Of a DNA stretch of 64,000 nucleotides, positions 1 through 64,000 are shown piece by piece. The DNA is from Mitsuokella multacida DSM 20544 (GTDB lineage Bacteria; Bacillota; Negativicutes; Selenomonadales; Selenomonadaceae). The DNA lies in assembly GCF_000155955.1 (NCBI RefSeq), contig NZ_GG697142.2, positions 485,325-549,324 on the forward strand. The letters are read 5' to 3'. The notes beneath the pieces are model-generated. The model was not told where the DNA came from. It saw nothing but the letters and a program-made list of their open reading frames with translations, and made no database searches. Each line of letters begins with the position of its first letter. The first letter of the stretch is position 1. A program made the translations under genes and the position numbers.

Positions 1-423
1 CTTGATTCTCACAAGACCGAGCTTCGGGAGTTTGATCCTCTTGCCGATGATACGGATACCGTTTGTTTGATTGCGCGTCCGATAGGACTGGCTGTGACTA
101 TGCTTCGACTTGAAGCGTGGGTATCTTGCCCGCTTTGCAAAGAAGTTCTGAAATGCGCGATCAAGATTCCGCAGGGATTCCTGCAATGCCATGCTGTCCA
201 CTTCAGACAGCCATCTAGTTTCCTCGCGCTTCTTGAGGTCGGTGAGCAATTTGCTTGTCTTGACGTAAGTCAGCGAATTGTGATTCGCTTTCCATTCGTC
301 GCGACGCACCGCGAGGAAGTGGTTGAATACGAAACGTGCACAGCCCAGCGTGCGATTGATGAGGTTTTCCTGTGTTCTGTTCGGATAGATGCGGAACTTA
401 TAGCCAAGCGTGTATGTTTCCAT
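1..423 (-). CDS. tnpB: TnpB RNA-guided nuclease, copy A (C-terminus outside window)
   Basis: These are the first 141 residues of a TnpB-family protein, almost identical to the complete copy at 10288-11412. Only the N-terminal wedge/REC-like part is present: the start METYTLGYKFRIYPN is a typical TnpB opening, and the RuvC residues and zinc finger lie outside the window. The ATG at 423 is five bases after the tnpA stop, so the two genes are probably co-transcribed. TnpB proteins use an RNA made from the element's right end to cut DNA at a short target-adjacent motif. Whether this copy is intact cannot be judged here. Confidence 0.85.
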   Translation of the reverse strand, partial: METYTLGYKFRIYPNRTQENLINRTLGCARFVFNHFLAVRRDEWKANHNSLTYVKTSKLLTDLKKREETRWLSEVDSMALQESLRNLDRAFQNFFAKRARYPRFKSKHSHSQSYRTRNQTNGIRIIGKRIKLPKLGLVRIK

Positions 424-428
424 TTTTC

Positions 429-836
429 TCACTTCCTTTGCGATGTCTTTTGGCTCTCGATATACTGCTTGACGATTCCAAGCGGCGCACCGCCGACCGT
501 AGAACAGAAATAGGAATTTGTCCAAAGTGTCGGCAATTTCGTTGTCAGCCAATGAAATTCCTGTCTTAGTATCCTCGACGTTTTGCCCTTGATTGTCTTC
601 ACCGCTTTGTGAATTCCGAATTGCGGATCTACCTCCAAAAGCAGATGTACATGGTCTGGCATGATTTCCATCTCGATGACCTCAAAGTGACTTTCGGCCG
701 CGATGGACTGTATGAGCTCCTTCAATCTCACATCCACACCATTTACGAGCACTTTGCGACGATACTTAGGACAGAATACAATGTGATATTTACAGGAATA
801 TACGATGTTACGGTTTGAATGATATACTCTGTTCAT
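429..836 (-). CDS. tnpA: IS200/IS605 family transposase TnpA (Y1), copy A
   Basis: This is a 135-residue Y1 HUH transposase. The HUH metal-binding motif is visible as PDHVHLLLE (about residues 60-68), and the likely catalytic tyrosine is in IVKQYIESQ near residue 125. The length is normal for the family. It differs from copy B by one residue (S instead of N near position 49), so the two copies are recent. TnpA cuts and rejoins single-stranded element ends during replication. The promoter is just upstream on the minus strand, with TATAAT only a few bases before the ATG, as in copy B. Confidence 0.95.
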   Translation of the reverse strand: MNRVYHSNRNIVYSCKYHIVFCPKYRRKVLVNGVDVRLKELIQSIAAESHFEVIEMEIMPDHVHLLLEVDPQFGIHKAVKTIKGKTSRILRQEFHWLTTKLPTLWTNSYFCSTVGGAPLGIVKQYIESQKTSQRK

Positions 837-992
837 ATTTGTATTATACTACAATTTATTAGTTAATACAATAATTGAGGAGGAAAAAGTTGTCCGCCTT
901 CAATTGCTTACGCAAATTCGGCGGACGCGCCTTATATCCCCAGCCCTAAAGGACGGGGGTTTACGGCGCATTTTGATAAAAAGCAACAAAAG

Positions 993-1020
993 AAATTCCC
1001 CTCAGGCTGGCGGGGAATTT
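993..1020. terminator. Hairpin beside IS copy A, possible terminator
   Basis: AAATTCCCC and GGGGAATTT form a 9-bp stem around a 10-base loop. No run of T follows on the plus strand beyond the stem itself, so terminator function is uncertain. It lies between the IS end and the flavodoxin remnant. Confidence 0.35.
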
Positions 1021-1060
1021 TCGGCCAAGTAAGAAGATGAATGAGAAAGAAGGATGTATT

Positions 1061-1098
1061 TTGGCGAAGAAAGCACTCGTCGTCTATTTTTCTTGGAC
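1061..1098 (+). pseudogene. Flavodoxin N-terminal remnant
   Basis: A TTG start with an upstream AGAAGGA ribosome site opens a reading frame whose first residues, AKKALVVYFSWT, match the FMN phosphate-loop strand of flavodoxins (compare the start of the gene at 18755). The match stops at 1098, exactly where the duplicated cupin block begins. Only about 13 codons of the gene remain, so it cannot work. A flavodoxin lacking precisely its N-terminus sits at 3864-4277, and the two could be pieces of one gene. Confidence 0.6.
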
Positions 1099-1703
1099 TA
1101 TACTCACTCCAATGACATAGTACTTACCATCATCATTACGAGGGGGATTTTATATGAATATCCGCAATGTGATTCCGAAAGTGGCAAAAGGGCTGGCAGC
1201 TTCCGCTCTTTTGGCGAGTACGGCGCTGTCTGTGCCGACATGCCTTGCTGCTGACCTTAATGTGAAAAATGCTCAAACGGAAACGGAAATCACGCAAGCA
1301 CTCATGCAGGAAGGCGGTGCGGTCTATCCCATCGGGCAGCCGAACACAGGATATGCCAAGTATTTCACGGGCAGGAGTTTCCTGTTCCCCATGCAGGGCA
1401 AGGGCGTGAATGTAGCCAATGTGACATTTGAGCCGGGGTGCATCAATTTTTGGCATAAGCATCATGGAAGCTGTCAAGTCTTGGCCGGGGTATCGGGCAA
1501 GGGTTACTACCAGATTTGGGGCGAGGAGCCGAAGGAACTGTTGCCGGGCGAAAGCGTCACCATCCCGGAGAATGTGAAACATTGGCATGGGGCACAGCAC
1601 ACGAGCTGGTTCCAGCACCTCTCCATTATGAAGGAAGGCGCATCAACAGAGTGGTTGGAGCCTGTGAGCGAAGCAGAGTATGCGAAACTGAAATGAGCAG
1701 TGC
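1099..1703. repeat. Duplicated cupin block, full-length copy
   Basis: This 605-bp segment (cupin gene plus 55 bp upstream and 7 bp downstream) is repeated at 14916-15147. The second copy lacks 373 bp internally and otherwise differs by about one base, so the duplication is recent. The deletion ends lie at CGAAAG in both 1176-1181 and 1549-1554. Confidence 0.9.
1154..1696 (+). CDS. Exported cupin-fold protein
   Basis: This is a 180-residue protein with a clear signal peptide (basic start, hydrophobic stretch, cleavage near residues 30-33). A single cupin domain follows. The first metal-binding motif reads FWHKHHGSCQ (99-108) and the second KHWHG (142-146). The arrangement resembles the small manganese cupins related to bacterial hydroxynitrile lyases and to cupins found beside CMD proteins; the substrate is unknown. 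The start is set by GAGGGGG 7 bases upstream. The next gene, an exported hydrolase, follows after 20 bases, so they probably form an operon. Two damaged relatives lie at 14971 and 35231. Function is inferred from fold only. Confidence 0.85.
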   Translation: MNIRNVIPKVAKGLAASALLASTALSVPTCLAADLNVKNAQTETEITQALMQEGGAVYPIGQPNTGYAKYFTGRSFLFPMQGKGVNVANVTFEPGCINFWHKHHGSCQVLAGVSGKGYYQIWGEEPKELLPGESVTIPENVKHWHGAQHTSWFQHLSIMKEGASTEWLEPVSEAEYAKLK

Positions 1704-1716
1704 GAGGAGGTAAACG

Positions 1717-2832
1717 ATGCGAGAGAAGCATTTAGCAAAGCAGATACTGGTAGCCTTGGCGTGTGGTGTCTTTTTGGTGATAGGCGGCAATTCCCCTGCC
1801 TTGGCGGCAGAGAACACGCTCTCTAAGGCTCCGGCAGAAACCATCAAGGCCAGCCAGCTTTCGGAAAAATGGGATAAGGTATTCCCGGAAAACCGGCAGG
1901 TGACTCACCACAAGGTGACCTTCCACAATCGCTATGGACTTACCTTGGTGGGTGACCTCTATATGCCAAAAAGCATGAAGCAAGACGACAAGCTTCCAGC
2001 TATAGCCATGGCAGGCCCCTACGGAGCCGTCAAGGAGCAGGTTTCCGGCCGCTATGCGCAAGAAATGGCGGCACGGGGATTCCTTACGCTGGCCTTTGAC
2101 CCTTCCTTTACGGGGGAGAGTGCCGGGCAGCCCCGCAACACAACCTCGCCGGACATCAACACCGAGGACTTTTCGGCAGCGGTAGATTTCTTGTCCAACC
2201 ATGAAAATGTGGCCGAAGGGCAGATTGGAATCCTCGGCATCTGCGGGTGGGGAGGATTTGCGCTGAATGCTGCGGCTATGGATCCGCGCATCAAGGCCAC
2301 GGTGACTTCCACCATGTACGATATGAGCCGCAATATTGCCAACGGCTATTTTGACAACGGAAAGGATGCCGCCGAACTTAGGGCAAACCGTTTGGAATCC
2401 CGCAAGAAAATCAGCGCACAGCGCACCCAGGATTACAAGAACGGCACCTACCAAATGGCAGGAGGCGTTCCCACCGAGGTGACGGAGGATATGCCCCAGT
2501 TCGTCAAGGACTACCATGACTTTTATCAGACAAAGCGTGGCTATCATCCCCGTTCCTTCGGCTCAACCACGGGGGCAACTCTGAGCTCTTTGCTCGACTT
2601 TATGAATATGCCGCTCCTTTCCTACAGCAGTGAAATCGAGACACCTGTCTTGATGATTCATGGGGAGAAGGCGCATTCCCGCTACTATAGCGAGGATGCT
2701 TTCAAAAGGCTCACCGGTAGCAACAAGGAGCTGTATATCGTGCCGGGAGCCGTGCATACTGACCTTTACGACAGGATGGACATAATTCCATTTGACAAGA
2801 TTGAAGCATTTTTCCGGGCTAACCTGAAATAA
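1717..2832 (+). CDS. Exported alpha/beta hydrolase, dienelactone-hydrolase-like
   Basis: This is a 371-residue protein with an N-terminal signal peptide ending near AALA (about residue 31). The core looks like the alpha/beta hydrolases related to dienelactone hydrolase and YcjY. There is an early DLYMPK strand, then DPSFTGESAG (129-137), a nucleophile-elbow region GICGWGG (174-180), and a C-terminal GAVHTDLYD carrying the likely catalytic histidine. The elbow has tryptophan where serine is usual and a cysteine two residues before it, so the nucleophile is uncertain. GAGGAGG lies upstream of the ATG. It follows the exported cupin, which suggests both act on one extracytosolic substrate. A terminator follows. 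Confidence 0.85.
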   Translation: MREKHLAKQILVALACGVFLVIGGNSPALAAENTLSKAPAETIKASQLSEKWDKVFPENRQVTHHKVTFHNRYGLTLVGDLYMPKSMKQDDKLPAIAMAGPYGAVKEQVSGRYAQEMAARGFLTLAFDPSFTGESAGQPRNTTSPDINTEDFSAAVDFLSNHENVAEGQIGILGICGWGGFALNAAAMDPRIKATVTSTMYDMSRNIANGYFDNGKDAAELRANRLESRKKISAQRTQDYKNGTYQMAGGVPTEVTEDMPQFVKDYHDFYQTKRGYHPRSFGSTTGATLSSLLDFMNMPLLSYSSEIETPVLMIHGEKAHSRYYSEDAFKRLTGSNKELYIVPGAVHTDLYDRMDIIPFDKIEAFFRANLK

Positions 2833-2854
2833 GGATTTGCCGAACTGATAAGAC

Positions 2855-2887
2855 AAAAAGCAGCCTTTTGCAACGAGGCTGCTTTTT
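2855..2887. terminator. Bidirectional terminator between hydrolase and LysR genes
   Basis: AAAAAGCAGCCT pairs with AGGCTGCTTTTT around a 9-base loop. With T-runs on both strands it can end both the hydrolase transcript and the convergent LysR transcript. Confidence 0.85.
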
Positions 2888-2889
2888 CC

Positions 2890-3798
2890 TTATGGGAAGA
2901 TGGGTGGGGCAGAATTGTTGTACCTTGACTGGATGAACTGGAGGAAGCGAGTGGTGGCGGTGCTGAAAGCGTGATTCTTTTTCCATGCCAGCACATGCCC
3001 CGTGATGCGCTCCGGTGCCAGAGGAACGAATCGGATGCCCTGTGGGGGACGGATGGCAAGGGAGCCTTGGACGCAGATCAGGCAGCCGATGCCTTGTTGC
3101 ACGAGGAGCAGCCCATTGGTAGGCAGATTGTGGGAGGCGACGATATTGAGGCTGTCCGCCTCCATGCCCAGCCAACGGGCAATTTCCTCGATGACGATGG
3201 TGCGGCGAGGAATGATGAGAGGGAGTCCCTGTATGTCCTCCGTTGTCAGCGCTTCCTTGTTGGCCAATGGGGAATTCTCCCGCAAGGCAATACCCCAGCG
3301 TTCGTAGAAGGGGAGGCGCAGGAAATCGTATTTGGCCGTCTCTACCGGCTCCAAGAGAATGCCGAGGTCAATGCTCCCACGGTCAATCTTCTCGCGGATG
3401 TCATTGCCGTCCGCGCTGTAAAGCTCATAGCACACCAACGGGTAATCCCGGCTGAAGGCCGACATCGTTTCCGGCAAAAGGCGGGAGGCGACACTTTCCA
3501 CACAGTCAATCGTCACGATGCCGCCGATGCGTTCTTCCTGCTCGGCAATCTCGCGCCGGGCCTTGTCGGCCAAGGCAACAATCTCCTTGGCTCTCTGCTG
3601 GAAGAGAAAACCGCTGTCGGACAGGGTAAGGTGCCTCCGCTTCCTGACGAACAGCTCCGTGCCGAGGTCTTTCTCCATGTCCGCGATTTGTCGGGAGAGG
3701 GTTGGCTGGGTGATGTGCAAATCCTTAGCCGCCTGTGTCATGTTGCCCGCCTTGGCAATGGCGAGGAAGTATTTCAGAACGCGAATGTCCAGTTCCAT
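2890..3798 (-). CDS. LysR-family transcriptional regulator
   Basis: This is a 302-residue LysR regulator. The N-terminal winged helix-turn-helix is clear (AAKDLHITQPTLSRQIADME), followed by the linker helix and a periplasmic-binding-protein-like effector domain. I chose the ATG at 3798 over one 30 bases upstream because GAGGTGG lies about 10 bases before it and the protein then begins MELDIRVLKYF, as its paralogue at 24818 does. It is convergent with the hydrolase and its 5' end faces the flavodoxin remnant at 3864, so that redox gene may have been its target. The effector is unknown. Confidence 0.9.
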   Translation of the reverse strand: MELDIRVLKYFLAIAKAGNMTQAAKDLHITQPTLSRQIADMEKDLGTELFVRKRRHLTLSDSGFLFQQRAKEIVALADKARREIAEQEERIGGIVTIDCVESVASRLLPETMSAFSRDYPLVCYELYSADGNDIREKIDRGSIDLGILLEPVETAKYDFLRLPFYERWGIALRENSPLANKEALTTEDIQGLPLIIPRRTIVIEEIARWLGMEADSLNIVASHNLPTNGLLLVQQGIGCLICVQGSLAIRPPQGIRFVPLAPERITGHVLAWKKNHAFSTATTRFLQFIQSRYNNSAPPIFP

Positions 3799-3863
3799 CT
3801 GAGCGCCACCTCTTTCTGTGTTTTTCATAGTATAGCATGAGGAGAAAGACAGGTAAATGAATT

Positions 3864-4277
3864 TTGCTCAATTTTGGAGCCGATCTCTACGAGATACGCT
3901 CCGAAGAGTCATACACCTCGCATGATTTGGACTATAACGATGAAAGCACCAGAGCCACGGTGGAACAGAAGGACGACAAAGCCCGTCCGGCTCTGGCAGA
4001 TAAAAGCGCCAATATCTCAAGCTATGAAACCATTGTGTTGGCCTACCCAATTTGGTGGGGACAGGCACTGCACATTATGGACACCTTTGTGGAAAGCTAT
4101 GATTTTACCGGCAAGAAAATAACCGCCATCTGTACATCAGGCGGTAGTGACATTGGTTCAAGTGCAGACTATCCGAAAGAACTTGCCAAGGGCAAGGCCG
4201 AATGGAAACAAGGGAGGCTTTTCAGCACACAAACATCAGCGGGAGAAATAAAGGACTGGTTTGATGGTTTGTTTTGA
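3864..4277 (+). pseudogene. Flavodoxin lacking its N-terminus
   Basis: The frame encodes a long-chain-type flavodoxin from the segment ADLYEIRSEE onward, including the isoalloxazine-binding AYPIWWGQA and the TSGGSDIGS loop. The first roughly 30 residues, which hold the phosphate-binding loop for FMN, are missing, and the first codons of this frame look like junction sequence. It cannot bind FMN normally. The missing N-terminal piece resembles the remnant at 1061-1098. It is divergent from LysR (2890-3798). Confidence 0.8.
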
Positions 4278-4326
4278 ATGAAGCGTAGTCGAAACTAGCT
4301 AAGTGGCTTACAATAAAAATCGACTT

Positions 4327-4387
4327 AGGGGGTGCAAAATCCTCGCCGAGGGGGTGCAAATGCACCCCCTTCTCTTTTTGCCGAAGC
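4327..4387. repeat. 61-bp hairpin repeat, copy 1
   Basis: This segment is repeated at 7534-7594 with few differences. The core GGGGGTGCAAATGCACCCCC (4350-4369) is a perfect palindrome followed by TTCTCTTTTTG, so as RNA it forms a strong hairpin with a T-rich tail. A shorter copy of GGGGGTGCAAA precedes the core. It lies between convergent ends of the flavodoxin remnant and the TetR gene and may act as a terminator there. Confidence 0.8.
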
Positions 4388-4403
4388 ATTATCCCGCAAG
4401 GCT

Positions 4404-5009
4404 TCAAGCTATCTCATAATTAACATATGCTCGTAAAATTCTTCGCACCATATCCTCCAGTAAAATTTCACCATCACTTAAACACCATTCAAAAATACAG
4501 CCTTTAACTATAGTGCAAATATCCGCACTGACTTTATGAGCGTCAGTATTTTCTTTCAGATAACCGGCTCTCTGTGCCGCTACAAGCTCCATCTCGCATC
4601 TGGCCATAACCGTGTCCTCGGCAAATTTGCCATTCGTTTCCCCCATATAGTTGTGGAGTGCCTGATTGCCGGGGGTGTAGAAACTCTTCATGAACTTTAC
4701 GCCCAATGCGGTGTACTTGCAAATGAGATGCAGATAAAGTTCCGTGATACGTCCGGCAATATCGGATAAGGGGGTATTTAACTCAATTTCGGAAAAGGAT
4801 GTCCCACGGACGAAGTGTATCAAGAGTTCGTCCTTGTTCTTGAAATGGTAATAAAATGTACCCGTGGCAACATCTGCTCTCTCGCAAACTCTCCGCACCG
4901 TGATATAGTCTGCGCCATGTTCCTCGATGAGAGCAATTGCGGCGGTCATGACTTTTTCTTTGTTTTCCTCCGGGTTATCCTTCTTGGGTGGGCGTCCGCA
5001 CTTTTTCAT
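4404..5009 (-). CDS. TetR-family regulator
   Basis: This is a 201-residue TetR regulator. The DNA-binding domain (VRRVCERADVATGTFYYHFK, about residues 37-56) is textbook; the C-terminal ligand domain is divergent. A basic lead MKKCGRPPKK precedes the domain. The ATG at 5009 is preceded by AAGGGAG about 12 bases away; earlier in-frame starts lack a ribosome site. It is divergent from the DsbA-like gene at 5132 and the shared 122-bp gap contains a consensus promoter and a palindrome, so it probably represses the DsbA-MBL-OYE operon and perhaps itself. Confidence 0.9.
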   Translation of the reverse strand: MKKCGRPPKKDNPEENKEKVMTAAIALIEEHGADYITVRRVCERADVATGTFYYHFKNKDELLIHFVRGTSFSEIELNTPLSDIAGRITELYLHLICKYTALGVKFMKSFYTPGNQALHNYMGETNGKFAEDTVMARCEMELVAAQRAGYLKENTDAHKVSADICTIVKGCIFEWCLSDGEILLEDMVRRILRAYVNYEIA

Positions 5010-5058
5010 AGGCTCACTATCTCCCTTGCAAATATTTTTAGAACACGCTCGATTTCTA

Positions 5059-5087
5059 TTGACATTATATACTGCTTTGTGTATAAT
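5059..5087 (+). promoter_or_regulatory. Consensus sigma-70 promoter for the DsbA-like operon
   Basis: TTGACA (5059-5064) and TATAAT (5082-5087) are separated by exactly 17 bases. Both hexamers are perfect, which suggests a strong promoter that needs repression. Transcription should start near 5094. Confidence 0.85.
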
Positions 5088-5096
5088 TGCAATATC

Positions 5097-5106
5097 GAAC
5101 ATGTTC
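5097..5106. promoter_or_regulatory. Candidate TetR operator
   Basis: GAACATGTTC is a perfect 10-bp palindrome lying at the expected transcription start. A related GAACACGCTC lies on the other side of the promoter at 5041-5050. The position between the divergent TetR gene and its neighbour suggests an operator; this is inference. Confidence 0.5.
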
Positions 5107-5131
5107 TATATTTCTCAAGGAGGACTAGAAG

Positions 5132-5824
5132 ATGAAAATTGAATTGTGGTCGGATTATGCCTGTCCCTTCTGCTATATTGGCGAGAAACGGTTGGAAAAG
5201 GCACTTGCCGAGATTGACGGCGGCGATAAAGTAGAAGTCGAATTTAAGAGTTTTGAGCTTGACCCTTATGCCAGCCGCGAGGTTGTTTCGTCCACGTTAG
5301 ACCGCTTTGCCGTGAAGTATCATCTCAGCAAGGAGGAGGCGGCAGAACGCATTGAGGCCATATCCCGCATGGGCAGAAGTGAAGGCATCGACTTCCGCTA
5401 TATTTCTACTCGTTACACGAATACCTTTGATTCCCTGCGCCTTACGAAATATGCTCAAGCAAAGGGGAAAAGCGAAATCATTACGCAGTTGTTTGATGCC
5501 TACTTTACCAAGAATTTGGAACTGGCCGACCATGATGTGCTGAAAAACATCGCTGGTCAATGCGGCTTGGATAGCGAGGAGGTGTCGGCGGTGCTGGCAA
5601 GCGACCGTTACGCTGCCGAGGTACGCACCGATGAGCAGGAAGCGATGGAGCGTGGCATTCATGGTGTGCCGTATTTCCTGATTAACGGTAAATACACAGC
5701 CTCCGGCGCACAGCCGACGGCTATGTTGAAGGAAGCCATCGAAAAGATACTCGCTGAAGAAGCATCGGCGGCATCCTTGGAAGGCATGGTATGTGGGGCT
5801 AATGGTTGTAATTTTGCACAATAA
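5132..5824 (+). CDS. DsbA-family oxidoreductase (FrnE-like)
   Basis: This is a 230-residue thioredoxin-fold protein with the active-site motif CPFC at residues 11-14, a helical insert, and the cis-proline region GVPYFLINGKY (about 186-196). This is the cytoplasmic FrnE/2-hydroxychromene-2-carboxylate-isomerase-like branch of the DsbA family. There is no signal peptide. FrnE-type proteins have been linked to oxidative-stress and thiol-disulfide chemistry. AAGGAGG lies 9 bases before the ATG. It is the first gene of a probable operon with the MBL gene (14-base gap) and the flavin reductase after it, under the consensus promoter at 5059 and the divergent TetR. Confidence 0.9.
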   Translation: MKIELWSDYACPFCYIGEKRLEKALAEIDGGDKVEVEFKSFELDPYASREVVSSTLDRFAVKYHLSKEEAAERIEAISRMGRSEGIDFRYISTRYTNTFDSLRLTKYAQAKGKSEIITQLFDAYFTKNLELADHDVLKNIAGQCGLDSEEVSAVLASDRYAAEVRTDEQEAMERGIHGVPYFLINGKYTASGAQPTAMLKEAIEKILAEEASAASLEGMVCGANGCNFAQ

Positions 5825-5838
5825 GGTAGGCGAGCATC

Positions 5839-6476
5839 ATGATTTTATCGTTGCCCGTGACAGGCGTTTTTACCACCAATGCCTACTTTTACATTGATGA
5901 TGTCACCGTACATGGTTTTTTGCTTGATCCGGGTGCGGAGGCTAACACGCTTTTAGCCGTTATTCGTCAAAAAGGATTCATCATAGAGAAGATACTGCTC
6001 ACGCATGGACATTTCGACCATATGGAAGCCGCAACGGAAATCAGCGATGCGCTCTCTGTTCCTATCTGTATGCACGAAAAAGGGCGCGATTATGCGGAGA
6101 ATCCTCGCTGGAATCTCTCGGAAGGCTGTGGGCTATATATCAAATTGGATGATGTGAATTATTTGCCGGACGGGAGCGAGATTGCCCTCGAGGCAAACCA
6201 AGCATTTTCTTTGGCCATGCATCATGTTCCCGGCCATACAACGGATAGCGTGTTCTATTATAGTGCCAAGGACAATGTGGCCTTTGTCGGCGATTCCATT
6301 TTCAAAACAGCTTCGGTTTGACACATTTTCCCGGTGGGGATGAGGGAACATTGATGCAAAGTGTAACCGGGAAAATCCTGAATCTGCCGGAGAAGACCAT
6401 CTTGCTGTCCGGGCATACAGAACCAACTACCGTGGGAGCGGAGCGGAAACGGTCATGGTATGCACCATTTTTGTGA
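5839..6476 (+). pseudogene. MBL-fold hydrolase with frameshift
   Basis: The first frame (5839-6321) encodes a metallo-beta-lactamase fold of the glyoxalase II/YcbL type: THGHFDHMEA (zinc-binding HxHxDH), later HVPGHTTDS and GDSIFK. It then stops at 6319-6321. From about 6309 another frame continues with the expected family ending (FPGGDEGT, then LLSGHTEPTTVGAER) to a stop at 6474-6476. One missing base near AAAACAGC would explain it. So this is either a recent pseudogene or a sequencing error. The final zinc histidine lies in the shifted part, so the truncated product would probably be inactive. Confidence 0.8.
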
Positions 6477-6498
6477 TGATTTTGGGGAGGAAGATAGA

Positions 6499-7509
6499 GT
6501 GGAGGCAAAATACAAATTGTCGCTGACGCCGATAGCCATAGGTAATGTGATACTTAAAAACCGTATCGTCATGCCGCCCATTGCAACATATCAAAGCACA
6601 GATGACGGAAAAGTAACGAACAAAATGTTGGATTATTATGGAGCGCGGGCAACTGGCAATCTCGCCATGATAATCACGGAACACAGTTACATCGACATTC
6701 GTGGCAAAGCGCGGCAGAATCAGCTATCCATCTCATCCGATGGAGACATTGAGGGCTTGAAACGGCTGGTGGATGCCATTCACAAAAGCGGGACAAGGGC
6801 AGTGGCTCAATTAAACCACGCCGGCAGTGCTGCTCCTTCTGATGTCACGGGAGAAATAGCAAAAGCTCCGAGCAGCGTGATTCTTCCTGTATCGCCGATG
6901 ATGGGAGACGGAACTGCACCGCAAGAATTGACTGTGCCGCAAATTGCTGAGATTGTAGAGCAATTCGCCCGTGCTGCCGAAAGAGCGAAAACGGCCGGCT
7001 ATGACGGTGTTGAAATCCATTCTGCTCATGCTTATTTATTGAACCAGTTTTATTCGCCGCTCACCAATCATCGAGAGGATAACTACGGTGGTAACATTGA
7101 TAACCGACTGCGTATACACCGGGAGGTCATTCGCGCCGTTCGTGATGCCGTTGGCAAGGAATTTATAATTTCTCTTCGATTAGGTGGCTGTGACTACTCA
7201 GAGGGCGGTAGCGTTATTGAAGACAGCGTGTATGCCAGCAAGGTGCTTGCCGATGCTGGAATTGATATGCTTAACATCACCGGAGGAATGTGCCGTTACA
7301 CACGGAAAGGACATAACGAGCCGGGATATTTTCAGGATATGTCGAGTGCCATAAAGAAAGCTGTTTCAATTCCCGTCATGCTGACAGGCGGAGTAAAGAC
7401 TTTGGAGGACGCAGAAACGCTGTTAAAAAATGAAGCCGCAGATTTGATTGGAGTTGGCAGAGAGATTATGAAAAATCCATATTGGCTAAACGAACAACTC
7501 GAAGGCTAA
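6499..7509 (+). CDS. NADH:flavin oxidoreductase, Old Yellow Enzyme family
   Basis: This is a 336-residue FMN TIM barrel. Family features are seen in order: the start of the barrel (NRIVMPPIATYQS), QLNHAGS, the substrate-binding HSAHAYLLNQF, the SPLTNHREDNYGG loop, and a late phosphate-binding region (MLTGGVKT then LIGVGREIM). There is no C-terminal 4Fe-4S/FAD domain, so it is a short OYE rather than a dienoyl-CoA reductase. I chose the GTG at 6499 because GGGGAGG lies 8 bases upstream. It reduces activated C=C bonds using NAD(P)H; the substrate is unknown. It ends the TetR-controlled DsbA-MBL-OYE operon. Confidence 0.9.
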   Translation: MEAKYKLSLTPIAIGNVILKNRIVMPPIATYQSTDDGKVTNKMLDYYGARATGNLAMIITEHSYIDIRGKARQNQLSISSDGDIEGLKRLVDAIHKSGTRAVAQLNHAGSAAPSDVTGEIAKAPSSVILPVSPMMGDGTAPQELTVPQIAEIVEQFARAAERAKTAGYDGVEIHSAHAYLLNQFYSPLTNHREDNYGGNIDNRLRIHREVIRAVRDAVGKEFIISLRLGGCDYSEGGSVIEDSVYASKVLADAGIDMLNITGGMCRYTRKGHNEPGYFQDMSSAIKKAVSIPVMLTGGVKTLEDAETLLKNEAADLIGVGREIMKNPYWLNEQLEG

Positions 7510-7533
7510 CGAAAAAAACCAAGTTATATTCAT

Positions 7534-7594
7534 AGGGGGTGCAAAATCCCTGTCGAGGGGGTGCAAATGCACCCCCTTCTCTTTTTGCCGAAGC
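7534..7594. repeat. 61-bp hairpin repeat, copy 2
   Basis: Second copy of the repeat at 4327-4387, with the same 20-bp palindrome (7557-7576) and T-rich tail. It follows the OYE gene and probably ends its transcript. It directly precedes the serine-recombinase remnant. Confidence 0.8.
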
Positions 7595-7599
7595 CTTGT

Positions 7600-8155
7600 C
7601 ATGTATGGCTTAGCAACGATAAATACCGCAGGGTCATCTACAAATATGGCGGCAAGAAATGCCAGACATCCCATGTGACCGAGGAGAAAGTTAAGGTGAC
7701 CTTCGTTACGGCATTCAACAAGCTGGTGACGGAGCGGGAGGAGATTGTTGCCAACGCTGAGATGGTTCGGCAGACGCTTTGCGATACCACGGAGTTGGAG
7801 CAGGAGAAAGCCACCTTGGGTCAGGAATTGGCGGTGCTGGTGGAGATGACGCAGAACTGCATCGCCGAGAACGCCCGTATCGCCCAAGATCAAGGGGCGT
7901 ATCAGAAATACTACAACGGCTTGGTGGAGCGGTACGAGGCGGCGAAGTCACGCTTCGACGAGGTGACGGAGGCCATCGCAGAGCGGTCAGCCAAGAGCGA
8001 GAGGCTGGCGGGATTCATCAAGAAGCTCGAAGCACAGAACGAGCCTGTGGCAGGGTTCGACGAGCAGCTGTGGGGCTGCATGGTGGACTATGTGACGGCG
8101 GGCGGATGGCGGCATGACGGTGGTGTTCCGGGACGGGACGGGGATGCGGGGGTAA
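7600..8155 (+). pseudogene. Large serine recombinase, C-terminal remnant
   Basis: The frame reads WLSNDKYRRVIYKYGGKKCQ, the second half of a recombinase zinc-ribbon domain, and then about 130 residues of coiled-coil (TELEQEKATLGQE through KSERLAGFIKKLEAQ) and a beta-rich tail LWGCMVDYVT. This is the C-terminus of large serine (TnpX/DUF4368-type) recombinases. The catalytic and recombinase domains are absent, and a 2-base loss near 8105 shifts the conserved ending DGGMTVVFRDGTGM out of frame. Two shorter copies of the same tail lie at 11607 and 27039. It marks a lost mobile element. Confidence 0.8.
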
Positions 8156-8193
8156 AAATGTAAAATACATTTCCCAATATTTATAGAGAACAC

Positions 8194-8222
8194 TTGACAA
8201 TTACTGAATGAACATTTATTAT
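8194..8222 (+). promoter_or_regulatory. Promoter of the TetR gene at 8230
   Basis: TTGACA (8194-8199) and TATTAT (8217-8222) are spaced 17 bases. The start codon at 8230 coincides with the expected transcription start, so the message may be leaderless. TGAATGAACATTTA (8205-8218) within it resembles a site before the SDR gene. Confidence 0.7.
8205..8218 (+). promoter_or_regulatory. Candidate operator, site 1 (TetR gene)
   Basis: TGAATGAACATTTA overlaps the promoter spacer and -10. A similar TGAATGATTGTTTA lies at 8841-8854 before the SDR gene. Shared sites upstream of both genes suggest autoregulation plus control of the SDR by this TetR protein; inferred. Confidence 0.4.
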
Positions 8223-8229
8223 TAACACC

Positions 8230-8811
8230 ATGAGAACAATCGATGAAGAGAAACGCAACAAAATCGTTCAGGCTGTCTTTGATATTGTAACGGAGGAAGG
8301 GTTAGCAGGACTGGCCTTTTCCAAGATTGCCAAAAGGGTCAAGGTCAGTACCGCAACGGCCTATGTCTACTTTGAAAACAAGGAGGACATGATTTCAAAG
8401 ATATATATTGATGTCAAGCAGCTTTTTGATGAGGGGCTGAAAGAAAGTATTGAGCAAGGCACAACTATGCGTGAACGCCTGTTCCATTGCGTCTTTCATT
8501 TTGTCCGGAGATTCTGCGAGCACCCTCGTGAGGCCAATTTTGTCCTAGCCTTGCAGGACAATCCTGAGTATCTGTCAGAGGAAGCTACAAAAGTCGCCGA
8601 GTATTACACCAAGCCTATGCTGGTTCTGTATGAGGAGGCACTGAGCCAAAGGCTTTTGAAAGCACAGAACGTCAGCGAGATTAACGCATTCCTGTTTGCC
8701 CCCATACTCTGGCTTATGAAAGAGTATGATTTGCAAAAGAAGCCATATTCGGCTGATGATTTTAAGCCATTGATTTGGGTTAGTGTAGATTCCATATTGA
8801 ATAACCGCTGA
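8230..8811 (+). CDS. TetR-family regulator
   Basis: This is a 193-residue TetR/AcrR-type regulator. The helix-turn-helix is AFSKIAKRVKVSTATAYVYF (about residues 30-49), and the C-terminal part is helical and resembles the AcrR-like ligand domain. No ribosome site is visible before the ATG at 8230, which sits at the predicted transcription start, so leaderless translation is likely. The SDR gene follows after 61 bases with its own good ribosome site, so the TetR protein probably controls it. Confidence 0.9.
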   Translation: MRTIDEEKRNKIVQAVFDIVTEEGLAGLAFSKIAKRVKVSTATAYVYFENKEDMISKIYIDVKQLFDEGLKESIEQGTTMRERLFHCVFHFVRRFCEHPREANFVLALQDNPEYLSEEATKVAEYYTKPMLVLYEEALSQRLLKAQNVSEINAFLFAPILWLMKEYDLQKKPYSADDFKPLIWVSVDSILNNR

Positions 8812-8840
8812 AAAATGCGGTTATTCTTTAGTATAATAAG

Positions 8841-8854
8841 TGAATGATTGTTTA
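8841..8854 (+). promoter_or_regulatory. Candidate operator, site 2 (SDR gene)
   Basis: TGAATGATTGTTTA matches the site at 8205-8218 in 10 of 14 positions and lies just after a TATAAT (8832-8837) upstream of the SDR gene. Confidence 0.4.
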
Positions 8855-8872
8855 ATAAAGGGAGGGACAAAA

Positions 8873-9631
8873 ATGGAAGCTAAGTCAAGGAAAACAGTAA
8901 TTATCACTGGAGGGACAACAGGAATCGGTAAGGCAACTGCGATAAAATTTGCCGAAAACAACTATAATGTTGTCATTACGAGCCGTGATGCAAAAAAAGA
9001 AACGGTTGTAAAAAATGAATTCAAGGCGAAAGGACTGGAAGTAGATTTCCAGGTATTGGATGTCAGAAACGAAGGACAAGTAGAGGCCCTGATAAAAGAA
9101 ACGGTTGCCAAATATGGGAAATTAGATGTTATGGTCAATAACTCCGGAATCTCTTTAGGAAATGCTGTATTGGCAGAAACCGAATCGGATGATTTGAAAC
9201 AAATGCTTGATACGAATGTAATGGGTGTCTACTATGGAATGAAATATGCGATAAAAGAAATGCTAAAAACAAATGGCGGCTCTATTGTAAACCTAGCCTC
9301 CATCGCGGGACTTAATGGGTTATACGCAACGGCGCAATATAACGCGACCAAACATGCGGTGGTCGGTCTGACGAAAGGGGCAGCCATTGATTATGCACAG
9401 CAGGGAATACGTATCAATGCAGTAGCACCGGGAGCTATCAAAACGGATATCCTGCAAAATGCTATTGATGCTGGGACTTACGATGTATCAGGCATAGAAG
9501 CGATTCATCCTATGAACAGATTAGGAAGACCGGAAGATATTGCAAATGGAATTTTCTTCCTTGCATCCGATGAGAACAAATTTATTACGGGAGCTATCCT
9601 AAGTATTGATGGCGGATATAATGCCAAATAA
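8873..9631 (+). CDS. Short-chain dehydrogenase/reductase
   Basis: This is a 252-residue classical SDR. The cofactor motif TGGTTGIG (about residues 12-19), the structural NNSG (about 89-92), and the catalytic Ser...YNATK pair are all present, as is the PGAIKTD region. The arginine-containing SRDAKKE after the second strand suggests NADP(H) preference, though this is uncertain. I chose the ATG at 8873 because GGGAGGG lies 6 bases upstream; an earlier ATG at 8840 has none. It probably reduces a small carbonyl compound and is likely controlled by the TetR gene before it. Confidence 0.9.
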   Translation: MEAKSRKTVIITGGTTGIGKATAIKFAENNYNVVITSRDAKKETVVKNEFKAKGLEVDFQVLDVRNEGQVEALIKETVAKYGKLDVMVNNSGISLGNAVLAETESDDLKQMLDTNVMGVYYGMKYAIKEMLKTNGGSIVNLASIAGLNGLYATAQYNATKHAVVGLTKGAAIDYAQQGIRINAVAPGAIKTDILQNAIDAGTYDVSGIEAIHPMNRLGRPEDIANGIFFLASDENKFITGAILSIDGGYNAK

Positions 9632-9647
9632 ATAGCTAAGCAGTAAA

Positions 9648-9690
9648 CACAACTGCGGGGAAGGTTGGCGATGCCTTTCCCGTTGTTGTG
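9648..9690 (+). terminator. Terminator-like hairpin after the SDR gene
   Basis: CACAAC, CGGG and AAGG pair with CCTT, CCCG and GTTGTG in one interrupted stem around TTGGCGATG. The following sequence is only moderately T-rich. Confidence 0.6.
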
Positions 9691-9839
9691 TTGCATTTCA
9701 TTTCTGCGAGATGCGATTTTTGACGAAAAGATTATCAAAATGCACCGTAAAACCCCGTCCTTTAGGGCTGGGGATATAAGGCGCGTTCGCCGAATTTGCG
9801 TAAGCAATTGAAGGCGGACAACTTTTTCCTCCTTAATCA

Positions 9840-9868
9840 TTGTATTAACCACTAAAGTATAGTATAAT
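9840..9868 (+). promoter_or_regulatory. tnpA promoter
   Basis: TTGTAT and a perfect TATAAT (9863-9868) are spaced 17 bases. The ATG at 9875 falls at the predicted start of transcription, so tnpA translation may be leaderless, a way to keep transposase low. Confidence 0.65.
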
Positions 9869-9874
9869 ACAAAT

Positions 9875-10282
9875 ATGAACAGAGTATATCATTCGAATCG
9901 TAACATCGTATATTCCTGTAAGTATCACATTGTATTCTGTCCTAAGTATCGTCGAAAAGTGCTCGTGAATGGTGTGGATGTGAGATTGAAGGAGCTCATA
10001 CAGTCCATCGCGGCCGAAAACCACTTTGAGGTCATCGAGATGGAAATCATGCCAGACCATGTACACCTGCTTTTGGAGGTAGACCCGCAATTCGGAATTC
10101 ACAAAGCGGTGAAGACAATCAAGGGCAAAACGTCGAGGATACTAAGACAGGAATTTCATTGGCTGACAACGAAACTGCCGACACTTTGGACAAATTCCTA
10201 TTTCTGTTCTACGGTCGGCGGTGCGCCGCTTGGAATCGTAAAGCAGTATATCGAGAGCCAAAAGACATCGCAAAGGAAGTGA
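9875..10282 (+). CDS. tnpA: IS200/IS605 family transposase TnpA (Y1), copy B
   Basis: This is a 135-residue Y1 HUH transposase, identical to copy A except for one residue. The HVH metal motif lies in PDHVHLLLE and the nucleophilic tyrosine in IVKQYIESQ. The protein is full length. The ATG has no visible ribosome site and sits at the predicted transcription start. tnpB follows after 5 bases. It should catalyse single-strand excision and insertion of this element. Confidence 0.95.
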   Translation: MNRVYHSNRNIVYSCKYHIVFCPKYRRKVLVNGVDVRLKELIQSIAAENHFEVIEMEIMPDHVHLLLEVDPQFGIHKAVKTIKGKTSRILRQEFHWLTTKLPTLWTNSYFCSTVGGAPLGIVKQYIESQKTSQRK

Positions 10283-10287
10283 GGAAA

Positions 10288-11412
10288 ATGGAAACGTACA
10301 CGCTCGGCTATAAGTTCCGCATCTATCCGAACAGAACACAGGAAAACCTCATCAACCGCACGCTTGGCTGTGCACGTTTCGTATTCAACCACTTCCTCGC
10401 GGTGCGTCGCGACGAATGGAAAGCGAATCACAATTCGCTGACTTACGTCAAGACAAGCAAATTGCTCACCGACCTCAAGAAGCGCGAGGAAACTAGATGG
10501 CTGTCTGAAGTAGACAGCATGGCATTGCAGGAATCCCTGCGGAATCTTGATCGCGCATTTCAGAACTTCTTTGCAAAGCGGGCAAGATACCCACGCTTCA
10601 AGTCGAAGCATAGTCACAGCCAGTCCTATCGGACGCGCAATCAAACAAACGGTATCCGTATCATCGGCAAGAGGATCAAACTCCCGAAGCTCGGTCTTGT
10701 GAGAATCAAGCAGAGCCGTGACTTCGGTGGCCGGATTCTTTCTACTACGGTAAGCCGGGCTGCCTCAGGCAAATACTACCTTTCGCTTTGTGTCGAAGTA
10801 GAAAAAGGATCCTTGTCCTGCCCAAACGATGGCAAGCAGATTGGTATTGACGTTGGGGTGAAGGTATTCTATTCGGATAGCAACGGCGATATCGTAGAGA
10901 ACCCACATCCACTGAAAAAGCTCCAGCGCAAGCTCCGCCGTGAGCAACGGCGGCTTTCCCGAAAGATGCCGAAGTCGGTGAACCGTGAAAGAGCGCGCGT
11001 CCGTGTTGCTCGTGTCCATGAACGTATCGCAAATATCCGCAGGGATTTCCTTCACAAGATATCGACACGGCTTGCTCGTGAAAATCAAACAGTAGCCGTA
11101 GAACATCTGAACATCAAGGGGATGCTGCGGAATCACAGACTCGCGAAGTCCATTTCCGATGCAAGCTGGAGCGAGTTCTTCCGCCAACTCACATACAAGA
11201 CGGAACTGCACGGGGGCGAATTGCTCAAGGTCGATACATTCTACCCATCGAGTCAAACATGCTCTGTTTGTGGCTATCAGAACCCACTGACCAAAGATTT
11301 GAGTGTCCGCGAATGGGATTGCCCAGCGTGCGGAACCCATCACGACAGAGATGTGAACGCCGCAAAGAACATCCTGCGCAAGGCTTTGGAAGACAAATCC
11401 AAAGTTGCATGA
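10288..11412 (+). CDS. tnpB: TnpB RNA-guided nuclease
   Basis: This is a full-length 374-residue TnpB. The RuvC catalytic residues are visible: D188 in GIDVGVKV, E272 in VAVEHLNIKGM and D355 in HHDRDVNAAKNI. A four-cysteine zinc finger (C325, C328, C345, C348) sits between the second and third. The basic bridge region RREQRRLSRK is present. TnpB uses an RNA from the element's 3' end to recognise a target-adjacent motif plus guide and cut it, favouring retention of the element after excision. I start it at METYTL (ATG 10288, with AGGAAGTGAGG upstream); an upstream in-frame ATG would overlap tnpA. No inactivating change was seen. Confidence 0.92.
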   Translation: METYTLGYKFRIYPNRTQENLINRTLGCARFVFNHFLAVRRDEWKANHNSLTYVKTSKLLTDLKKREETRWLSEVDSMALQESLRNLDRAFQNFFAKRARYPRFKSKHSHSQSYRTRNQTNGIRIIGKRIKLPKLGLVRIKQSRDFGGRILSTTVSRAASGKYYLSLCVEVEKGSLSCPNDGKQIGIDVGVKVFYSDSNGDIVENPHPLKKLQRKLRREQRRLSRKMPKSVNRERARVRVARVHERIANIRRDFLHKISTRLARENQTVAVEHLNIKGMLRNHRLAKSISDASWSEFFRQLTYKTELHGGELLKVDTFYPSSQTCSVCGYQNPLTKDLSVREWDCPACGTHHDRDVNAAKNILRKALEDKSKVA

Positions 11413-11545
11413 ACGGAAATAAAACATACCGTGGGGCACACGGGAATTCACGCTTGGGGAGATCGTGTAAGACGCCAATTCCTCGGAGGCGGCGCAGTGG
11501 TCGTCGAACCAAGAATCCCCTGCCTTTAGGCATGGGGAGTGTCAA
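11400..11545 (+). ncRNA. Predicted omega/reRNA of the TnpB element
   Basis: In related elements the guide RNA scaffold comes from the 3' end of tnpB and the right end, and the guide is the flanking DNA. Here that is about 11400-11545, ending in the hairpin at 11517-11537; the guide would start around 11546 (GAGCATACC...). Predicted from position and hairpin only. Confidence 0.45.
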
Positions 11546-11606
11546 TGAGCATACCAATAAGTGGTTAGTTGGTGGAATTTACGAGGATGTGTCGCGATAG
11601 TAACAG

Positions 11607-11738
11607 ACCGAGTCTGTGGCAGAGTTTAACGAGCGGCTCTGGGGCTGCATGGTGGATTATGTGACAGTGGGCGTGGATGGCGGCATGACCGTGATATTTA
11701 GGGATGGGACGGGGATGAAAGTACAAAATAGCATATAA
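11607..11738 (+). pseudogene. Serine recombinase tail, second remnant
   Basis: The frame reads FNERLWGCMVDYVTVGVDGG and then MTVIFRDGTGMK, the last 40 or so residues of the recombinase seen at 7600-8155, here in the correct frame to its natural end. A stop lies immediately upstream in frame. It lies just downstream of IS copy B, which may have inserted into the recombinase gene or beside its broken end. Confidence 0.75.
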
Positions 11739-11770
11739 ATTGTATATGCGGCATTTGTTGTCTCGCCACA

Positions 11771-11809
11771 AAGCAGGAATCTTGCAGTATAGCAAGTTCC
11801 TGCTTTTTC
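11771..11809 (+). terminator. Rho-independent terminator
   Basis: AGCAGGAA/CTTGC pairs with GCAAG/TTCCTGCT, followed by TTTTTC. It would have ended the recombinase transcript and lies tail to tail with the LysR remnant. Confidence 0.75.
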
Positions 11810-11821
11810 ATCATACTGTTT

Positions 11822-12156
11822 TTACCTACCCATCACTCGCTCCATGACGTGGATAAATTCCATAACGTGCTCCGTCGGATCTTTGGCGTACAGGATTCCA
11901 TAGGGGACGGCATATTCCTTGCCCCAATCGCAAGTGAGCGTGACCAAGGCCGGATGGATTCCGTCCCAAAGGTCAACGGAAATCATTGGTCGCCCGGTGT
12001 TTTCCGCATAGTTAAACACATTGAAATCATATGGTGGGACATCATGGATATGGATTTGCGGATGATTTTCCTCAATCTCATCGCGCAAGTTGTCGATATA
12101 GGATGTATCGCCGCGCTCCACCATGAGGATGGTTTCGCCATATAAATCCGTAAGCC
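11822..12156 (-). pseudogene. LysR effector-domain remnant
   Basis: The minus-strand frame reads IRLTDLYGETILMVE through a stretch ending KEYAVPYGILYAKDP. This is the C-terminal half of a LysR effector-binding domain, close to the ending of the intact LysR at 33159 (compare WDYAIPFGILHAPQP). The DNA-binding domain is gone: at about 12157 the sequence becomes the antisense of a carboxylesterase. A deletion seems to have removed its 5' half together with that of the divergent neighbour. Confidence 0.8.
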
Positions 12157-13073
12157 TGATGGCCAGCCCGAAGGCCAAAGGCTTGTTCAAAAATATCATC
12201 GCCATGTCCGCCCCGGTCATGTACGCCAACGGCCATTCCGTTTCGCCGGAACAGGCCGAGGAACGCGGTATAGGTTTGGCCAAGGCAGCAGGGCTGAATA
12301 ATGCCACTGCCGAACAGCTTCGTGCGCTGTCCACGGAAGAGATTTTAGCCTTGGAGAATAACTATTTGCTGGATGGCATCATCACCAGAGATGGCGAGTA
12401 TGTCCCTACCAGTATCGCCGAAGCCTTCCAAGAGGGACGTGTCGACGGTGAGCGGCTGGGGATTGGCAATGTGCAAAATGAAGGCTCTTTCTTTGCCGCC
12501 TTGACGGAGAGTGCCGCCGGAAAACCGATGGACGAGGTCGCTTATCGCGACAATTTGGAAGCCTTGGAGAAACAGTATGCTCTGCCGGGATTTGCAGACA
12601 AGGTGATGCAGGAATACCCCGCTTCCGATTACGGCAGTCCGGCCGAGGCTTATGCCCAAGTCATCACGGACAGTTGGTTCGCCGCGCCGATTTATCGGAT
12701 TGCCGACTCCCTTGATAACCAAATCAAAGTCTATTACTACGAGTTCAGCGACCCGACTTGCCCCAAGTATGTGACAACGGACTTTGCGCAGGGTACGGCG
12801 CACACCTACGAACTGCCCTATCTGTTTCCCGGTTTCCACGGCTCTTCCGACCTCAGCACCGATCTCAATAAAAAGCAACAGAAGGTTGCCAAGGAAATGG
12901 TCAAGTTGTGGACGGGTATGTCCGAGGTGGACAGGCGGGGCATTTGGGAGCGTTTTGACAGCGACCGCGCCCAGTATCTGAAACTTGGTCAAGGCAAGCC
13001 GCAGATGATGGACATGAAAGACTATAGAGAACGCCATCACTTTGATTTTTGGCAAAACATCCGACTGTATTGA
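12157..13073 (+). pseudogene. Type-B carboxylesterase lacking its N-terminus
   Basis: The frame begins abruptly with MASPKAKGLFKN, which in type-B carboxylesterases follows just after the GESAGG nucleophile elbow. About 300 residues of normal C-terminal half follow, including the region before the catalytic histidine (QGTAHTYELPYLFP). The N-terminal half with the catalytic serine is absent, so no activity is possible. No ribosome site is seen at the apparent start. It is joined head to head with the LysR remnant, and the flavodoxin at 13090 follows after 16 bases. Confidence 0.85.
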
Positions 13074-13089
13074 AGAGAAGGAGCTGTCG

Positions 13090-13740
13090 ATGAATTTGCG
13101 TAGAGCCAAATTTGTCGCTGCATTTGTTGTGGTGGGGGTGCTTGTCGTCTTTGGCATTACCTTCACGGCAAGCCCCACGCCAAAAAGTCCGTCTGCAGAG
13201 GCAAACAAGGAGAAATCTGTCGTGACCAAAGAGAAAAAAATACTGGTGGTCTGTTACTCGTTTTCCTGCGGCAATACCCGAAAGATTGCCAAACAACTGC
13301 AAGTGGCCTTAAATGCCGATTACGCAGAGATAGAACCCGTTACCCCATACCCTCCGTATGGCGGTTGGGATAGCGAAGTGACCCGCCAAGGGCAACGGGA
13401 AGTAGAAGTCGGCTATCAACCGGAGATTAAGCCGCTGACGATCAATGTGGCAGATTACGATGTGATTGCGGTGGGAACTCCCACTTGGTGGTTTCGGATG
13501 GCACCGCCCATGCTCACATTTCTGCACTCGCAGGATTGGACGGGGAAGACCGTTATTCCCTTTATGACCCACGGCGGCTGGCCGGGTCATGTGATAGCGG
13601 ACATCAAGACAATCTGCGCCGGGGCAAAGTTTGCTCCCGACATGGAAATACAGTTTGACTCCCAAGGCGGAGCCGATATGCTTACCGACCAAGCGGAAAT
13701 AGATGCTTGGATAGATAGTGTGAAGAAATATCTGCAATAA
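13090..13740 (+). CDS. Membrane-anchored flavodoxin
   Basis: This is a 216-residue protein. Residues about 5-28 form a basic start plus a hydrophobic helix (FVAAFVVVGVLVVFGITF), followed by a low-complexity linker and a complete flavodoxin domain. The FMN phosphate loop is VVCYSFSCGNTRKIAK, the isoalloxazine loop GTPTWWFRMAPP, and a later loop is MTHGGWPGH. The hydrophobic helix suggests export or membrane anchoring with the flavin domain outside. The ATG at 13090 has GAAGGAG 5 bases upstream. It follows the esterase remnant and precedes the aldo/keto reductase by 22 bases, so the last two probably form an operon. Confidence 0.85.
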   Translation: MNLRRAKFVAAFVVVGVLVVFGITFTASPTPKSPSAEANKEKSVVTKEKKILVVCYSFSCGNTRKIAKQLQVALNADYAEIEPVTPYPPYGGWDSEVTRQGQREVEVGYQPEIKPLTINVADYDVIAVGTPTWWFRMAPPMLTFLHSQDWTGKTVIPFMTHGGWPGHVIADIKTICAGAKFAPDMEIQFDSQGGADMLTDQAEIDAWIDSVKKYLQ

Positions 13741-13762
13741 AATCGGGAAAGGAAGATTTGAC

Positions 13763-14800
13763 ATGGAATACAGGAAACTGGGAAATTCTGATTTGAATGT
13801 GTCCCGCATTTGTCTTGGTTGTATGGGTTTCGGCGATGCCAAAACGGGACAGCACAGTTGGACGGTGGACGAGGAAACGAGCCGCAGTATCATCAAGCGG
13901 GCTTTGGATTTGGGCATCAATTTCTTCGATACCGCCATCGTTTATCAGAATGGCACCAGCGAGGAATATGTGGGGCGAGCCTTAAAGGATTTTGTCAAAC
14001 GGGAAGATGTGGTCGTGGCGACGAAGTTCCTGCCGCGCACGCCGCAAGAGATAGCGGACGGCGTGACGGGGCAACAACATATCGAAAAATCCCTTGACCT
14101 GAGCCTAAAGCATCTGGGCATGGATTATGTCGATCTCTACATTTATCATATGTGGGATTACCAAACCCCGATATATGACGTGTTGGGCGGACTGACAAAA
14201 GCCGTCAAAGCCGGAAAGGTGCGCTATATCGGTATCGCCAACTGCTACGCATGGCAACTGGCCAAAGCCAACGCCTTGGCGGAAAAAGAAGGATTCGCCC
14301 AATTCGTCTCCGTGCAGAACCATTACAATCTCCTGTTCCGTGAGGAAGAGCGAGAAATGGCCGGCTTGTGCAAAGAGGATAACATCGCCATGACGCCATA
14401 CAGTGCCTTGGCCAGCGGTCGCCTTTCGAGAAAACCGGGAGAAACCACTAAAAGACTGACAGAGGATAGTTATGCCAAACTGAAATACGACGGTATGGCG
14501 ACAGAGGACGAGAAAATCATCATGCGTGTCGCAGAGCTGGCCGATAAATATGCGGTGAGCATGACGGAAATTTCTTTGGCTTGGCTCTTAACCAAGGTAA
14601 CTGCTCCCGTGGCCGGGGCAACGAAACTACATCATGTAGAGGGGGCGGTCAAGGCGGTTGACTTGAAACTCTCGGCAGAGGACATCGCCTATCTGGAGGA
14701 ATTGTATGTTCCCCATCCCCTTGTCGGAGTTATGGCGCAGAACACGAAAACTGCCAAGGGAGATTCGCAAGTATGGATGAAAAATGCGCCCAAGGCTTGA
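13763..14800 (+). CDS. Aldo/keto reductase
   Basis: This is a 345-residue cytoplasmic aldo/keto reductase of the YajO/AKR11-like type. The catalytic set is visible: Asp in FFDTAIVYQ with its Tyr, Lys in VATKF, and His in LYIYHMWD. The NADPH-binding end (VAGATKLHHVEGAV) is present. The start GNSDLNVSRICLGCMGFG is typical. GGAAAGGAAG lies upstream of the ATG. It follows the anchored flavodoxin in one apparent operon. It probably reduces small aldehydes or ketones. Confidence 0.92.
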   Translation: MEYRKLGNSDLNVSRICLGCMGFGDAKTGQHSWTVDEETSRSIIKRALDLGINFFDTAIVYQNGTSEEYVGRALKDFVKREDVVVATKFLPRTPQEIADGVTGQQHIEKSLDLSLKHLGMDYVDLYIYHMWDYQTPIYDVLGGLTKAVKAGKVRYIGIANCYAWQLAKANALAEKEGFAQFVSVQNHYNLLFREEEREMAGLCKEDNIAMTPYSALASGRLSRKPGETTKRLTEDSYAKLKYDGMATEDEKIIMRVAELADKYAVSMTEISLAWLLTKVTAPVAGATKLHHVEGAVKAVDLKLSAEDIAYLEELYVPHPLVGVMAQNTKTAKGDSQVWMKNAPKA

Positions 14801-14915
14801 GGCATGGGCAAGGAGAAAGCGAGTTTGTGGGGTAATACAGCATTGTCGGTAAAAGCCGTGACAGAAATTTTGCTGCCCTGCTCATGAAGACCATTTTTGG
14901 GGCGCATTCTTGAAG

Positions 14916-15147
14916 TATACTCACTCCAATGACATAGTACTTACCATCATCATTACGAGGGGGATTTTATATGAATATCCGCAATGTGATTCCGAAAGCG
15001 TCACCATCCCGGAGAATGTGAAACATTGGCATGGGGCACAGCACACGAGCTGGTTCCAGCACCTCTCCATTATGAAGGAAGGCGCATCAACAGAGTGGCT
15101 GGAGCCTGTGAGCGAAGCAGAGTATGCGAAACTGAAATGAGCAGTGC
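14916..15147. repeat. Duplicated cupin block, deleted copy
   Basis: Copy of 1099-1703 lacking the 373 bp between two CGAAAG sequences; the rest is nearly identical, including 55 bp upstream. It lies after the aldo/keto reductase and is followed by a LysR remnant. Confidence 0.9.
14971..15140 (+). pseudogene. Cupin pseudogene with internal deletion
   Basis: This is the second copy of the exported cupin gene. After the first nine codons it jumps, at a CGAAAG microhomology, to the segment encoding VTIPENVKHWHG and the normal C-terminus. Because 373 is not a multiple of three the frame is lost, and translation from the ATG at 14971 ends after 16 codons. The first half of the cupin, with its HKHH motif, is gone. 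Confidence 0.9.
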
Positions 15148-15148
15148 T

Positions 15149-15325
15149 CTTTGCTTCAAGGGCATGGCGGAAGCCGTAGGCCCGTCCCGCGGGCTGGTCT
15201 TCCGGCCACTGGATCCCGTGATCCGCTCGGCGAATTATGTGGTCTGGCGCAGAGATCAGGTCTTCTCCTGCGCCGGCCGTCTCGTCGTGGCGGCTCTGGA
15301 CGAGGTTTTTTCTAATCATGCCTAA
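15149..15325 (+). pseudogene. LysR-type regulator C-terminal remnant
   Basis: The frame ends with GLVFRPLDPVIRSANYVVWR and then a short helix and stop. This looks like the end of a LysR effector domain. It starts exactly where the duplicated cupin block ends, so it is a broken gene end at a rearrangement junction. The assignment is based on pattern alone. Confidence 0.55.
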
Positions 15326-15366
15326 TAAGCATTATTAATAGTTAAAACAAGGTATTTGTAATCATA

Positions 15367-15446
15367 AACCCCTTCCCTTATAATAAACTCATCAAGCAAA
15401 ACAACAGGATAGGCAATGATGAGATGCAATAAGGAAGGGGTTTTTT
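15367..15446 (+). terminator. Long inverted repeat with T-tract
   Basis: AACCCCTTCC and TTAT (15367-15382) pair with ATAA and GGAAGGGGTT (15429-15442), and inside them CTCATCA pairs with TGATGAG. TTTTTT follows. The two-tier stem with a 20-base loop could be a terminator or a regulated leader. It directly precedes a short truncated frame. Confidence 0.6.
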
Positions 15447-15448
15447 CC

Positions 15449-15520
15449 ATGAAGAATTTCAAGAACAAGAAGAGAGCTGCTTGGCTGATGGTCGCCGTGA
15501 TGACGGGGACGTTTGCCTAA
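15449..15520 (+). pseudogene. Truncated signal-peptide frame
   Basis: An ATG right after the T-tract opens a 23-codon frame, MKNFKNKKRAAWLMVAVMTG and three more residues, which looks like the start of an exported protein cut off by a stop. No ribosome site is obvious. It could be the remains of a surface-protein gene. Confidence 0.4.
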
Positions 15521-15589
15521 GGAATAGGTGATGTATTCCTGACTTTGAATCCATGAGATAGAGCTCGGTCAGGAAGAAGAAAGGATGAG

Positions 15590-16786
15590 ATGAAACAACA
15601 GCAGCAGTTGCTGCTCTTGATCCTGGCATTTGGTGTGTTCAGCATCCTCAATACGGAGATGGGCATCATCGGCATCCTGCCGATGGCGGCGGAGATGTAC
15701 CAGGTGGATATCGTGCAGGCGGGGCTGCTCGTCAGCCTGTTTGCACTCGGCGTGGCCATAGCGGGGCCGACGATGCCGCTCTTGTTCTCGCGCTTCAACC
15801 GCAAGCGCGTGATGCTGCTTGTGCTGGGCGTGTTTACGCTCTGCAATGCACTGGCCGTCTTTGCGAGTGACTTCGAGGTCCTGCTGGTACTGCGCGTCGT
15901 GCCGGCTTTCTTCCATCCGGTCTACTGCGCGCTCGCTTTCAGCGTGGCCGCGGCTTCGGTGGCTCCAGAGGATGCGCCACGGGCCGTGGCGCGCATCAAC
16001 ATGGGCGTCGCCGCTGGCATGGTTGTCGGCGTGCCCATCAGCAATGTCTTGGCCGCGACGTTTGACTTCTCGGTGGCGATGGCCTTCTTTGCAGGTGTGA
16101 CGGGGCTCATGTTCCTCTTGACGATGGCCTTCGTGTCGGACTTGCCTGTGGCGCAGCCGATGCAGTACGGTGCGCAGCTTTCTGTCCTGAAGCGCCCGCC
16201 AGTCTGGCTGGCCATCGTGGCGGTCATCTGCCTCAATGGCTCGATCTTCGGCGTCTACAACTACCTTGCTGACTACCTGCAGCAGATTGCGGCGCTGCCG
16301 GGACAGTTCATCGCAGCTCTGCTTCTCGTCTACGGTCTCTTGAACATCTACGGAAGCTATCTGGGCGGCAATCTTCTCGCCAAGCGTCCTTGCGCGACCG
16401 TACGCCTTTTCCCACTGTGCACCATCGTGCTCTACTGCCTGCTATTTGTGAGCGGTGGCCAGCTGCTGCTCCTCGCGGCACTGATCGTGGCCTGGGGCAT
16501 CCTCGGCGGCATCAACGCGAACATCAATCAGTACCTGCTGGCCTGCGTGGCGTCGGATGCACCGGATTTCAGCAATGGCCTGTTCCTGACCGCAGCCAAT
16601 CTCGGCTGCATGGCGGGAACCATGCTCAGCGGCTTCTTCATCCGCAGCCTCGGCCTGCCCTTCGTCGTCTGTGGCGGACTGGTGATGGCAACAGCGGCCC
16701 TGCTGCTCACAAAGTTCGTGCACTGCCAGGCGGATGAGCGTATCGGTGATGAGCATCTGCTACTGCCGGACGGAACAGACCGGTAA
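15590..16786 (+). CDS. MFS transporter, DHA1/AraJ-like
   Basis: This is a 398-residue membrane protein with about 12 hydrophobic segments. The loop after the second helix, RFNRKRVMLLVLG, is the major facilitator signature region. The opening (FSILNTEMGIIGILP) is like the AraJ/YdhP/sugar-efflux branch that exports drugs, arabinose-like sugars or small metabolites. The substrate cannot be told. AGGATGAG lies just upstream of the ATG. From here on the sequence is clearly more GC-rich than the preceding region. Confidence 0.88.
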   Translation: MKQQQQLLLLILAFGVFSILNTEMGIIGILPMAAEMYQVDIVQAGLLVSLFALGVAIAGPTMPLLFSRFNRKRVMLLVLGVFTLCNALAVFASDFEVLLVLRVVPAFFHPVYCALAFSVAAASVAPEDAPRAVARINMGVAAGMVVGVPISNVLAATFDFSVAMAFFAGVTGLMFLLTMAFVSDLPVAQPMQYGAQLSVLKRPPVWLAIVAVICLNGSIFGVYNYLADYLQQIAALPGQFIAALLLVYGLLNIYGSYLGGNLLAKRPCATVRLFPLCTIVLYCLLFVSGGQLLLLAALIVAWGILGGINANINQYLLACVASDAPDFSNGLFLTAANLGCMAGTMLSGFFIRSLGLPFVVCGGLVMATAALLLTKFVHCQADERIGDEHLLLPDGTDR

Positions 16787-16865
16787 AATGCGCCATAGCG
16801 ATATGATGGAATAAGCATCGTTTTCGCTCTCTGCCATGCATTTATTCTATAACAGACGATTTTTG

Positions 16866-16902
16866 ATAAGCATTTCACATGAAATGCTTATTTTGCTATC
16901 AT
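16866..16902 (+). promoter_or_regulatory. Regulated promoter of Fe-alcohol dehydrogenase 1
   Basis: TTCACA (16874-16879) and TATCAT (16897-16902) are spaced 17 bases. They are overlapped by a perfect 26-bp palindrome (16866-16891) with arms ATAAGCATTTCA and TGAAATGCTTAT around CA. Two other promoters (23120, 24928) share ATAAGCATTTCACAT in the same position. Confidence 0.65.
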
Positions 16903-16956
16903 GGAGAAAAAGCGAGAGAAATTAGATTGTAGTTTGGATAAAAAGGAGTAAAACAC

Positions 16957-18126
16957 ATGTTAGGAAATTTTTCTTATTGCAACCCGGCAAAGCTCTATTT
17001 CGGTGATCAGTCGCTGGACTACTTGAATGAGGAGCTGCCGAAGTACGGCAAGAACGTCGTCCTGATCTATGGCGGCGGCTCGATCAAGAAGAACGGCATC
17101 TACGATGATGTCGTCAAGATTCTGGAGGCGCAGGGTAAGAACGTTGCGGAGATCTCGGGTGTCATGCCGAATCCGACGCTCGCGAAGCTCTACGAGGGCA
17201 TCGAGATCGCGCGCCAGCATCAGGCGGATTTCCTTCTGGCTGTCGGCGGCGGTTCGGTCTGCGACTATGCGAAAGCTGTCTCGGTCTCGGTCAACTGTGA
17301 GGAGGACCCTTGGCAGAAGTACTTCCTGCGCTTTGAGGAGCCGTCCTGCGAGACGCTGCCGGTCGGCTGCGTGCTGACGATGGTCGGCACGGGCTCGGAG
17401 ATGAATGCCGGTGCCGTCATCACCAATCAGGAGACGAAGCAGAAGATCGGCCATGTCTTCGCGGATGAGAAGATCATCCCGCGCTTCGCCATTCTGAACC
17501 CGCGGTGCACGATGACGCTGCCGCACCGCCAGATGGTGGCCGGCATCTACGACATCTTCAATCATATCTGTGAGCAGTATTTCTCCGGCACAGACGATAC
17601 GACGAGCGACTACATCAGCGAGGGCCTGATGCGCTCGGTGCTGCATGCCAGCCGGATAGCCAACAAGAATCCGCAGGACTACGAGGCGCGCAGCAACCTG
17701 ATGTGGACGGCGACCTGGGCGCTCAACACATTGATTGCCAAAGGCAAGAGCACGGACTGGATGGTCCACATGCTCGGCCAGTCGGTCGGCGCCTATACGA
17801 ATGCGACGCATGGCATGACGCTCGCCGCTGTCTCTCTGCCATATTACCGCTATATCCTGCCGTACGGCCTGCCGAAATTCAAGCGCTTCGCCATCGAGGT
17901 CTGGAAGGTCCGTCCAGAGGGCAAGACGGATGAAGCGATTGCCGAGGAAGGCCTCAAGGCCATGGAAGCTTGGATGAAAGAGCTCGGCCTCGCCATGAAC
18001 ATCTCCGAGCTCGGCGCGACGGAAGACATGATTGACGGTATCGCTGATGGGACCTTTATCCTTGAGGGCGGCTACAAGGTACTGGATCACGAGGAGATCG
18101 TCACGATCCTGAAGGAGAGCCTTTGA
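16957..18126 (+). CDS. Iron-containing alcohol dehydrogenase (butanol dehydrogenase-like)
   Basis: This is a 389-residue group III alcohol dehydrogenase, close to the YugJ/BdhA/YqhD type. The NAD(P) loop is GGGSVCDYAK, followed by GTGSEMNAG. Metal-binding residues fall in DIFNHICEQYF and in HMLGQSVGAY...ATHGMTLA. It interconverts aldehydes and alcohols, here probably aldehyde reduction. AAAAAGGAG lies 8 bases before the ATG. A paralogue lies at 31941. The upstream palindrome and promoter suggest LysR-type control together with the genes at 23191 and 25001. The flavin reductase gene follows after 80 bases. Confidence 0.93.
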   Translation: MLGNFSYCNPAKLYFGDQSLDYLNEELPKYGKNVVLIYGGGSIKKNGIYDDVVKILEAQGKNVAEISGVMPNPTLAKLYEGIEIARQHQADFLLAVGGGSVCDYAKAVSVSVNCEEDPWQKYFLRFEEPSCETLPVGCVLTMVGTGSEMNAGAVITNQETKQKIGHVFADEKIIPRFAILNPRCTMTLPHRQMVAGIYDIFNHICEQYFSGTDDTTSDYISEGLMRSVLHASRIANKNPQDYEARSNLMWTATWALNTLIAKGKSTDWMVHMLGQSVGAYTNATHGMTLAAVSLPYYRYILPYGLPKFKRFAIEVWKVRPEGKTDEAIAEEGLKAMEAWMKELGLAMNISELGATEDMIDGIADGTFILEGGYKVLDHEEIVTILKESL

Positions 18127-18206
18127 GGATGCGTTGCCATCATTGATTGATAAGAGTATCCGAGAGACAAAGAACTGGTAGATTAAGAATAGAAAGGTGA
18201 ACTAGC

Positions 18207-18758
18207 ATGAAGCAAAATATCGGTAAGGCATTGGCACTCTATCCTTCGCCGCTCATCGTCGTCGGCAGCATGGTCGATGGCAAGCCGAACTGGACGCTCG
18301 TCGCCCATGCCGGCATAGTGGCGCATAGCCATCTGATGCTGTCGATGGTGCAGAACCATCATACAAATAAGGGCATCAAAGAGACGAAGAAAGTTTCCGT
18401 TAATGTCGTCGATGAGAGCTGGCTCAAGGAAGCCGACTACATGGGTGTGGTTTCTGGCAATAAGACGGATAAATCCGCCGCTTTTGCCTACACCATCGGT
18501 GAAAACGGTGCACCGCTCATCGACGAGGCCAAGGTTTCTATTGAATGCACCTTGGTCAACACCCTCGAATTGGATGGTTTCGACAACTTCATCTGCCGCA
18601 TTGAAGCGACCTATGCAAACGAAACCATCCTCAATGATGCTGGCAAGATCGACTACCACAAGTTCAAGCCTGTCTTGTTCGAGTTCCCAACTTATGAATA
18701 TTTCGTCACAGGTGAGAAAGTCGGCGACTGTGCACGCATGAATCCCCGCCAGAAATGA
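18207..18758 (+). CDS. Flavin reductase-like FMN-binding protein
   Basis: This is a 183-residue split-barrel flavin reductase (DIM6/NTAB type). The pattern YPSPLIVVGSMVDGKPN then HSHLMLSMVQNHHTNKG and VSVNVVDES matches the flavoredoxin branch that binds FMN at a dimer interface. There is no signal peptide. Its stop overlaps the ATG of a flavodoxin remnant (ATGA), so the two were once translationally coupled: a flavin reductase feeding a flavodoxin is plausible. GAAAGGTGAAC lies upstream of the ATG. Confidence 0.88.
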   Translation: MKQNIGKALALYPSPLIVVGSMVDGKPNWTLVAHAGIVAHSHLMLSMVQNHHTNKGIKETKKVSVNVVDESWLKEADYMGVVSGNKTDKSAAFAYTIGENGAPLIDEAKVSIECTLVNTLELDGFDNFICRIEATYANETILNDAGKIDYHKFKPVLFEFPTYEYFVTGEKVGDCARMNPRQK

Positions 18759-18973
18759 AAGCACTTGTCGTCTATTTCACTTGGACGAATGGCAATACGG
18801 AGCGCATCGCAAAGGTACTGCAGCAGGCATTGCAGGCGGATATCCTGAAGATCGCAGCGCCGGATGACTACCATGAAGACTATGACACGGTCGTCCGCAA
18901 GTCGCAGGAGGAAATCCGCCGCGGTTACCGTCCGCGCGTCAAGGCGTGGCTGCACGGGAATGGCATAGCATAA
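18755..18973 (+). pseudogene. Truncated flavodoxin
   Basis: The frame encodes the N-terminal half of a flavodoxin: ALVVYFTWTNGNTERIAK (FMN phosphate loop) through EEIRRGYRPRVKAW, then a few unrelated residues and a stop. The second half with the aromatic flavin loop is missing. It resembles the first half of the anchored flavodoxin at 13090. The start overlaps the flavin reductase stop by four bases. Confidence 0.8.
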
Positions 18974-19010
18974 GAGTAGCTGAGAGAAATTTTGGAAAGG
19001 AGTTTTCAAG

Positions 19011-19490
19011 ATGATAAGGAGCGCAGCGATTGCCTTACTCAGTATTCTTTTTTGGGGGACAGGCATGGTTCAAAGTGAAGCAGCATCGGCTCAGCCGGAC
19101 AGTGGAAATGCGGCAGCGATACAGGCATCGACGCCCGCACCGGCCAAGAAGGCCGTCAAGATCGTACAGACAGCAGGACGCCAGCAGCTCGGCGATTTTG
19201 CGCCGGATTTCGCCCGCTACAATGACGATATCCTGTTCGGTGAAGTCTGGAGCAAGAACGATGTGCTCTCGCTGCATGACCGCAGCATCGTGACGGTCTC
19301 AGCACTCATTGCACAGGGCATCACCGACAGCTCGCTCAAATATCACATCGAGTCGGCAAAGAAGAACGGTGTGACAAAGGCTGAGATGGCAGAGATCATC
19401 ACGCAGGTCGGCTTCTACGGCGGCTGGCCGAAGGCTTGGGCGGCATTCCGCTATGCCAAGGAAGTCTATCAGGAACCGGCAGCTAAGTAA
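19011..19490 (+). CDS. Exported carboxymuconolactone decarboxylase family protein
   Basis: This is a 159-residue protein. A signal peptide (to about AASA, residue 26) and a proline/alanine linker are followed by one CMD helical domain: HDRSIVTVSALIAQGI, then HIESAKKNGVTKAEMAEII and GFYGGWPKAW. No CxxC is present, so AhpD-like disulfide chemistry is not expected; it is nearer to the PcaC branch. Family members act on lactones or are of unknown function. GGAAAGGAG lies upstream of the ATG. A two-domain exported relative is at 34223. Confidence 0.88.
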   Translation: MIRSAAIALLSILFWGTGMVQSEAASAQPDSGNAAAIQASTPAPAKKAVKIVQTAGRQQLGDFAPDFARYNDDILFGEVWSKNDVLSLHDRSIVTVSALIAQGITDSSLKYHIESAKKNGVTKAEMAEIITQVGFYGGWPKAWAAFRYAKEVYQEPAAK

Positions 19491-19555
19491 GCAAGAGAAC
19501 GGACTGAATGGTCTATATTCGTCATTCGTCTTGCCATTGAAAGGAGAAAAAGAAG

Positions 19556-20035
19556 ATGAGTAAGACATTGGTTGCCTATTTTTCAGCGACGGGAACGACT
19601 AGGCGTGTGGCAGAGCGCCTGGCGCGCGCTGCGCAGGCTGACCTTTTCGAGATCAAGCCGGCCGTACCGTACAGCAGTGCTGACTTGGACTGGACCAATA
19701 AGGCGAGCCGCACGAGCAAAGAGCGGTCGGATGAATCCATCCGACCGGCTCTGGCCGTGAAACTGGCAGATGCGTCTGCGTATAATGTTATCTATATCGG
19801 TTTCCCCATCTGGTGGTATGTTGCGCCGCGCATCATCGCGACGTTCTTGGAGAGCAGCGATTTCTCAGGCAAGACGATCGTGCCGTTTGCCACTTCCGGC
19901 GGCAGCAGCATGGGGCGGACGATAGAGGAGCTCAAGCGCATCTGCCCCACCGCCCGCTTTCTGAACGGTCGGGTACTGAACGGCTTATCCGATAAAGGCT
20001 TGGCCGACTGGGTCGCATCCGTGAATGGAAAATGA
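19556..20035 (+). CDS. Flavodoxin
   Basis: This is a complete 159-residue flavodoxin without a signal peptide. The phosphate loop is AYFSATGTTRRVAE (about 7-20), the isoalloxazine loop GFPIWWYVAP, and a third loop ATSGGSSMG. It should be a cytoplasmic one-electron carrier with FMN. AAAGGAG lies upstream of the ATG. It sits between the exported CMD gene and the Tat-type aldo/keto reductase; a terminator follows, so it ends the operon that starts at 18207 or 16957. Confidence 0.93.
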   Translation: MSKTLVAYFSATGTTRRVAERLARAAQADLFEIKPAVPYSSADLDWTNKASRTSKERSDESIRPALAVKLADASAYNVIYIGFPIWWYVAPRIIATFLESSDFSGKTIVPFATSGGSSMGRTIEELKRICPTARFLNGRVLNGLSDKGLADWVASVNGK

Positions 20036-20069
20036 ATGTGAAGTGAATGCCGCCAGGCATCGATGAGAG

Positions 20070-20106
20070 ACAGTCCCGTGCATGCAGATGCACTGGGCTG
20101 TTTTGT
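20070..20106 (+). terminator. Terminator after the flavodoxin gene
   Basis: ACAGTCCCGTGCAT pairs (with mismatches) with ATGCACTGGGCTGT around GCAG, followed by TTTTGT. Confidence 0.65.
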
Positions 20107-20160
20107 CGTTGTTCACGGTGCATGCTCATCCTATCATTTGGATGAAAGGAAGATGTTCTT

Positions 20161-21543
20161 ATGCAAAATGGAATCAATCGGCGGAGTTTCTTGAAGGCGC
20201 TTGGTGGCTTGGCTGGCGTGGCAGCCGCTGGTGCGTTCCTCAATCGCGAAGAGATCTTGTCATTCCTCGACCGTGACAAGGCGGCAGAAGAAGCAGGTGA
20301 GACCATGGGGCAGGTCACGCGCCGCTATTTTGCGCCGCTTGGACAAGAACTGCCGATACTCGGCTTTGGCTGCATGCGGTTCCCTACGAAGTTCTCGACT
20401 TCTGGGCGGGAGATCGATGCGGAGCTCAGCGAGAAGATGATCGACTTTGCCTATCGCCATGGCATCAATTACTTCGATACGGCCTGGTTTTATCACGATG
20501 GGAAGTCGGAGTCTTTTGTGGGCGGGGTGCTGAAGAAATATCCTCGCGAGAGTTTCTTCTTGGCGGATAAGATGCCGACACCGATGCTCACGGACCTGTC
20601 GCAGGCCAAAGAGATTTTCCAGACGCAGCTTGAACGCTGTCAGGTCGCGTATTTCGATACCTACATGCTCCACTCGTTGAGTAGCCAGGAGGAGTTTGTC
20701 CGGCTCTACATCGATCAGGGAATCCTCGACTACCTGCGCGAGGAGAAAGCGCAGGGGCGCATCCGCAGCCTGGGCTTCTCGTTCCACGGCGATGTGCCGT
20801 TCTTCTATCATCTCATGGATCAGTACCCCTGGGATTTCTGCATGATCCAGCTCAATTACGCGGACTGGAATGAGCCTGGCGAGGCGCCGTCCGGAAGCCG
20901 GCAGGCCGGCGACCTCTATCGCAAGTGCCGGGAGAAGGATGTGCCCATCTTTGTCATGGAGCCGGTCAAAGGCGGCAATCTGGCCAGCCTGTCGGAGTCG
21001 GCGGAATCCATCCTGAAAGCGCAGCGGCCAGACGCGAGCATGGCTTCGTGGGCCCTACGCTGGGTGGGCTCTCTCGACGGTGTCATCACGCTCAATTCGG
21101 GCATGAGCAATCTGGAACAGGTCCTCGACAACGTCCAGACGATGATGGATTTTGAGCCGCTGTCGACGGCAGAGGCACGCGCTATCCAGCAGACACTCGG
21201 CAAGGCCAGCGACAGCGGGGCGCTTCCCTGCACGTATTGCCGCTATTGCGATCCCTGCCCGTACGGCGTCGATATCGCCTCGGTCTTCCGGATCTACAAG
21301 CGCTATGGCGAAGCAGCTGGCTTAGACCTTGAGTATCCCGAGCGGGCATCTGCTCGCCAAAAAGAAGCGTTTCTCGCGCATTACAAGAACAATCTGGAAC
21401 GCTCGCAGAGGGCGTCGCATTGTACGGCCTGCGGCACATGCCTGCCGCGCTGCCCGCAGCATATCGATATCCCGAAGGAAATACGGGCCATCGATGACCT
21501 GGTCCAGCGCCTGAGCAGGGAAACGGGGAAGGAGGTGCTCTGA
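20161..21543 (+). CDS. Tat-type aldo/keto reductase with 4Fe-4S motifs
   Basis: This is a 460-residue protein. The N-terminus NRRSFLKALGGLAGVAAAGA is a good twin-arginine signal. An aldo/keto reductase barrel follows (LPILGFGCMRFP; YFDTAWFYHDG with Asp and Tyr; Lys in LADKMP; YMLHSLSS). The C-terminal part has two ferredoxin-like motifs, CTYCRYCDPCP and CTACGTCLPRCP. This AKR-ferredoxin architecture is known as a predicted oxidoreductase group. The stop is followed at once by the ATG of a membrane polyferredoxin, so electrons may pass between them across or on the membrane. The substrate is unknown. Confidence 0.9.
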   Translation: MQNGINRRSFLKALGGLAGVAAAGAFLNREEILSFLDRDKAAEEAGETMGQVTRRYFAPLGQELPILGFGCMRFPTKFSTSGREIDAELSEKMIDFAYRHGINYFDTAWFYHDGKSESFVGGVLKKYPRESFFLADKMPTPMLTDLSQAKEIFQTQLERCQVAYFDTYMLHSLSSQEEFVRLYIDQGILDYLREEKAQGRIRSLGFSFHGDVPFFYHLMDQYPWDFCMIQLNYADWNEPGEAPSGSRQAGDLYRKCREKDVPIFVMEPVKGGNLASLSESAESILKAQRPDASMASWALRWVGSLDGVITLNSGMSNLEQVLDNVQTMMDFEPLSTAEARAIQQTLGKASDSGALPCTYCRYCDPCPYGVDIASVFRIYKRYGEAAGLDLEYPERASARQKEAFLAHYKNNLERSQRASHCTACGTCLPRCPQHIDIPKEIRAIDDLVQRLSRETGKEVL

Positions 21544-23028
21544 ATGCTTCGGAAGGGACGGATTATCGTATCTCTGGGGATGCTGCTCGTCATGGTGCTG
21601 ACCTTCGGCGGCCTGTTCGTGCCAGTGCTGCCGCACTGGCAGTTCCTGCCGGCAATTTTGGCGGAGAATTTCCTTGCCTTGGCACTGATTCTCGCGGTGA
21701 CATTCCTCTTTGGCCGCGTGTACTGCAGTGTGCTCTGTCCGCTCGGCATCAGTCAGGACCTCGTGATCTGGCTGTCAGGAAGGCGCAGGAAAAAGCGCCG
21801 TGCATTTGCTTTTGCCCGCGAACGGCGCGGCCTGCGCTATGCGGTTTTGTTCTTGGCAGGGCTGTCCATATTATTCGGTTATCCGCTCTTTCTCGGACTA
21901 GTCGATCCGTACAGCATCTTTGGGCGCATCCTCAACGATCTGTTTGCGCTTCCGGTATCCTATGGGTGGAACGCGATTGTGGGCCTAAGCGAGCGATATG
22001 ACTGGCTGCCACTGCTGATGAAGACAGAGGTACAGCAGCCGTCTGCATGGGCAGCAGTCTTGGCGGGCATTTACTTGATCGTGCTGGTTGCCTTATCATG
22101 GCGTCATGGCCGCGCCTACTGCCATACCATCTGTCCGGTGGGGACGCTGCTGGGGACGGTCAGCCGGTTCAGCGTGTTCCGCCCTGTCATTGACGCGGAC
22201 CGCTGCATCCATTGTGGTGCCTGTGAGAGAACTTGTCCTTCTGCCTGCATCGATGCAAAAACTGGGGTCATAGACAGCAGCCGCTGTGTCGACTGCTTTG
22301 ACTGCCTGACCCTCTGCCCAAAAGATGCGCTGCATTTTTCTCGATCGCATCATGCGCAGCAAAAGGTCAGAATGACAGAGACTGAACCTGCGGATACACC
22401 GCCATCCGGCCCCGTCATGACGCGCCGCGAACTTTTGGGCACGACGGCCCTTGCCATCGGCACGGTGGCGGCGGGCCTCGTGCGCAGTCGGTCTGCCATG
22501 TCGGCGGCTGTCGGTGCTTGGGGTCTTGAGGGGGAAGCGTCTATCCTGCCGCCGGGTGCGCAGTCTGCGGATTCTTTCTATACGCACTGTACCTCCTGCC
22601 ACCTCTGTGTCAGCCGCTGCCCAAGCGGCGTCCTGTTATCTTCTGGCCCAGAAAATGGTGCCTTGCACCTATTGCAGCCACACATGGACTTTTCTCAGGG
22701 GTACTGTGTCTACAACTGCAATCTCTGTTCCGCGGCCTGCCCGACCGGTGCAATCCGTCCGCTGTCGTTGGCGGAAAAGCAGCAGACCAAGATCGGGCTG
22801 GCCCGCTATGACAAGCAGCAATGCCTCATCACGCGGGATGGCATTGTCTGCGGCAATTGTGCACGCCATTGCCTGACGCAAGCCATCACGATGGTCGAGG
22901 ACCGCGACGGGCGCAGTTATCCCGTGGTCGATGATGCGGCCTGCATTGGTTGTGGCTCCTGTGAATACCATTGTCCTGCTGAACCGTCAGCGATACATAT
23001 CATTGGGATAGCAGAATTGTTGCGATAA
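21544..23028 (+). CDS. Membrane polyferredoxin (NapH/4Fe-4S family)
   Basis: This is a 494-residue protein with about four to five N-terminal transmembrane segments and NapH-like CxxxCP motifs (VYCSVLCPLG; YCHTICPVG). Two 4Fe-4S sites follow (CIHCGACERTCP; CVDCFDCLTLCP). After a second hydrophobic stretch preceded by TRRELLG come more cysteine clusters (CTSCHLCVSRCP; CNLCSAACP; CGNCARHC; CIGCGSCEYHCP). It looks like a NapH-type membrane protein fused to a NapG/MauM-like ferredoxin, made to carry electrons between a membrane pool and an extracytosolic acceptor. It starts directly after the AKR gene stop, so the two are coupled. Confidence 0.9.
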   Translation: MLRKGRIIVSLGMLLVMVLTFGGLFVPVLPHWQFLPAILAENFLALALILAVTFLFGRVYCSVLCPLGISQDLVIWLSGRRRKKRRAFAFARERRGLRYAVLFLAGLSILFGYPLFLGLVDPYSIFGRILNDLFALPVSYGWNAIVGLSERYDWLPLLMKTEVQQPSAWAAVLAGIYLIVLVALSWRHGRAYCHTICPVGTLLGTVSRFSVFRPVIDADRCIHCGACERTCPSACIDAKTGVIDSSRCVDCFDCLTLCPKDALHFSRSHHAQQKVRMTETEPADTPPSGPVMTRRELLGTTALAIGTVAAGLVRSRSAMSAAVGAWGLEGEASILPPGAQSADSFYTHCTSCHLCVSRCPSGVLLSSGPENGALHLLQPHMDFSQGYCVYNCNLCSAACPTGAIRPLSLAEKQQTKIGLARYDKQQCLITRDGIVCGNCARHCLTQAITMVEDRDGRSYPVVDDAACIGCGSCEYHCPAEPSAIHIIGIAELLR

Positions 23029-23040
23029 GCATTTGATTCG

Positions 23041-23077
23041 AAAGCATCTGCTTCTATTTTAGGGGCAGGTGCTTTTT
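23041..23077 (+). terminator. Terminator after the polyferredoxin
   Basis: AAAGCATCTGC pairs with GCAGGTGCTTTTT around a 13-base loop. A close copy lies at 24846-24884; the two terminators and the promoters after them belong to one duplicated segment. Confidence 0.75.
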
Positions 23078-23119
23078 GGCAGGCGCCTGATAAAAAAATT
23101 GTATAACGCAAGCTAAGAT

Positions 23120-23156
23120 ATAAGCATTTCACATTGTGGCGTGAAGCGGGTAAGAT
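23120..23156 (+). promoter_or_regulatory. Promoter of the Tat FMN reductase gene
   Basis: TTCACA (23128-23133), 17 bases, TAAGAT (23151-23156), with ATAAGCAT directly upstream. The surrounding 130 bp is duplicated before the small gene at 25001. A LysR-type activator site at -35 is inferred. Confidence 0.65.
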
Positions 23157-23190
23157 AGAAGTATCGAAAAGAGAAGGGAGTGTGGCAGAT

Positions 23191-23877
23191 ATGAATCGCA
23201 GGGAATTCTTGAAGCTGACGGGCATGGGGGCCATGACCATCTTCCTGAGCGGGTGTGGTCTGTCGGCAATCAAAGGCTCTTCAGCAGGATCATCTGATGG
23301 TGCTGCACAGGCAGCAGGCAGTGTTTCGGGAGGGAAACAAATGAAAATCGTTGTGATTACGAGCAGTCCTCATCCACACGATGAGTCGACATCCATCTAT
23401 CTGGCCGACCGCTTCACGAAGGGTGCGACGCAGGCTGGCCATGAAGTCTTCACCTTTGATGCGGCCAACAGCGATACACATCCGTGCCGCGGCTGCGACC
23501 AATGCCATATGGACGGCCCATGTATCTGGAAGGATGACATCGAGAATACCCTGATGCCGAAGATGCTCGAGGCGGACTTGCTCGTGCTGACGACGCCGCT
23601 TTACTACTTCGGCATGTCGGCACAGCTCAAGACGATTGTCGATCGCTTCTACTCGCGCACGGGCAAGCTGCACGGCAAGAAGTCCATCCTGATGGCGACG
23701 GCCTACAACCGTGATGACTGGACGATGTCGGCCTTGGTTGACCATTATGATACCTTGGTCCGCTACATGGAATGGCAGGATGCCGGCAAAGTGCTCGGCA
23801 TCGGCTGCGGCTCGCGCTCGCTCGTCGAGCACTCGAAGTTCGGCGATATGGCGGAGCAGATGGGTGCAAAACTATAA
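23191..23877 (+). CDS. Tat-exported lipoprotein, NADPH-dependent FMN reductase-like
   Basis: This is a 228-residue protein. The signal NRREFLKLTGMGAMT is a twin-arginine motif, and FLSGCG ends it with a lipobox cysteine near residue 24, so it should be exported folded and lipid-anchored. After a Ser/Gly/Ala linker comes a flavodoxin-fold domain of the iron-sulfur flavoprotein/FMN reductase type: VVITSSPHPHDEST (phosphate loop), a cysteine motif CRGCDQCHMDGPC, and TPLYYFGMSAQLK (flavin loop). CxxC plus C in this position binds 4Fe-4S in some relatives. The ATG at 23191 has GAAGGGAG upstream. LysR lies convergent after it. Confidence 0.88.
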   Translation: MNRREFLKLTGMGAMTIFLSGCGLSAIKGSSAGSSDGAAQAAGSVSGGKQMKIVVITSSPHPHDESTSIYLADRFTKGATQAGHEVFTFDAANSDTHPCRGCDQCHMDGPCIWKDDIENTLMPKMLEADLLVLTTPLYYFGMSAQLKTIVDRFYSRTGKLHGKKSILMATAYNRDDWTMSALVDHYDTLVRYMEWQDAGKVLGIGCGSRSLVEHSKFGDMAEQMGAKL

Positions 23878-23894
23878 GGGCACATCAAATCGAT

Positions 23895-24818
23895 TCAGGA
23901 GGGTTGCTGGGCCTGGGAATCCGCTTCTGACGCTTCGTCGATACACTGACGGAGCTCTTTGAGGAAGACTGTGCTGGACCGGGAGAGCAGGCGGTATTTT
24001 TTCCAGACGATGACGGCGGTCAGGGAAAGTGTCGGTTTCAGCGGTACGAATTTCAGATGGCCGGTCTCAAGCTGCAGCAGTTCGTCGACGCTGATGGTGT
24101 TGGCAAAACCTGCGCGGATGAAGTGGGCGGCATTGCCGATGAGATCGAAGCGTCCTACGATGTGGAGCGTTTCGTCTGTTACCTTGCCCTGCGACCATTG
24201 TCGGAAATCGAAGCGATTAGCGGACTGGCGTGAGGGAATCATCAGCGGCATCTCGTTGAGGTCTTCCGGTGTGATGCCGTCTTTCTGGGCCCAAGGACTG
24301 TCATCGCGCGTCACGACGCCGAGGCGCATGACCTCGGGCAGGCGGATGAAGTTGTAGTGCTCCACGTTGAATGGCTCAATCATCAGCGCGAAGTCGAGCA
24401 GTCCATGTGCGAGCTTTTCTTCGACGGTGTCGGCATTGCCCGTGAAGAGTTCAAGCGTCAGGCGCGGGTAGCGGTCATGCAGTTTGACGAAGAGGTCGGC
24501 AAGCAGGTGCACGACATGGGTTTCGCCTGCGCCGATGCGGATGCAGCCCGAAAGGTCAATCGTGTCGTTCTTGAGCTCGTCCTCCGTCTGGTTGACGAGC
24601 GCGAGGATCTCCTCGGCCCGCTGGCGCAGGTGCATGCCGTCCTCCGTCAGCAGGGTGTTGCGGCTCGTGCGCGTGAAGAGCTTCTTGCCGAGCTCATCCT
24701 CGAGGTCCGCAATCTGGCGCGAGAGCGTCGGCTGCGTCACATGCAGCACATTGGCCGCCTCAGTCATGTTCTGCTCCCTGGCCACAGCCAAGAAATACGA
24801 TAACGTGCGGAGTTCCAT
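23895..24818 (-). CDS. LysR-family regulator
   Basis: This is a 307-residue LysR protein. The helix-turn-helix ANVLHVTQPTLSRQIADLED is typical, followed by an effector domain. It is a paralogue of the regulator at 2890. AAGGGGG lies about 10 bases before its ATG. It is divergent from the gene at 25001 and convergent with 23191; both have the ATAAGCATTTCACAT promoter, so this regulator is the best candidate to bind that element. The effector is unknown. Confidence 0.9.
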   Translation of the reverse strand: MELRTLSYFLAVAREQNMTEAANVLHVTQPTLSRQIADLEDELGKKLFTRTSRNTLLTEDGMHLRQRAEEILALVNQTEDELKNDTIDLSGCIRIGAGETHVVHLLADLFVKLHDRYPRLTLELFTGNADTVEEKLAHGLLDFALMIEPFNVEHYNFIRLPEVMRLGVVTRDDSPWAQKDGITPEDLNEMPLMIPSRQSANRFDFRQWSQGKVTDETLHIVGRFDLIGNAAHFIRAGFANTISVDELLQLETGHLKFVPLKPTLSLTAVIVWKKYRLLSRSSTVFLKELRQCIDEASEADSQAQQPS

Positions 24819-24845
24819 CTCAAAAATTCCCCCTTTTATACGTTC

Positions 24846-24884
24846 AAAGCATCTGCTTCTATTGTAGGGAGCAGATGCTTTTTT
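24846..24884. terminator. Hairpin with T-run upstream of the 24928 promoter
   Basis: AAAGCATCTGCT pairs with AGCAGATGCTTTTTT. Copy of the terminator at 23041. Here it lies in the 5' region of the divergent LysR gene, so it is probably a leftover of the duplicated segment. Confidence 0.65.
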
Positions 24885-24927
24885 CGCAAGCGCTTGATAG
24901 AAAAAATGTATGGCACAAGTTAAGATA

Positions 24928-24963
24928 TAAGCATTTCACATTGTGGAGCAGAGCGCTTAAAAT
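24928..24963 (+). promoter_or_regulatory. Promoter of the gene at 25001
   Basis: TTCACA (24935-24940), 17 bases, TAAAAT (24958-24963), with ATAAGCAT upstream. Third member of the family at 16866 and 23120. Confidence 0.65.
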
Positions 24964-25000
24964 GAGGATATCAAGAAGCGAATGTACAGGAGGATTTTGA

Positions 25001-25219
25001 ATGGCAAGAACATGTTTGGCAGAGCGACAGGAACGAGAACGATTCAATCCAGATGTCTGCCAGCGCGAGCTCGCTGCGCTGCCGGACGATGCGGCGCGTC
25101 TCTGCTTCCTCAGGCGCCACCGACGCAGGCTCATGGATGACCTGCATGTAGCACAGGAGAAACTCGCGTGCATCGACTACATGATTTACGAACTGGAGCA
25201 GAAAAGACTTGACCGGTAG
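25001..25219 (+). CDS. Small helical protein, MerR dimerisation-like
   Basis: This is a 72-residue highly charged protein. The C-terminal helix (RRRLMDDLHVAQEKLACIDY) resembles the coiled-coil end of MerR regulators, but there is no DNA-binding domain. AGGAGG lies 7 bases before the ATG, and a member of the shared promoter family lies directly upstream, so it is probably expressed. It might be a small regulator or a structural piece of the system; I do not recognise a family. The small membrane protein at 25285 follows. Confidence 0.6.
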   Translation: MARTCLAERQERERFNPDVCQRELAALPDDAARLCFLRRHRRRLMDDLHVAQEKLACIDYMIYELEQKRLDR

Positions 25220-25284
25220 ATGCTACCGGATGATATCGTTGGAGTATGGGAGCAAGCGAGGTCTTGTTCCGGGAAGGAGAATCT

Positions 25285-25518
25285 ATGGTGTTGCGTAAAG
25301 GAAGGCAGGACTGGCATGGCTGGCTGGCCGGTGCACTGGTCCTTGCAGGGCTCATCTACGCTTGGCTCTGCTTCACGTGTGTGCTGCGGCAGGGGCATAT
25401 CCCCGAGGACGACTACGTGCGCATGACGCAGGAGATCGTGCGCCAGAGCTTGCCCGACGACGCCAGACCGGCTGGCTGGGAGCGCTCGGTGCGGGAGATG
25501 CGGGAGGTGCGTCCATGA
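25285..25518 (+). CDS. Small single-pass membrane protein
   Basis: This is a 77-residue protein with one transmembrane helix (WLAGALVLAGLIYAWLCF, about 12-29) and a charged soluble end. GGAAGGAG lies upstream of the ATG. Its stop overlaps the start of the DUF4405-like gene by four bases (ATGA), so they are translationally coupled and probably form a complex. No known family is recognised. Confidence 0.7.
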   Translation: MVLRKGRQDWHGWLAGALVLAGLIYAWLCFTCVLRQGHIPEDDYVRMTQEIVRQSLPDDARPAGWERSVREMREVRP

Positions 25519-26177
25519 GATATTTATTGGACATCCTGATGCTGATGATGCTCATCTTTGAGATGACGTTCTTCTATCTGCCACCCGTGCTACATGAAGT
25601 CATGGGGGTGGCCTTCTTGCTGCCCGTCTGCTGGCATTTTGCGCTCAACCGCCGCTATGTCGCGTCGCTGGGGCGCGGGCGCTGGAACGGGCCGCGCCTT
25701 GTGCGGCTCCTGCTGAACATCTTGCTCGTCGTTTCGTGCCTTGTGACCATTGTTAGCGGCTGCCTGACGTCGAGTGTGCTGTTTGCCGACGTCGTGCCGT
25801 TCTCGCTGCGCAGCAATCCTTCTCTCTATCAGCTGCACAGCACGGCGGCGCGCTACTTCCTCGTGCTGGCGGGGCTCCATCTTGGCTGGCATCTGCCGGC
25901 TTGGTGGCAGCGCTGGCTGCATGCGGCGGGCATCACTGCGCGGCCGCTGCCGGCGCGGATGCTCCTGCTCGGCCTCGGGGGGCTGCTCGGGGCGGGCGGC
26001 ATCTACGCGGCGCAGCAGGACCTGCTCATCGAGCGCCTGCAGGGCGCGCATATCTTCATGGCACCGGCACTCTCGTATAGCGGCGCTGGCTACGCGTTGA
26101 CGCAGGTCGGCATCATCATCGTATTCGCAGAAATCGGTTGGCTTTTATCGCTTTGGAAAGGAGCGCGCTTGAAATGA
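25515..26177 (+). CDS. DUF4405-like membrane cytochrome
   Basis: This is a 220-residue protein with about five transmembrane segments. Histidines are placed in helices as in b-type cytochromes: VLHEVMG, VCWHFALNR, LHSTAARYF and LHLGWHLPAW. This pattern fits DUF4405, a family reported as a flavinylation-associated cytochrome. It could carry electrons from the membrane quinone pool to an extracytosolic flavoprotein. The stop overlaps the start of the Tat flavodoxin gene by ATGA, so the flavodoxin is the likely partner. A broken copy of the same gene pair is at 30611-31271. Confidence 0.75.
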   Translation: MRYLLDILMLMMLIFEMTFFYLPPVLHEVMGVAFLLPVCWHFALNRRYVASLGRGRWNGPRLVRLLLNILLVVSCLVTIVSGCLTSSVLFADVVPFSLRSNPSLYQLHSTAARYFLVLAGLHLGWHLPAWWQRWLHAAGITARPLPARMLLLGLGGLLGAGGIYAAQQDLLIERLQGAHIFMAPALSYSGAGYALTQVGIIIVFAEIGWLLSLWKGARLK

Positions 26178-26842
26178 ATCGCATGAATCGCAGAGAATTC
26201 TTGAAAATGGGTGGCATGAGCATGATGGCTATGGTCCTCGGAGGCTGCGGCCTGTCGTCATTGACGGGGCAGCCGTCGGGCAGTGCCGCGGCTGATGATG
26301 CTGGCACGTCGTCTTCGGCAGCTTCCGCAGGTGCTGTGGCAGCGGGCGGCAAGACGCTCGTCGTCTACTATTCGGCGACGGGGCGCACGGAGCGCGTGGC
26401 CAAGGTCATCGCCAAGGAACGCCAGGCCGACATCATGAAGCTCGTGCCGAATCCGGACTACACGGAGGCGGACCTCGACTACAACGATAAGAGCAGCCGC
26501 GTGAGTCGCGAGCACGACGACGCCTCGTTGCGCGAGAAGATCCAGCTGCAGAAGGCGGTGCCGGACAACTGGGCGTCGTATGACACGATCTTCCTCGGCT
26601 ACCCGATCTGGTGGGCCATCGCGGCCTGGCCGGTCGATGCCTTCGTCAAGGCCAACGACTTCACGGGCAAGAACGTCGTGACGTTCGCGACGGCCTACAG
26701 CTCGCCACTCGGCAACAGCGGCAAGCTGCTCGCCGAGATGGCCGGCGGCAAAGGCAACTGGCAGGACGGCACGTGCTTCACGGGCAGCCTTGACGACGCC
26801 AAGGTCGTGGAGTGGGTCCGCTCGCTGAACGCAGCAAAGTAA
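26174..26842 (+). CDS. Tat-exported lipoprotein flavodoxin
   Basis: This is a 222-residue protein. The leader NRMNRREFLKMGG has a twin-arginine motif, and MVLGGCG gives a lipobox cysteine near residue 25. A Ser/Ala linker leads to a complete flavodoxin domain: VVYYSATGRTERVAK (phosphate loop), YPIWWAIAA (flavin loop), and a final loop ATAYSSPLGNS. A flavodoxin with FMN must fold before export, which fits Tat. It is coupled to the haem-type membrane protein at 25515 by a 4-base overlap, so an external electron carrier is likely. GGAAAGGAG lies 9 bases upstream. Confidence 0.9.
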   Translation: MNRMNRREFLKMGGMSMMAMVLGGCGLSSLTGQPSGSAAADDAGTSSSAASAGAVAAGGKTLVVYYSATGRTERVAKVIAKERQADIMKLVPNPDYTEADLDYNDKSSRVSREHDDASLREKIQLQKAVPDNWASYDTIFLGYPIWWAIAAWPVDAFVKANDFTGKNVVTFATAYSSPLGNSGKLLAEMAGGKGNWQDGTCFTGSLDDAKVVEWVRSLNAAK

Positions 26843-26852
26843 ACGGAGACAG

Positions 26853-26897
26853 AAAAAACCACTTGTGCGGGCCGCGCTCGCAGGCAAGTGGTTTTTT
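26853..26897. terminator. Bidirectional terminator
   Basis: AAAAAACCACTTG pairs with CAAGTGGTTTTTT around a 19-base loop. A near copy follows the duplicated flavodoxin at 31282-31325. Confidence 0.85.
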
Positions 26898-26915
26898 ACT
26901 GGGCAATAGGTGCGA

Positions 26916-27049
26916 TCATTTCTCGTCCGTGCCGTCGCCGTCATAGCTGGGCAACAGATCACTCGTATAGGGAATCTTGCCGGACAGGACGTCGCGGTAG
27001 AAGCCCTGCCTTCCAGGCGATGTAGTCGATGGCTTCCTGGATGGCGGCA
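26916..27049 (-). pseudogene. MerR regulator, C-terminal remnant
   Basis: The minus strand matches the last 40 or so codons of the intact MerR gene at 31344-31769 with a one-base insertion near 27010. It breaks off in GGATGGCGGCA (27039-27049), where the sequence changes to a recombinase tail. Confidence 0.85.
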
Positions 27050-27090
27050 TGACTGTGGTATTCCGGGATGGGACGAATATGGATGTGTGA
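27039..27090 (+). pseudogene. Serine recombinase tail, third remnant
   Basis: The frame DGGMTVVFRDGTNMDV and a stop is the natural end of the recombinase seen at 7600 and 11607. It is joined to the MerR remnant through an 11-bp sequence, GGATGGCGGCA, common to both genes. Confidence 0.75.
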
Positions 27091-27112
27091 TATTAGACAC
27101 GTAAGCTCATTG

Positions 27113-28062
27113 TCAACTTTTTTTCGCATAGTCCCTTGGTGTTACTCCATAATACTCGCGAAACGCCTTGTAAAAATTGCTCGTGTTGCTATAGCCTACC
27201 ATGCTCGAAATTTCTTCCACGGACAGGTCGGTGCCTTTGATAAGGATTGCCGCCCTGTCCATTCTCTTTTCCAAGACAATTTCCGAAAATTTTTTCCAAT
27301 CCTTTTGGAGAGGAGAGAGGAGATGTAATTGGGATGATAAGAAAAATGCTCGGCAATATCCCTTAATGTGACGGATTCGGGATGAGAGTTGATGTATTGA
27401 ACGATTCTGTCTTCCAGTGCTTCACCTGCGGGCATAAACTGTTGAAGCCGATATTGTCTGGCGATATAGAGGAATAACGACAGCACCATGGGTTTTAGTA
27501 TTTTTTGCGTATCTTCCTTTTTGTCGGCATACTCCAACACCATGATTTCCAACAGGCTACGAACGGGTGAAACCTTTTCAAAGGACAGGTGAATAAACTC
27601 ATCGGAAAACTTATCCGTACGCGGATCGAGGAAAAAACGAAACATATTCGCATCCATAGATAGTGCCGACAGATATTCGCGGAAGAAGGTGTCTTTCTTG
27701 ATGTGGACTCCAATCATGATGATGTCTTCTGTCTCGCTGTCACCTCTGAGTGCATAGCCGCTGAAGGGCTGACCGATGTAGCAGTCTCCCTCGCGTACCG
27801 TGATGAGATTGTCAAACTTGGCACTTAGGGCGTTGTAATCCATTTGATAGGCGTAGTCGATAAAGAAGAAGTCCTGACGGTGGAATGGTTCCTCGATGTG
27901 GTTCCCCTTGAATACCACGACCATAATATCCTCCGCAGGGTCGCCCTGCCATTGGGACATCTTATCCTTCGCGCCGTTTAGTTCGAACTCCCGAAACTCC
28001 CAGTTCAAGTTCGCCCAATCGCGCCCTAACTTGTCTATGGCCAGCGTCAGCAGCTTGTTCAT
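27113..28062 (-). pseudogene. AraC-family regulator with frameshift
   Basis: The first 260 or so residues have an N-terminal cupin-like sensor and the first half of the AraC DNA-binding domain (VTLRDIAEHFSYHPNYISSL). At a run of six A and four T (about 27278-27287) the frame slips. The second helix-turn-helix, with EEISSMVGYSNTSNFYKAFR and the end YYGVTPRDYAKKS, continues in another frame to a stop at 27113-27115. One extra base in the run would restore a normal AraC protein. So this is a recent pseudogene, a sequencing error or a slippage switch. It is divergent from the DJ-1 gene at 28260. Confidence 0.8.
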
Positions 28063-28100
28063 GATGGTTCACCCCTTTATTGTCTCCAATCATACCACAT

Positions 28101-28112
28101 AATCTTAAGATT
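28101..28112. promoter_or_regulatory. 12-bp palindrome between AraC and DJ-1 genes
   Basis: AATCTTAAGATT is a perfect palindrome in the divergent gap, just before the direct element GATTTACCA. Possible operator. Confidence 0.4.
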
Positions 28113-28133
28113 TACCATAGAACATATTAAAAT
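28109..28133 (+). promoter_or_regulatory. Candidate AraC site 1 (DJ-1 gene)
   Basis: GATTTACCA, 7 bases, ATATTAA is repeated with identical spacing at 29199-29223 before the Fe-ADH gene. Since the two genes flank one AraC gene, these are likely its sites; inferred from repetition. Confidence 0.45.
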
Positions 28134-28259
28134 TCACTAGCGACAGAGGAAAAAGGGCGTGCTAATATATGGGCATATCGGGCGAGCGGCCTTCGCTCTA
28201 TGGTAGTCACATTGTGGGATAAGATGGATTTGATGTAATCTTGCGAGGAGGAGATTCTC

Positions 28260-29129
28260 ATGAAAAAGATTTTATTGTTCATGTTGGCCTTGATGCTTAT
28301 GGTGCCGACATTATCCGCCGAGGCAGCATCCAACGAGGCAGCATCCAAAGGGAAGGTTTTGCTCGTAGCCTCCAGTACGAACACGCTCACGTTGAAGGAC
28401 GGAAAGGTTGACCCGACGGGCTATTTCCTTGACGAATTGGCGGTGCCTAGCATGCGTCTGATCAAGGAGGGCTATGAAGTCGTTTTGGCTACGCCAAAGG
28501 GCGATATTCCCGTCATGGACAAGGTTTCCAACAATGTCGCTCTGTTCCATGGCAACCAAGCCGCTCTTGACGAGGCATTGGATTTTGTACAACACGACCC
28601 CGTTATGCTCCATCCCATCAAAATTAAGGATGCTATCGCCGAGGGGCTCGATAATTATGCAGCCGTTTATGTCCCCGGCGGTCATGCACCGATGAACGAT
28701 CTTATGCAGGACAAGGATTTTGGCAAGGTGCTTAGGTATTTCCATGAAAAGGGCAAGCCGACTGCCTTCCTGTGCCACGGCCCGATTGCTTCCCTTGCGG
28801 CTCTTGATGACCCGGCAGGTTATCGCAAGGCTCTTGTGTCCGGTACTTTTGACGAGCAAGCAGAGAAAAGCAAAAACTGGCAGTATGCCGGTTATCGCAT
28901 GACGATTTACTCCAATGCCGAGGAATATCCTGTTGAGGAGAATGTATTGAAAGGGAAATTGCCCTTCTATGTCGCCGATGCGTTGCAAATTGCCGGTGGC
29001 ATCGTGGAACACGCGCCCTTGAACGAAGGCCATGTTGTGCGTGACCGCGAACTTATCACGGGACAGAATCCGGCATCCGACCACATGATTGCCGAGGAAT
29101 TGGTAAATGCTTTGGCCGAAAAACATTGA
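28260..29129 (+). CDS. Exported DJ-1/PfpI-family protein
   Basis: This is a 289-residue protein with a signal peptide ending near AEAAS (residue 23). A DJ-1/Hsp31-type domain follows: VLLVASSTNT, GYFLDELAVP (with the conserved Glu), YVPGGHAPMND, and the nucleophile in FLCHGPIAS. Relatives include Hsp31-type glyoxalase III enzymes that detoxify methylglyoxal; export is unusual. A tandem GAGGCAGCATCCAA duplicates five residues (EAASN) right at the cleavage site. GCGAGGAGG lies upstream of the ATG. AraC lies divergent, and the Fe-ADH gene follows. Confidence 0.88.
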   Translation: MKKILLFMLALMLMVPTLSAEAASNEAASKGKVLLVASSTNTLTLKDGKVDPTGYFLDELAVPSMRLIKEGYEVVLATPKGDIPVMDKVSNNVALFHGNQAALDEALDFVQHDPVMLHPIKIKDAIAEGLDNYAAVYVPGGHAPMNDLMQDKDFGKVLRYFHEKGKPTAFLCHGPIASLAALDDPAGYRKALVSGTFDEQAEKSKNWQYAGYRMTIYSNAEEYPVEENVLKGKLPFYVADALQIAGGIVEHAPLNEGHVVRDRELITGQNPASDHMIAEELVNALAEKH

Positions 29130-29198
29130 TGATGTTGTCGTCTACGCCAGTCGTTTGCCGGAAGTAAAAAATATATCTCTGGCAGGACATTCCCAAAG

Positions 29199-29223
29199 GA
29201 TTTACCACGATAGATATTAAGAT
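29199..29223 (+). promoter_or_regulatory. Candidate AraC site 2 (Fe-ADH gene)
   Basis: GATTTACCA, 7 bases, ATATTAA, matching 28109-28133 in about 19 of 25 positions. It lies about 100 bases upstream of the Fe-ADH start. Confidence 0.45.
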
Positions 29224-29314
29224 ATAGCGTCGAAATTGCCAGCGGAGGGCGCTATACTTGAAACGTAAGTTGAACACATCAGCAAAGTATAAATATCGTA
29301 TGGAGGTTTTCAAG

Positions 29315-30478
29315 ATGAAAGACTTTGTTTTTGACATGCCAACCCGTGTGCTTTTCGGAGCCGGTCAGTTGGGCGCTCTGCACGAGCAGAAGCTCCCCGG
29401 CAAAAAGGCGCTGATCGTCACGTCCAACGGGCAGTCGGTCAAGAAGTATGGCTATCTGGCCCGCACGGAAAAAGAGCTGGAGCTGGCCGGTGTGGAGCAT
29501 GCCCTGTTTGATGAGATCCGCTCCAACCCCACCCGTGAGAACGTCATGGACGGCGCAAAGGCGGTGAAAGAAAACGGCTGCGATTTCGTGGTGGCTCTGG
29601 GCGGCGGCTCTGTCATGGACTGTACCAAATGCATTGCGCTGATGGCGGCGAACCCCGGTGACATCTGGGACTATTCCCTCAGTAGCCAGGGCGGCAAGCA
29701 GACCCCTCCCTTTGACGCCATCCCCATTGTGGCGATCACGACCTCTGCCGGAACCGGCAGCGAAGTGGACATGGCTGCGGTGATCTCCAACAACGCCACA
29801 AAGGAAAAGACCGGCATCTTCTTCCCCTCCATGTTCCCGACCCTCTCCATTGTCGATTCCGACCTGATGATGAGCGTGCCGCCGAAATTTACGGCCTATC
29901 AGGGCATGGACGCTTTCTTCCATGCTTCGGAGAGCGTCATCAACAAGAACGAGCATGTTGTGGCAGAGATGTTTGCGCTGAAAGCCATCGAACTGGTCGC
30001 CAAATATCTGCCCATTGCCTACAAGGACGGAGCCAACAAAGAGGCCCGTTACTATATGGCGATTGCGAACACGCTGGCAGGCTATTACATGAACTGCACC
30101 TCCGCCCACACGATGGAGCACGTTATGGGCAGCTATCACGAGAATCTGGTTCATGGCGCAGGGCTGATCATGATCGCCCACGCCTACTATGATTTCTTTG
30201 CGGAGCGTCAGGCTGCCGAGGAGCCGATGATCAAGATGGCGCGGGCGATGGGCGTGAAGGACCCCAGTTCCGGCAAAGACTTTATCCGCGCTCTGGACGC
30301 TCTGCTGGAATCCATCGACTGCGCCGACCTGAAGATGAGCGAGGCCGGGATCACCAGGGAAGAAATGAAACTGTATCCACAGCGCGTCCACGAGGTGCTG
30401 GGCGGAGATATTACCGCCGATCCGCTGCCGCTGTCCGATGAAGATTACCTGGAAATCTATGAGAAGTCTTTCCGGTAA
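29315..30478 (+). CDS. Iron-containing alcohol dehydrogenase
   Basis: This is a 387-residue group III alcohol dehydrogenase, from a different branch than the paralogues at 16957 and 31941. Motifs: RVLFGAGQLGALHEQ, the NAD loop GGGSVMDCTK, TSAGTGSEVDM, and the metal-binding MDAFFHASES, HTMEHVMGSYHENLVHGAG. It should reduce aldehydes or oxidise alcohols with NAD(H). I chose the ATG at 29315 because ATGGAGG lies about 9 bases before it; earlier in-frame ATGs lack a site. The codon use differs somewhat from its neighbours. A terminator follows. Confidence 0.92.
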   Translation: MKDFVFDMPTRVLFGAGQLGALHEQKLPGKKALIVTSNGQSVKKYGYLARTEKELELAGVEHALFDEIRSNPTRENVMDGAKAVKENGCDFVVALGGGSVMDCTKCIALMAANPGDIWDYSLSSQGGKQTPPFDAIPIVAITTSAGTGSEVDMAAVISNNATKEKTGIFFPSMFPTLSIVDSDLMMSVPPKFTAYQGMDAFFHASESVINKNEHVVAEMFALKAIELVAKYLPIAYKDGANKEARYYMAIANTLAGYYMNCTSAHTMEHVMGSYHENLVHGAGLIMIAHAYYDFFAERQAAEEPMIKMARAMGVKDPSSGKDFIRALDALLESIDCADLKMSEAGITREEMKLYPQRVHEVLGGDITADPLPLSDEDYLEIYEKSFR

Positions 30479-30534
30479 ACAGAGGGCACAGGCGAGGAAG
30501 CAGCAGAGCTTGCAAAAAAGGGCATCTGGCTATC

Positions 30535-30580
30535 AAAAATCTCCTGCTGGACATCTAAGGTTTTGGCAGGAGATTTTTAG
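30535..30580 (+). terminator. Terminator after Fe-ADH
   Basis: AAAAATCTCCTGC pairs with GCAGGAGATTTTT around a 20-base loop. Confidence 0.8.
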
Positions 30581-30610
30581 TTTATTACGGGAAACGAGAG
30601 AGGTGAAGCC

Positions 30611-30752
30611 ATGAGATATCTATTGGATGTGTTGCTCTTGATGATGCTCGTCTTTGAGATGACGTTCTTCTACCTGCCGCCTGTGCTGCATGAGGCCGTG
30701 GGCGTGGGCTTGCTGCTGCCGATCATCTGGCATCTCATGCGCAACCGCCGCT
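30611..30752 (+). pseudogene. DUF4405-like gene, N-terminal remnant
   Basis: The first 46 or so codons of a second copy of the cytochrome gene at 25515 (MRYLLDVLLLMMLVFEMTFF and the LHEAVGVG helix) are present. At 30750-30752 the sequence jumps into the linker of the downstream flavodoxin, losing about 0.6-0.7 kb relative to the intact pair. The two parts are in different frames. Confidence 0.85.
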
Positions 30753-31271
30753 TCCGCAGGTGCTGTGGCAGCGGGCGGCAAGACGCTCGTCGTCTATTAC
30801 TCGGCGACGGGCCGCACGGAGCGCGTGGCCAAGGTCATCGCCAAGGAGCGCCAGGCCGACATCATGAAGCTCGTGCCGAATCCGGCCTACACGGAGGCGG
30901 ACCTCGACACTCATGACAAGAACAGCCGCACGACCCGTGAGCGCGACGATACCTCGCTGCGCGAGAAGATCCAGCTGCAGAAGGCGGTGCCGGACAACTG
31001 GGCGTCGTATGACACGATCTTCCTCGGCTACCCAATCTGGTGGTCCATCGCGGCCTGGCCGGTCGATGCCTTCGTCAAGGCCAATGACTTCACGGGCAAG
31101 AATGTCGTGACGTTCGCGACGGCCGGCATCTCGCCACTCGGTAACAGCGGCAAGCTGCTCGCCGAGATGGCCGGCGGCAAGGGCAACTGGCAGGACGGCA
31201 CGTGCTTCACGGGCAGCCTTGACGACGCCAAGGTCGTGGAGTGGGTCCGCTCGCTGAGCGCAGCAAAATAA
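30750..31271 (+). pseudogene. Flavodoxin lacking its Tat leader (duplicate)
   Basis: From GGKTLVVYYSATGRTERVAK to the end, this is a complete flavodoxin domain about 95 percent alike to the one at 26174, including YPIWWSIAA. The signal and ribosome site were lost in the deletion, and the upstream reading frame is out of phase. An in-frame ATG at 30690 lies within the out-of-frame cytochrome part and has no evident ribosome site. It might still give a cytoplasmic flavodoxin, but I treat it as a pseudogene. Confidence 0.7.
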
Positions 31272-31281
31272 GCAGAGACAG

Positions 31282-31325
31282 AAAAACCACTTGTGCGGGC
31301 CGCGCTCGCAGGCAAGTGGTTTTTT
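31282..31325. terminator. Bidirectional terminator (duplicate)
   Basis: AAAAACCACTTG pairs with CAAGTGGTTTTT; copy of the hairpin at 26853-26897. It separates the flavodoxin from the convergent MerR gene. Confidence 0.85.
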
Positions 31326-31343
31326 GCTGGGCAATAGATGCAA

Positions 31344-31769
31344 TCATTTCTCGTCCGTACCGTCGCCGTCATCGCTGGGCAGCAGATCGCTCTTGTAGGG
31401 AATTTTGCCGGACAGGACGTCGCGGTAGAAGCCCTGCTTCCAGGCGATGTAGTCGATGGCTTCCTGGATGGCGGCAATCTTCTCGTGCAGGGCCTCGTCC
31501 TTGCGGGCGAGCATCTGCTGGCGCGTGGGGATGGAGGGCACGCCCTCGAGGCAGAGCGCAAGGTATTTTTTCATCTCGGCAATCGTGAAGTCGCAGTTCT
31601 TGAGACAGTTGAGGCTCTTGACCCAGCCGAGGTCGTGCTCGTCAAAGATGCGATGGTTGTTCTTGTCGCGCTTGACATGGGGGATGAGTCCTTGGTTGCA
31701 GTAGAACTTCAGCGTCTCGTATTTCATATTGGCGGCTTCGCAGACTTGCTTCATAGTATATATCGGCAT
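31344..31769 (-). CDS. MerR-family regulator
   Basis: This is a 141-residue MerR regulator: MPIYTMKQVCEAANMKYETL (helix-turn-helix), LKFYCNQGLIPHVKRDKNNH (wing), RIFDEHDLGWVKSLNCLKNC, and a C-terminal coiled coil. It is of the one-component type that responds to small molecules such as aldehydes (compare AdhR/NmlR), but the usual conserved cysteine cannot be assigned with confidence. The ATG at 31769 is chosen by homology of the start. It is divergent from the Fe-ADH at 31941; the shared gap has a 19-bp-spacer promoter with a dyad, the hallmark of MerR control. A 3' remnant of a copy lies at 26916. Confidence 0.9.
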   Translation of the reverse strand: MPIYTMKQVCEAANMKYETLKFYCNQGLIPHVKRDKNNHRIFDEHDLGWVKSLNCLKNCDFTIAEMKKYLALCLEGVPSIPTRQQMLARKDEALHEKIAAIQEAIDYIAWKQGFYRDVLSGKIPYKSDLLPSDDGDGTDEK

Positions 31770-31833
31770 GATGAGATCAACTCCGTACGATAAAACGATA
31801 GAACAAAAAGAGAAAACTTTTTTTGAAATGTGC

Positions 31834-31864
31834 TTGACCGGTAGTAACAACCGGCTGATACACT
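31834..31864 (+). promoter_or_regulatory. MerR-type promoter of Fe-ADH
   Basis: TTGACC (31834-31839) and TACACT (31859-31864) are separated by 19 bases, too long for normal RNA polymerase. The spacer and the end of the -35 hold the inverted repeat CCGGT-AGTAACA-ACCGG. This is the typical MerR layout. Confidence 0.7.
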
Positions 31865-31940
31865 CAGTATAGAGCTTCCCGAGAGGGAATGGAAGTATCG
31901 ATTGGTTACCGGGCAGCCGGCAAGAATAGGAGAGAGAAAA

Positions 31941-33101
31941 ATGGAAGCTTTTACTTTTTCGTATCCGACGAAGAATTACTTTGGTCAGGGCGCGGCGCAT
32001 AAGGCACTCGCCGAGGAACTGCCGAAGTACGGCAAGCATGTCCTGCTGGCCTATGGCGGCGGCAGCGTCAAGCGCAATGGCATCTATGACGAGCTCCTGG
32101 CCATTCTCAAGGAACAGGGCAAGGAAGTCACGGAGTTTGCGGGCATCATGAGCAATCCGACGTATCGCAAAGTGCAGGAGGGGGCTCGTCTTGTACGGGA
32201 ACATAAAATTGACCTCATCCTGGCAGTCGGCGGCGGCAGCGTCTCGGACTGCTGCAAGGCCGTGTCGGCACAGGCCGCGCTCGAGGAGGACCTCTACGAC
32301 TACGAGTACGCGAAGCACAAGGTGCCGACGGCTGGCGTGCCGATGGGCGTCATCGTCACGGCTTCGGGCACGGGCAGCGAGCAGAATGCCGGCGCTGTCA
32401 TCACCTACGAGGAGAAGAATTGGAAGGGCCCGCTCTGGGGCACGGCGGCTTCGTTTGCTGTGCTCGACCCGTACTACACGAAGACTGTGCCGATGCGACA
32501 GGTCATCTCGGGCGCCTTCGACACGCTGAGTCACTGCCTCGAGACGTACCTCGGCACGCCGCGCGAACCGAACCTCTCGGATGTGATGAATGAGTCGGTC
32601 ATGCGCTCGGTCATCGAGAACATCCGCAAGGTAAAGGCGGATCCCGAGGACATGCAGGCGCGCTCGGAGCTCATGTGGGCTTCGGCCATGGCGGAGAACG
32701 GCGTGCTGAAACTCGGCAAGGTCACGGACTTCCAGTGCCACATGATCGAGCATCAGCTCGGCGCCTATACGGACTGCAACCATGGCTGCGGCCTGGCCGT
32801 CATCCAGCCGGAGCTCTACCGCCATCTGGCACCGGAGGCTCCTGCGCAGTTTGCCCGCCTTGCGCGCGAGGTCTTTGGCGTCGCAGAGCAGGAGTCGGAA
32901 CTCGCGACGGCATTGGCCGGAGTGGAGAAGTTCGCGGATTTCATCGAGGAGATCGGCCTGCCGACGACGCTCAAGGCGATGGGCATCGAGGACAAGGCCA
33001 TGCTGCATGCGGTCGCTGTGACGAGCATCCGCACGCCGGGCTGCGCCAAGAAGCTCACGGATGAAGAGATCGAGGAAATTCTCTTGCACGTGCTGGGATG
33101 A
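31941..33101 (+). CDS. Iron-containing alcohol dehydrogenase (butanol dehydrogenase-like)
   Basis: This is a 386-residue paralogue of the gene at 16957 (shared LAYGGGSVKRNGIYDELLAI pattern). The cofactor loop is GGGSVSDCCK, then TASGTGSEQNAG. Metal-binding residues lie in GAFDTLSHCLETY and HMIEHQLGAYTDCNHGCG. It probably reduces aldehydes with NAD(P)H. ATAGGAGAG lies upstream of the ATG. The divergent MerR regulator and the 19-bp-spacer promoter indicate induction by a ligand, plausibly an aldehyde. Confidence 0.93.
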   Translation: MEAFTFSYPTKNYFGQGAAHKALAEELPKYGKHVLLAYGGGSVKRNGIYDELLAILKEQGKEVTEFAGIMSNPTYRKVQEGARLVREHKIDLILAVGGGSVSDCCKAVSAQAALEEDLYDYEYAKHKVPTAGVPMGVIVTASGTGSEQNAGAVITYEEKNWKGPLWGTAASFAVLDPYYTKTVPMRQVISGAFDTLSHCLETYLGTPREPNLSDVMNESVMRSVIENIRKVKADPEDMQARSELMWASAMAENGVLKLGKVTDFQCHMIEHQLGAYTDCNHGCGLAVIQPELYRHLAPEAPAQFARLAREVFGVAEQESELATALAGVEKFADFIEEIGLPTTLKAMGIEDKAMLHAVAVTSIRTPGCAKKLTDEEIEEILLHVLG

Positions 33102-33158
33102 GTGTGGCAGTATAGTAGTAGAGAGACCGTGTGAGCAGAATGAGAGGGGAGTAGGACT

Positions 33159-34058
33159 TTGTACAATCCACAGTTGATAACCTTCATGAAAGCGGCGGAG
33201 GAAGGAAGCTTCAGCAAGGCGGCGGAAGCGCTCTTCATCTCGGCGCCGGCCGTCATCAAGCAGATCAACCTGCTGGAGGCACGGCTCAACCTGCGCCTCT
33301 TTGAGCGCACGCATCGCGGCCTGCAGCTGACGAAGGCAGGCGAGTCGCTCTACAGGGATGCGGCGTATCTCGTCCAGTACAGCAAGGACGCCGTAGAGCG
33401 GGCGCGCAAGGCCATGCAGGAGACACAGCAGCTCATCCGCATTGGCATCTCGGTCATGACGCCGACGAATTTCCTGCTGAATCTCTGGCCGAAACTGCAG
33501 GAGGTCAGTCCCGACCTGCAGTTCCAGCTCGTGTCGTTCGAGAACACGCCGGAGAACGCGCGCGAGATCCTCACGCATCTCGGCGCGAACATCGATGTGG
33601 TCGCAGGCGTATTTGACGAGAGTATGTTTCATCTGCAGGGAAAATGTGAGGGCATGGAGCTCCGCCGTGAGCCCTTCTGCATGGCGGTACCACTCAGCCA
33701 TCCGCTGGTGGCCAAAGAGCGGTTGACGCTTTCGGAACTCGAAGATGAAACAATCAATATCATTCAGCCGGGCTGGTCCAAGGTGATGGATGATTTACGT
33801 AAGGATCTTGTCATGAATCATCCAGATATTCATCTGAAGGAATTCCCGTTTTACAATATTGATATGTTCAATCGTTGCGTTAATGAGGGGAGCCTGCTCA
33901 TCGGCGTGCCGGAGTGGAAGGACATCCACCCGCTGATGCGCATGATTCCTGTGGAATGGGACTATGCAATCCCCTTCGGTATCCTGCACGCGCCGCAGCC
34001 CTCGGCGGCTGTGAGCCGGTTCCTTTATGCTGTCCGCAAGGTTTTGTCCAAGGGATGA
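33159..34058 (+). CDS. LysR-family regulator
   Basis: This is a 299-residue LysR protein with a TTG start preceded by GAGGGGAG. Helix-turn-helix: FSKAAEALFISAPAVIKQIN. The effector domain is complete. The LysR remnant at 11822 is its close relative. Its gene lies directly upstream of the first of four similar promoters (34081, 35630, 36742, 36951), each with a dyad near -64 as expected for LysR binding, so it probably controls the CMD, hydrolase and FMN reductase genes that follow. Confidence 0.9.
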   Translation: MYNPQLITFMKAAEEGSFSKAAEALFISAPAVIKQINLLEARLNLRLFERTHRGLQLTKAGESLYRDAAYLVQYSKDAVERARKAMQETQQLIRIGISVMTPTNFLLNLWPKLQEVSPDLQFQLVSFENTPENAREILTHLGANIDVVAGVFDESMFHLQGKCEGMELRREPFCMAVPLSHPLVAKERLTLSELEDETINIIQPGWSKVMDDLRKDLVMNHPDIHLKEFPFYNIDMFNRCVNEGSLLIGVPEWKDIHPLMRMIPVEWDYAIPFGILHAPQPSAAVSRFLYAVRKVLSKG

Positions 34059-34080
34059 GCCCATTCTGTCCGAAAACTAT

Positions 34081-34137
34081 AAGTTAATACTGCCTAACGA
34101 AACGAGACTTCTGCTGAAGCCTCGTTTTCTTTATGAT
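34081..34137 (+). promoter_or_regulatory. Repeated promoter module P1 (CMD gene)
   Basis: An AACT-ATA-AGTT dyad (34076-34086) is followed by TAATACT, TAACGAAACGAGAC, a -35 TTCTGC, 17 bases and TATGAT (34132-34137). The -35 lies inside an inverted repeat (GAG-CTTC to GAAG-CTC). Three related modules follow downstream. Confidence 0.65.
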
Positions 34138-34222
34138 AAAAGCAAGAGATGAGCAAGATATATCGGCTGAAGATGGTCGGGGACAATAGGGAAGGTATTG
34201 GTCATGAGAAAGGATGACAGGC

Positions 34223-35155
34223 ATGAAAAAGAAATGGTGGCATATGATGCTTTTGGGGTTGGCTTCTGCAAGCTTTCTGACGCTCTTGCAGGTTCCGGCA
34301 GAAGCATCGCCGGATAAAGCTTCGACTGGCCTGACAGCTGAGTCGAAACCTGCAGTAGCCGCGGGAGAATCGACGCTTTCTGGCTATAATCGGGGCAGGA
34401 TAGCTCAAGAGAATTACGAGAAGCTTCATGGCAAGGAGGCTTTCCCTTTGGAAAAGACAGATCCTGAGTATGCAGACATGATGAAGAAGTACATCTACGG
34501 GGACATCGCCGAGCAGATGACAATCACGCCGGTCGAGCAGTCGCTCGTCGTGCTCAGCGTGCTGGCGACGAACCAGAACGCGGACCTGCTGCCTCGTGCC
34601 GTCGAGGAGGCGCTGGCGGCCGGCGCAACGCCCTTGCAGATTCGCGAGGCCATCTACCACATCACGCCGTACGTCGGCTTTGCCAAGACGGAGCCTGCCG
34701 TGCGCCAGATGAATGAGGTCTTCCGCCGTCACGGCGTGAAACTGCCGCTTAAAGCGCAGGGCACGACGACGGACGCGGACCGCTTCGAGAAGGGCCTCGC
34801 TTACCAGACGGGCAAGTATGGGGAGCGCATCACCGAGATGCGCGCGAACACGCCGGCGTACGAGAAGCACCTGCAGGATGACCTCTCGGCTTTCTGCTTC
34901 GGCGACATCTACACGCGCGGCACTTTTGGCCACAAGGAGCGCGAGATGCTGACGGTCGCGGCCATCGGCACGCTCGGCATCGAGGCGCAGTTCCGCAGCC
35001 ACGTCAACGGCACGCTCGCGGCCGGCGCGACGAAAGAGGAAGTCATCGGCATCATCACGGCGATGAACCCCTACGTCGGCTTCCCGCGCACGCTCTGGAT
35101 GCTCCAGATCGCCAACGGTTGTTTCGCGGCAGCCGCGCAGGCCAAAGCCCAATAA
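34223..35155 (+). CDS. Exported two-domain carboxymuconolactone decarboxylase-like protein
   Basis: This is a 310-residue protein. A signal peptide ends near AEAS (about residue 28). Two CMD repeats follow: one around VEQSLVVLSVLATNQNADLL to YHITPYVGFAK, and one around KEREMLTVAAIGTLGIEAQF to MNPYVGFPR. No CxxC is present. It resembles the tandem CMD proteins often found near cupins. The ATG at 34223 is preceded by AAAGGATGA. It is the first gene after module P1 and is followed by a cupin pseudogene. Confidence 0.88.
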   Translation: MKKKWWHMMLLGLASASFLTLLQVPAEASPDKASTGLTAESKPAVAAGESTLSGYNRGRIAQENYEKLHGKEAFPLEKTDPEYADMMKKYIYGDIAEQMTITPVEQSLVVLSVLATNQNADLLPRAVEEALAAGATPLQIREAIYHITPYVGFAKTEPAVRQMNEVFRRHGVKLPLKAQGTTTDADRFEKGLAYQTGKYGERITEMRANTPAYEKHLQDDLSAFCFGDIYTRGTFGHKEREMLTVAAIGTLGIEAQFRSHVNGTLAAGATKEEVIGIITAMNPYVGFPRTLWMLQIANGCFAAAAQAKAQ

Positions 35156-35230
35156 GCGCCTATCCCGCACACAGTTGATGCAGGTTCACGATATTACCAA
35201 TCCGAGCTGAACAGAAAGGAAAGATTCCCC

Positions 35231-35592
35231 ATGAAACTGAAACAGAGACGTTTTCTCGCGGCCCTCACGGCCATGGTGACCGGCGGCCTCATGACCATGT
35301 CCCTCCATGCCATGCTAGTCGAAGCGGCTGCCGTCCAGGACTCCATCAAGGACGCGCCGCAGCAGGCGACGGGCATCGCGTTCATTACCAGATTTACCAG
35401 ATCTGGGGCGAGGCCCCGCACGAACTCCGTCCCGGCATGACCGTCACCATCCCTGCCGGGATCAAGCACTGGCACGGCGCAGCCCCCCGCAGCATGCTCT
35501 AGCATATCTCCATCATGGAATCCGTCCCCAAGATCACAACCGAGTGGCTGGAAGAAGTCAATCCTGCAGATTACGAAGCATTGAACCCATGA
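35231..35592 (+). pseudogene. Exported cupin pseudogene
   Basis: A good signal-peptide frame (MKLKQRRFLAALTAMVTGGL) loses its register at a 9-bp tandem repeat TTACCAGAT (35388-35405). A frame with the cupin end follows: YQIWGEAPHELRPGMTVTIP, KHWHGAAP, then TAG where the relative at 1154 has Gln before HLSI, and a normal C-terminus. The first metal motif is missing. At least three lesions show it is dead. Confidence 0.88.
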
Positions 35593-35629
35593 TGCCCCCT
35601 GTAATCATCGGTTCTCACTTGTAATCACA

Positions 35630-35685
35630 GGTTTATACAGACTAACGAAACGAGACTTCTGCCGGAGTCTCGTTTTCTTTATCAT
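35630..35685 (+). promoter_or_regulatory. Repeated promoter module P2 (hydrolase gene)
   Basis: AATCACAGGTT and TATACA are followed by TAACGAAACGAGAC, -35 TTCTGC, 17 bases and TATCAT (35680-35685). A second half-conserved AATCATCGGTT lies 20 bases upstream. The inverted repeat CGAGACT/AGTCTCG spans the -35. Confidence 0.65.
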
Positions 35686-35748
35686 GAGAATCGAGGAAAC
35701 CACTGTGTTGCCGTAAGTGAGGCAGAATACAAATAAGATATAGAAAGA

Positions 35749-36733
35749 ATGAGTATGCTTATGAGACAGATGAATGCAAGAGCAATCAACGAGACTAGCC
35801 CAGTAAAGCCCGTCAGGCCGGCCGTCAAGATGCGGCAGGTACGCAAGGCGCTGTTCACGGGCAGCACACCGCTGCGCGAGGTCATCCATGCGCCGTACTT
35901 CAAACCGTTCGGGCGGCTGCTGTTCCCGACGACGTGGCCGATACCGCGGCAGGCGACGCTGTCGGACCTGCGCGCGTTCCTGCCGTGGTATTCGGAGATA
36001 CGGACGAAGACGAGCATCGAGGTGCTGACGGCACTCTACGGGGACGCGAAGAGCGGGGAGACCATCTTCTATCCCATCTACACGGAGGCGGAGCAGGCCG
36101 AGATGCCGGCCAAGCGGGACACGGGCCTGTTCTTCTTCCGCAGCCGTGCGCCGAAACGCCACCGCACGGCGGTCTGCAGTGCAGGCGGCGGCTTTGTTTA
36201 CGTCGGCGCCATCCACGACAGCTTCCCGCACGCGCTGGCGCTCTCGCGGCGCGGCTACGATGCCTTTGCGCTGATCTACCGGCCCGGTGCCAAGACGGCC
36301 TGTGAGGACCTGGCCCGCGCGCTGGCTTTCCTCTTCGCGCACGAGCAGGAGCTCGGCATCTCGATGGAAGGGTACTCGCTCTGGGGCGGCTCGGCCGGCG
36401 CGCGCATGTCGGCCTGGCTCAGCGACTACGGCACGGGCGCCTTTGGCGAGCGAGCGCGCCTTGCCGCGCCCGGCGGCCGTCGTGCTGCAGTACACGGGCC
36501 TCAGTGAGGTCACGGGGCGCGAGGTCCCGACGTACAGTTGCGTCGGCGACGAGGACCCGATTGCCGACTGCCACACCGTGCAGAGCCGCATCGATGCCCT
36601 GCGTGCGGGCGGCGTTCCCGCAGAGCTCGAGATTTTCCCAGGACTCGCGCACGGTTTCGGACTCGGCAATGGCACAGTCGCCGAGGGCTGGCTGGACCGT
36701 GCCGTCGCCTTCTGGGAGGCACAGCTCGGGTGA
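35749..36733 (+). pseudogene. Alpha/beta hydrolase with frameshift
   Basis: Frame 1 (35749-36507) encodes an esterase/acetyl-hydrolase-like protein: AGGGFVYVGAIHDSFP (oxyanion region), the nucleophile elbow WGGSAGARM, and the following helix. Near 36455-36470 the frame is lost, and frame 2 continues with PRPAAVVLQYTG, VGDEDPIA (acid) and GLAHGFGLG (histidine) to 36733. A single base change would rejoin the halves. The catalytic Ser and His are in different frames, so no active enzyme is made as read. Confidence 0.82.
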
Positions 36734-36741
36734 TAACAGTT

Positions 36742-36797
36742 GGTTCAAACTGCCTAACTGATGGAGCCTTCTGCGAGGCCGCGTGGGTGGCTATAAT
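36742..36797 (+). promoter_or_regulatory. Repeated promoter module P4 (degenerate)
   Basis: A TTGGTTCAAACTGCCTAAC box, -35 TTCTGC, 17 bases and TATAAT (36792-36797). Spacing is the same as in the other modules, and the inverted repeat is kept as GCCT/AGGC although the bases differ. It precedes a short remnant, so its gene is lost. Confidence 0.55.
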
Positions 36798-36833
36798 ACA
36801 GTCATCGAGAGAAATGATGCGAAAGCATAGATA

Positions 36834-36893
36834 ACGACGGCGGTGTCGGTTGTCACTATGCCGCTCGTGGCCTGGATCGTTGGCATCGGCTGA
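36834..36893 (+). pseudogene. Possible transporter C-terminal remnant
   Basis: A 19-residue hydrophobic tail TTAVSVVTMPLVAWIVGIG and stop resembles the last helix of an auxin-efflux-type carrier. Too short to be sure. The rest of the 36734-37101 gap holds only modules P4 and P3. Confidence 0.3.
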
Positions 36894-36950
36894 TGCCACT
36901 TCCTCATAAATTCCCAGTATCTACCTGTAGTAACCAGTAGTTTCTGCCGA

Positions 36951-37014
36951 TAACCGCTGGTTCATACTCATTAACGAAACGAGACTTCTGCCGGAGTCTC
37001 GTTTTTCCTATAAT
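36951..37014 (+). promoter_or_regulatory. Repeated promoter module P3 (FMN reductase operon)
   Basis: AACC-GCT-GGTT (36952-36962), TAACGAAACGAGAC, -35 TTCTGC (36986-36991), 17 bases, TATAAT (37009-37014). The dyad centre lies about 64 bases before the expected transcription start. The inverted repeat CGAGACT/AGTCTCG spans the -35. Confidence 0.65.
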
Positions 37015-37101
37015 GAAGACAGTTGAGGGATGGCGGGGCGGCCGATCCTCTGCAGACGATAAGCAAAGAATCGACAAGATTTCGATAGGAGATGTTTGGA
37101 T

Positions 37102-37548
37102 ATGAAAATCTTATTTATCAATGGCAGCCCGAACCGCGAGGGCAATACGGCAAATCTGGCAAAGGCACTGCTCACCGGCCACGAATACGAGACGCTGATG
37201 CTGACGGACTACCGCATCAACGTCTACGGGCAGGAGCTGCCGAGTGACCAGCTCGAGGAAGTCCTAGCGAAGATCCGCGAGGCAGACGTGCTCGTCATCG
37301 GCTCACCGGTCTACTGGCACAACATCTGCGGCTCGGTGCGCACGCTGCTCGACCGCTTCTACGGCCCCGTTGCCGAGGGCAGCCTGCACGGCAAGTGCTT
37401 CTTCCTGTTCCAGGGCGCCGCTCCGGAAAAGTGGATGCTCGAAGCCGGTGACTACACGATGAAGCGCTTCGCCTCGATGTACGGCTATGCATATGGAGGC
37501 ATGGCCACGAACCGCCGCGAAGCCGAGCAACTGGCACAGAAGCTTTGA
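37102..37548 (+). CDS. NAD(P)H-dependent FMN reductase/flavodoxin-fold protein
   Basis: This is a 148-residue flavodoxin-fold oxidoreductase. FMN phosphate loop INGSPNREGNTANLAKAL (about 5-22), flavin loop IGSPVYWHNICGSV. The cysteine in NICG follows the family; no 4Fe-4S motif is present. It is cytoplasmic. ATAGGAG lies upstream of ATG 37102. It is the first gene after module P3; the exported hydrolase at 37578, the aldo/keto reductases and DUF362 follow in the same direction. Confidence 0.88.
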   Translation: MKILFINGSPNREGNTANLAKALLTGHEYETLMLTDYRINVYGQELPSDQLEEVLAKIREADVLVIGSPVYWHNICGSVRTLLDRFYGPVAEGSLHGKCFFLFQGAAPEKWMLEAGDYTMKRFASMYGYAYGGMATNRREAEQLAQKL

Positions 37549-37577
37549 GGCGTGGCTGGAGAGAAAGGAGTCTTTTG

Positions 37578-38678
37578 ATGAAACCGATGAACTATTGGAA
37601 GAAAGCAGCGGTAGCCCTGATGCTCGCGGGTTTTGGCAGCTTCGGCTTCTCGTATCAGCCGGCCTCTGCCATGCAGCATCCGGTGACGATTGAGGACCAG
37701 GGCAGTTTCATGGCTGGCGGCAAGACGGTGACGGCACCGGGCACGTATGACGGCACGAAGCCGACGGACTTCGCCGGCGAGACGCTGCATGGCGATCACG
37801 CTTACGTGTTCTACCAGAAGCCGGTCAAGGCCAAGAAGACGAGCATGGTCTTCCTGCACGGCTACGGCCAGTCGGGCAAGACCTGGGAGACGACGCCGGA
37901 CGGGCGCGATGGCTTCCAGAATATTTTCCTTGAGAAGGGGTACAAGACGTACGTCGTGGATGAACCGGGCCGCGGCAAGGCCGGCCGCCGCACGACCCCG
38001 GGCACGGTCTCGGCACAGCCGGATGACCAGCTCTGGTTCAACACGTTCCGCATCGGCGAGTGGCCGGATACGTACGACAATGTCGCAGTGCCGCGCACCA
38101 AGGAAGCCGAGGAGCAGTTCTTCCATGCGATGACGCCGGATACGGCGCCGTTTGACCAGCAGGTCGTCGCCGATGCGATGACGGCTGTCATGGATAAGGC
38201 CGGTGACGGCGTGCTCGTCACGCATTCGGCTGGCGGCGCCCCTGGCTGGCTGACGGGCATCCAGTCGGAGCACGTCAAGGGCATCATTTCGCTGGAGCCG
38301 GGTGCGTTCCCGTTCCCGAAGGGACAGGCGCCGGCCGTCGAGAAGACGACGAGCCCATTCCCGGCCACGCCGATGGAAGTCTCGATGGAAGACTTCCTGA
38401 AGCTGACGAAGATCCCGACGGTCATCTACTTTGGCGACAACATCCCGAAGGGAGATACGCCGGTCGCGAACTGGGGCCAGGACAACTGGCGCGTGCGCTG
38501 GAATCTCGCCAAGAAGTGGGAGACTGTCATGCGCTCCTACGGCGCGGATGTCAGCGTCGTCTCGCTGCCGGACATCGGCATCAAGGGCAGCACGCACTTC
38601 ATGATGGCAGACCTCAACAATCGCGAGGTCGCCGATGCAATGGTCAAGTGGATGCACGAACGCAAGCTTGACCGCTGA
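37578..38678 (+). CDS. Exported alpha/beta hydrolase
   Basis: This is a 366-residue protein. A signal peptide ends near PASA (about residue 31). The hydrolase fold is clear: FLHGYGQSGKTWETT (oxyanion loop), the nucleophile elbow THSAGGAPG, and the C-terminal histidine in KGSTHFMMADLNN. Relatives are lipase/esterase-like and of unknown substrate. AAAGGAG lies 9 bases before the ATG. It is the second gene after module P3, followed by an aldo/keto reductase after 41 bases. Confidence 0.88.
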   Translation: MKPMNYWKKAAVALMLAGFGSFGFSYQPASAMQHPVTIEDQGSFMAGGKTVTAPGTYDGTKPTDFAGETLHGDHAYVFYQKPVKAKKTSMVFLHGYGQSGKTWETTPDGRDGFQNIFLEKGYKTYVVDEPGRGKAGRRTTPGTVSAQPDDQLWFNTFRIGEWPDTYDNVAVPRTKEAEEQFFHAMTPDTAPFDQQVVADAMTAVMDKAGDGVLVTHSAGGAPGWLTGIQSEHVKGIISLEPGAFPFPKGQAPAVEKTTSPFPATPMEVSMEDFLKLTKIPTVIYFGDNIPKGDTPVANWGQDNWRVRWNLAKKWETVMRSYGADVSVVSLPDIGIKGSTHFMMADLNNREVADAMVKWMHERKLDR

Positions 38679-38719
38679 GACAATGGTCTTGAAAGAAAGA
38701 GAACAGGAGATTGATATAG

Positions 38720-39709
38720 ATGGAAAAGAGACGTTTGGGACGAAGCAATGTATTCGTCAATCCGGTCGGCCTCGGCTGCATGGGCTTCAGTCATGCGATG
38801 GGCGAGCCGGTCGCGAAGGAGCAGGCTGTCCGCACGCTGCGCGAGGCAGCAGAGGCCGGCTATGATTTCTTCGATACGGCGGAGTGCTATACGGGCGTAT
38901 TGCCGGACGGCTCGACCTCGTACAATGAGGAGCTCGTGGGCAAGGCGCTCCAGGGTATTCGCGACAAAGTCGTCATTGCGACGAAGATGGGCGTTTACCA
39001 CAATGAAGACCGCACGCTCTCGCTCGACAGCAGTCCGACGGCCATCCGCAAGAGCATCGAGGGCAGCCTACGCCGCCTGGGCACGGACTACGTCGACCTC
39101 TACTACCAGCACCGCATCGACCCGAAGGTGGAGCCGGAGGTCGTGGCCGCCACGATGAAAGAGCTCATCAAGGAAGGGAAGATCCGCGCCTGGGGCATCT
39201 CGGAGACGACTGAGGAATACCTGCGCCGTGCGAACGCTGTCTGCCCGGTCACAGCCATCGAGAACCGCTATTCGATGATGGCGCGCTGGCATGAGTCGCT
39301 GTTCCCCGTCTGCGAGGAGCTCGGCATAACGTTCGTCGCGTTCTCGCCGATGGCCAACGGCTTCCTGACGGGCAAGTACTCGCCGAAGACGAAGTTCGAG
39401 GGCAGTCAGGACTACCGCAAGCAGATGCCGCAGTATTCCGAGGAAGGCTACGAGAAGGGCAAGAAGCTCCTCGACTTCCTGACGGGGCTCGCAGAAGAGA
39501 AGAAAGCGACGCTCGGCCAGCTCTCGCTCGCCTGGATGCTCGCCAAGAAGCCGTACATCATCCCCATCCCGGGCTCGCGCAAGCTCAGCCGCCTGAAGGA
39601 GAACCTCGCGGCAGCCGACGTCGAGCTGACGGCGGATGAAGTGGCGCGCATCGACACGGAACTCGATGGAATGGATTTTGAAGTATTTGGCGGCTATGCA
39701 GCAAGATGA
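38720..39709 (+). CDS. Aldo/keto reductase
   Basis: This is a 329-residue cytoplasmic aldo/keto reductase. Catalytic residues: Asp and Tyr in FFDTAECYTG, Lys in IATKMG, His in LYYQHRID. Cofactor end: PIPGSRKLSRLKEN. It resembles the YakC/pyridoxal-reductase-type group. AGGAGATTG lies upstream of the ATG. It is in the operon begun at 37102, between an exported hydrolase and the DUF362 protein. Confidence 0.93.
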   Translation: MEKRRLGRSNVFVNPVGLGCMGFSHAMGEPVAKEQAVRTLREAAEAGYDFFDTAECYTGVLPDGSTSYNEELVGKALQGIRDKVVIATKMGVYHNEDRTLSLDSSPTAIRKSIEGSLRRLGTDYVDLYYQHRIDPKVEPEVVAATMKELIKEGKIRAWGISETTEEYLRRANAVCPVTAIENRYSMMARWHESLFPVCEELGITFVAFSPMANGFLTGKYSPKTKFEGSQDYRKQMPQYSEEGYEKGKKLLDFLTGLAEEKKATLGQLSLAWMLAKKPYIIPIPGSRKLSRLKENLAAADVELTADEVARIDTELDGMDFEVFGGYAAR

Positions 39710-39748
39710 GGAAATAAAGATGCTGGTTGCAGAAAGTGGGTGTTTGTC

Positions 39749-40855
39749 ATGGACAAGTTTTCGAGACGCAGTTTTGTGAAGATGGCGGGGTTGGTGGCCG
39801 CGGCAGCGGTCATGCCGGGTTTCTCGTCGGACGAGATCAAGAAGGCGGAGGCCAAAGAAGAAGAATTGACGAAGGCGGAGCCCGGAACGGGTGGCGACCA
39901 TTACGATGCGCCGCAGGGGCGTCAGGGTGGCGAATCGGTTGTCTACTTCACGCGCGACCTATCGGCCGCCGGACTGCTCAAACTGTATGAGAAGATTGCG
40001 CCGAACATCACGGGGCGCGTCGGCATCAAGCTGCACACGGGCGAGCCGCACGGGCCGAACATCATCCCGCGGCCGTGGGTCAAGGAGCTCATCGCGAAGG
40101 ATCTGCCTGAGGCGAAGATCGTCGAGACGAACACCTATTATCAGGGCGACCGCTACACGACGGAGCAGCACAGGAAAACCCTGGCCATCAACGGCTGGGA
40201 CTTCGCGCCCGTCGACATCATGGATGAGTCCGGTACGGCCATGCTGCCCGTCAAGGGCGGCAAGTGGTTCACGGAGATGTCCGTTGGCGCGCATCTCCTG
40301 GATTACGACTCGCTGCTCGTGCTCACGCACTTCAAGGGGCATACGATGGGCGGCTTCGGCGGCTCCAACAAGAACATCGGCATCGGCTGCGCGGACGGCC
40401 GTATCGGCAAGAAGATGATCCATGCGGGCTCAGAGTCCGAGCAGTGGGCCATGAGCAAGGAAATGCTCATGGAGCGCATTACGGAGTCGTCGAAGGCGAC
40501 GGTAGACCATTTCGGCGATCACATCGCCTACATCAATGTGCTGCGCAACATGTCGGTGGACTGCGACTGTGCGGGCACGACGGCTGCGAAGCCAACGGTG
40601 CCGAACATCGGCATCTTGGCTTCAACCGATATCCTCGCCATCGACCAGGCTTCCGTCGACTTCGTCTACGCGCTGCCGGAGCACTACCGTCATGACCTCG
40701 TCGAGCGCATGGAGACGCGCCACGGCCTGCGCCAGCTCAGCTACATGAAGGAGCTCGGCATGGGCCGCGACCGCTACGTCCTGCTCGACTGCGACCATGG
40801 TGAGAAACCCATCACGCTCGCCGACGCCGTGAGCAAGGTCAAGCCATTTCGCTGA
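39749..40855 (+). CDS. Tat-exported DUF362 protein
   Basis: This is a 368-residue protein. The leader DKFSRRSFVKMAGLVAAAAV is a strong twin-arginine signal. The body is a DUF362 domain: GIKLHTGEPHGPNIIP, ETNTYYQGDRYTTEQH, LTHFKGHTMGGFGGSNKN, IGCADGRIGKK. DUF362 is a family of unknown role often near iron-sulfur proteins. No ferredoxin motif lies at its end. The ATG at 39749 is preferred; a GTG 9 bases earlier is possible. It belongs to the P3 operon and shows that Tat substrates extend into this part of the island. Confidence 0.88.
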   Translation: MDKFSRRSFVKMAGLVAAAAVMPGFSSDEIKKAEAKEEELTKAEPGTGGDHYDAPQGRQGGESVVYFTRDLSAAGLLKLYEKIAPNITGRVGIKLHTGEPHGPNIIPRPWVKELIAKDLPEAKIVETNTYYQGDRYTTEQHRKTLAINGWDFAPVDIMDESGTAMLPVKGGKWFTEMSVGAHLLDYDSLLVLTHFKGHTMGGFGGSNKNIGIGCADGRIGKKMIHAGSESEQWAMSKEMLMERITESSKATVDHFGDHIAYINVLRNMSVDCDCAGTTAAKPTVPNIGILASTDILAIDQASVDFVYALPEHYRHDLVERMETRHGLRQLSYMKELGMGRDRYVLLDCDHGEKPITLADAVSKVKPFR

Positions 40856-40927
40856 GTTGCCCGACGAATGGGGCGCATGATACGAGAAAATAAGATATAG
40901 ATACGATAGAAAAGGAGCATTGTGAAA

Positions 40928-41779
40928 ATGGAGTATACGAATCTGAGCAATGGCGTCAAGGTCCCTCTGCTGGGCCTCGGCACGTTCATGATCAGCCCGG
41001 AGGATACCGAGCGCTCGGTCTACGAGGGCATCAAGGCGGGCTACCGCCTCATCGATACGGCGAATGCCTACGTGAATGAGGAGGCTGTTGGCAGGGGAAT
41101 CCGACGCGCGCTGGAGGAAGGCCTCGTGAAGCGCGAGGATATCTTCCTCTCGACGAAGCTCTGGCCGACGCTCTACGAGAAGGAAGATGCAGTGGAGAAG
41201 ACGCTCAAGCGCCTCGACGTCACGTATGTCGACCTGCTCTTCATCCACCAGCCGGCCGGCAATTTCCTCGCGGGCTACAAGAACATCGAGCGCGCCTATC
41301 AGGCGGGCAAGGCCCGCTCGCTCGGCATCTCGAACTTCCACGGCGAGAAGCTCGAGCGACTGCTCGCCGTTGCAGAAGTCAAGCCGCATGTCATCCAGCT
41401 CGAGACGCATCCGTACTGCATCCAGCACGAGACGCTGGACCGCCTCAAAGCGTACGGCACGAAGCTCATGGGCTGGTATCCGCTCGGTCACGGCGACAAG
41501 GGCCTGCTGCAGGAGCCGGTCTTCAATGAATTGGCCGCGAAGTACCACAAGAGTGCAGCGCAGATTATCCTGCGCTGGGCCGTGCAGAAGGGCTTTATCA
41601 CGATCCCGGGCACGAAGAATCCCGACCACCTGCGCGCGAACATCGATCTGTTCGACTTCGCGCTGACGCCGGATGAGATGGCGGAGATTGCCGTACTCGA
41701 CGGCAAGAAGCGCTACTATACGCCGGATGAAGCGCAGGAAGAGTCGTATGCCTCGATGCATCTGCCGTTCGAGAGCTGA
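40928..41779 (+). CDS. Aldo/keto reductase
   Basis: This is a 283-residue aldo/keto reductase of the 2,5-diketogluconate reductase/YtbE type. Catalytic set: Asp and Tyr in RLIDTANAYVNEE, Lys in LSTKLWPT, His in LFIHQPAG. End motif: IPGTKNPDHLRANID. AAAGGAG lies 10 bases before the ATG; a GTG 6 bases earlier is nearer but less likely. It probably closes the P3 operon, with a strong terminator after it. Confidence 0.92.
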   Translation: MEYTNLSNGVKVPLLGLGTFMISPEDTERSVYEGIKAGYRLIDTANAYVNEEAVGRGIRRALEEGLVKREDIFLSTKLWPTLYEKEDAVEKTLKRLDVTYVDLLFIHQPAGNFLAGYKNIERAYQAGKARSLGISNFHGEKLERLLAVAEVKPHVIQLETHPYCIQHETLDRLKAYGTKLMGWYPLGHGDKGLLQEPVFNELAAKYHKSAAQIILRWAVQKGFITIPGTKNPDHLRANIDLFDFALTPDEMAEIAVLDGKKRYYTPDEAQEESYASMHLPFES

Positions 41780-41808
41780 GACCGCGAAAGACAAAGATAG
41801 TGAAACGC

Positions 41809-41854
41809 AAAAAACCGCAAGAGGAGTCAGGCGGACTCGTCTTGCGGTTTTTTT
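41809..41854. terminator. Bidirectional terminator
   Basis: AAAAAACCGCAAGA and GAGTC pair with GACTC and TCTTGCGGTTTTTTT. It ends the aldo/keto reductase operon and the convergent phosphatase gene. Confidence 0.9.
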
Positions 41855-43127
41855 ATGTTGCAGGGGTGTTTTTCGTCAGCACGACGCGGTCGACGGTGGT
41901 GCCGTCTTCGAGGTGGCAGGTGGCGATGCACTTGGTCGGGGTGACGGCGAGCGTCATGTAGTTGCGGTAGCGGCCCGGGTCGGACTGGTCGAGGCTGACC
42001 TTGTCAAAGTCCGTGTCGGGCGGCACGGTGTAGCGCTCGTTGCCCGCGGGGCCGAACATCAGGTAGGTGGGGCCATGGTCAGAAGGCGTTTCGTCATAGA
42101 TGTGGCCGCGGTTGCGGTACGTGTGCATGTGGCCCGTGAGCACGAGGTCGATGCCGAGCGCGTCGAACGCTTTCATGAAGTCGTGGCCGACATCGCTGAT
42201 GCCGCCTGTGTGGCCCGTGCCTGGCTGGTACTCGTCGTAGGCGATGACGTCCTTGTGCATCAGGACGATCTTCCATGGCTTATGGCTGGCTGCGGCATCG
42301 TGCTTGAGCCAGAGCAGCTCTTCCTGCAAGAGGCCGGGCTTCAGCTCCGCGAGCTCTTCAAACTGCGTGTTGAGCACGATGAAGTGGGCGGGGCCGTAGT
42401 CGAACGAATAGTAGTAGCCGGGAAAAGTCCGGCTGCCGTTGCCTGGGACGGCGAATGAGGCGAGGTAGCGGCGCGGCAGGGCGAACTTCCAGTCGAGCCC
42501 GTAGCACTCGTGGTTGCCCATGACGGGCGCGAACGGCATCGCCTTGGCGCGGCCGGCCAGCAGCGCCGCGAAGAAGCTCTGCCAGTGCCAGTCGGACTGG
42601 CCGTTGTCCGTGAGGTCGCCGATGTCGGCGAGGAAGGCGGCCTGCGGATGGCGCGCGAGTGCCTTTGCGAGCAACTCTGCGAAGGGCTCGTACGTTTCGC
42701 CGCACTGCGAGTCGTCAATGAGCAGTGCCTCGAAGGCCGTGAGCTCAGCAGGCGGCGTATCGATCGGCAGCGTGACGGTCTCCGCGGCCATGGCAATCGT
42801 GCCCTCGTAAGACGTCGCGGGCGTCAGGCCCGTGAGGCGCACGGTGTAGAATGTTGTCGTCGTATCGTCCTGCACGAGTGTGTTTGTCTCTGGTATATAG
42901 TTCTGCGATGAACCATCAGCAGAGGTCAGCGTGAAGCTGGCCTGTTGCCGCGCGCCCTCTGCCTGCCACATGATGGTGCGGCTCGTCGTGGAATCTGCCG
43001 TGATGATCTGGCGCGGGTATTCTATCGTGCGGCCCGCGGCAGCTGCCGGGACGAAGCGCCCGAGGCCAAGCGCTAGGAGCGCGCTCGTGCAGAGCTTGAG
43101 GAAGGTTCTTCTGGACATAGTTTTCAT
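41853..43127 (-). CDS. Tat-type metallophosphoesterase (purple acid phosphatase-like)
   Basis: This is a 424-residue protein. The leader MSRRTFLKLCTSALLALGLG is a twin-arginine signal. An N-terminal fibronectin-like domain (ITADSTTSRTIMWQAEG) is followed by a calcineurin-like phosphoesterase with DIGDLTDNG, MGNHECYG, LMHKDV and GHMHTYRN, which supply the metal ligands. The architecture is that of bacterial purple acid phosphatases. It should hydrolyse phosphate esters outside the membrane. The gene is convergent with the aldo/keto reductase; its 5' gap (43128-43296) faces the AMMECR1 gene and shows nothing else clear. GAGGAAAC lies before the ATG. Confidence 0.9.
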   Translation of the reverse strand: MKTMSRRTFLKLCTSALLALGLGRFVPAAAAGRTIEYPRQIITADSTTSRTIMWQAEGARQQASFTLTSADGSSQNYIPETNTLVQDDTTTTFYTVRLTGLTPATSYEGTIAMAAETVTLPIDTPPAELTAFEALLIDDSQCGETYEPFAELLAKALARHPQAAFLADIGDLTDNGQSDWHWQSFFAALLAGRAKAMPFAPVMGNHECYGLDWKFALPRRYLASFAVPGNGSRTFPGYYYSFDYGPAHFIVLNTQFEELAELKPGLLQEELLWLKHDAAASHKPWKIVLMHKDVIAYDEYQPGTGHTGGISDVGHDFMKAFDALGIDLVLTGHMHTYRNRGHIYDETPSDHGPTYLMFGPAGNERYTVPPDTDFDKVSLDQSDPGRYRNYMTLAVTPTKCIATCHLEDGTTVDRVVLTKNTPAT

Positions 43128-43296
43128 AGTTTCCTCCTGTCGTTTTCATTGCTACCATTATACTTCATTTCAGCGGCCGTTTGCCTCACCTTGTCAATTT
43201 TCTTGCGATTCTGGCAGGATTTTTTTGAAATTTCTCGTAATCTTTCCATAGTGATGATTTTAGTGATACTTTCGCAATAGTTGAGGAGGGATTTTT

Positions 43297-44685
43297 ATGG
43301 CAATCGTGGCTGCGATGGCGGTGCCGCATCCGCCAATCATCCTGCCGGAGATCGGCAGGGGCGAGGAGAAGAAGATCGCGAAGACGGCGGCGGCTTACCG
43401 CGAGGTCATGCGCCGGGCGGCGGACTTGGAGCCGGACACCGTCGTCATCACGAGTCCGCATGCGACGATGTACAGCGACTACTTCCACATCTCGCCTGGA
43501 AAGAGCGCGCGGGGGGATTTCTCGGCGTTCCGCTGCCCGGAGGTCGAGATCGAGGCCGAGTACGATGCGGCCTTCTCTAAGGCGCTCGCGGATGCCTGTG
43601 CGGAGGAGGACCTGCCCGCGGGCTTCCTCGGCGAGCGGGAGCCTGCACTCGACCACGGCACGATGATCCCGCTCTATTTCCTGCAGCCGGCACTCAAGAA
43701 GCCGGTCAAGGTCGTGCGCATCGGCCTCTCGGGCCTCTCTGCTGACGTGCACTACCGGCTTGGCCGCCTGATCCAGGATACGGCGGAGAAGCTCGGCCGC
43801 CGCACCGTTTTCATCGCGAGCGGCGACCTCTCGCACAAGCTCAAGGAAGACGGCCCGTACGGTTTCGCGAAGGAAGGCCCTGTCTTTGACGAAGCGGTCA
43901 CAGAAGACCTCGGCAAGGCCGACTTCCTCTCGCTCCTGACCATCTCGCCGGACCTCGCGGAGTGCGCGGCGGAGTGCGGCCTGCGCTCGTTCTGGATCAT
44001 GGCGGGGGCGCTCGACTGCCAGCGCGTCCATGCTGAGCTTCTCGCGCACGAGGGGACGTTTGGCGTCGGCTACGGCGTCGCCTACTTCACGCCGGAGGGC
44101 GAGGACGATGCGCGCGACATCGGACGCCAGCTCATTGATGCGGAGACGCAGGCCATCGCCAAGGTCCGCGAGCAGGAGGACGCCTATGTGCGCCTCGCGC
44201 GCGAGAGCCTTGAGACGTTCGCGCGCAGCCACACCATGCTGCCCGTGCCGAAGGAACTGCCAGAGGAATTGCAGGACAGGCGGGCGGGCTGCTTCGTCTC
44301 TATCAAGAAGGACGGCCGGCTGCGCGGCTGCATCGGTACCTTGGCGCCGGGCCGCCGCAACCTCGCTGAGGAGATCATCTGCAACGCCGTCTCGGCCGGC
44401 ATGCACGACCCGCGCTTCCCACAGGTCACGCCCGACGAGCTGCCGAAGCTCGTCTACGACGTCGACGTGCTCTCCGAGCCGGAGCCCATCGACTCGCCGA
44501 AGGAGCTCGACGTCAAGCGCTACGGCGTCATCGTGCAGAACGGCGAGCGCCGCGGCGTGCTGCTGCCGGACCTCGCGGGCGTCGACTCCGTCGAGCAGCA
44601 GATCGCCATCGCGCGGCGCAAGGGCAACATCGGCGCGAAGGAGAAGGTCACGCTCTGGCGCTTCGAGGTGACGCGCCATGTCTGA
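43297..44685 (+). CDS. Memo-AMMECR1 fusion (AmmeMemoRadiSam proteins B and A)
   Basis: This is a 462-residue protein with two domains. Residues about 1-265 are Memo/LigB-like (AVPHPPIILPEIGRGEE; VITSPHATMYSDYF; ASGDLSHKL, with histidines at metal positions). Residues about 285-462 are AMMECR1 (GCFVSIKKDGRLRGCIGTL; AVSAGMHDPRFP). In many bacteria these are separate AmmeMemoRadiSam proteins. The radical SAM partner overlaps by 8 bases downstream, so the three activities are coupled. The substrate is not established; recent work ties the AMMECR1/Memo/radical SAM set to modification chemistry. TTGAGGAGG lies 8 bases before the ATG. Confidence 0.92.
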   Translation: MAIVAAMAVPHPPIILPEIGRGEEKKIAKTAAAYREVMRRAADLEPDTVVITSPHATMYSDYFHISPGKSARGDFSAFRCPEVEIEAEYDAAFSKALADACAEEDLPAGFLGEREPALDHGTMIPLYFLQPALKKPVKVVRIGLSGLSADVHYRLGRLIQDTAEKLGRRTVFIASGDLSHKLKEDGPYGFAKEGPVFDEAVTEDLGKADFLSLLTISPDLAECAAECGLRSFWIMAGALDCQRVHAELLAHEGTFGVGYGVAYFTPEGEDDARDIGRQLIDAETQAIAKVREQEDAYVRLARESLETFARSHTMLPVPKELPEELQDRRAGCFVSIKKDGRLRGCIGTLAPGRRNLAEEIICNAVSAGMHDPRFPQVTPDELPKLVYDVDVLSEPEPIDSPKELDVKRYGVIVQNGERRGVLLPDLAGVDSVEQQIAIARRKGNIGAKEKVTLWRFEVTRHV

Positions 44686-45541
44686 GCAATCCGGAGCCAA
44701 AGCCGTCTGCTGGCTCTGCCCGCACCGCTGCCATCTTGCTGACGGGCAGACGGGATTCTGCCGCGCGCGGCAGAACCAGGGCGGCATCATCCGCTCCCTG
44801 AACTACGGCCTCCTGACTTCGGCGGCGCTCGACCCCATCGAGAAGAAGCCGCTCTACCACTTCCATCCGGGAAGCCACATCCTCTCGCTCGGCAGCTTCG
44901 GCTGCAACCTGCGCTGCCCGTTCTGCCAGAACTACACGATCTCGCAGGCCGGCTTCGATGGCTTTGCGGGGCAGAGACTGCCGCTGGACCGCGTGACGCC
45001 GAAGGAAATCGTGGCGGCAGCTCAGCGGCTCGAGGAGACGTCGGGCAACATCGGCGTGGCCTTCACCTACAACGAGCCGCTCGTCGGCTATGAATTCGTC
45101 TACGACACGGCAAGGCTCCTCAAAGAAGTCGGCCTTGCCACCGTGCTCGTGACGAACGGCCAGATCGAGAAGGACTCCTGGCTGCACCTGCTGCCGTACA
45201 TCGATGCCGTCAACATCGACCTCAAGGGCTTCACGCAGTCGTTCTACGACTGGATCGGCGGCGACCTCAAGACAACAAAAGCCGCCATCGAGATGGCGGC
45301 AGAAGATGGCGTCCATGTGGAAGTCACGACGCTCGTGATACCGGGGAAGAACGACAGCGCCGCGGAGATGGCGGCGGAGGCGGAGTGGCTCGCAGGGATC
45401 TCGGCAGAGCTGCCATTGCACCTCTCGCGCTACTTCCCACGCTATCAGGTGGATATCCCGATGACGCCGGTCGAGACCCTGCAGCAGCTGAGGCGCGTGG
45501 CGGAGGCGCGGCTGCGCTTCGTCCACCTCGGCAACATCTGA
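44678..45541 (+). CDS. amrS: AmmeMemoRadiSam system radical SAM enzyme
   Basis: This is a 287-residue radical SAM protein. An N-terminal cysteine motif CWLCPHRCHL...GFCRAR precedes the 4Fe-4S motif CNLRCPFCQNY (CxxxCxxC), followed by FTYNEPLVGYEF and VTNGQIEKDS. This matches the family annotated as AmmeMemoRadiSam radical SAM. It is coupled by an 8-base overlap with the Memo-AMMECR1 gene. Its stop is only 8 bases from the convergent TVP38 gene end, with no terminator in between, so the transcripts probably overlap. Confidence 0.92.
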   Translation: MSEQSGAKAVCWLCPHRCHLADGQTGFCRARQNQGGIIRSLNYGLLTSAALDPIEKKPLYHFHPGSHILSLGSFGCNLRCPFCQNYTISQAGFDGFAGQRLPLDRVTPKEIVAAAQRLEETSGNIGVAFTYNEPLVGYEFVYDTARLLKEVGLATVLVTNGQIEKDSWLHLLPYIDAVNIDLKGFTQSFYDWIGGDLKTTKAAIEMAAEDGVHVEVTTLVIPGKNDSAAEMAAEAEWLAGISAELPLHLSRYFPRYQVDIPMTPVETLQQLRRVAEARLRFVHLGNI

Positions 45542-45549
45542 CTTTGGTG

Positions 45550-46248
45550 TTACGTCTCGGGCGCGTGCTTGGCCGCGCGCTTTTCGTAGATCCAGGCGCC
45601 CGCGATGAGGACGACGGCGAAGATGCAGACGACGATGAGGCGCGTCGGGTCTTCCTGATGCGTCAGCGTGTCGTGGCCGATGATGGCCTCGATGCCCGTC
45701 GACGGGAACTTGCCGACGAAGGATGCGATGACGTAGTCGCGCATCGACATGGCAGAGAGCGCGCCGAGCGCGTTGAGCAGGATGGACGGGAAGTACGGCA
45801 CCATGCGCGCGACGAGCATGACGGCGAAGCCGCGCTTGCCGCTGTACTTGTCGAGGTTCGAAAGCGTCGGGTGCTTGTTGATGATCTTCTCGGCTGCATC
45901 GCGGAAGAAGAAGCGCAGCAGCACGAAGCTCAGGAGGACGCCGACCGTCTCGGCGGCGACGGAGAGGAAGATGCCCCAGAAGATGCCGAAGATCAGCGTG
46001 TTGGCCGTCGAGAAGATGATGGCGGGCGGGAAGCCCAGCGCGTTGACGAAGAGCGTCAAGAGGAAGCTGAAAAGCACGGCCCACTCGCCGAAGGAGGCGA
46101 TGTAGGCGGCCGTCTCCTGGATGTCGCCGCGCGAGAGCAGGCCCCAGAGATGCGGCAGGAAGGCCGGGTCGGCCAGGTGGATGATGAGGAAGAGCAGGAC
46201 GATGGCGAGCGCTGCGGCCACCTTGACCATCCTCATGGATTTTTTCAT
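45550..46248 (-). CDS. TVP38/TMEM64-family membrane protein
   Basis: This is a 232-residue membrane protein with about five hydrophobic segments. The SNARE-associated/DedA-like motif is visible: FGIFWGIFLSVAAETVGVLLS, then FAVMLVARMVPYFPSILLNALGALSAMS. The family is thought to act in lipid or polyprenyl-phosphate scrambling. A short basic start precedes the first helix. It runs against the radical SAM gene. Confidence 0.88.
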   Translation of the reverse strand: MKKSMRMVKVAAALAIVLLFLIIHLADPAFLPHLWGLLSRGDIQETAAYIASFGEWAVLFSFLLTLFVNALGFPPAIIFSTANTLIFGIFWGIFLSVAAETVGVLLSFVLLRFFFRDAAEKIINKHPTLSNLDKYSGKRGFAVMLVARMVPYFPSILLNALGALSAMSMRDYVIASFVGKFPSTGIEAIIGHDTLTHQEDPTRLIVVCIFAVVLIAGAWIYEKRAAKHAPET

Positions 46249-46422
46249 ATGGTGATTCCCCCTAGATCATTTCCGATATTACAGTCCCATTATAGCATCG
46301 CTTCCATGGAGATTGTATGAATCCCGCCGCGTTTTTTGGCGAGTCGCGAGGAGATGGATGGAGATTCCGCAGATTCTATGATAAAATAGAGGATATTAGT
46401 CTGATTTCAAGGGGGATTTTTC

Positions 46423-47694
46423 ATGCAGGAAATGCTGCCGGGCTTTCTGACAGCGGCCTCACTGGCAGCTTCGCTGTTGCTGATCCCGACGCTCTTAGTG
46501 CAGGCGGGGGCGCCGTTTATGGGCATCTACACGGCCTCCGTGCTCATGGCCATCGCGGGGACGCTCGTCTTCGCGCGGCTCGACCTGCCCGTCGCGGCGG
46601 CGCCGGGGGCCGCTTTGACCTCGTGGCTCGTCGCCGTCGTCATGCTTGCGCACGGCGTGAGCTGGCAGATGGTGCTCTTCTTGGGCGCTGTCGTCTCGCT
46701 CGTGCTGACGGCGGCACTCGCCTTCGCTGTGTTCTCGCGGCGGCCGGGAAGGCTTGAGGGGCTCGTCCAGCTTTTTCCCCCGTGCATCGCGGACGGTTTG
46801 CAGGGCGCACTCGGCCTGATGCTGCTCGTGCAGGGCCTCTACCAGGGCCATCTGCTCATGAGCTCACCGGTGGCACCCGTGCAGCTCGGCAACATGGCGG
46901 ACCCCGTGGCCTACCTGAGCCTCGTGGGCATCATCGCGATGCTCGCGCTCATGGCCGTCGGGGCGCGCTGGGCTGTCTTCGGCGGCGTCCTCGTGAGCGC
47001 CGTGCTCGCCTTCATCGGCGGCTTCTGGGTGCTGCCGGACGCGCCGTTTTTCCTGCCGGAAGGGCTCGATTGCACCGGTCTTCAGCTCATATTCATGAAC
47101 GGGTGGGAAAATATAAGGGTGTGCGATTATGCAGACCTCTCGCTCGTCCTCGTGCTCTTCCTTGTCTTATCCGGTTGGGGAGGGCTCCGGGCACTTGCTT
47201 CGGCCATCGATGACGGGCAGATGAAGAAGTCACTGCTATCCATGAGCGGCCTCAGCTTTGTCGCCAGCCTGCTCGGCACGATGCCGCTGACGGCGGCGCC
47301 GGAGTCGGCGGCGGGCCAGGCCATGGGCGGCCGCACGGGCCGCATGGCCTATTGGACGGCAGCCTTCCTCGCGCTCGCGCTCTTTCTGGAGCCGACGCTG
47401 CAGTCGATGGCCTCGTTCCCGAGCATCTTCGCGCCAGCCTACGCCGGTGCGGGCCTCGCGCTCCTGCTTCGCATGAAGCCGGTCTTTGCGGGGAGCCTTG
47501 CGGATAAAGTGGCGGCGGGGCTGCTCTTCCTGATCCTGCCGCTGACGCAGGATATCGCTGCGGGGCTCGGGGCTGCCTGCGTCGCCTATGTCAGCCTCGC
47601 CATCTTAGCGGGCGAGCACGTCAGCCGCCTGCTGCGCGCGCTGACCGTCCTGTTCCTCTTGTATTTCTTTTATGGTTTCTGGTCCATCTTGTGA
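46423..47694 (+). CDS. Nucleobase permease-like membrane protein (NCS2/AzgA type)
   Basis: This is a 423-residue protein with 12-14 hydrophobic segments. The pattern AAAPGAALTSWLV, FPPCIADGLQGALGLMLLVQG and the long C-terminal half resemble the guanine/hypoxanthine (AzgA/PbuG) and xanthine/uracil permeases, although the key signature is weak (APESAAGQAMGGRTG in the helix that normally holds E-S-G). So it could carry another substrate. A possible TATGATAAAAT promoter lies at 46377-46387; AAGGGGG lies before the ATG. Confidence 0.65.
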   Translation: MQEMLPGFLTAASLAASLLLIPTLLVQAGAPFMGIYTASVLMAIAGTLVFARLDLPVAAAPGAALTSWLVAVVMLAHGVSWQMVLFLGAVVSLVLTAALAFAVFSRRPGRLEGLVQLFPPCIADGLQGALGLMLLVQGLYQGHLLMSSPVAPVQLGNMADPVAYLSLVGIIAMLALMAVGARWAVFGGVLVSAVLAFIGGFWVLPDAPFFLPEGLDCTGLQLIFMNGWENIRVCDYADLSLVLVLFLVLSGWGGLRALASAIDDGQMKKSLLSMSGLSFVASLLGTMPLTAAPESAAGQAMGGRTGRMAYWTAAFLALALFLEPTLQSMASFPSIFAPAYAGAGLALLLRMKPVFAGSLADKVAAGLLFLILPLTQDIAAGLGAACVAYVSLAILAGEHVSRLLRALTVLFLLYFFYGFWSIL

Positions 47695-47742
47695 CTGGTA
47701 TATCGTGTTCTCGTGTCAATCTTATAAGGAGTGTTTCGATTC

Positions 47743-48621
47743 GTGTCAATGCATTGGAATTCGTATGGAAAATATCTGTTAACGGGAGTCGTTCTCGGTT
47801 CGTTCCTGTTCTATGCCCCATCCGTCACAGAGGCAAAGCGTGCCCACAAGGCGCCACAGAGCACCGCTGAGGTCACAGTAGCCGTACCGGATGTCGTCGA
47901 GACCAAGGCACAGAGACCGGCTCGCAAGCATCAGGCGGAGCCGAAGATCGGCATCCACCAGGATCTGCGCGGCGAGGATTCGCTGCATGCGACGTCGGAG
48001 AAGGAGCTGTCGGGCGGCAGTGACTTCCAGTCGCGCATCCACAACATCCTCTACCCGGCGGGCAAGGCTGAGCAGCAGATGACGCAGCTCTCCGTGCCGC
48101 AGACCGTCTCGGCCTACGACAACTCGATCATCGGCACGCCGCTCGCGAGCCAGGAGCAGTGCGTGCGCTACCTCCTGAGCAATAACCCGAACCCGGACAT
48201 CACGGTCTCGCCGCAGCAGCTCGTCTCCTACTACTATGAAGAGGGCGAGCGCGAGGGCATCCGTCCGGATGTCGCCTTTGCACAGGCGCTCAAGGAGACG
48301 GGCTTCTTCCGCTACGGCGGCGACGTCATCCCGCAGCAGAACAACTTCTGCGGCCTCGGCACGACGGGCGGCGGCGTCAAGGGCGCGTTCTTCGCGACGG
48401 CGCAGCTCGGCGTCCGCGCGCACATCCAGCACCTCCTGGCCTACTCGTCGACGCGTGAGCCGAGCGAGCCGGTTATCGACCCGCGCTACCAGCTCGTGCG
48501 CGACTCCTACGGCACGCGCACGCTTGGCACCTGGGAAGACCTCAACGGCCGCTGGGCCGTGCCTGGCTACACGTACGGCCAGAGCATCCTCTCGATGTTC
48601 CGCGCCATGCTGACCGAATGA
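47743..48621 (+). CDS. Exported glucosaminidase
   Basis: This is a 292-residue protein with a signal peptide (YLLTGVVLGSFLFYAPSVTEA) and a basic linker. The C-terminal domain (about 140-290) is a mannosyl-glycoprotein endo-beta-N-acetylglucosaminidase/FlgJ-like hydrolase: FAQALKETGFFRYGGDVIPQ with the catalytic Glu in KETGFF, then NNFCGLGTTGGG. It should cut peptidoglycan glycan. I use the GTG at 47743 with AAGGAG upstream; GTG 47731 and ATG 47749 are also in frame. Confidence 0.85.
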   Translation: MSMHWNSYGKYLLTGVVLGSFLFYAPSVTEAKRAHKAPQSTAEVTVAVPDVVETKAQRPARKHQAEPKIGIHQDLRGEDSLHATSEKELSGGSDFQSRIHNILYPAGKAEQQMTQLSVPQTVSAYDNSIIGTPLASQEQCVRYLLSNNPNPDITVSPQQLVSYYYEEGEREGIRPDVAFAQALKETGFFRYGGDVIPQQNNFCGLGTTGGGVKGAFFATAQLGVRAHIQHLLAYSSTREPSEPVIDPRYQLVRDSYGTRTLGTWEDLNGRWAVPGYTYGQSILSMFRAMLTE

Positions 48622-48694
48622 TAGAGCGTAAGATAAAAATCAAGTATAAATACCGCAAGAATTGTTTCCAGATCGAAAGGGATGAAATCACTCG

Positions 48695-50314
48695 ATGATT
48701 ACAGTCAATAATGTCAGCCTCCAGTTTGGCAAGCGCGTCCTCTACAAGGACGTCAACCTCAAGTTCACGCCGGGCAACTGCTACGGCATCATCGGCGCGA
48801 ACGGTGCCGGCAAGTCCACCTTCCTCAAATTGCTGGCAGGCGACATTGAGCCGACCGGCGGCACGATCGAGATCACGCCGGGCGAGCGCCTCGCTGTCCT
48901 GCAGCAGGACCACTATGCCTACGATGACTACGAGGTCCTGCGCACGGTCATCATGGGCCACAAGCGCCTCGTCGAGATCATGGACGAGAAGGATGCGCTC
49001 TACGCAAAGCCGGATTTCTCCGAGGAGGACGGCATGCGCGCCTCGGAGCTCGAGGCAGAGTTCGCGGAGCTCAACGGCTGGGACGCTGAGTCGGAGGCCG
49101 CGCGCCTGCTCAATGGCCTCGGCATCCCCGAAGAGGAGCACACGATGAAGATGGCGGACCTCACGGCCAAGGAGAAGGTCCGCGTGCTGCTCGCGCAGGC
49201 CCTGTTCGGCAGTCCGGACATCCTGCTCCTCGACGAGCCGACGAACCACCTCGATGTCGAGTCGATCAACTGGCTCGAGAACTTCCTCGCCGACTTCCCG
49301 AACACGGTCATCGTCGTCTCGCATGACCGCCACTTCCTCAACCAGGTCTGCACCTACATCTGCGACGTCGACTTCGGCGAGATCAAGCTCTACGCCGGCA
49401 ACTACGACTTCTGGTACCAGTCGAGCCAGCTCGCGCTGCAGCTGCAGAAGGAGCAGAACAAGAAGGCCGAGGAGAAGATCAAGGAACTGCAGACCTTCAT
49501 CGCGCGCTTCGCCGCCAATGCCGCAAAGTCGAAGCAGGCGACGAGCCGCAAGAAGCTGCTCGACAAGATCAAGGTCGAGGACATCAAGCCGTCCTCGCGC
49601 CGCTACCCGTACATTGCTTTCACGCCGGACCGCGAGGCAGGCGACCAGCTGCTGCAGGTCGACGGCATCTCGAAGTCGGTCGACGGCGAGCAGGTCCTCA
49701 AGAACGTCAGCTTCACGCTGAAGCGCGGCGACAAGGTCGCCTTCGTCGGCCCGAACAGCATCGGCAAGACGATGCTCTTCAAGATCCTCATGGGCGAGGA
49801 GCAGCCGGATGAGGGCACGTTCAAGTGGGGCGTGACGACGACGCAGGCCTACCTGCCGTCTGACAACTCCGCCTACTTCGACGGCGTCGACCTCAACCTC
49901 GTCGACTGGCTGCGCCAGTACTCGAAAGACCCGGACGAGACGTTCGTGCGCGGCTTCCTCGGCCGCATGCTGTTCTCCGGTGAGGAGAGCCAGAAGAAGG
50001 CGTCCGTCCTCTCGGGCGGCGAGCGCGTGCGCTGCATGCTCTCGCGCATGATGCTCTCGGGTGCGAATGTACTGCTCCTCGATGAGCCAACGAACCATCT
50101 CGACCTCGAGTCGATCACGGCGCTCAACAACGGCCTGATCGCCTTCAAGGGCACGGCGCTCTTCGTCTCGCACGACCACGAGTTCGTCCAGACGATCGCC
50201 AACCGCATCATCGACATCACACCGGACGGCGTCGTCGACCGCCTCTCGACGTACGACGACTTCCTCGCGAACGAGACGGTGCGCCAGCAGCTCCAGGAAA
50301 AGTACAAGAAGTAA
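48695..50314 (+). CDS. ABC-F ATPase (YbiT-like)
   Basis: This is a 539-residue protein with two ATP-binding domains. Walker A: GANGAGKST and GPNSIGKTM; Walker B: ILLLDEPTNHLD twice; second signature LSGGERVR. The first signature is replaced by LTAKEKVR, as in the YbiT subgroup. The interdomain linker is charged and helical (LQKEQNKKAEEKIKELQ). ABC-F proteins act on the ribosome in translation; some protect against antibiotics. GAAAGGGATG lies before the ATG. It ends 32 bases before the AarF gene, so the two may be co-transcribed. Confidence 0.92.
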   Translation: MITVNNVSLQFGKRVLYKDVNLKFTPGNCYGIIGANGAGKSTFLKLLAGDIEPTGGTIEITPGERLAVLQQDHYAYDDYEVLRTVIMGHKRLVEIMDEKDALYAKPDFSEEDGMRASELEAEFAELNGWDAESEAARLLNGLGIPEEEHTMKMADLTAKEKVRVLLAQALFGSPDILLLDEPTNHLDVESINWLENFLADFPNTVIVVSHDRHFLNQVCTYICDVDFGEIKLYAGNYDFWYQSSQLALQLQKEQNKKAEEKIKELQTFIARFAANAAKSKQATSRKKLLDKIKVEDIKPSSRRYPYIAFTPDREAGDQLLQVDGISKSVDGEQVLKNVSFTLKRGDKVAFVGPNSIGKTMLFKILMGEEQPDEGTFKWGVTTTQAYLPSDNSAYFDGVDLNLVDWLRQYSKDPDETFVRGFLGRMLFSGEESQKKASVLSGGERVRCMLSRMMLSGANVLLLDEPTNHLDLESITALNNGLIAFKGTALFVSHDHEFVQTIANRIIDITPDGVVDRLSTYDDFLANETVRQQLQEKYKK

Positions 50315-50346
50315 GATGAAGTAAGGATAAGGGTGGGCGATGAGGC

Positions 50347-51948
50347 ATGCTCGATAAATTCTTGCAGAATGCGATAGAGGATGCAGGCGCTACGGGGCGC
50401 CTGCGCGAGATGATCGGTGTCCTGCGCAAGCGCGAAGTCGTGCGCGGCATGACGCCAGTCAAGCTCCGCCAGGTCCTCGAGGACCTCGGCCCGACATTTG
50501 TCAAGCTCGGCCAGATCATGAGCATGCGGCCGGACTTCCTGCCGCCGGAGTACTGCGATGAGCTCATGAAGCTGCAGTCCGGCGCGAAGCCCTTGCCGTT
50601 CCCCGTCATCCTCGAGGTCATCGAGAAAGAGTACAACCGCCGCTGGAACCAGGTCTTCAAGTCCATCGACGAGGAGGCGCTGGGCTCGGCGAGCATCGCG
50701 CAGGTGCACCGTGCCGTGCTCGCGAGCGGCGAGAAGGTCGTCGTCAAGGTACAGCGGCCGGGCATCTACGAGATCATGAGCAAGGACATCGTGCTCCTCA
50801 AGCGCGCGGCGACGCTTTTGAAGATCGTCAGCCACACGCAGGATGTCCTCGACTTCGGCATGATCCTCGACGAGATGTGGACGATCGCCAAACAGGAGAT
50901 GGATTTCCTCATGGAGGCCGACCACATCGAGGAGTTCGAGCATCTGAACCGCGATGTCGATTACGTCGGCTGCCCGAAGGTCTACCGGCAGCTCTCGACG
51001 CAGCACTTGCTCGTCATGGAGTACATCGACGGCATCCGCATCGACGACTTCGATAAGCTGCGCGCGAACGGCTATGACATCAACACGCTCGGCCGCCATC
51101 TCGGGGAGAACTACGTCAAGCAGATCATCGAGGACGGCTACTTCCACGCCGACCCGCATCCCGGCAATATCTGGGTGAAGAACGGCCGCATCATCTGGCT
51201 CGACCTCGGCATGATGGGCCGCCTCTCGGGCCGCGACCGCGTCGCCATCCGCAAGGCAGTCCTAGCACTCGCGAACCACGACACCTTTGAGATGAAGGCG
51301 GCCGTGCTCTCGCTCGGCGTCGTGCACGGCCGCATCAACCACACGGCGCTCTACCAGGACATCGACTCGATGATGGCTCAGTACAGCTCGCTCGACTTCA
51401 AGTCCCTGCAGATGGGCGTGCTGACGCGCCAGATCATGAACATCCTGCGCGTGCACCACATCGCCTGCCCGCAGGGGCTCTCGATGTTCGCGCGCGGCGT
51501 CCTGACGATCGAGGGCGTCATGCGCCTCTGCTGCCCGAAGGTCAGCTTTGTCGAGATCTTCGCGAAGAGCCTCTCGCTCGACTTCAAGAAGAACTTCAGC
51601 TGGCGCGCGGAGATGGACAAGATGCGGCGCGAGGGCCTGCTGCTCATGCGCAAGTCCGCGCAGCTGCCGGAGCAGATCTCCGACATCCTCAAGATGACGA
51701 TGAGCGGTCAGACGAAGGTCAACCTCGACCTCACAGGGGCCGAGGAGCCGCTGCGGCATCTCGACCGCATGATCAACAAGATCATCATCGCCGTGCTCTG
51801 CGCGGCGCTGCTCTTGGGCTCCAGCACGATCTGCACGACGAACATGACGCCGAAGATCATGGAGATTCCCCTGCTCGGCTTCCTCGGCTATCTCATCGCG
51901 TTCGTGCTGAGCATCCGGCTGATCTGGGAAATCCACAAAGGTGCATGA
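50347..51948 (+). CDS. ABC1/AarF/UbiB-family kinase-like protein
   Basis: This is a 533-residue protein of the UbiB/AarF atypical kinase family. KxGQ motif LGPTFVKLGQIMSMRPDFLP (about 56-75), alanine-rich ATP loop LGSASIAQVHRA, VVVKVQRPG, catalytic DPHPGN and WLDLGMMGRL. Two transmembrane helices end the protein (IIIAVLCAALLLGSS and after). It supports quinone/isoprenoid metabolism in relatives. Ribosome site is GGGTGGG near the ATG. A terminator follows. Confidence 0.92.
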   Translation: MLDKFLQNAIEDAGATGRLREMIGVLRKREVVRGMTPVKLRQVLEDLGPTFVKLGQIMSMRPDFLPPEYCDELMKLQSGAKPLPFPVILEVIEKEYNRRWNQVFKSIDEEALGSASIAQVHRAVLASGEKVVVKVQRPGIYEIMSKDIVLLKRAATLLKIVSHTQDVLDFGMILDEMWTIAKQEMDFLMEADHIEEFEHLNRDVDYVGCPKVYRQLSTQHLLVMEYIDGIRIDDFDKLRANGYDINTLGRHLGENYVKQIIEDGYFHADPHPGNIWVKNGRIIWLDLGMMGRLSGRDRVAIRKAVLALANHDTFEMKAAVLSLGVVHGRINHTALYQDIDSMMAQYSSLDFKSLQMGVLTRQIMNILRVHHIACPQGLSMFARGVLTIEGVMRLCCPKVSFVEIFAKSLSLDFKKNFSWRAEMDKMRREGLLLMRKSAQLPEQISDILKMTMSGQTKVNLDLTGAEEPLRHLDRMINKIIIAVLCAALLLGSSTICTTNMTPKIMEIPLLGFLGYLIAFVLSIRLIWEIHKGA

Positions 51949-51961
51949 AAGCTGCATCATG

Positions 51962-51993
51962 AAAGACCCGTCGCTAAGCGGCGGGTCTTTTTG
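51962..51993 (+). terminator. Terminator after aarF
   Basis: AAAGACCCG and CGC pair with GCG and CGGGTCTTT, followed by TTTTG. Confidence 0.85.
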
Positions 51994-52063
51994 CGTACTT
52001 TTTGCATGTGGCGGGATTTGGCGCATCATGGTAAAATGGGGGAGAATAGTTTTTGACTGTAAC

Positions 52064-52081
52064 CCATGCGCAGGCGCATGG
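52064..52081. promoter_or_regulatory. Palindrome in the chorismate mutase leader
   Basis: CCATGCGC-AG-GCGCATGG is an 8+8-bp perfect inverted repeat. It lies about 30 bases after GGTAAAATGG, a likely -10, and 36 bases before the chorismate mutase ATG. It may be an operator or a leader hairpin. Confidence 0.4.
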
Positions 52082-52116
52082 AACAATGGGACATAGATAG
52101 AAGGAGTTAAGTTACC

Positions 52117-52479
52117 ATGAGCATGAGAGGGATACGCGGTGCCATCACCGTCGAGCAGAATGAGAAGGAAGCGATCTGGCAGGCGGCCAAGGCGATGATG
52201 CAGGAGCTCATCGCGCGCAATGAGCTGGATCCCGAGGACATCGGCGCCGTGATCTTCAGCATGACGGAGGACCTCACGGCGGCGTTCCCGACGGCGGGCG
52301 TGCGCCAGCTGCCGGGTTTCGACCTCGTGCCGCTCTTCGACGCGCGCCAGTGCGCCATCGAGGGCAGCCTCGGGAAGTGCATCCGCGTGCTCGTGCTCGC
52401 CGATACGGAGAAGAAGCAGCGCGATATCCACCATATCTATATGGGCCGCGCCGTTGCGCTTCGCCCGGACATCCGTTGA
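52117..52479 (+). CDS. aroH: Chorismate mutase, AroH type
   Basis: This is a 120-residue monofunctional chorismate mutase of the Bacillus AroH class: MRGIRGAITVEQNEKEAIWQ (active-site Arg), VIFSMTEDLTAAFPTAGVRQ, then VPLFDARQ and IRVLVLADTEK. It converts chorismate to prephenate for phenylalanine and tyrosine. AGAAGGAG lies before the ATG. The transketolase gene, which makes erythrose 4-phosphate for the same pathway, follows after 142 bases with its own leader. Confidence 0.93.
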   Translation: MSMRGIRGAITVEQNEKEAIWQAAKAMMQELIARNELDPEDIGAVIFSMTEDLTAAFPTAGVRQLPGFDLVPLFDARQCAIEGSLGKCIRVLVLADTEKKQRDIHHIYMGRAVALRPDIR

Positions 52480-52621
52480 ACGATCAAGAGTATCGTGGAA
52501 TTGATACCAAGTCCTATAAAATTGCACAGCCCCTGTACTTTTTGTCGAAAATCTTGTAGAATAGAGACAGTGAGAGATTCATCAGGAATGTTCTGAATCA
52601 AGTGGTAAGGAGAGATATACC

Positions 52622-54625
52622 TTGAGTAACATCGACACGAAATGCGTGAACGCAATCCGCGTGCTCGCAGCAGATGCAATCCAGAAAGCAAAGTCCGGTC
52701 ATCCGGGCCTGCCGCTCGGCAGCGCTCCGATGGCGTATGAGCTCTGGGCAAACCACATGAACCACAACGCCAAGGACCCGAAATGGGCCAACCGCGACCG
52801 CTTCATCCTGTCCGGCGGCCATGGCTCGACGCTTCTTTATTCGCTGCTCCACTTCTACGGCTACGGCCTGACGATGGACGACATGAAAGCGTTCCGCCAG
52901 ATGGGCTCGCTGACGCCGGGCCATCCGGAGTACGGCCACACGGTCGGCGTCGAAGCTACGACGGGCCCGCTCGGCGCTGGCATGGGCATGGCCGTCGGCA
53001 TGGCCATGGCTGAGGCACACCTCGCTTCGATGTTCAACCGCCCGGGCTACCCGGTCGTCGATCACTACACGTTCGCGCTCGGCGGCGACGGCTGCATGAT
53101 GGAGGGCATCTCTTCTGAGGCCTTCTCGCTCGCCGGCACGCTCGGCCTCTCGAAGCTCATCATCCTCTACGATTCCAACAAGATCTCCATCGAAGGCAAC
53201 ACGGACATCGCCTTCACGGAAGACGTCCAGGCCCGCATGCGCGCCTTCGGCTTCCAGACGATCACGGTCGAGGATGGCAACGACCTCGAGGTCATCGGCA
53301 AGGCCATCGAAGAGGCGAAGGCCGACAAGGAGCACCCGTCCTTCATCACGGTCAAGACGCTGATCGGCTATGGCTGCCCGGCAAAGCAGGGCAAGGCCAG
53401 CGCACACGGCGAGCCGCTCGGTGAAGAGAACGTCAAGGCTCTCAAGGAGAACCTCGGCTGGCCGGAACCGGACAAGTCCTTCAATATCCCGCAGGATGTC
53501 TATGACCACTATGCTGAGCTCGCCAAGAAGGGCGAAGAGGCAGAGGCCGCTTGGAACAAGATGTTCGCCGAGTATTGCGAGAAGTTCCCAGAGGACAAGG
53601 CTCGCTGGGAGAAGTACCACACGGCTGTCGATGCCGAGGCACTCTATAACAACGATGGCTTCTGGGCCAAGGAAGAGAAGGCTGTTGCAACGCGCAATCT
53701 CTCCGGCAAGAAGATCAACTTCCTCAAGGACCTCATGCCGAACCTCATCGGCGGCAGTGCCGACCTCGCACCGTCCAACAAGACGCACATGGAAGGTGAG
53801 GGCGACTTCAGCAAGGTGAATTACGCGGGCCGCAACCTGCACTTCGGCGTGCGTGAGCTCGCGATGGCAGCGATTGCCAATGGCCTGACGCTGCATGGCG
53901 GCCTGCGCGCTTACGTCGCGACGTTCTTCGTCTTCAGCGATTACACGAAGCCGATGGTCCGCCTCGCCGCCCTGATGGGCCTGCCGGTCACCTACGTCTT
54001 CACGCACGACAGCATCGGCGTCGGCGAGGACGGCCCGACGCATGAGCCAATCGAGCAGATGGCCATGCTGCGCGCCCTGCCGAACATCAACGTCTTCCGT
54101 CCGGCTGATGCGACGGAGACGGCTGCTGGCTGGTACCTCGCTGTGACTTCCGCGAAGACGCCGACGGCTCTCGTGCTCACACGCCAGAACCTGCCGCAGC
54201 TGCCGGGCTCGAGCAAGGAAGCGCTCAAGGGCGCTTACGTCGTCTCGGAAGCCAAGGACCCGGCAAACATGGCCGGTATCCTGATCGGCACGGGCTCTGA
54301 AGTATCGCTGGCCATCGAGGCACAGGAAGAGCTCGGCAAGAGCGGCATCGACGTCCGCGTCGTCTCGATGCCGTGCATGGACCTCTTCGAGCAGCAGAGC
54401 GCTGAATACAAGGAGAGCATCCTGCCGAAGGCTGTCCGCGCGCGTGTCGCGGTCGAAGCACTCTCGAGCTTCGGCTGGGGCCGTTACGTCGGCCTCGACG
54501 GTGCGACGGTCTGCATGGAGAGCTTCGGCGCTTCGGCACCGGCCGCTCAGCTCTTCGAGAAGTTCGGCTTCACGAAGCAGCACGTCGTCGAAGTGGCCAA
54601 GAAGGTCATCGCCGCTTGCAAATAA
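52622..54625 (+). CDS. tkt: Transketolase
   Basis: This is a 667-residue transketolase of normal length. The TPP motif is GDGCMMEGISSEA...DSNK, the N-terminal region GHPGLPLGSAPMAYELW, the second active-site region HDSIGVGEDGPTHEP, and the C-terminal domain is complete. It links the pentose phosphate pathway and glycolysis. The start is TTG, with AAGGAGAG about 10 bases upstream; the sequence before it cannot code. The upstream 52480-52621 gap has no strong motif beyond a possible TATAAAAT. A terminator follows. Confidence 0.95.
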   Translation: MSNIDTKCVNAIRVLAADAIQKAKSGHPGLPLGSAPMAYELWANHMNHNAKDPKWANRDRFILSGGHGSTLLYSLLHFYGYGLTMDDMKAFRQMGSLTPGHPEYGHTVGVEATTGPLGAGMGMAVGMAMAEAHLASMFNRPGYPVVDHYTFALGGDGCMMEGISSEAFSLAGTLGLSKLIILYDSNKISIEGNTDIAFTEDVQARMRAFGFQTITVEDGNDLEVIGKAIEEAKADKEHPSFITVKTLIGYGCPAKQGKASAHGEPLGEENVKALKENLGWPEPDKSFNIPQDVYDHYAELAKKGEEAEAAWNKMFAEYCEKFPEDKARWEKYHTAVDAEALYNNDGFWAKEEKAVATRNLSGKKINFLKDLMPNLIGGSADLAPSNKTHMEGEGDFSKVNYAGRNLHFGVRELAMAAIANGLTLHGGLRAYVATFFVFSDYTKPMVRLAALMGLPVTYVFTHDSIGVGEDGPTHEPIEQMAMLRALPNINVFRPADATETAAGWYLAVTSAKTPTALVLTRQNLPQLPGSSKEALKGAYVVSEAKDPANMAGILIGTGSEVSLAIEAQEELGKSGIDVRVVSMPCMDLFEQQSAEYKESILPKAVRARVAVEALSSFGWGRYVGLDGATVCMESFGASAPAAQLFEKFGFTKQHVVEVAKKVIAACK

Positions 54626-54663
54626 AAAAGAAAAGACACCGTTCTCGTTTTGGTGTACAGAAA

Positions 54664-54688
54664 GGACCCGCCTCGTGCGGGTCTTTTT
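54664..54688 (+). terminator. Terminator after tkt
   Basis: GGACCCGC pairs with GCGGGTC around CTCGT, followed by TTTTT. Confidence 0.85.
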
Positions 54689-54809
54689 GTTTCTGTAACA
54701 TCTTGAACAGAATGACCACCTTAAATGGACAAAAAGCGTTCATTTTCTGCCGTTCGATAAAAATGACACGCTAGACGGCGTGGGCACACAAAACTTTGTG
54801 AAATAAGTG

Positions 54810-54838
54810 TTGACAAGGGTTTTGGAGGGTGTTATATT
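54810..54838 (+). promoter_or_regulatory. Promoter of the str operon
   Basis: TTGACA (54810-54815) and TATATT (54833-54838), 17 bases apart. It lies about 50 bases upstream of the L7Ae-like gene and is the only strong promoter before S12. Confidence 0.75.
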
Positions 54839-54892
54839 ATAGGAGTGCCTGATTCAAGCGCACGATTTTAGTGATACAGGAGAGTGAAAACA

Positions 54893-55150
54893 ATGACACT
54901 GGATGCACTGAAAAGCGCCAGTCGGGTGATGGGTATCAAGCAGGTTTCCAAAGCTGTGAAGCGTGGAGATGCGACATGCGTCTTCCTCGCCGATGACGCC
55001 GATGCGCGCGTCATCGAGCCGCTCGCGGTGCTCTGCCAGGGACAAGGCGTTCCGGTCGAGCATGCAGCGACGATGGCAGATCTCGGCAATGCATGTGGCA
55101 TTGAGGTCGGCGCAGCAGCCGCGGCAATCCTCAGACAGCCTATTTGTTAA
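54893..55150 (+). CDS. L7Ae-family ribosomal protein-like
   Basis: This is an 85-residue L7Ae/YbxF-like RNA-binding protein, the kink-turn-binding type often found before rpsL in Firmicutes. The core KAVKRGDATCVFLADDAD, EPLAVLCQGQGVPVEH and LGNACGIEVGAAAAAIL follow the family. ACAGGAGAG lies about 8 bases before the ATG 54893. It is followed by rpsL after 70 bases. Confidence 0.88.
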   Translation: MTLDALKSASRVMGIKQVSKAVKRGDATCVFLADDADARVIEPLAVLCQGQGVPVEHAATMADLGNACGIEVGAAAAAILRQPIC

Positions 55151-55220
55151 AAACTCAGGAGCTAAGCTTCAGGGTTTTAATAAATAATAAATTCTCAATA
55201 TGAAGGAAGGAGGTGCATGT

Positions 55221-55604
55221 ATGCCTACTATCAATCAGTTAGTTCGTAAGAGCAGAAAGAGCATGCAGGAGAAGTCCAAAGCACCAGCACTCAAGAATTG
55301 CCCGCAGAAACGTGGTGTTTGCACGCGTGTTTACACGTCTACGCCGAAGAAGCCGAACTCGGCTCTGCGTAAGGTTGCCCGTGTTCGTTTGACGAACAGC
55401 ATCGAGGTTACCGCATACATCCCAGGCATTGGTCATAATCTTCAGGAGCATAGTGTTGTTCTGATTCGCGGCGGTCGTGTCAAGGACCTGCCAGGTGTTC
55501 GTTACCACATCATCCGCGGCTCGCTCGATACTGCCGGTGTGCAGGATCGCGGCCAGGGTCGTTCCAAGTACGGTGCGAAGAAAGCAAAAGCGAAGAAGAA
55601 GTAA
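55221..55604 (+). CDS. rpsL: 30S ribosomal protein S12
   Basis: This is a 127-residue S12. The start [13 protein letters not shown] is set by AAGGAGG 9 bases upstream. The streptomycin-related segments TPKKPNSAL and KDLPGVRYH have the wild-type lysines, so there is no sign of the common resistance changes. It is first of the str operon proper: S12-S7-EF-G-EF-Tu. Confidence 0.97.
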
Positions 55605-55624
55605 TGAAACGGTTCCTGCCTTGA

Positions 55625-56131
<507 letters not shown>

Positions 56132-56185
56132 GACTCATTCTCCCGCTGCTGTGACAGAGGGAGAGTTCAAAGAAGGAGAACAAAA

Positions 56186-58264
56186 GTGGCAAGAGAGTAT
56201 TCCCTTGAAAAGACTCGCAACATCGGTATCATGGCTCACATCGATGCCGGTAAGACGACGACCACGGAGCGTATCCTCTTCTACACGGGTGTCAACCACA
56301 AGATCGGTGAAGTACATGATGGTGCTGCAACGATGGACTGGATGGTTCAGGAGCAGGAGCGTGGTATCACGATCACGTCCGCTGCAACGACCTGCCATTG
56401 GAAAAATCATCGCATCAACATCATTGATACGCCGGGTCACGTGGACTTCACGGTAGAAGTTGAGCGTTCCCTGCGCGTACTCGATGGCGCTGTAGCAGTC
56501 CTGACTGCTCGCGGCGGCGTTGAGCCTCAGACTGAGACCGTTTGGCGTCAGGCTGAGAATTACAATGTTCCGCGTATGGCCTATGTCAACAAGATGGACA
56601 TCACCGGCGCGGACTTCTACAATGTCATCAAGATGATGAAGGAGCGCCTCAATGCGAACGCAGTTGCCATCCAGCTGCCGATCGGTGCTGAGGACGACTT
56701 CAAGGGCATCATCGACCTCGTCAAGATGGAAGCCATCGTCTATGAAGACGACCTCGGCAAAGTCGAAGATGAAGTCGCGATCCCGGATAACATGAAGGAT
56801 CAGGCTGAGGAATACCGTGAGATCCTCCTCGAGGCTCTTTCCGAGCTCGACGATGACTTCATGGAGAAGTACCTCGGCGGCGAAGAGATCACGGAAGATG
56901 AGATCAAGGCAGTTATCCGCAAGGGCACGGTAGCGTGCAAGCTCTGCCCGGTCACCTGCGGTACTTCCTATCGCAATAAAGGCGTTCAGCCGCTCCTCGA
57001 CGCAATCGTCGATTACATGCCGGCTCCGACGGATATCCCGCCGATCGCTGGTGTCAACCCGGAGACGGGCGAGGAAGACCATCGCCCGGCAAGCGACGAG
57101 GCTCCGTTCTCGGCGCTCGCATTCAAGATCATGACGGACCCGTACGTCGGCAAGCTCGCATTCTTCCGCGTATACTCCGGTATCCTCGATGGCGGCTCTT
57201 ACGTGTACAACTCCACGAAGGGCAAGAAAGAGCGTATCGGCCGTATCCTGCAGATGCATGCAAACCATCGTAAGGAAATCGAGCGCGTCTACAGCGGTGA
57301 TATCGCTGCTGCCGTCGGCCTCAAAGACACGACGACGGGTGATACGCTCTGCGATGAAGAGCATCCGATCATCCTCGAGTCGATGGTCTTCCCGGATCCG
57401 GTTATCTCCGTTGCGGTTGAGCCGTCGACGAAGAACGACCAGGAGAAGATGGGCGTAGCCCTCCAGAAGCTCGCTGAAGAAGATCCGACCTTCCGCGTCC
57501 GCACGGACCAGGAGACGGGCCAGACGATCATCTCCGGCATGGGTGAGCTTCACCTGCAGATCATCGTTGACCGCATGCTCCGCGAGTTCAAGGTCGACTG
57601 CAAAGTCGGCGAGCCGCAGGTTGCATACCGCGAGACGATCCGCAAGTCCGTCGAGGCTGAAGGCAAGTTCGTCCGCCAGTCCGGTGGTCACGGCCAGTAC
57701 GGTCACTGCTGGCTCAAACTCGAGCCGCAGGAGCCGGGCGAAGGCTTCGCATTCGAGAACAAGGTTGTCGGCGGCGCTATCCCGAAAGAATTCATCAAGC
57801 CGATTGAAGATGGTGTCAAGCAGGCTATGGAAGCTGGCGTTGTCGCTGGTTATCCGATGGTCGACATCAAGGCAACGGTCTTCGATGGTTCCTTCCACGA
57901 AGTCGACTCCTCTGAGGCAGCATTCAAGGTTGCCGGCTCCATGGCCTTCCGCAATGGCGCTGAAAAAGCAAATCCGGTTCTGCTTGAGCCGTATGTCAAA
58001 GTCGAAGTCACTGTACCGGAAGAGTACATGGGCGATGTCATCGGCGATCTGAACTCCCGCCGCGGCCGTATCGATGGTATGGAAGCGCGCAACGGTTCCC
58101 AGGTCATCACGGGCTTCGTTCCGCTCTCCGAGATGTTCGGTTACTCGACGGATCTGCGTTCCAAGACTCAGGGCCGAGGGAACTACAGCATGGAAGTTGC
58201 TTACTATGATGAAGTTCCTAAAAATATTGCTGACAAGATTGTCGCAAAAAACAAAGGTGAATAA
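56186..58264 (+). CDS. fusA: Elongation factor G
   Basis: This is a 692-residue EF-G with a GTG start (GAAGGAG upstream). GTP-binding motifs: [14 protein letters not shown] (P-loop), DTPGH, NKMD. Domains III-V follow, with [10 protein letters not shown] and [12 protein letters not shown]. It catalyses translocation. Full length, no frameshift. Confidence 0.97.
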
Positions 58265-58281
58265 GGGAGGAAAAAATCACA

Positions 58282-59475
<1,194 letters not shown>

Positions 59476-59495
59476 TCTTTCAACTTAATCTTTTC

Positions 59496-59526
59496 ATAAG
59501 AGCGGCGCTCGCGTCGCTCTTATTTA
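59496..59526 (+). terminator. Terminator-like hairpin between tuf and rpsJ
   Basis: ATAAGAGCG pairs with CGCTCTTAT around a short loop, followed by a T-rich sequence. Confidence 0.65.
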
Positions 59527-59575
59527 AAGGTTAAAATCAATATGGTACCCCCCAATGCGATGACGTGGCAGATGG

Positions 59576-59591
59576 CTCGGGTGTACCCGAG
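59576..59591. promoter_or_regulatory. Perfect palindrome in the S10 leader
   Basis: CTCGGGTGTACCCGAG is a perfect 16-bp inverted repeat about 60 bases before rpsJ, in a 125-base untranslated stretch after the tuf terminator. It could be a leader RNA hairpin or a protein site for S10 operon control. Confidence 0.45.
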
Positions 59592-59650
59592 GGAACTGTT
59601 ACGGAGAAATGTTTGGGCCAAGAGCCTGGACGATAAGGAGGAAAAACAAA

Positions 59651-59962
59651 TTGTCTAAACAGCAGAAAATCAGAATCCGTTTGAAGGCTTATGATCATAA
59701 AGCCCTCGATCAGAGTGCCGTAAAGATTGTCGATACGGCAAAGAAGACTGGTGCAATGGTATCCGGTCCGATTCCTCTTCCGACGGAAAAGAACATCTAC
59801 ACGATCCTGCGTTCCCCGCATGTCAACAAGGACAGCCGTGAGCAGTTTGAAATGCGCACGCATAAGCGCCTGATCGACATCCTGCAGCCGACCAACAAGA
59901 CGGTCGATGCTCTGATGCGTCTTGACCTGCCGGCAGGCGTAGACATCGAGATCAAACTTTAA
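59651..59962 (+). CDS. rpsJ: 30S ribosomal protein S10
   Basis: This is a 103-residue S10 starting at TTG (translated as [17 protein letters not shown]), with AAGGAGG 9 bases upstream. The upstream part of the frame is not S10. It is first gene of the S10 operon and part of the transcription antitermination complex as well as the 30S head. Confidence 0.96.
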
Positions 59963-59980
59963 TCCGAGGAGGTGGAATGA

Positions 59981-60625
59981 ATGTCGAAAGCTATCTTAGG
60001 TAGAAAACTTGGTATGACTCAGATCTTCACGGAAGAAGGCAAGGTTGTCCCGGTTACGGTCGTAGAGTCTGGCAACAACGTCGTCATCCAGAACAAGACG
60101 GTTGAGTCCGACGGCTATAATGCAGTACAGCTCGGCTTCGGTGAAGTTAAAGAAAATAAAGTAAACAAACCCCTGAAAGGCCATTTCGAGAAGGCAGGCG
60201 TCAGCCCTGTAAAGTTCATTCGCGAGATGCGTCTTGCAGATGCTTCTGAATACAAAGTCGGTGACACCATCGGCGTTGACATATTTAGTGCTGGAGAACT
60301 TGTTGATGTTACGGGTACTTCCAAGGGCAAGGGTTTTGCCGGCGGTATCAAGCGTCACAACTTCGCTCGCGGTCCTATGGGCCACGGCTCCAAATCCCAT
60401 CGTGAGCCGGGTTCCACGGGTGCCATGATCTCCGGTCCTGGCGGACGTGTCCTCAAGGGCAAGAAGCTGCCGGGCCGCATGGGTGGCGAGCGCGTTACGG
60501 TTCAGCGCCTCACGGTCGTCCGTGTGGATGCAGACCGTAACCTCATCCTCATCAAGGGTGCGATTCCGGGCCCGAAGAAGAGCTTCGTTGTGATCAAGAA
60601 CACCGTTAAGCCGGGCAAAAACTGA
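59981..60625 (+). CDS. rplC: 50S ribosomal protein L3
   Basis: This is a 214-residue L3 ([38 protein letters not shown] region). GAGGAGG lies upstream. It binds near the peptidyl-transferase centre. Confidence 0.97.
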
Positions 60626-60648
60626 TTGGAAGGAGGACACCAACAATT

Positions 60649-61272
60649 ATGGCTACAGTAGCAGTTTATGACATCACCAACAATCAGGTTGGCGATATCG
60701 AATTGAATGACAGCATCTTCGGCGTAGAGATGAATGCAGGCCTCCTGCATCAGGCCGTCGTGATGCAGCTCGCAGCTCAGCGCCTCGGCACGCATGCCAC
60801 GAAGACGCGCGGCTTTGTCCGCGGTGGCGGCCGCAAGCCGTGGAAGCAGAAGGGCACGGGCCGTGCACGTGCTGGTTCGACGCGCAGCCCGCTGTGGGTT
60901 GGCGGTGGTACGGTCTTCGGACCGCATCCGCGCAAGTATGCGTTCAGCATGCCGCGCAAGCAGCGTCGCCTCGCACTCAAGTGCGCACTTTCCGATAAGG
61001 TCAAGAGCGGTGATCTCATCGTCCTCGAGAGCCTCGACTTCGATGCTCCGAAGACGAAGCAGGTCGTCAAGATGCTCGGTGACTTCGGCGTCGATTCCAA
61101 GGCTCTCTTCATCACGGCTGATGAAGCTGAGAACGTTGAGAAATCCGCACGCAACATCCCGGGTGCAAAGGCCATCCAGGCTCTCGGCCTGAATGTCTAT
61201 GATATCCTTCATCATGACAAGCTGTTCATCACGAAGGATGCCATCACCCGTATCGAGGAGGTATTCGCATAA
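60649..61272 (+). CDS. rplD: 50S ribosomal protein L4
   Basis: This is a 207-residue L4 with the extended loop [16 protein letters not shown] and conserved [15 protein letters not shown]. It overlaps rplW by one base. L4 regulates the S10 operon in some bacteria. Confidence 0.97.
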
Positions 61273-61553
61273 TGGAAGCACGTGATATCCTGATCCGTCC
61301 GCTGATCACTGAGAGAACGACTCAGCTCATGGCTGAAGGCAAGTACGTCTTCGTTGTTGCGAAAGCAGCCAACAAGATCGAGATTGCCAAAGCAGTCGCT
61401 GAGATCTTCAAAGTCAAAGTTGAGAAAGTCAATACGGTCAACGTACTTGGCAAAACGAAACGCATGGGCCGCACGTCTGGCAAGCGCCCTGACTATAAAA
61501 AAGCCATCGTGAAGCTCGCTGCTGGCGAAAGCATCGAGTTCTTCGAGGCATAA
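61272..61553 (+). CDS. rplW: 50S ribosomal protein L23
   Basis: This is a 93-residue L23 ([36 protein letters not shown]). It overlaps rplD's last base (taATG). It lies at the exit tunnel. Confidence 0.97.
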
Positions 61554-61576
61554 TCGAGAAAAGGAGGTACATTTAA

Positions 61577-62404
61577 GTGGCAGTAAAGAGTTTTAAACCA
61601 TATTCTGCAGGCCGACGCTTCATGACGGTCGCATCGTTCGATGAGATCACGGCAAGCAAGCCTGAGAAGTCCCTGACGGAACGCCTGAAGAAGAACGGCG
61701 GCCGTAACCAGCAGGGCCGCCTGACCGTCCGCCACCAGGGCGGCGGCCATAAGCGCCTCTATCGCGTGATCGACTTCAAGCGCACGAAGGACGGTATCCC
61801 GGCTCGCGTCGCAACGATCGAGTACGATCCGAACCGCAGCGCCCGCATCGCTCTGCTCAACTACGTTGACGGCGAGAAGCGCTACATCCTCGCACCGAAC
61901 GGCCTCAAGGTCGGCGATCAGGTCGTTTCCGGCCCGGACGCTGATATCAAGGTTGGCAACGCGCTCCCGCTCAAGAACATCCCGGTCGGCACGACGGTCC
62001 ACAATGTCGAGCTCAAGATCGGCAAGGGCGCACAGCTCGTCCGCAGCGCTGGCACGTCCGCACAGCTCATGGCTAAGGAAGGCGATTATGCACTCCTCCG
62101 CATGCCGTCTGGTGAGCTCCGCAAGGTGCACATCAATTGCCGCGCTACGATCGGTGAAGTCGGCAACCTCGAGCACGAGAACATCACGCTCGGTAAGGCT
62201 GGCCGCAACCGTTGGCTCGGCGTTCGCCCGGAGAACCGCGGCGTCGCGATGAACCCGAACGACCATCCGCATGGCGGCGGCGAGGGCCGCTCCCCTGTTG
62301 GCCGCAAGCACCCTGTTACGAAATGGGGCAAATGCGCTATGGGTGCCAAGACCCGTCGCAAGAAAGCATCCGACAAGCTCATCGTCAAAGGACGCACGAA
62401 ATAA
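61577..62404 (+). CDS. rplB: 50S ribosomal protein L2
   Basis: This is a 275-residue L2 with a GTG start (AGGAGG upstream). Conserved [17 protein letters not shown] and [16 protein letters not shown], the histidine-rich part near the peptidyl-transferase centre, are present. Confidence 0.97.
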
Positions 62405-62453
62405 TAGAAATCGACAGGCAGCCTAGTGCCGCCTGACGAAAGGAGGAGACACT

Positions 62454-62735
62454 TTGTCAAGATCTATTAAAAAAGGACCTTACGTTGCAGAGAGCCTGAT
62501 GAAGAAGATCACGGCCCTGAACGAGGCTAACGATAAGAAGGTTGTCAAGACCTGGTCGAGAAGTTCCACGATTTTCCCGGATTTCGTCGGTCACACGATT
62601 GCTGTCCACGATGGCCGCAAGCACGTACCGGTTTACATCACGGAAGACATGGTTGGCCACAAGCTCGGTGAGTTCGCACCGACGCGCACGTTCAAAGGCC
62701 ATGCCGGCGAAGAGAGAAAGACCTCTCTGAAGTAA
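62454..62735 (+). CDS. rpsS: 30S ribosomal protein S19
   Basis: This is a 93-residue S19 starting at TTG, with AAAGGAGGAG upstream ([34 protein letters not shown]). It is part of the 30S head. Confidence 0.97.
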
Positions 62736-62756
62736 TTTTGCGAAAGGAGAATCCTT

Positions 62757-63092
62757 GTGGAATCGAAAGCAGTAGCTAAATATGTTCGCATCGCTCCGCG
62801 CAAAGTTCGCGTCGTCATGGATCTGATCCGTGGCAAGAACGTCGCTGAAGCGTTCGCGATTCTGAAATTCACGCCGAAGGCTGGTGCCGAGGTAGTTGAG
62901 AAAGTCCTGCGTTCCGCTGTTGCCAACGCAGAGAACAACTTTGATATGGACGTCGATAAGCTCTACGTCAAGACGGCGTTTGCTGATCAGGGCCCGACGC
63001 TCAAGCGTATCCATCCGCGTTCCCGTGGACAGGCGTTCAAGATCTTGAAGCGTACGTCCCATGTAACCATCGTCGTCGACGAGAAGAACTGA
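62757..63092 (+). CDS. rplV: 50S ribosomal protein L22
   Basis: This is a 111-residue L22 with a GTG start (GAAAGGAG upstream). The sequence [20 protein letters not shown] is conserved, as is the tunnel-loop region ending in [14 protein letters not shown]. Confidence 0.97.
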
Positions 63093-63109
63093 GCAAGGAG
63101 GGAAACGGT

Positions 63110-63778
63110 TTGGGTCAGAAAGTAAATCCGCATGGTATTCGTCTTGGCATCGTCAAGACTTGGGATGCTAAGTGGTATGCAGACAAAGATTTTGCAGATA
63201 ACCTGCATGAAGATATCAAAATCCGTGACTATCTGAAGAACAGCCTTCAGGCAGCCGGTGTGTCCAGAATCGAGACGGAGCGCAGCAAGAACCGTCTGAA
63301 GCTCACGATCCATACGGCAAAGCCGGGCATGGTCATCGGCCGTGGCGGTTCGGGCATCGAGCAGATCAAAGAGGGTCTGAAGAACTACACGACGAAGCGC
63401 GTGGACATCAACATCGCAGAGATCAAGCAGCCGGATATGGATGCAACGCTGGTCGCTGAGAACATCGCTCAGCAGCTCGAGCGCCGCATCGCCTTCCGCC
63501 GCGCGATGAAGCAGGCCGTTGGCCGCACGATGCGTCTCGGCGCTAAGGGTATCAAGATCGCTTGCAGCGGTCGCCTTGGCGGTGCAGAGATCGCACGTAA
63601 GGAATCCTATCGTGAAGGAAGTATCCCACTTCATACGCTCCGTGCTGATATCGACTACGGTACGGCAGAAGCTCATACGACTTATGGCCGCATCGGCATC
63701 AAGGTCTGGATCTTCAAGGGCGAAGTTCTTCCGGAAAGAAAGCAGGCAAAGACTGCAGCTGAAGGGAGCGAAGCTTAA
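63110..63778 (+). CDS. rpsC: 30S ribosomal protein S3
   Basis: This is a 222-residue S3 with a TTG start (GCAAGGAGG upstream). KH domain [14 protein letters not shown] and the end of the S3 family follow. Its last base overlaps the L16 start. Confidence 0.97.
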
Positions 63779-64000
63779 TGTTATTACCAAAGAGAGTCAA
63801 ATACCGCAAACAGTTCCGTGGCCGCATGAAGGGCAAGGCTCATCGCGGCAATACGCTGAGCCATGGCCAGTACGGTCTCGTCGCACTTGAGCCGGCATGG
63901 ATCACGAACCGCCAGATCGAGGCAGCTCGTATCGCCATGACGCGTTACATCAAGCGCGGTGGCCAGGTCTGGATCAAGATTTTCCCGGACAAGCCGGTAA
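63778..64000 (+). CDS. rplP: 50S ribosomal protein L16 (partial)
   Basis: The first 74 codons of L16 are present ([39 protein letters not shown]) and run off the window end. The start ATG overlaps the rpsC stop (taATG). It is the next gene in the S10 operon order. Confidence 0.95.

Follow-up and report, generated by a model that had tools for sequence, protein, structure and literature searches.

Does a sequence layout that recurs four times beside a LysR-type gene of Mitsuokella multacida DSM 20544 mark the promoters of one LysR regulon, or does it serve another purpose, such as ending the transcripts of the genes that precede it? The original prediction, made on a 64,000-nucleotide stretch of this genome (hereafter the window), was of four copies of one promoter layout, and all four are indeed present (P1 to P4; Table 1). 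They align without gaps over ~70 bases, in the same register and all in one orientation, and each runs through a dyad (AAC-N5-GTT, with an AAT variant in P2), an ATACT-like block, TAAC, a -35 of TTCTGC, exactly 17 bases, and TATNAT, with GAAACGAGAC between TAAC and the -35 in P1, P2, and P4 only (model position 1 is the first base of each module in Table 1). Within the window, these are the sole matches to TTCTGC-N17-TATNAT at 0 mismatches, and the 19-mer AACGAAACGAGACTTCTGC occurs three times (P1, P2, and P4) against 0.01 expected by shuffling. The genome-wide consensus search that had been proposed was run on the whole 2.58-Mb genome, where TAACN4GGTTN3ACTN3TAACN10TTCTGC with ≤3 mismatches returned four matches, i.e., P1 to P4 in the window cluster, and a sequence-only profile likewise found full copies at these places alone. 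The near-identity of P1, P2, and P4 likely reflects recent local duplication.

Our best explanation, to which we assign a probability of roughly 0.84, is that all copies are promoters of the sigma-70 type that the LysR protein encoded at 33159 activates, with a terminator nested in the core promoter of copies that follow lysR and of some others. A LysR dimer (half of the tetramer) would recognize the dyad AAC...GTT/GTA centered at -64/-65, a second dimer would contact the conserved ACTnnnTAAC/GATGAAC block (approximately -55 to -46) beside a weak -35 (TTCTnn), and the bound protein would recruit RNA polymerase to a TATAAT-like -10 exactly 17 bases downstream of the -35. The nested terminator would take the conserved AACGAGACTTC that leads into the -35 as its 5' arm, place its loop in the -35, use the 17-base spacer as its 3' arm, and let its U-tract run into the -10, and it would serve the upstream transcript in copies directly after lysR and in some others.

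Table 1 Features of the LysR module and its gene cluster (window coordinates; roles are predicted)
Feature	Positions	Strand	Evidence or role
lysR, proposed regulator of the module	33159..34058	+	Pfam HTH_1 and LysR_substrate; orthologues travel with the module
P1 module	34068..34143	+	Profile R1 63.1 bits, E 1.5e-17; target CMD gene
P1 parts	dyad AAC-N5-GTT 34075-34085; TAAC 34095-34098; -35 TTCTGC 34109-34114; -10 TATGAT 34132-34137	+	
P1 nested terminator hairpin and T-rich tract	34099..34128	+	-13.7 kcal/mol, z -4.6; covariation in relatives
CMD-domain protein gene	34214..35155	+	Pfam CMD PF02627, 1.4e-27; P1 target
P2 module	35616..35691	+	R1 57.3 bits, E 1e-15; target alpha/beta-hydrolase gene
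P2 parts	-35 TTCTGC 35657-35662; -10 TATCAT 35680-35685	+	
P2 nested terminator hairpin	35647..35676	+	-17.6 kcal/mol, z -5.3; terminator scan match
Alpha/beta hydrolase gene (BD-FAE/DLH type)	35749..36733	+	Pfam; one gene in relatives; P2 target
P3 module, without terminator	36728..36803	+	R1 29.7 bits, E 4e-7
P3 parts	dyad AACAGTTGGTT 36735-36745; TAAC; -35 TTCTGC 36769-36774; -10 TATAAT 36792-36797	+	
AEC-type permease remnant, last 19 codons and stop	36834..36893	+	Similarity to L222/L058; once served by P3
P4 module	36945..37020	+	R1 57.0 bits, E 1.3e-15; target FMN reductase gene and genes after it
P4 parts	dyad AACCGCTGGTT 36952-36962; TAAC 36972-36975; -35 36986-36991; -10 TATAAT 37009-37014	+	
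P4 nested terminator hairpin	36976..37005	+	-17.6 kcal/mol, z -5.0
FMN reductase, alpha/beta hydrolase, and aldo/keto reductase genes	37102..39709	+	Pfam FMN_red, Abhydrolase_6, Aldo_ket_red; P4 targets

Anatomy was counted in 120 non-redundant module copies. Of the 117 copies with a measurable spacer, 109 have exactly 17 bases between the TTCTnn -35 and the -10, and AAC occupies -48 to -46 in 111 of the 120, followed by ACTTC into the -35, such that a conserved site overlaps or abuts the -35. LysR-type transcriptional regulators (LTTRs) typically have a recognition site (RBS) of the form T-N11-A near -65 and an activation site (ABS) at -35 (PMC8407307). With the -10 hexamer assigned to -12 to -7, the consensus of relatives, TATAACC-TTT-AGGTATA (T-N11-A), has its dyad centered at -65; the window dyad reads AACC-N3-GGTT or T-N12-A and is centered at -64, its left half-site being one base nearer than in relatives; the ~64 bases earlier proposed between the P3 dyad and its start site agree with this predicted register. 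Strict T-N11-A is found in 53/120 copies, and the window copies read AAC-N5-GTT or T-N12-A. Because TTCT is far from the -35 consensus, we infer its role from spacing and conservation.

The inverted repeat across the -35 had been predicted for all copies, and this part of the prediction is only partly borne out. The hairpins of P1, P2, and P4 each fold better than all 200 shuffles (z -4.6 to -5.3) and are directly followed by a T-tract, as in intrinsic terminators, with that of P1 starting 40 bases after the lysR stop codon, whereas the GCCT/AGGC pairing of P3 is no hairpin above chance (z -0.87; 39/200 shuffles as good). The claim that compensating changes keep the repeat does stand, as the stem covaries across relatives with a score of 0.209 versus 0.115 in shuffles and ≤0.089 for slid partners (a one-base slide destroys the signal), and stem cells altered on both sides number 37 versus 11. 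The most fitting reading of the repeat is an intrinsic terminator, in most cases that of lysR, nested in the core promoter rather than forming part of an operator.

The strongest competitor, which we nevertheless consider improbable, accepts the promoters and takes the inverted repeat for a DNA-level operator, bound by a second regulator or serving as a LysR half-site pair. It would account for the left arm GAGACTTC being retained in several hairpin-less copies and for stem pair 40-53, an exception in that many copies have A-C there, a poor fit to a hairpin formed by lysR-strand RNA. However, the variable outer stem stays paired even though one of its pairs (35-58) takes six different forms, with both sides changed in 26/48 sequences, a constraint for which a protein site has no use; G-U pairs outnumber A-C mismatches 76:28 on the lysR-sense strand, a T-tract follows, and the right arm is gone in about a third of copies. 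Further, the hairpin's absence goes in part with a separate terminator after lysR. Among copies directly downstream of lysR, 54/62 have the hairpin and 0/54 of these have a strong separate terminator, whereas 4/8 of the hairpin-less ones (L080, L101, L141, and L126) have a strong independent terminator between lysR and the module (Fisher 1.3e-4), a test that is suggestive but not overwhelming because the four loci represent about two lineages; some copies downstream of lysR (L059, L061, and L119) have neither. Such replacement lends indirect support to termination by the module hairpin, the efficiency of which we likewise infer, and the simplest reading would be that the element stops the upstream transcript, usually lysR, within the promoter that follows.

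Separately, at locus L064, a LysR gene of lower similarity (40% identity) has at its end (2383-2438) a long palindrome, almost perfect (GGGAGTCGGTTATACTTATGC..GCATAAGTATAACCGACTCCC), that joins an GGTTATAC-like half-site to a terminator shape and is perhaps another version of the terminator-promoter fusion.

Could the copies be terminators and nothing else, i.e., ends of preceding genes duplicated within the cluster, whose promoter look arises by coincidence where a T-tract runs into TATAAT-like sequence? The strong hairpins and T-runs of P1, P2, and P4 would fit, as would the position of most copies directly after a co-directional gene, but we regard this as quite unlikely. Approximately 39 of the 120 copies, P3 among them, lack a hairpin and keep the dyad, AAC, TTC, and -10, with the 17-base spacer in 36/37, and because these make up about a third, the copies are not transcript ends alone, which had been named as an outcome that would speak against the regulon. 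The conserved block also begins ~25 bases before the hairpin, and copies with a divergent upstream neighbor, and hence no upstream gene to end (that on the minus strand of L123 and both in L218), have no terminator and keep the upstream block. Losing the hairpin leaves information content nearly unchanged in the dyad region (0.97 bits without versus 1.03 with hairpin) and in the -35 region (1.20 versus 1.18), while the spacer drops from 1.20 to 0.15 bits per position. Since hairpin-less copies keep the dyad and -35 and lose the spacer constraint, promoter and hairpin appear to be two separable, overlaid functions. A riboswitch or leader reading of the module was also considered and is disfavored; Rfam models over 33900-37300 gave no family above threshold.

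The proposed regulator is an LTTR, with an N-terminal LysR helix-turn-helix (PF00126, 2.2e-21) and a LysR substrate-binding domain (PF03466, 1e-9), both above the gathering score, and its structural relatives found by sequence are CbnR, CatM, BenM, and OxyR. As predicted, the gene lies immediately upstream of P1. A scan with its protein over one genome per species yielded 80 orthologous loci, 53-58% identical to it and spread over Lachnospiraceae, Oscillospiraceae, and other Bacillota, and at most of these, the module stands directly 3' of the lysR stop codon (including AGTTATAACCTTTAGGTATAAACTGATGAACRAANCGAGACTTCTNNNGARGTCTCGNTTTTTTTATAAT), in dozens of genera overall. Neighborhoods in relatives, where genes were taken from simple ORF calls and similarity to window proteins, keep the hydrolase, YqhD-like Fe-ADH, flavodoxin, aldo/keto reductase (AKR), and FMN reductase. 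Within the genus, both of the remaining species lack a lysR orthologue.

Module and LysR also go together in two further counts. The 10-mer CGAGACTTCT, taken solely from the window and thus independent of any trained profile, occurs 44 times in the 23,929 bases that immediately follow the lysR orthologues on their 3' side (44/80 loci) and nine times in 1.69 Mb elsewhere. In an even sample of the phylum (398 genomes), this LysR, called at ≥48% identity, is present in eight genomes, seven of which have the full module, compared with 0 of the 390 genomes without it (Fisher 2.7e-14); the eighth holder (G035) has a weak module match only. These two checks are less circular than counts with profile R1, as some of the copies it counts had also been used to train it. 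Genomes that hold the LysR mostly have 1-6 module copies per 3-6 Mb, although two Faecalibacterium genomes have 0 at the threshold used, and a family search around G415 found no additional holder. Isolates with the module include Blautia luti and Sellimonas caecigallum. Copies unlinked to lysR, e.g., one in G540 at a distance of 300 kb, precede hydrolase, Fe-ADH, flavodoxin, FMN reductase, AKR, and DUF362 genes, so the copies are found before recurrent gene classes and not mostly at unrelated genes. In G317, G417, G454, G559, and several family genomes, matches were confined to the hairpin part (model positions ~26-68, partly on both strands); having no dyad, they were excluded from the module counts. 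Together, the module's position after lysR in dozens of genera, this co-occurrence, the exact register with sigma-70-type elements, and the unlinked copies at the same gene classes provide strong comparative support for the predicted LysR regulon with the 33159 protein as its regulator.

That the promoters answer to another LysR of the genome and stand next to 33159 fortuitously is, in our view, slightly less probable again than the terminator-only reading. The genome does contain ~24 LysR-like matches, yet it is the 33159 orthologue that co-occurs with the module (7/8 versus 0/390), more distant LysRs (29-40% identity; L063-L073) have no module nearby, and in module-associated orthologues, the DNA-binding domain is better conserved than the effector domain (mean identity 67% versus 51%). 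Least probable of all, to the point of being nearly negligible, is the reading of the copies as a small repeat, mobile or REP-like, that has dispersed within the cluster, which would suit the 19 bases identical in P1, P2, and P4, but not four copies only in 2.58 Mb, all in one orientation, or orthologous places conserved across families under functional-type constraint.

A second LysR gene lies ~21 kb away in the window (11828-12193, minus strand) and shares 34% identity with the 33159 protein in its effector half; it is possibly a paralogue of the same subfamily.

The genes served are largely those originally named, i.e., the CMD protein, a lost gene, and the FMN reductase operon, with one correction for the hydrolase after P2, which is frameshifted at ~36440-36500 in this assembly (frames 35749-36507 and 36287-36733) but unbroken, as a single gene, in relatives including L074 and L090. 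The break may reflect a true pseudogene or an assembly error. The lost gene after P3 was rightly suspected, as a C-terminal remnant of an AEC-type permease survives there (36834-36890; 19 residues), 79% identical to the C-terminus of a PF03547 protein (P0001) beside lysR in L222. This permease is upstream of lysR in L222/L058, and in L222 it is intact and immediately precedes lysR, which indicates that gene order has changed. As a P3 transcript would meet the P4 terminator, P3 is probably a relic promoter. Two further features of the cluster were assigned by eye. Between the CMD gene and P2 (35232-35592), frame changes and an in-frame stop (~35500) interrupt what is left of a gene for a secreted cupin-type protein, and at ~31344-31740 (minus strand) is a MerR-like regulator gene (KYETLKFYCNQGLI...), a second regulator in the cluster, located between the flavodoxin/Fe-ADH genes and the Fe-ADH beside lysR.

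The products encoded (Fe-ADH, AKRs, flavodoxins, FMN reductase, CMD protein, and alpha/beta hydrolases) point to a response to electrophiles such as reactive carbonyls or quinones, and we read this as a conserved LysR regulon, probably for redox or electrophile detoxification, with the nature of the inducer deduced from gene content only. Plausible roles thus lie in handling such compounds, and the module offers a precise, genome-searchable promoter signature for a LysR regulon found widely among Bacillota, including many gut members. More speculatively, the nesting might itself be a regulatory device, a feedback loop between regulator and target kept across Bacillota, which we consider rather unlikely. 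If true, polymerase transcribing lysR would cross the LysR sites and halt within the core promoter of the target, transcription of lysR would compete with initiation at the target, and promoter-bound LysR or polymerase would affect how the lysR transcript ends. Nature also provides promoters that have a terminator between -35 and -10 alongside others that lack one, a series in which both the cost of the fusion and its regulatory effect are directly measurable. In the open-licence literature, also that on yqhD/dkgA with LysR in Firmicutes and on terminator-promoter overlap, we found no published description of this regulon, and it is apparently undescribed.

One of the closest known systems is the aldehyde response of E. 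coli, in which YqhC, an AraC-type regulator, governs yqhD and dkgA. The cluster shares with it a YqhD-like Fe-ADH and a DkgA-like AKR, for which the nearest NCBIfam models are PRK15138 (YqhD) and DkgA, respectively, both matches being below curated cut-offs; it differs in having a LysR-type regulator and additional flavodoxin, FMN reductase, CMD, and hydrolase genes. Intrinsic terminators that overlap a downstream promoter are a general phenomenon, and here too, one stretch of DNA would end one transcript and start the next. What sets the module apart is the exactness of the fusion, with the loop in the -35, the 3' arm in the spacer, and the U-tract running into the -10, and its retention with covariation across many genera. 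Finally, compared with LTTR promoters (PMC8407307), the module has the expected dyad at -64/-65, a second block just upstream of the -35, an adjacent regulator gene, and a weak -35 with a good -10, whereas it departs from them in that the target is downstream of lysR and co-directional rather than divergent, the site is unusually well conserved across families, and an intrinsic terminator appears to be nested in the -35/-10 region.
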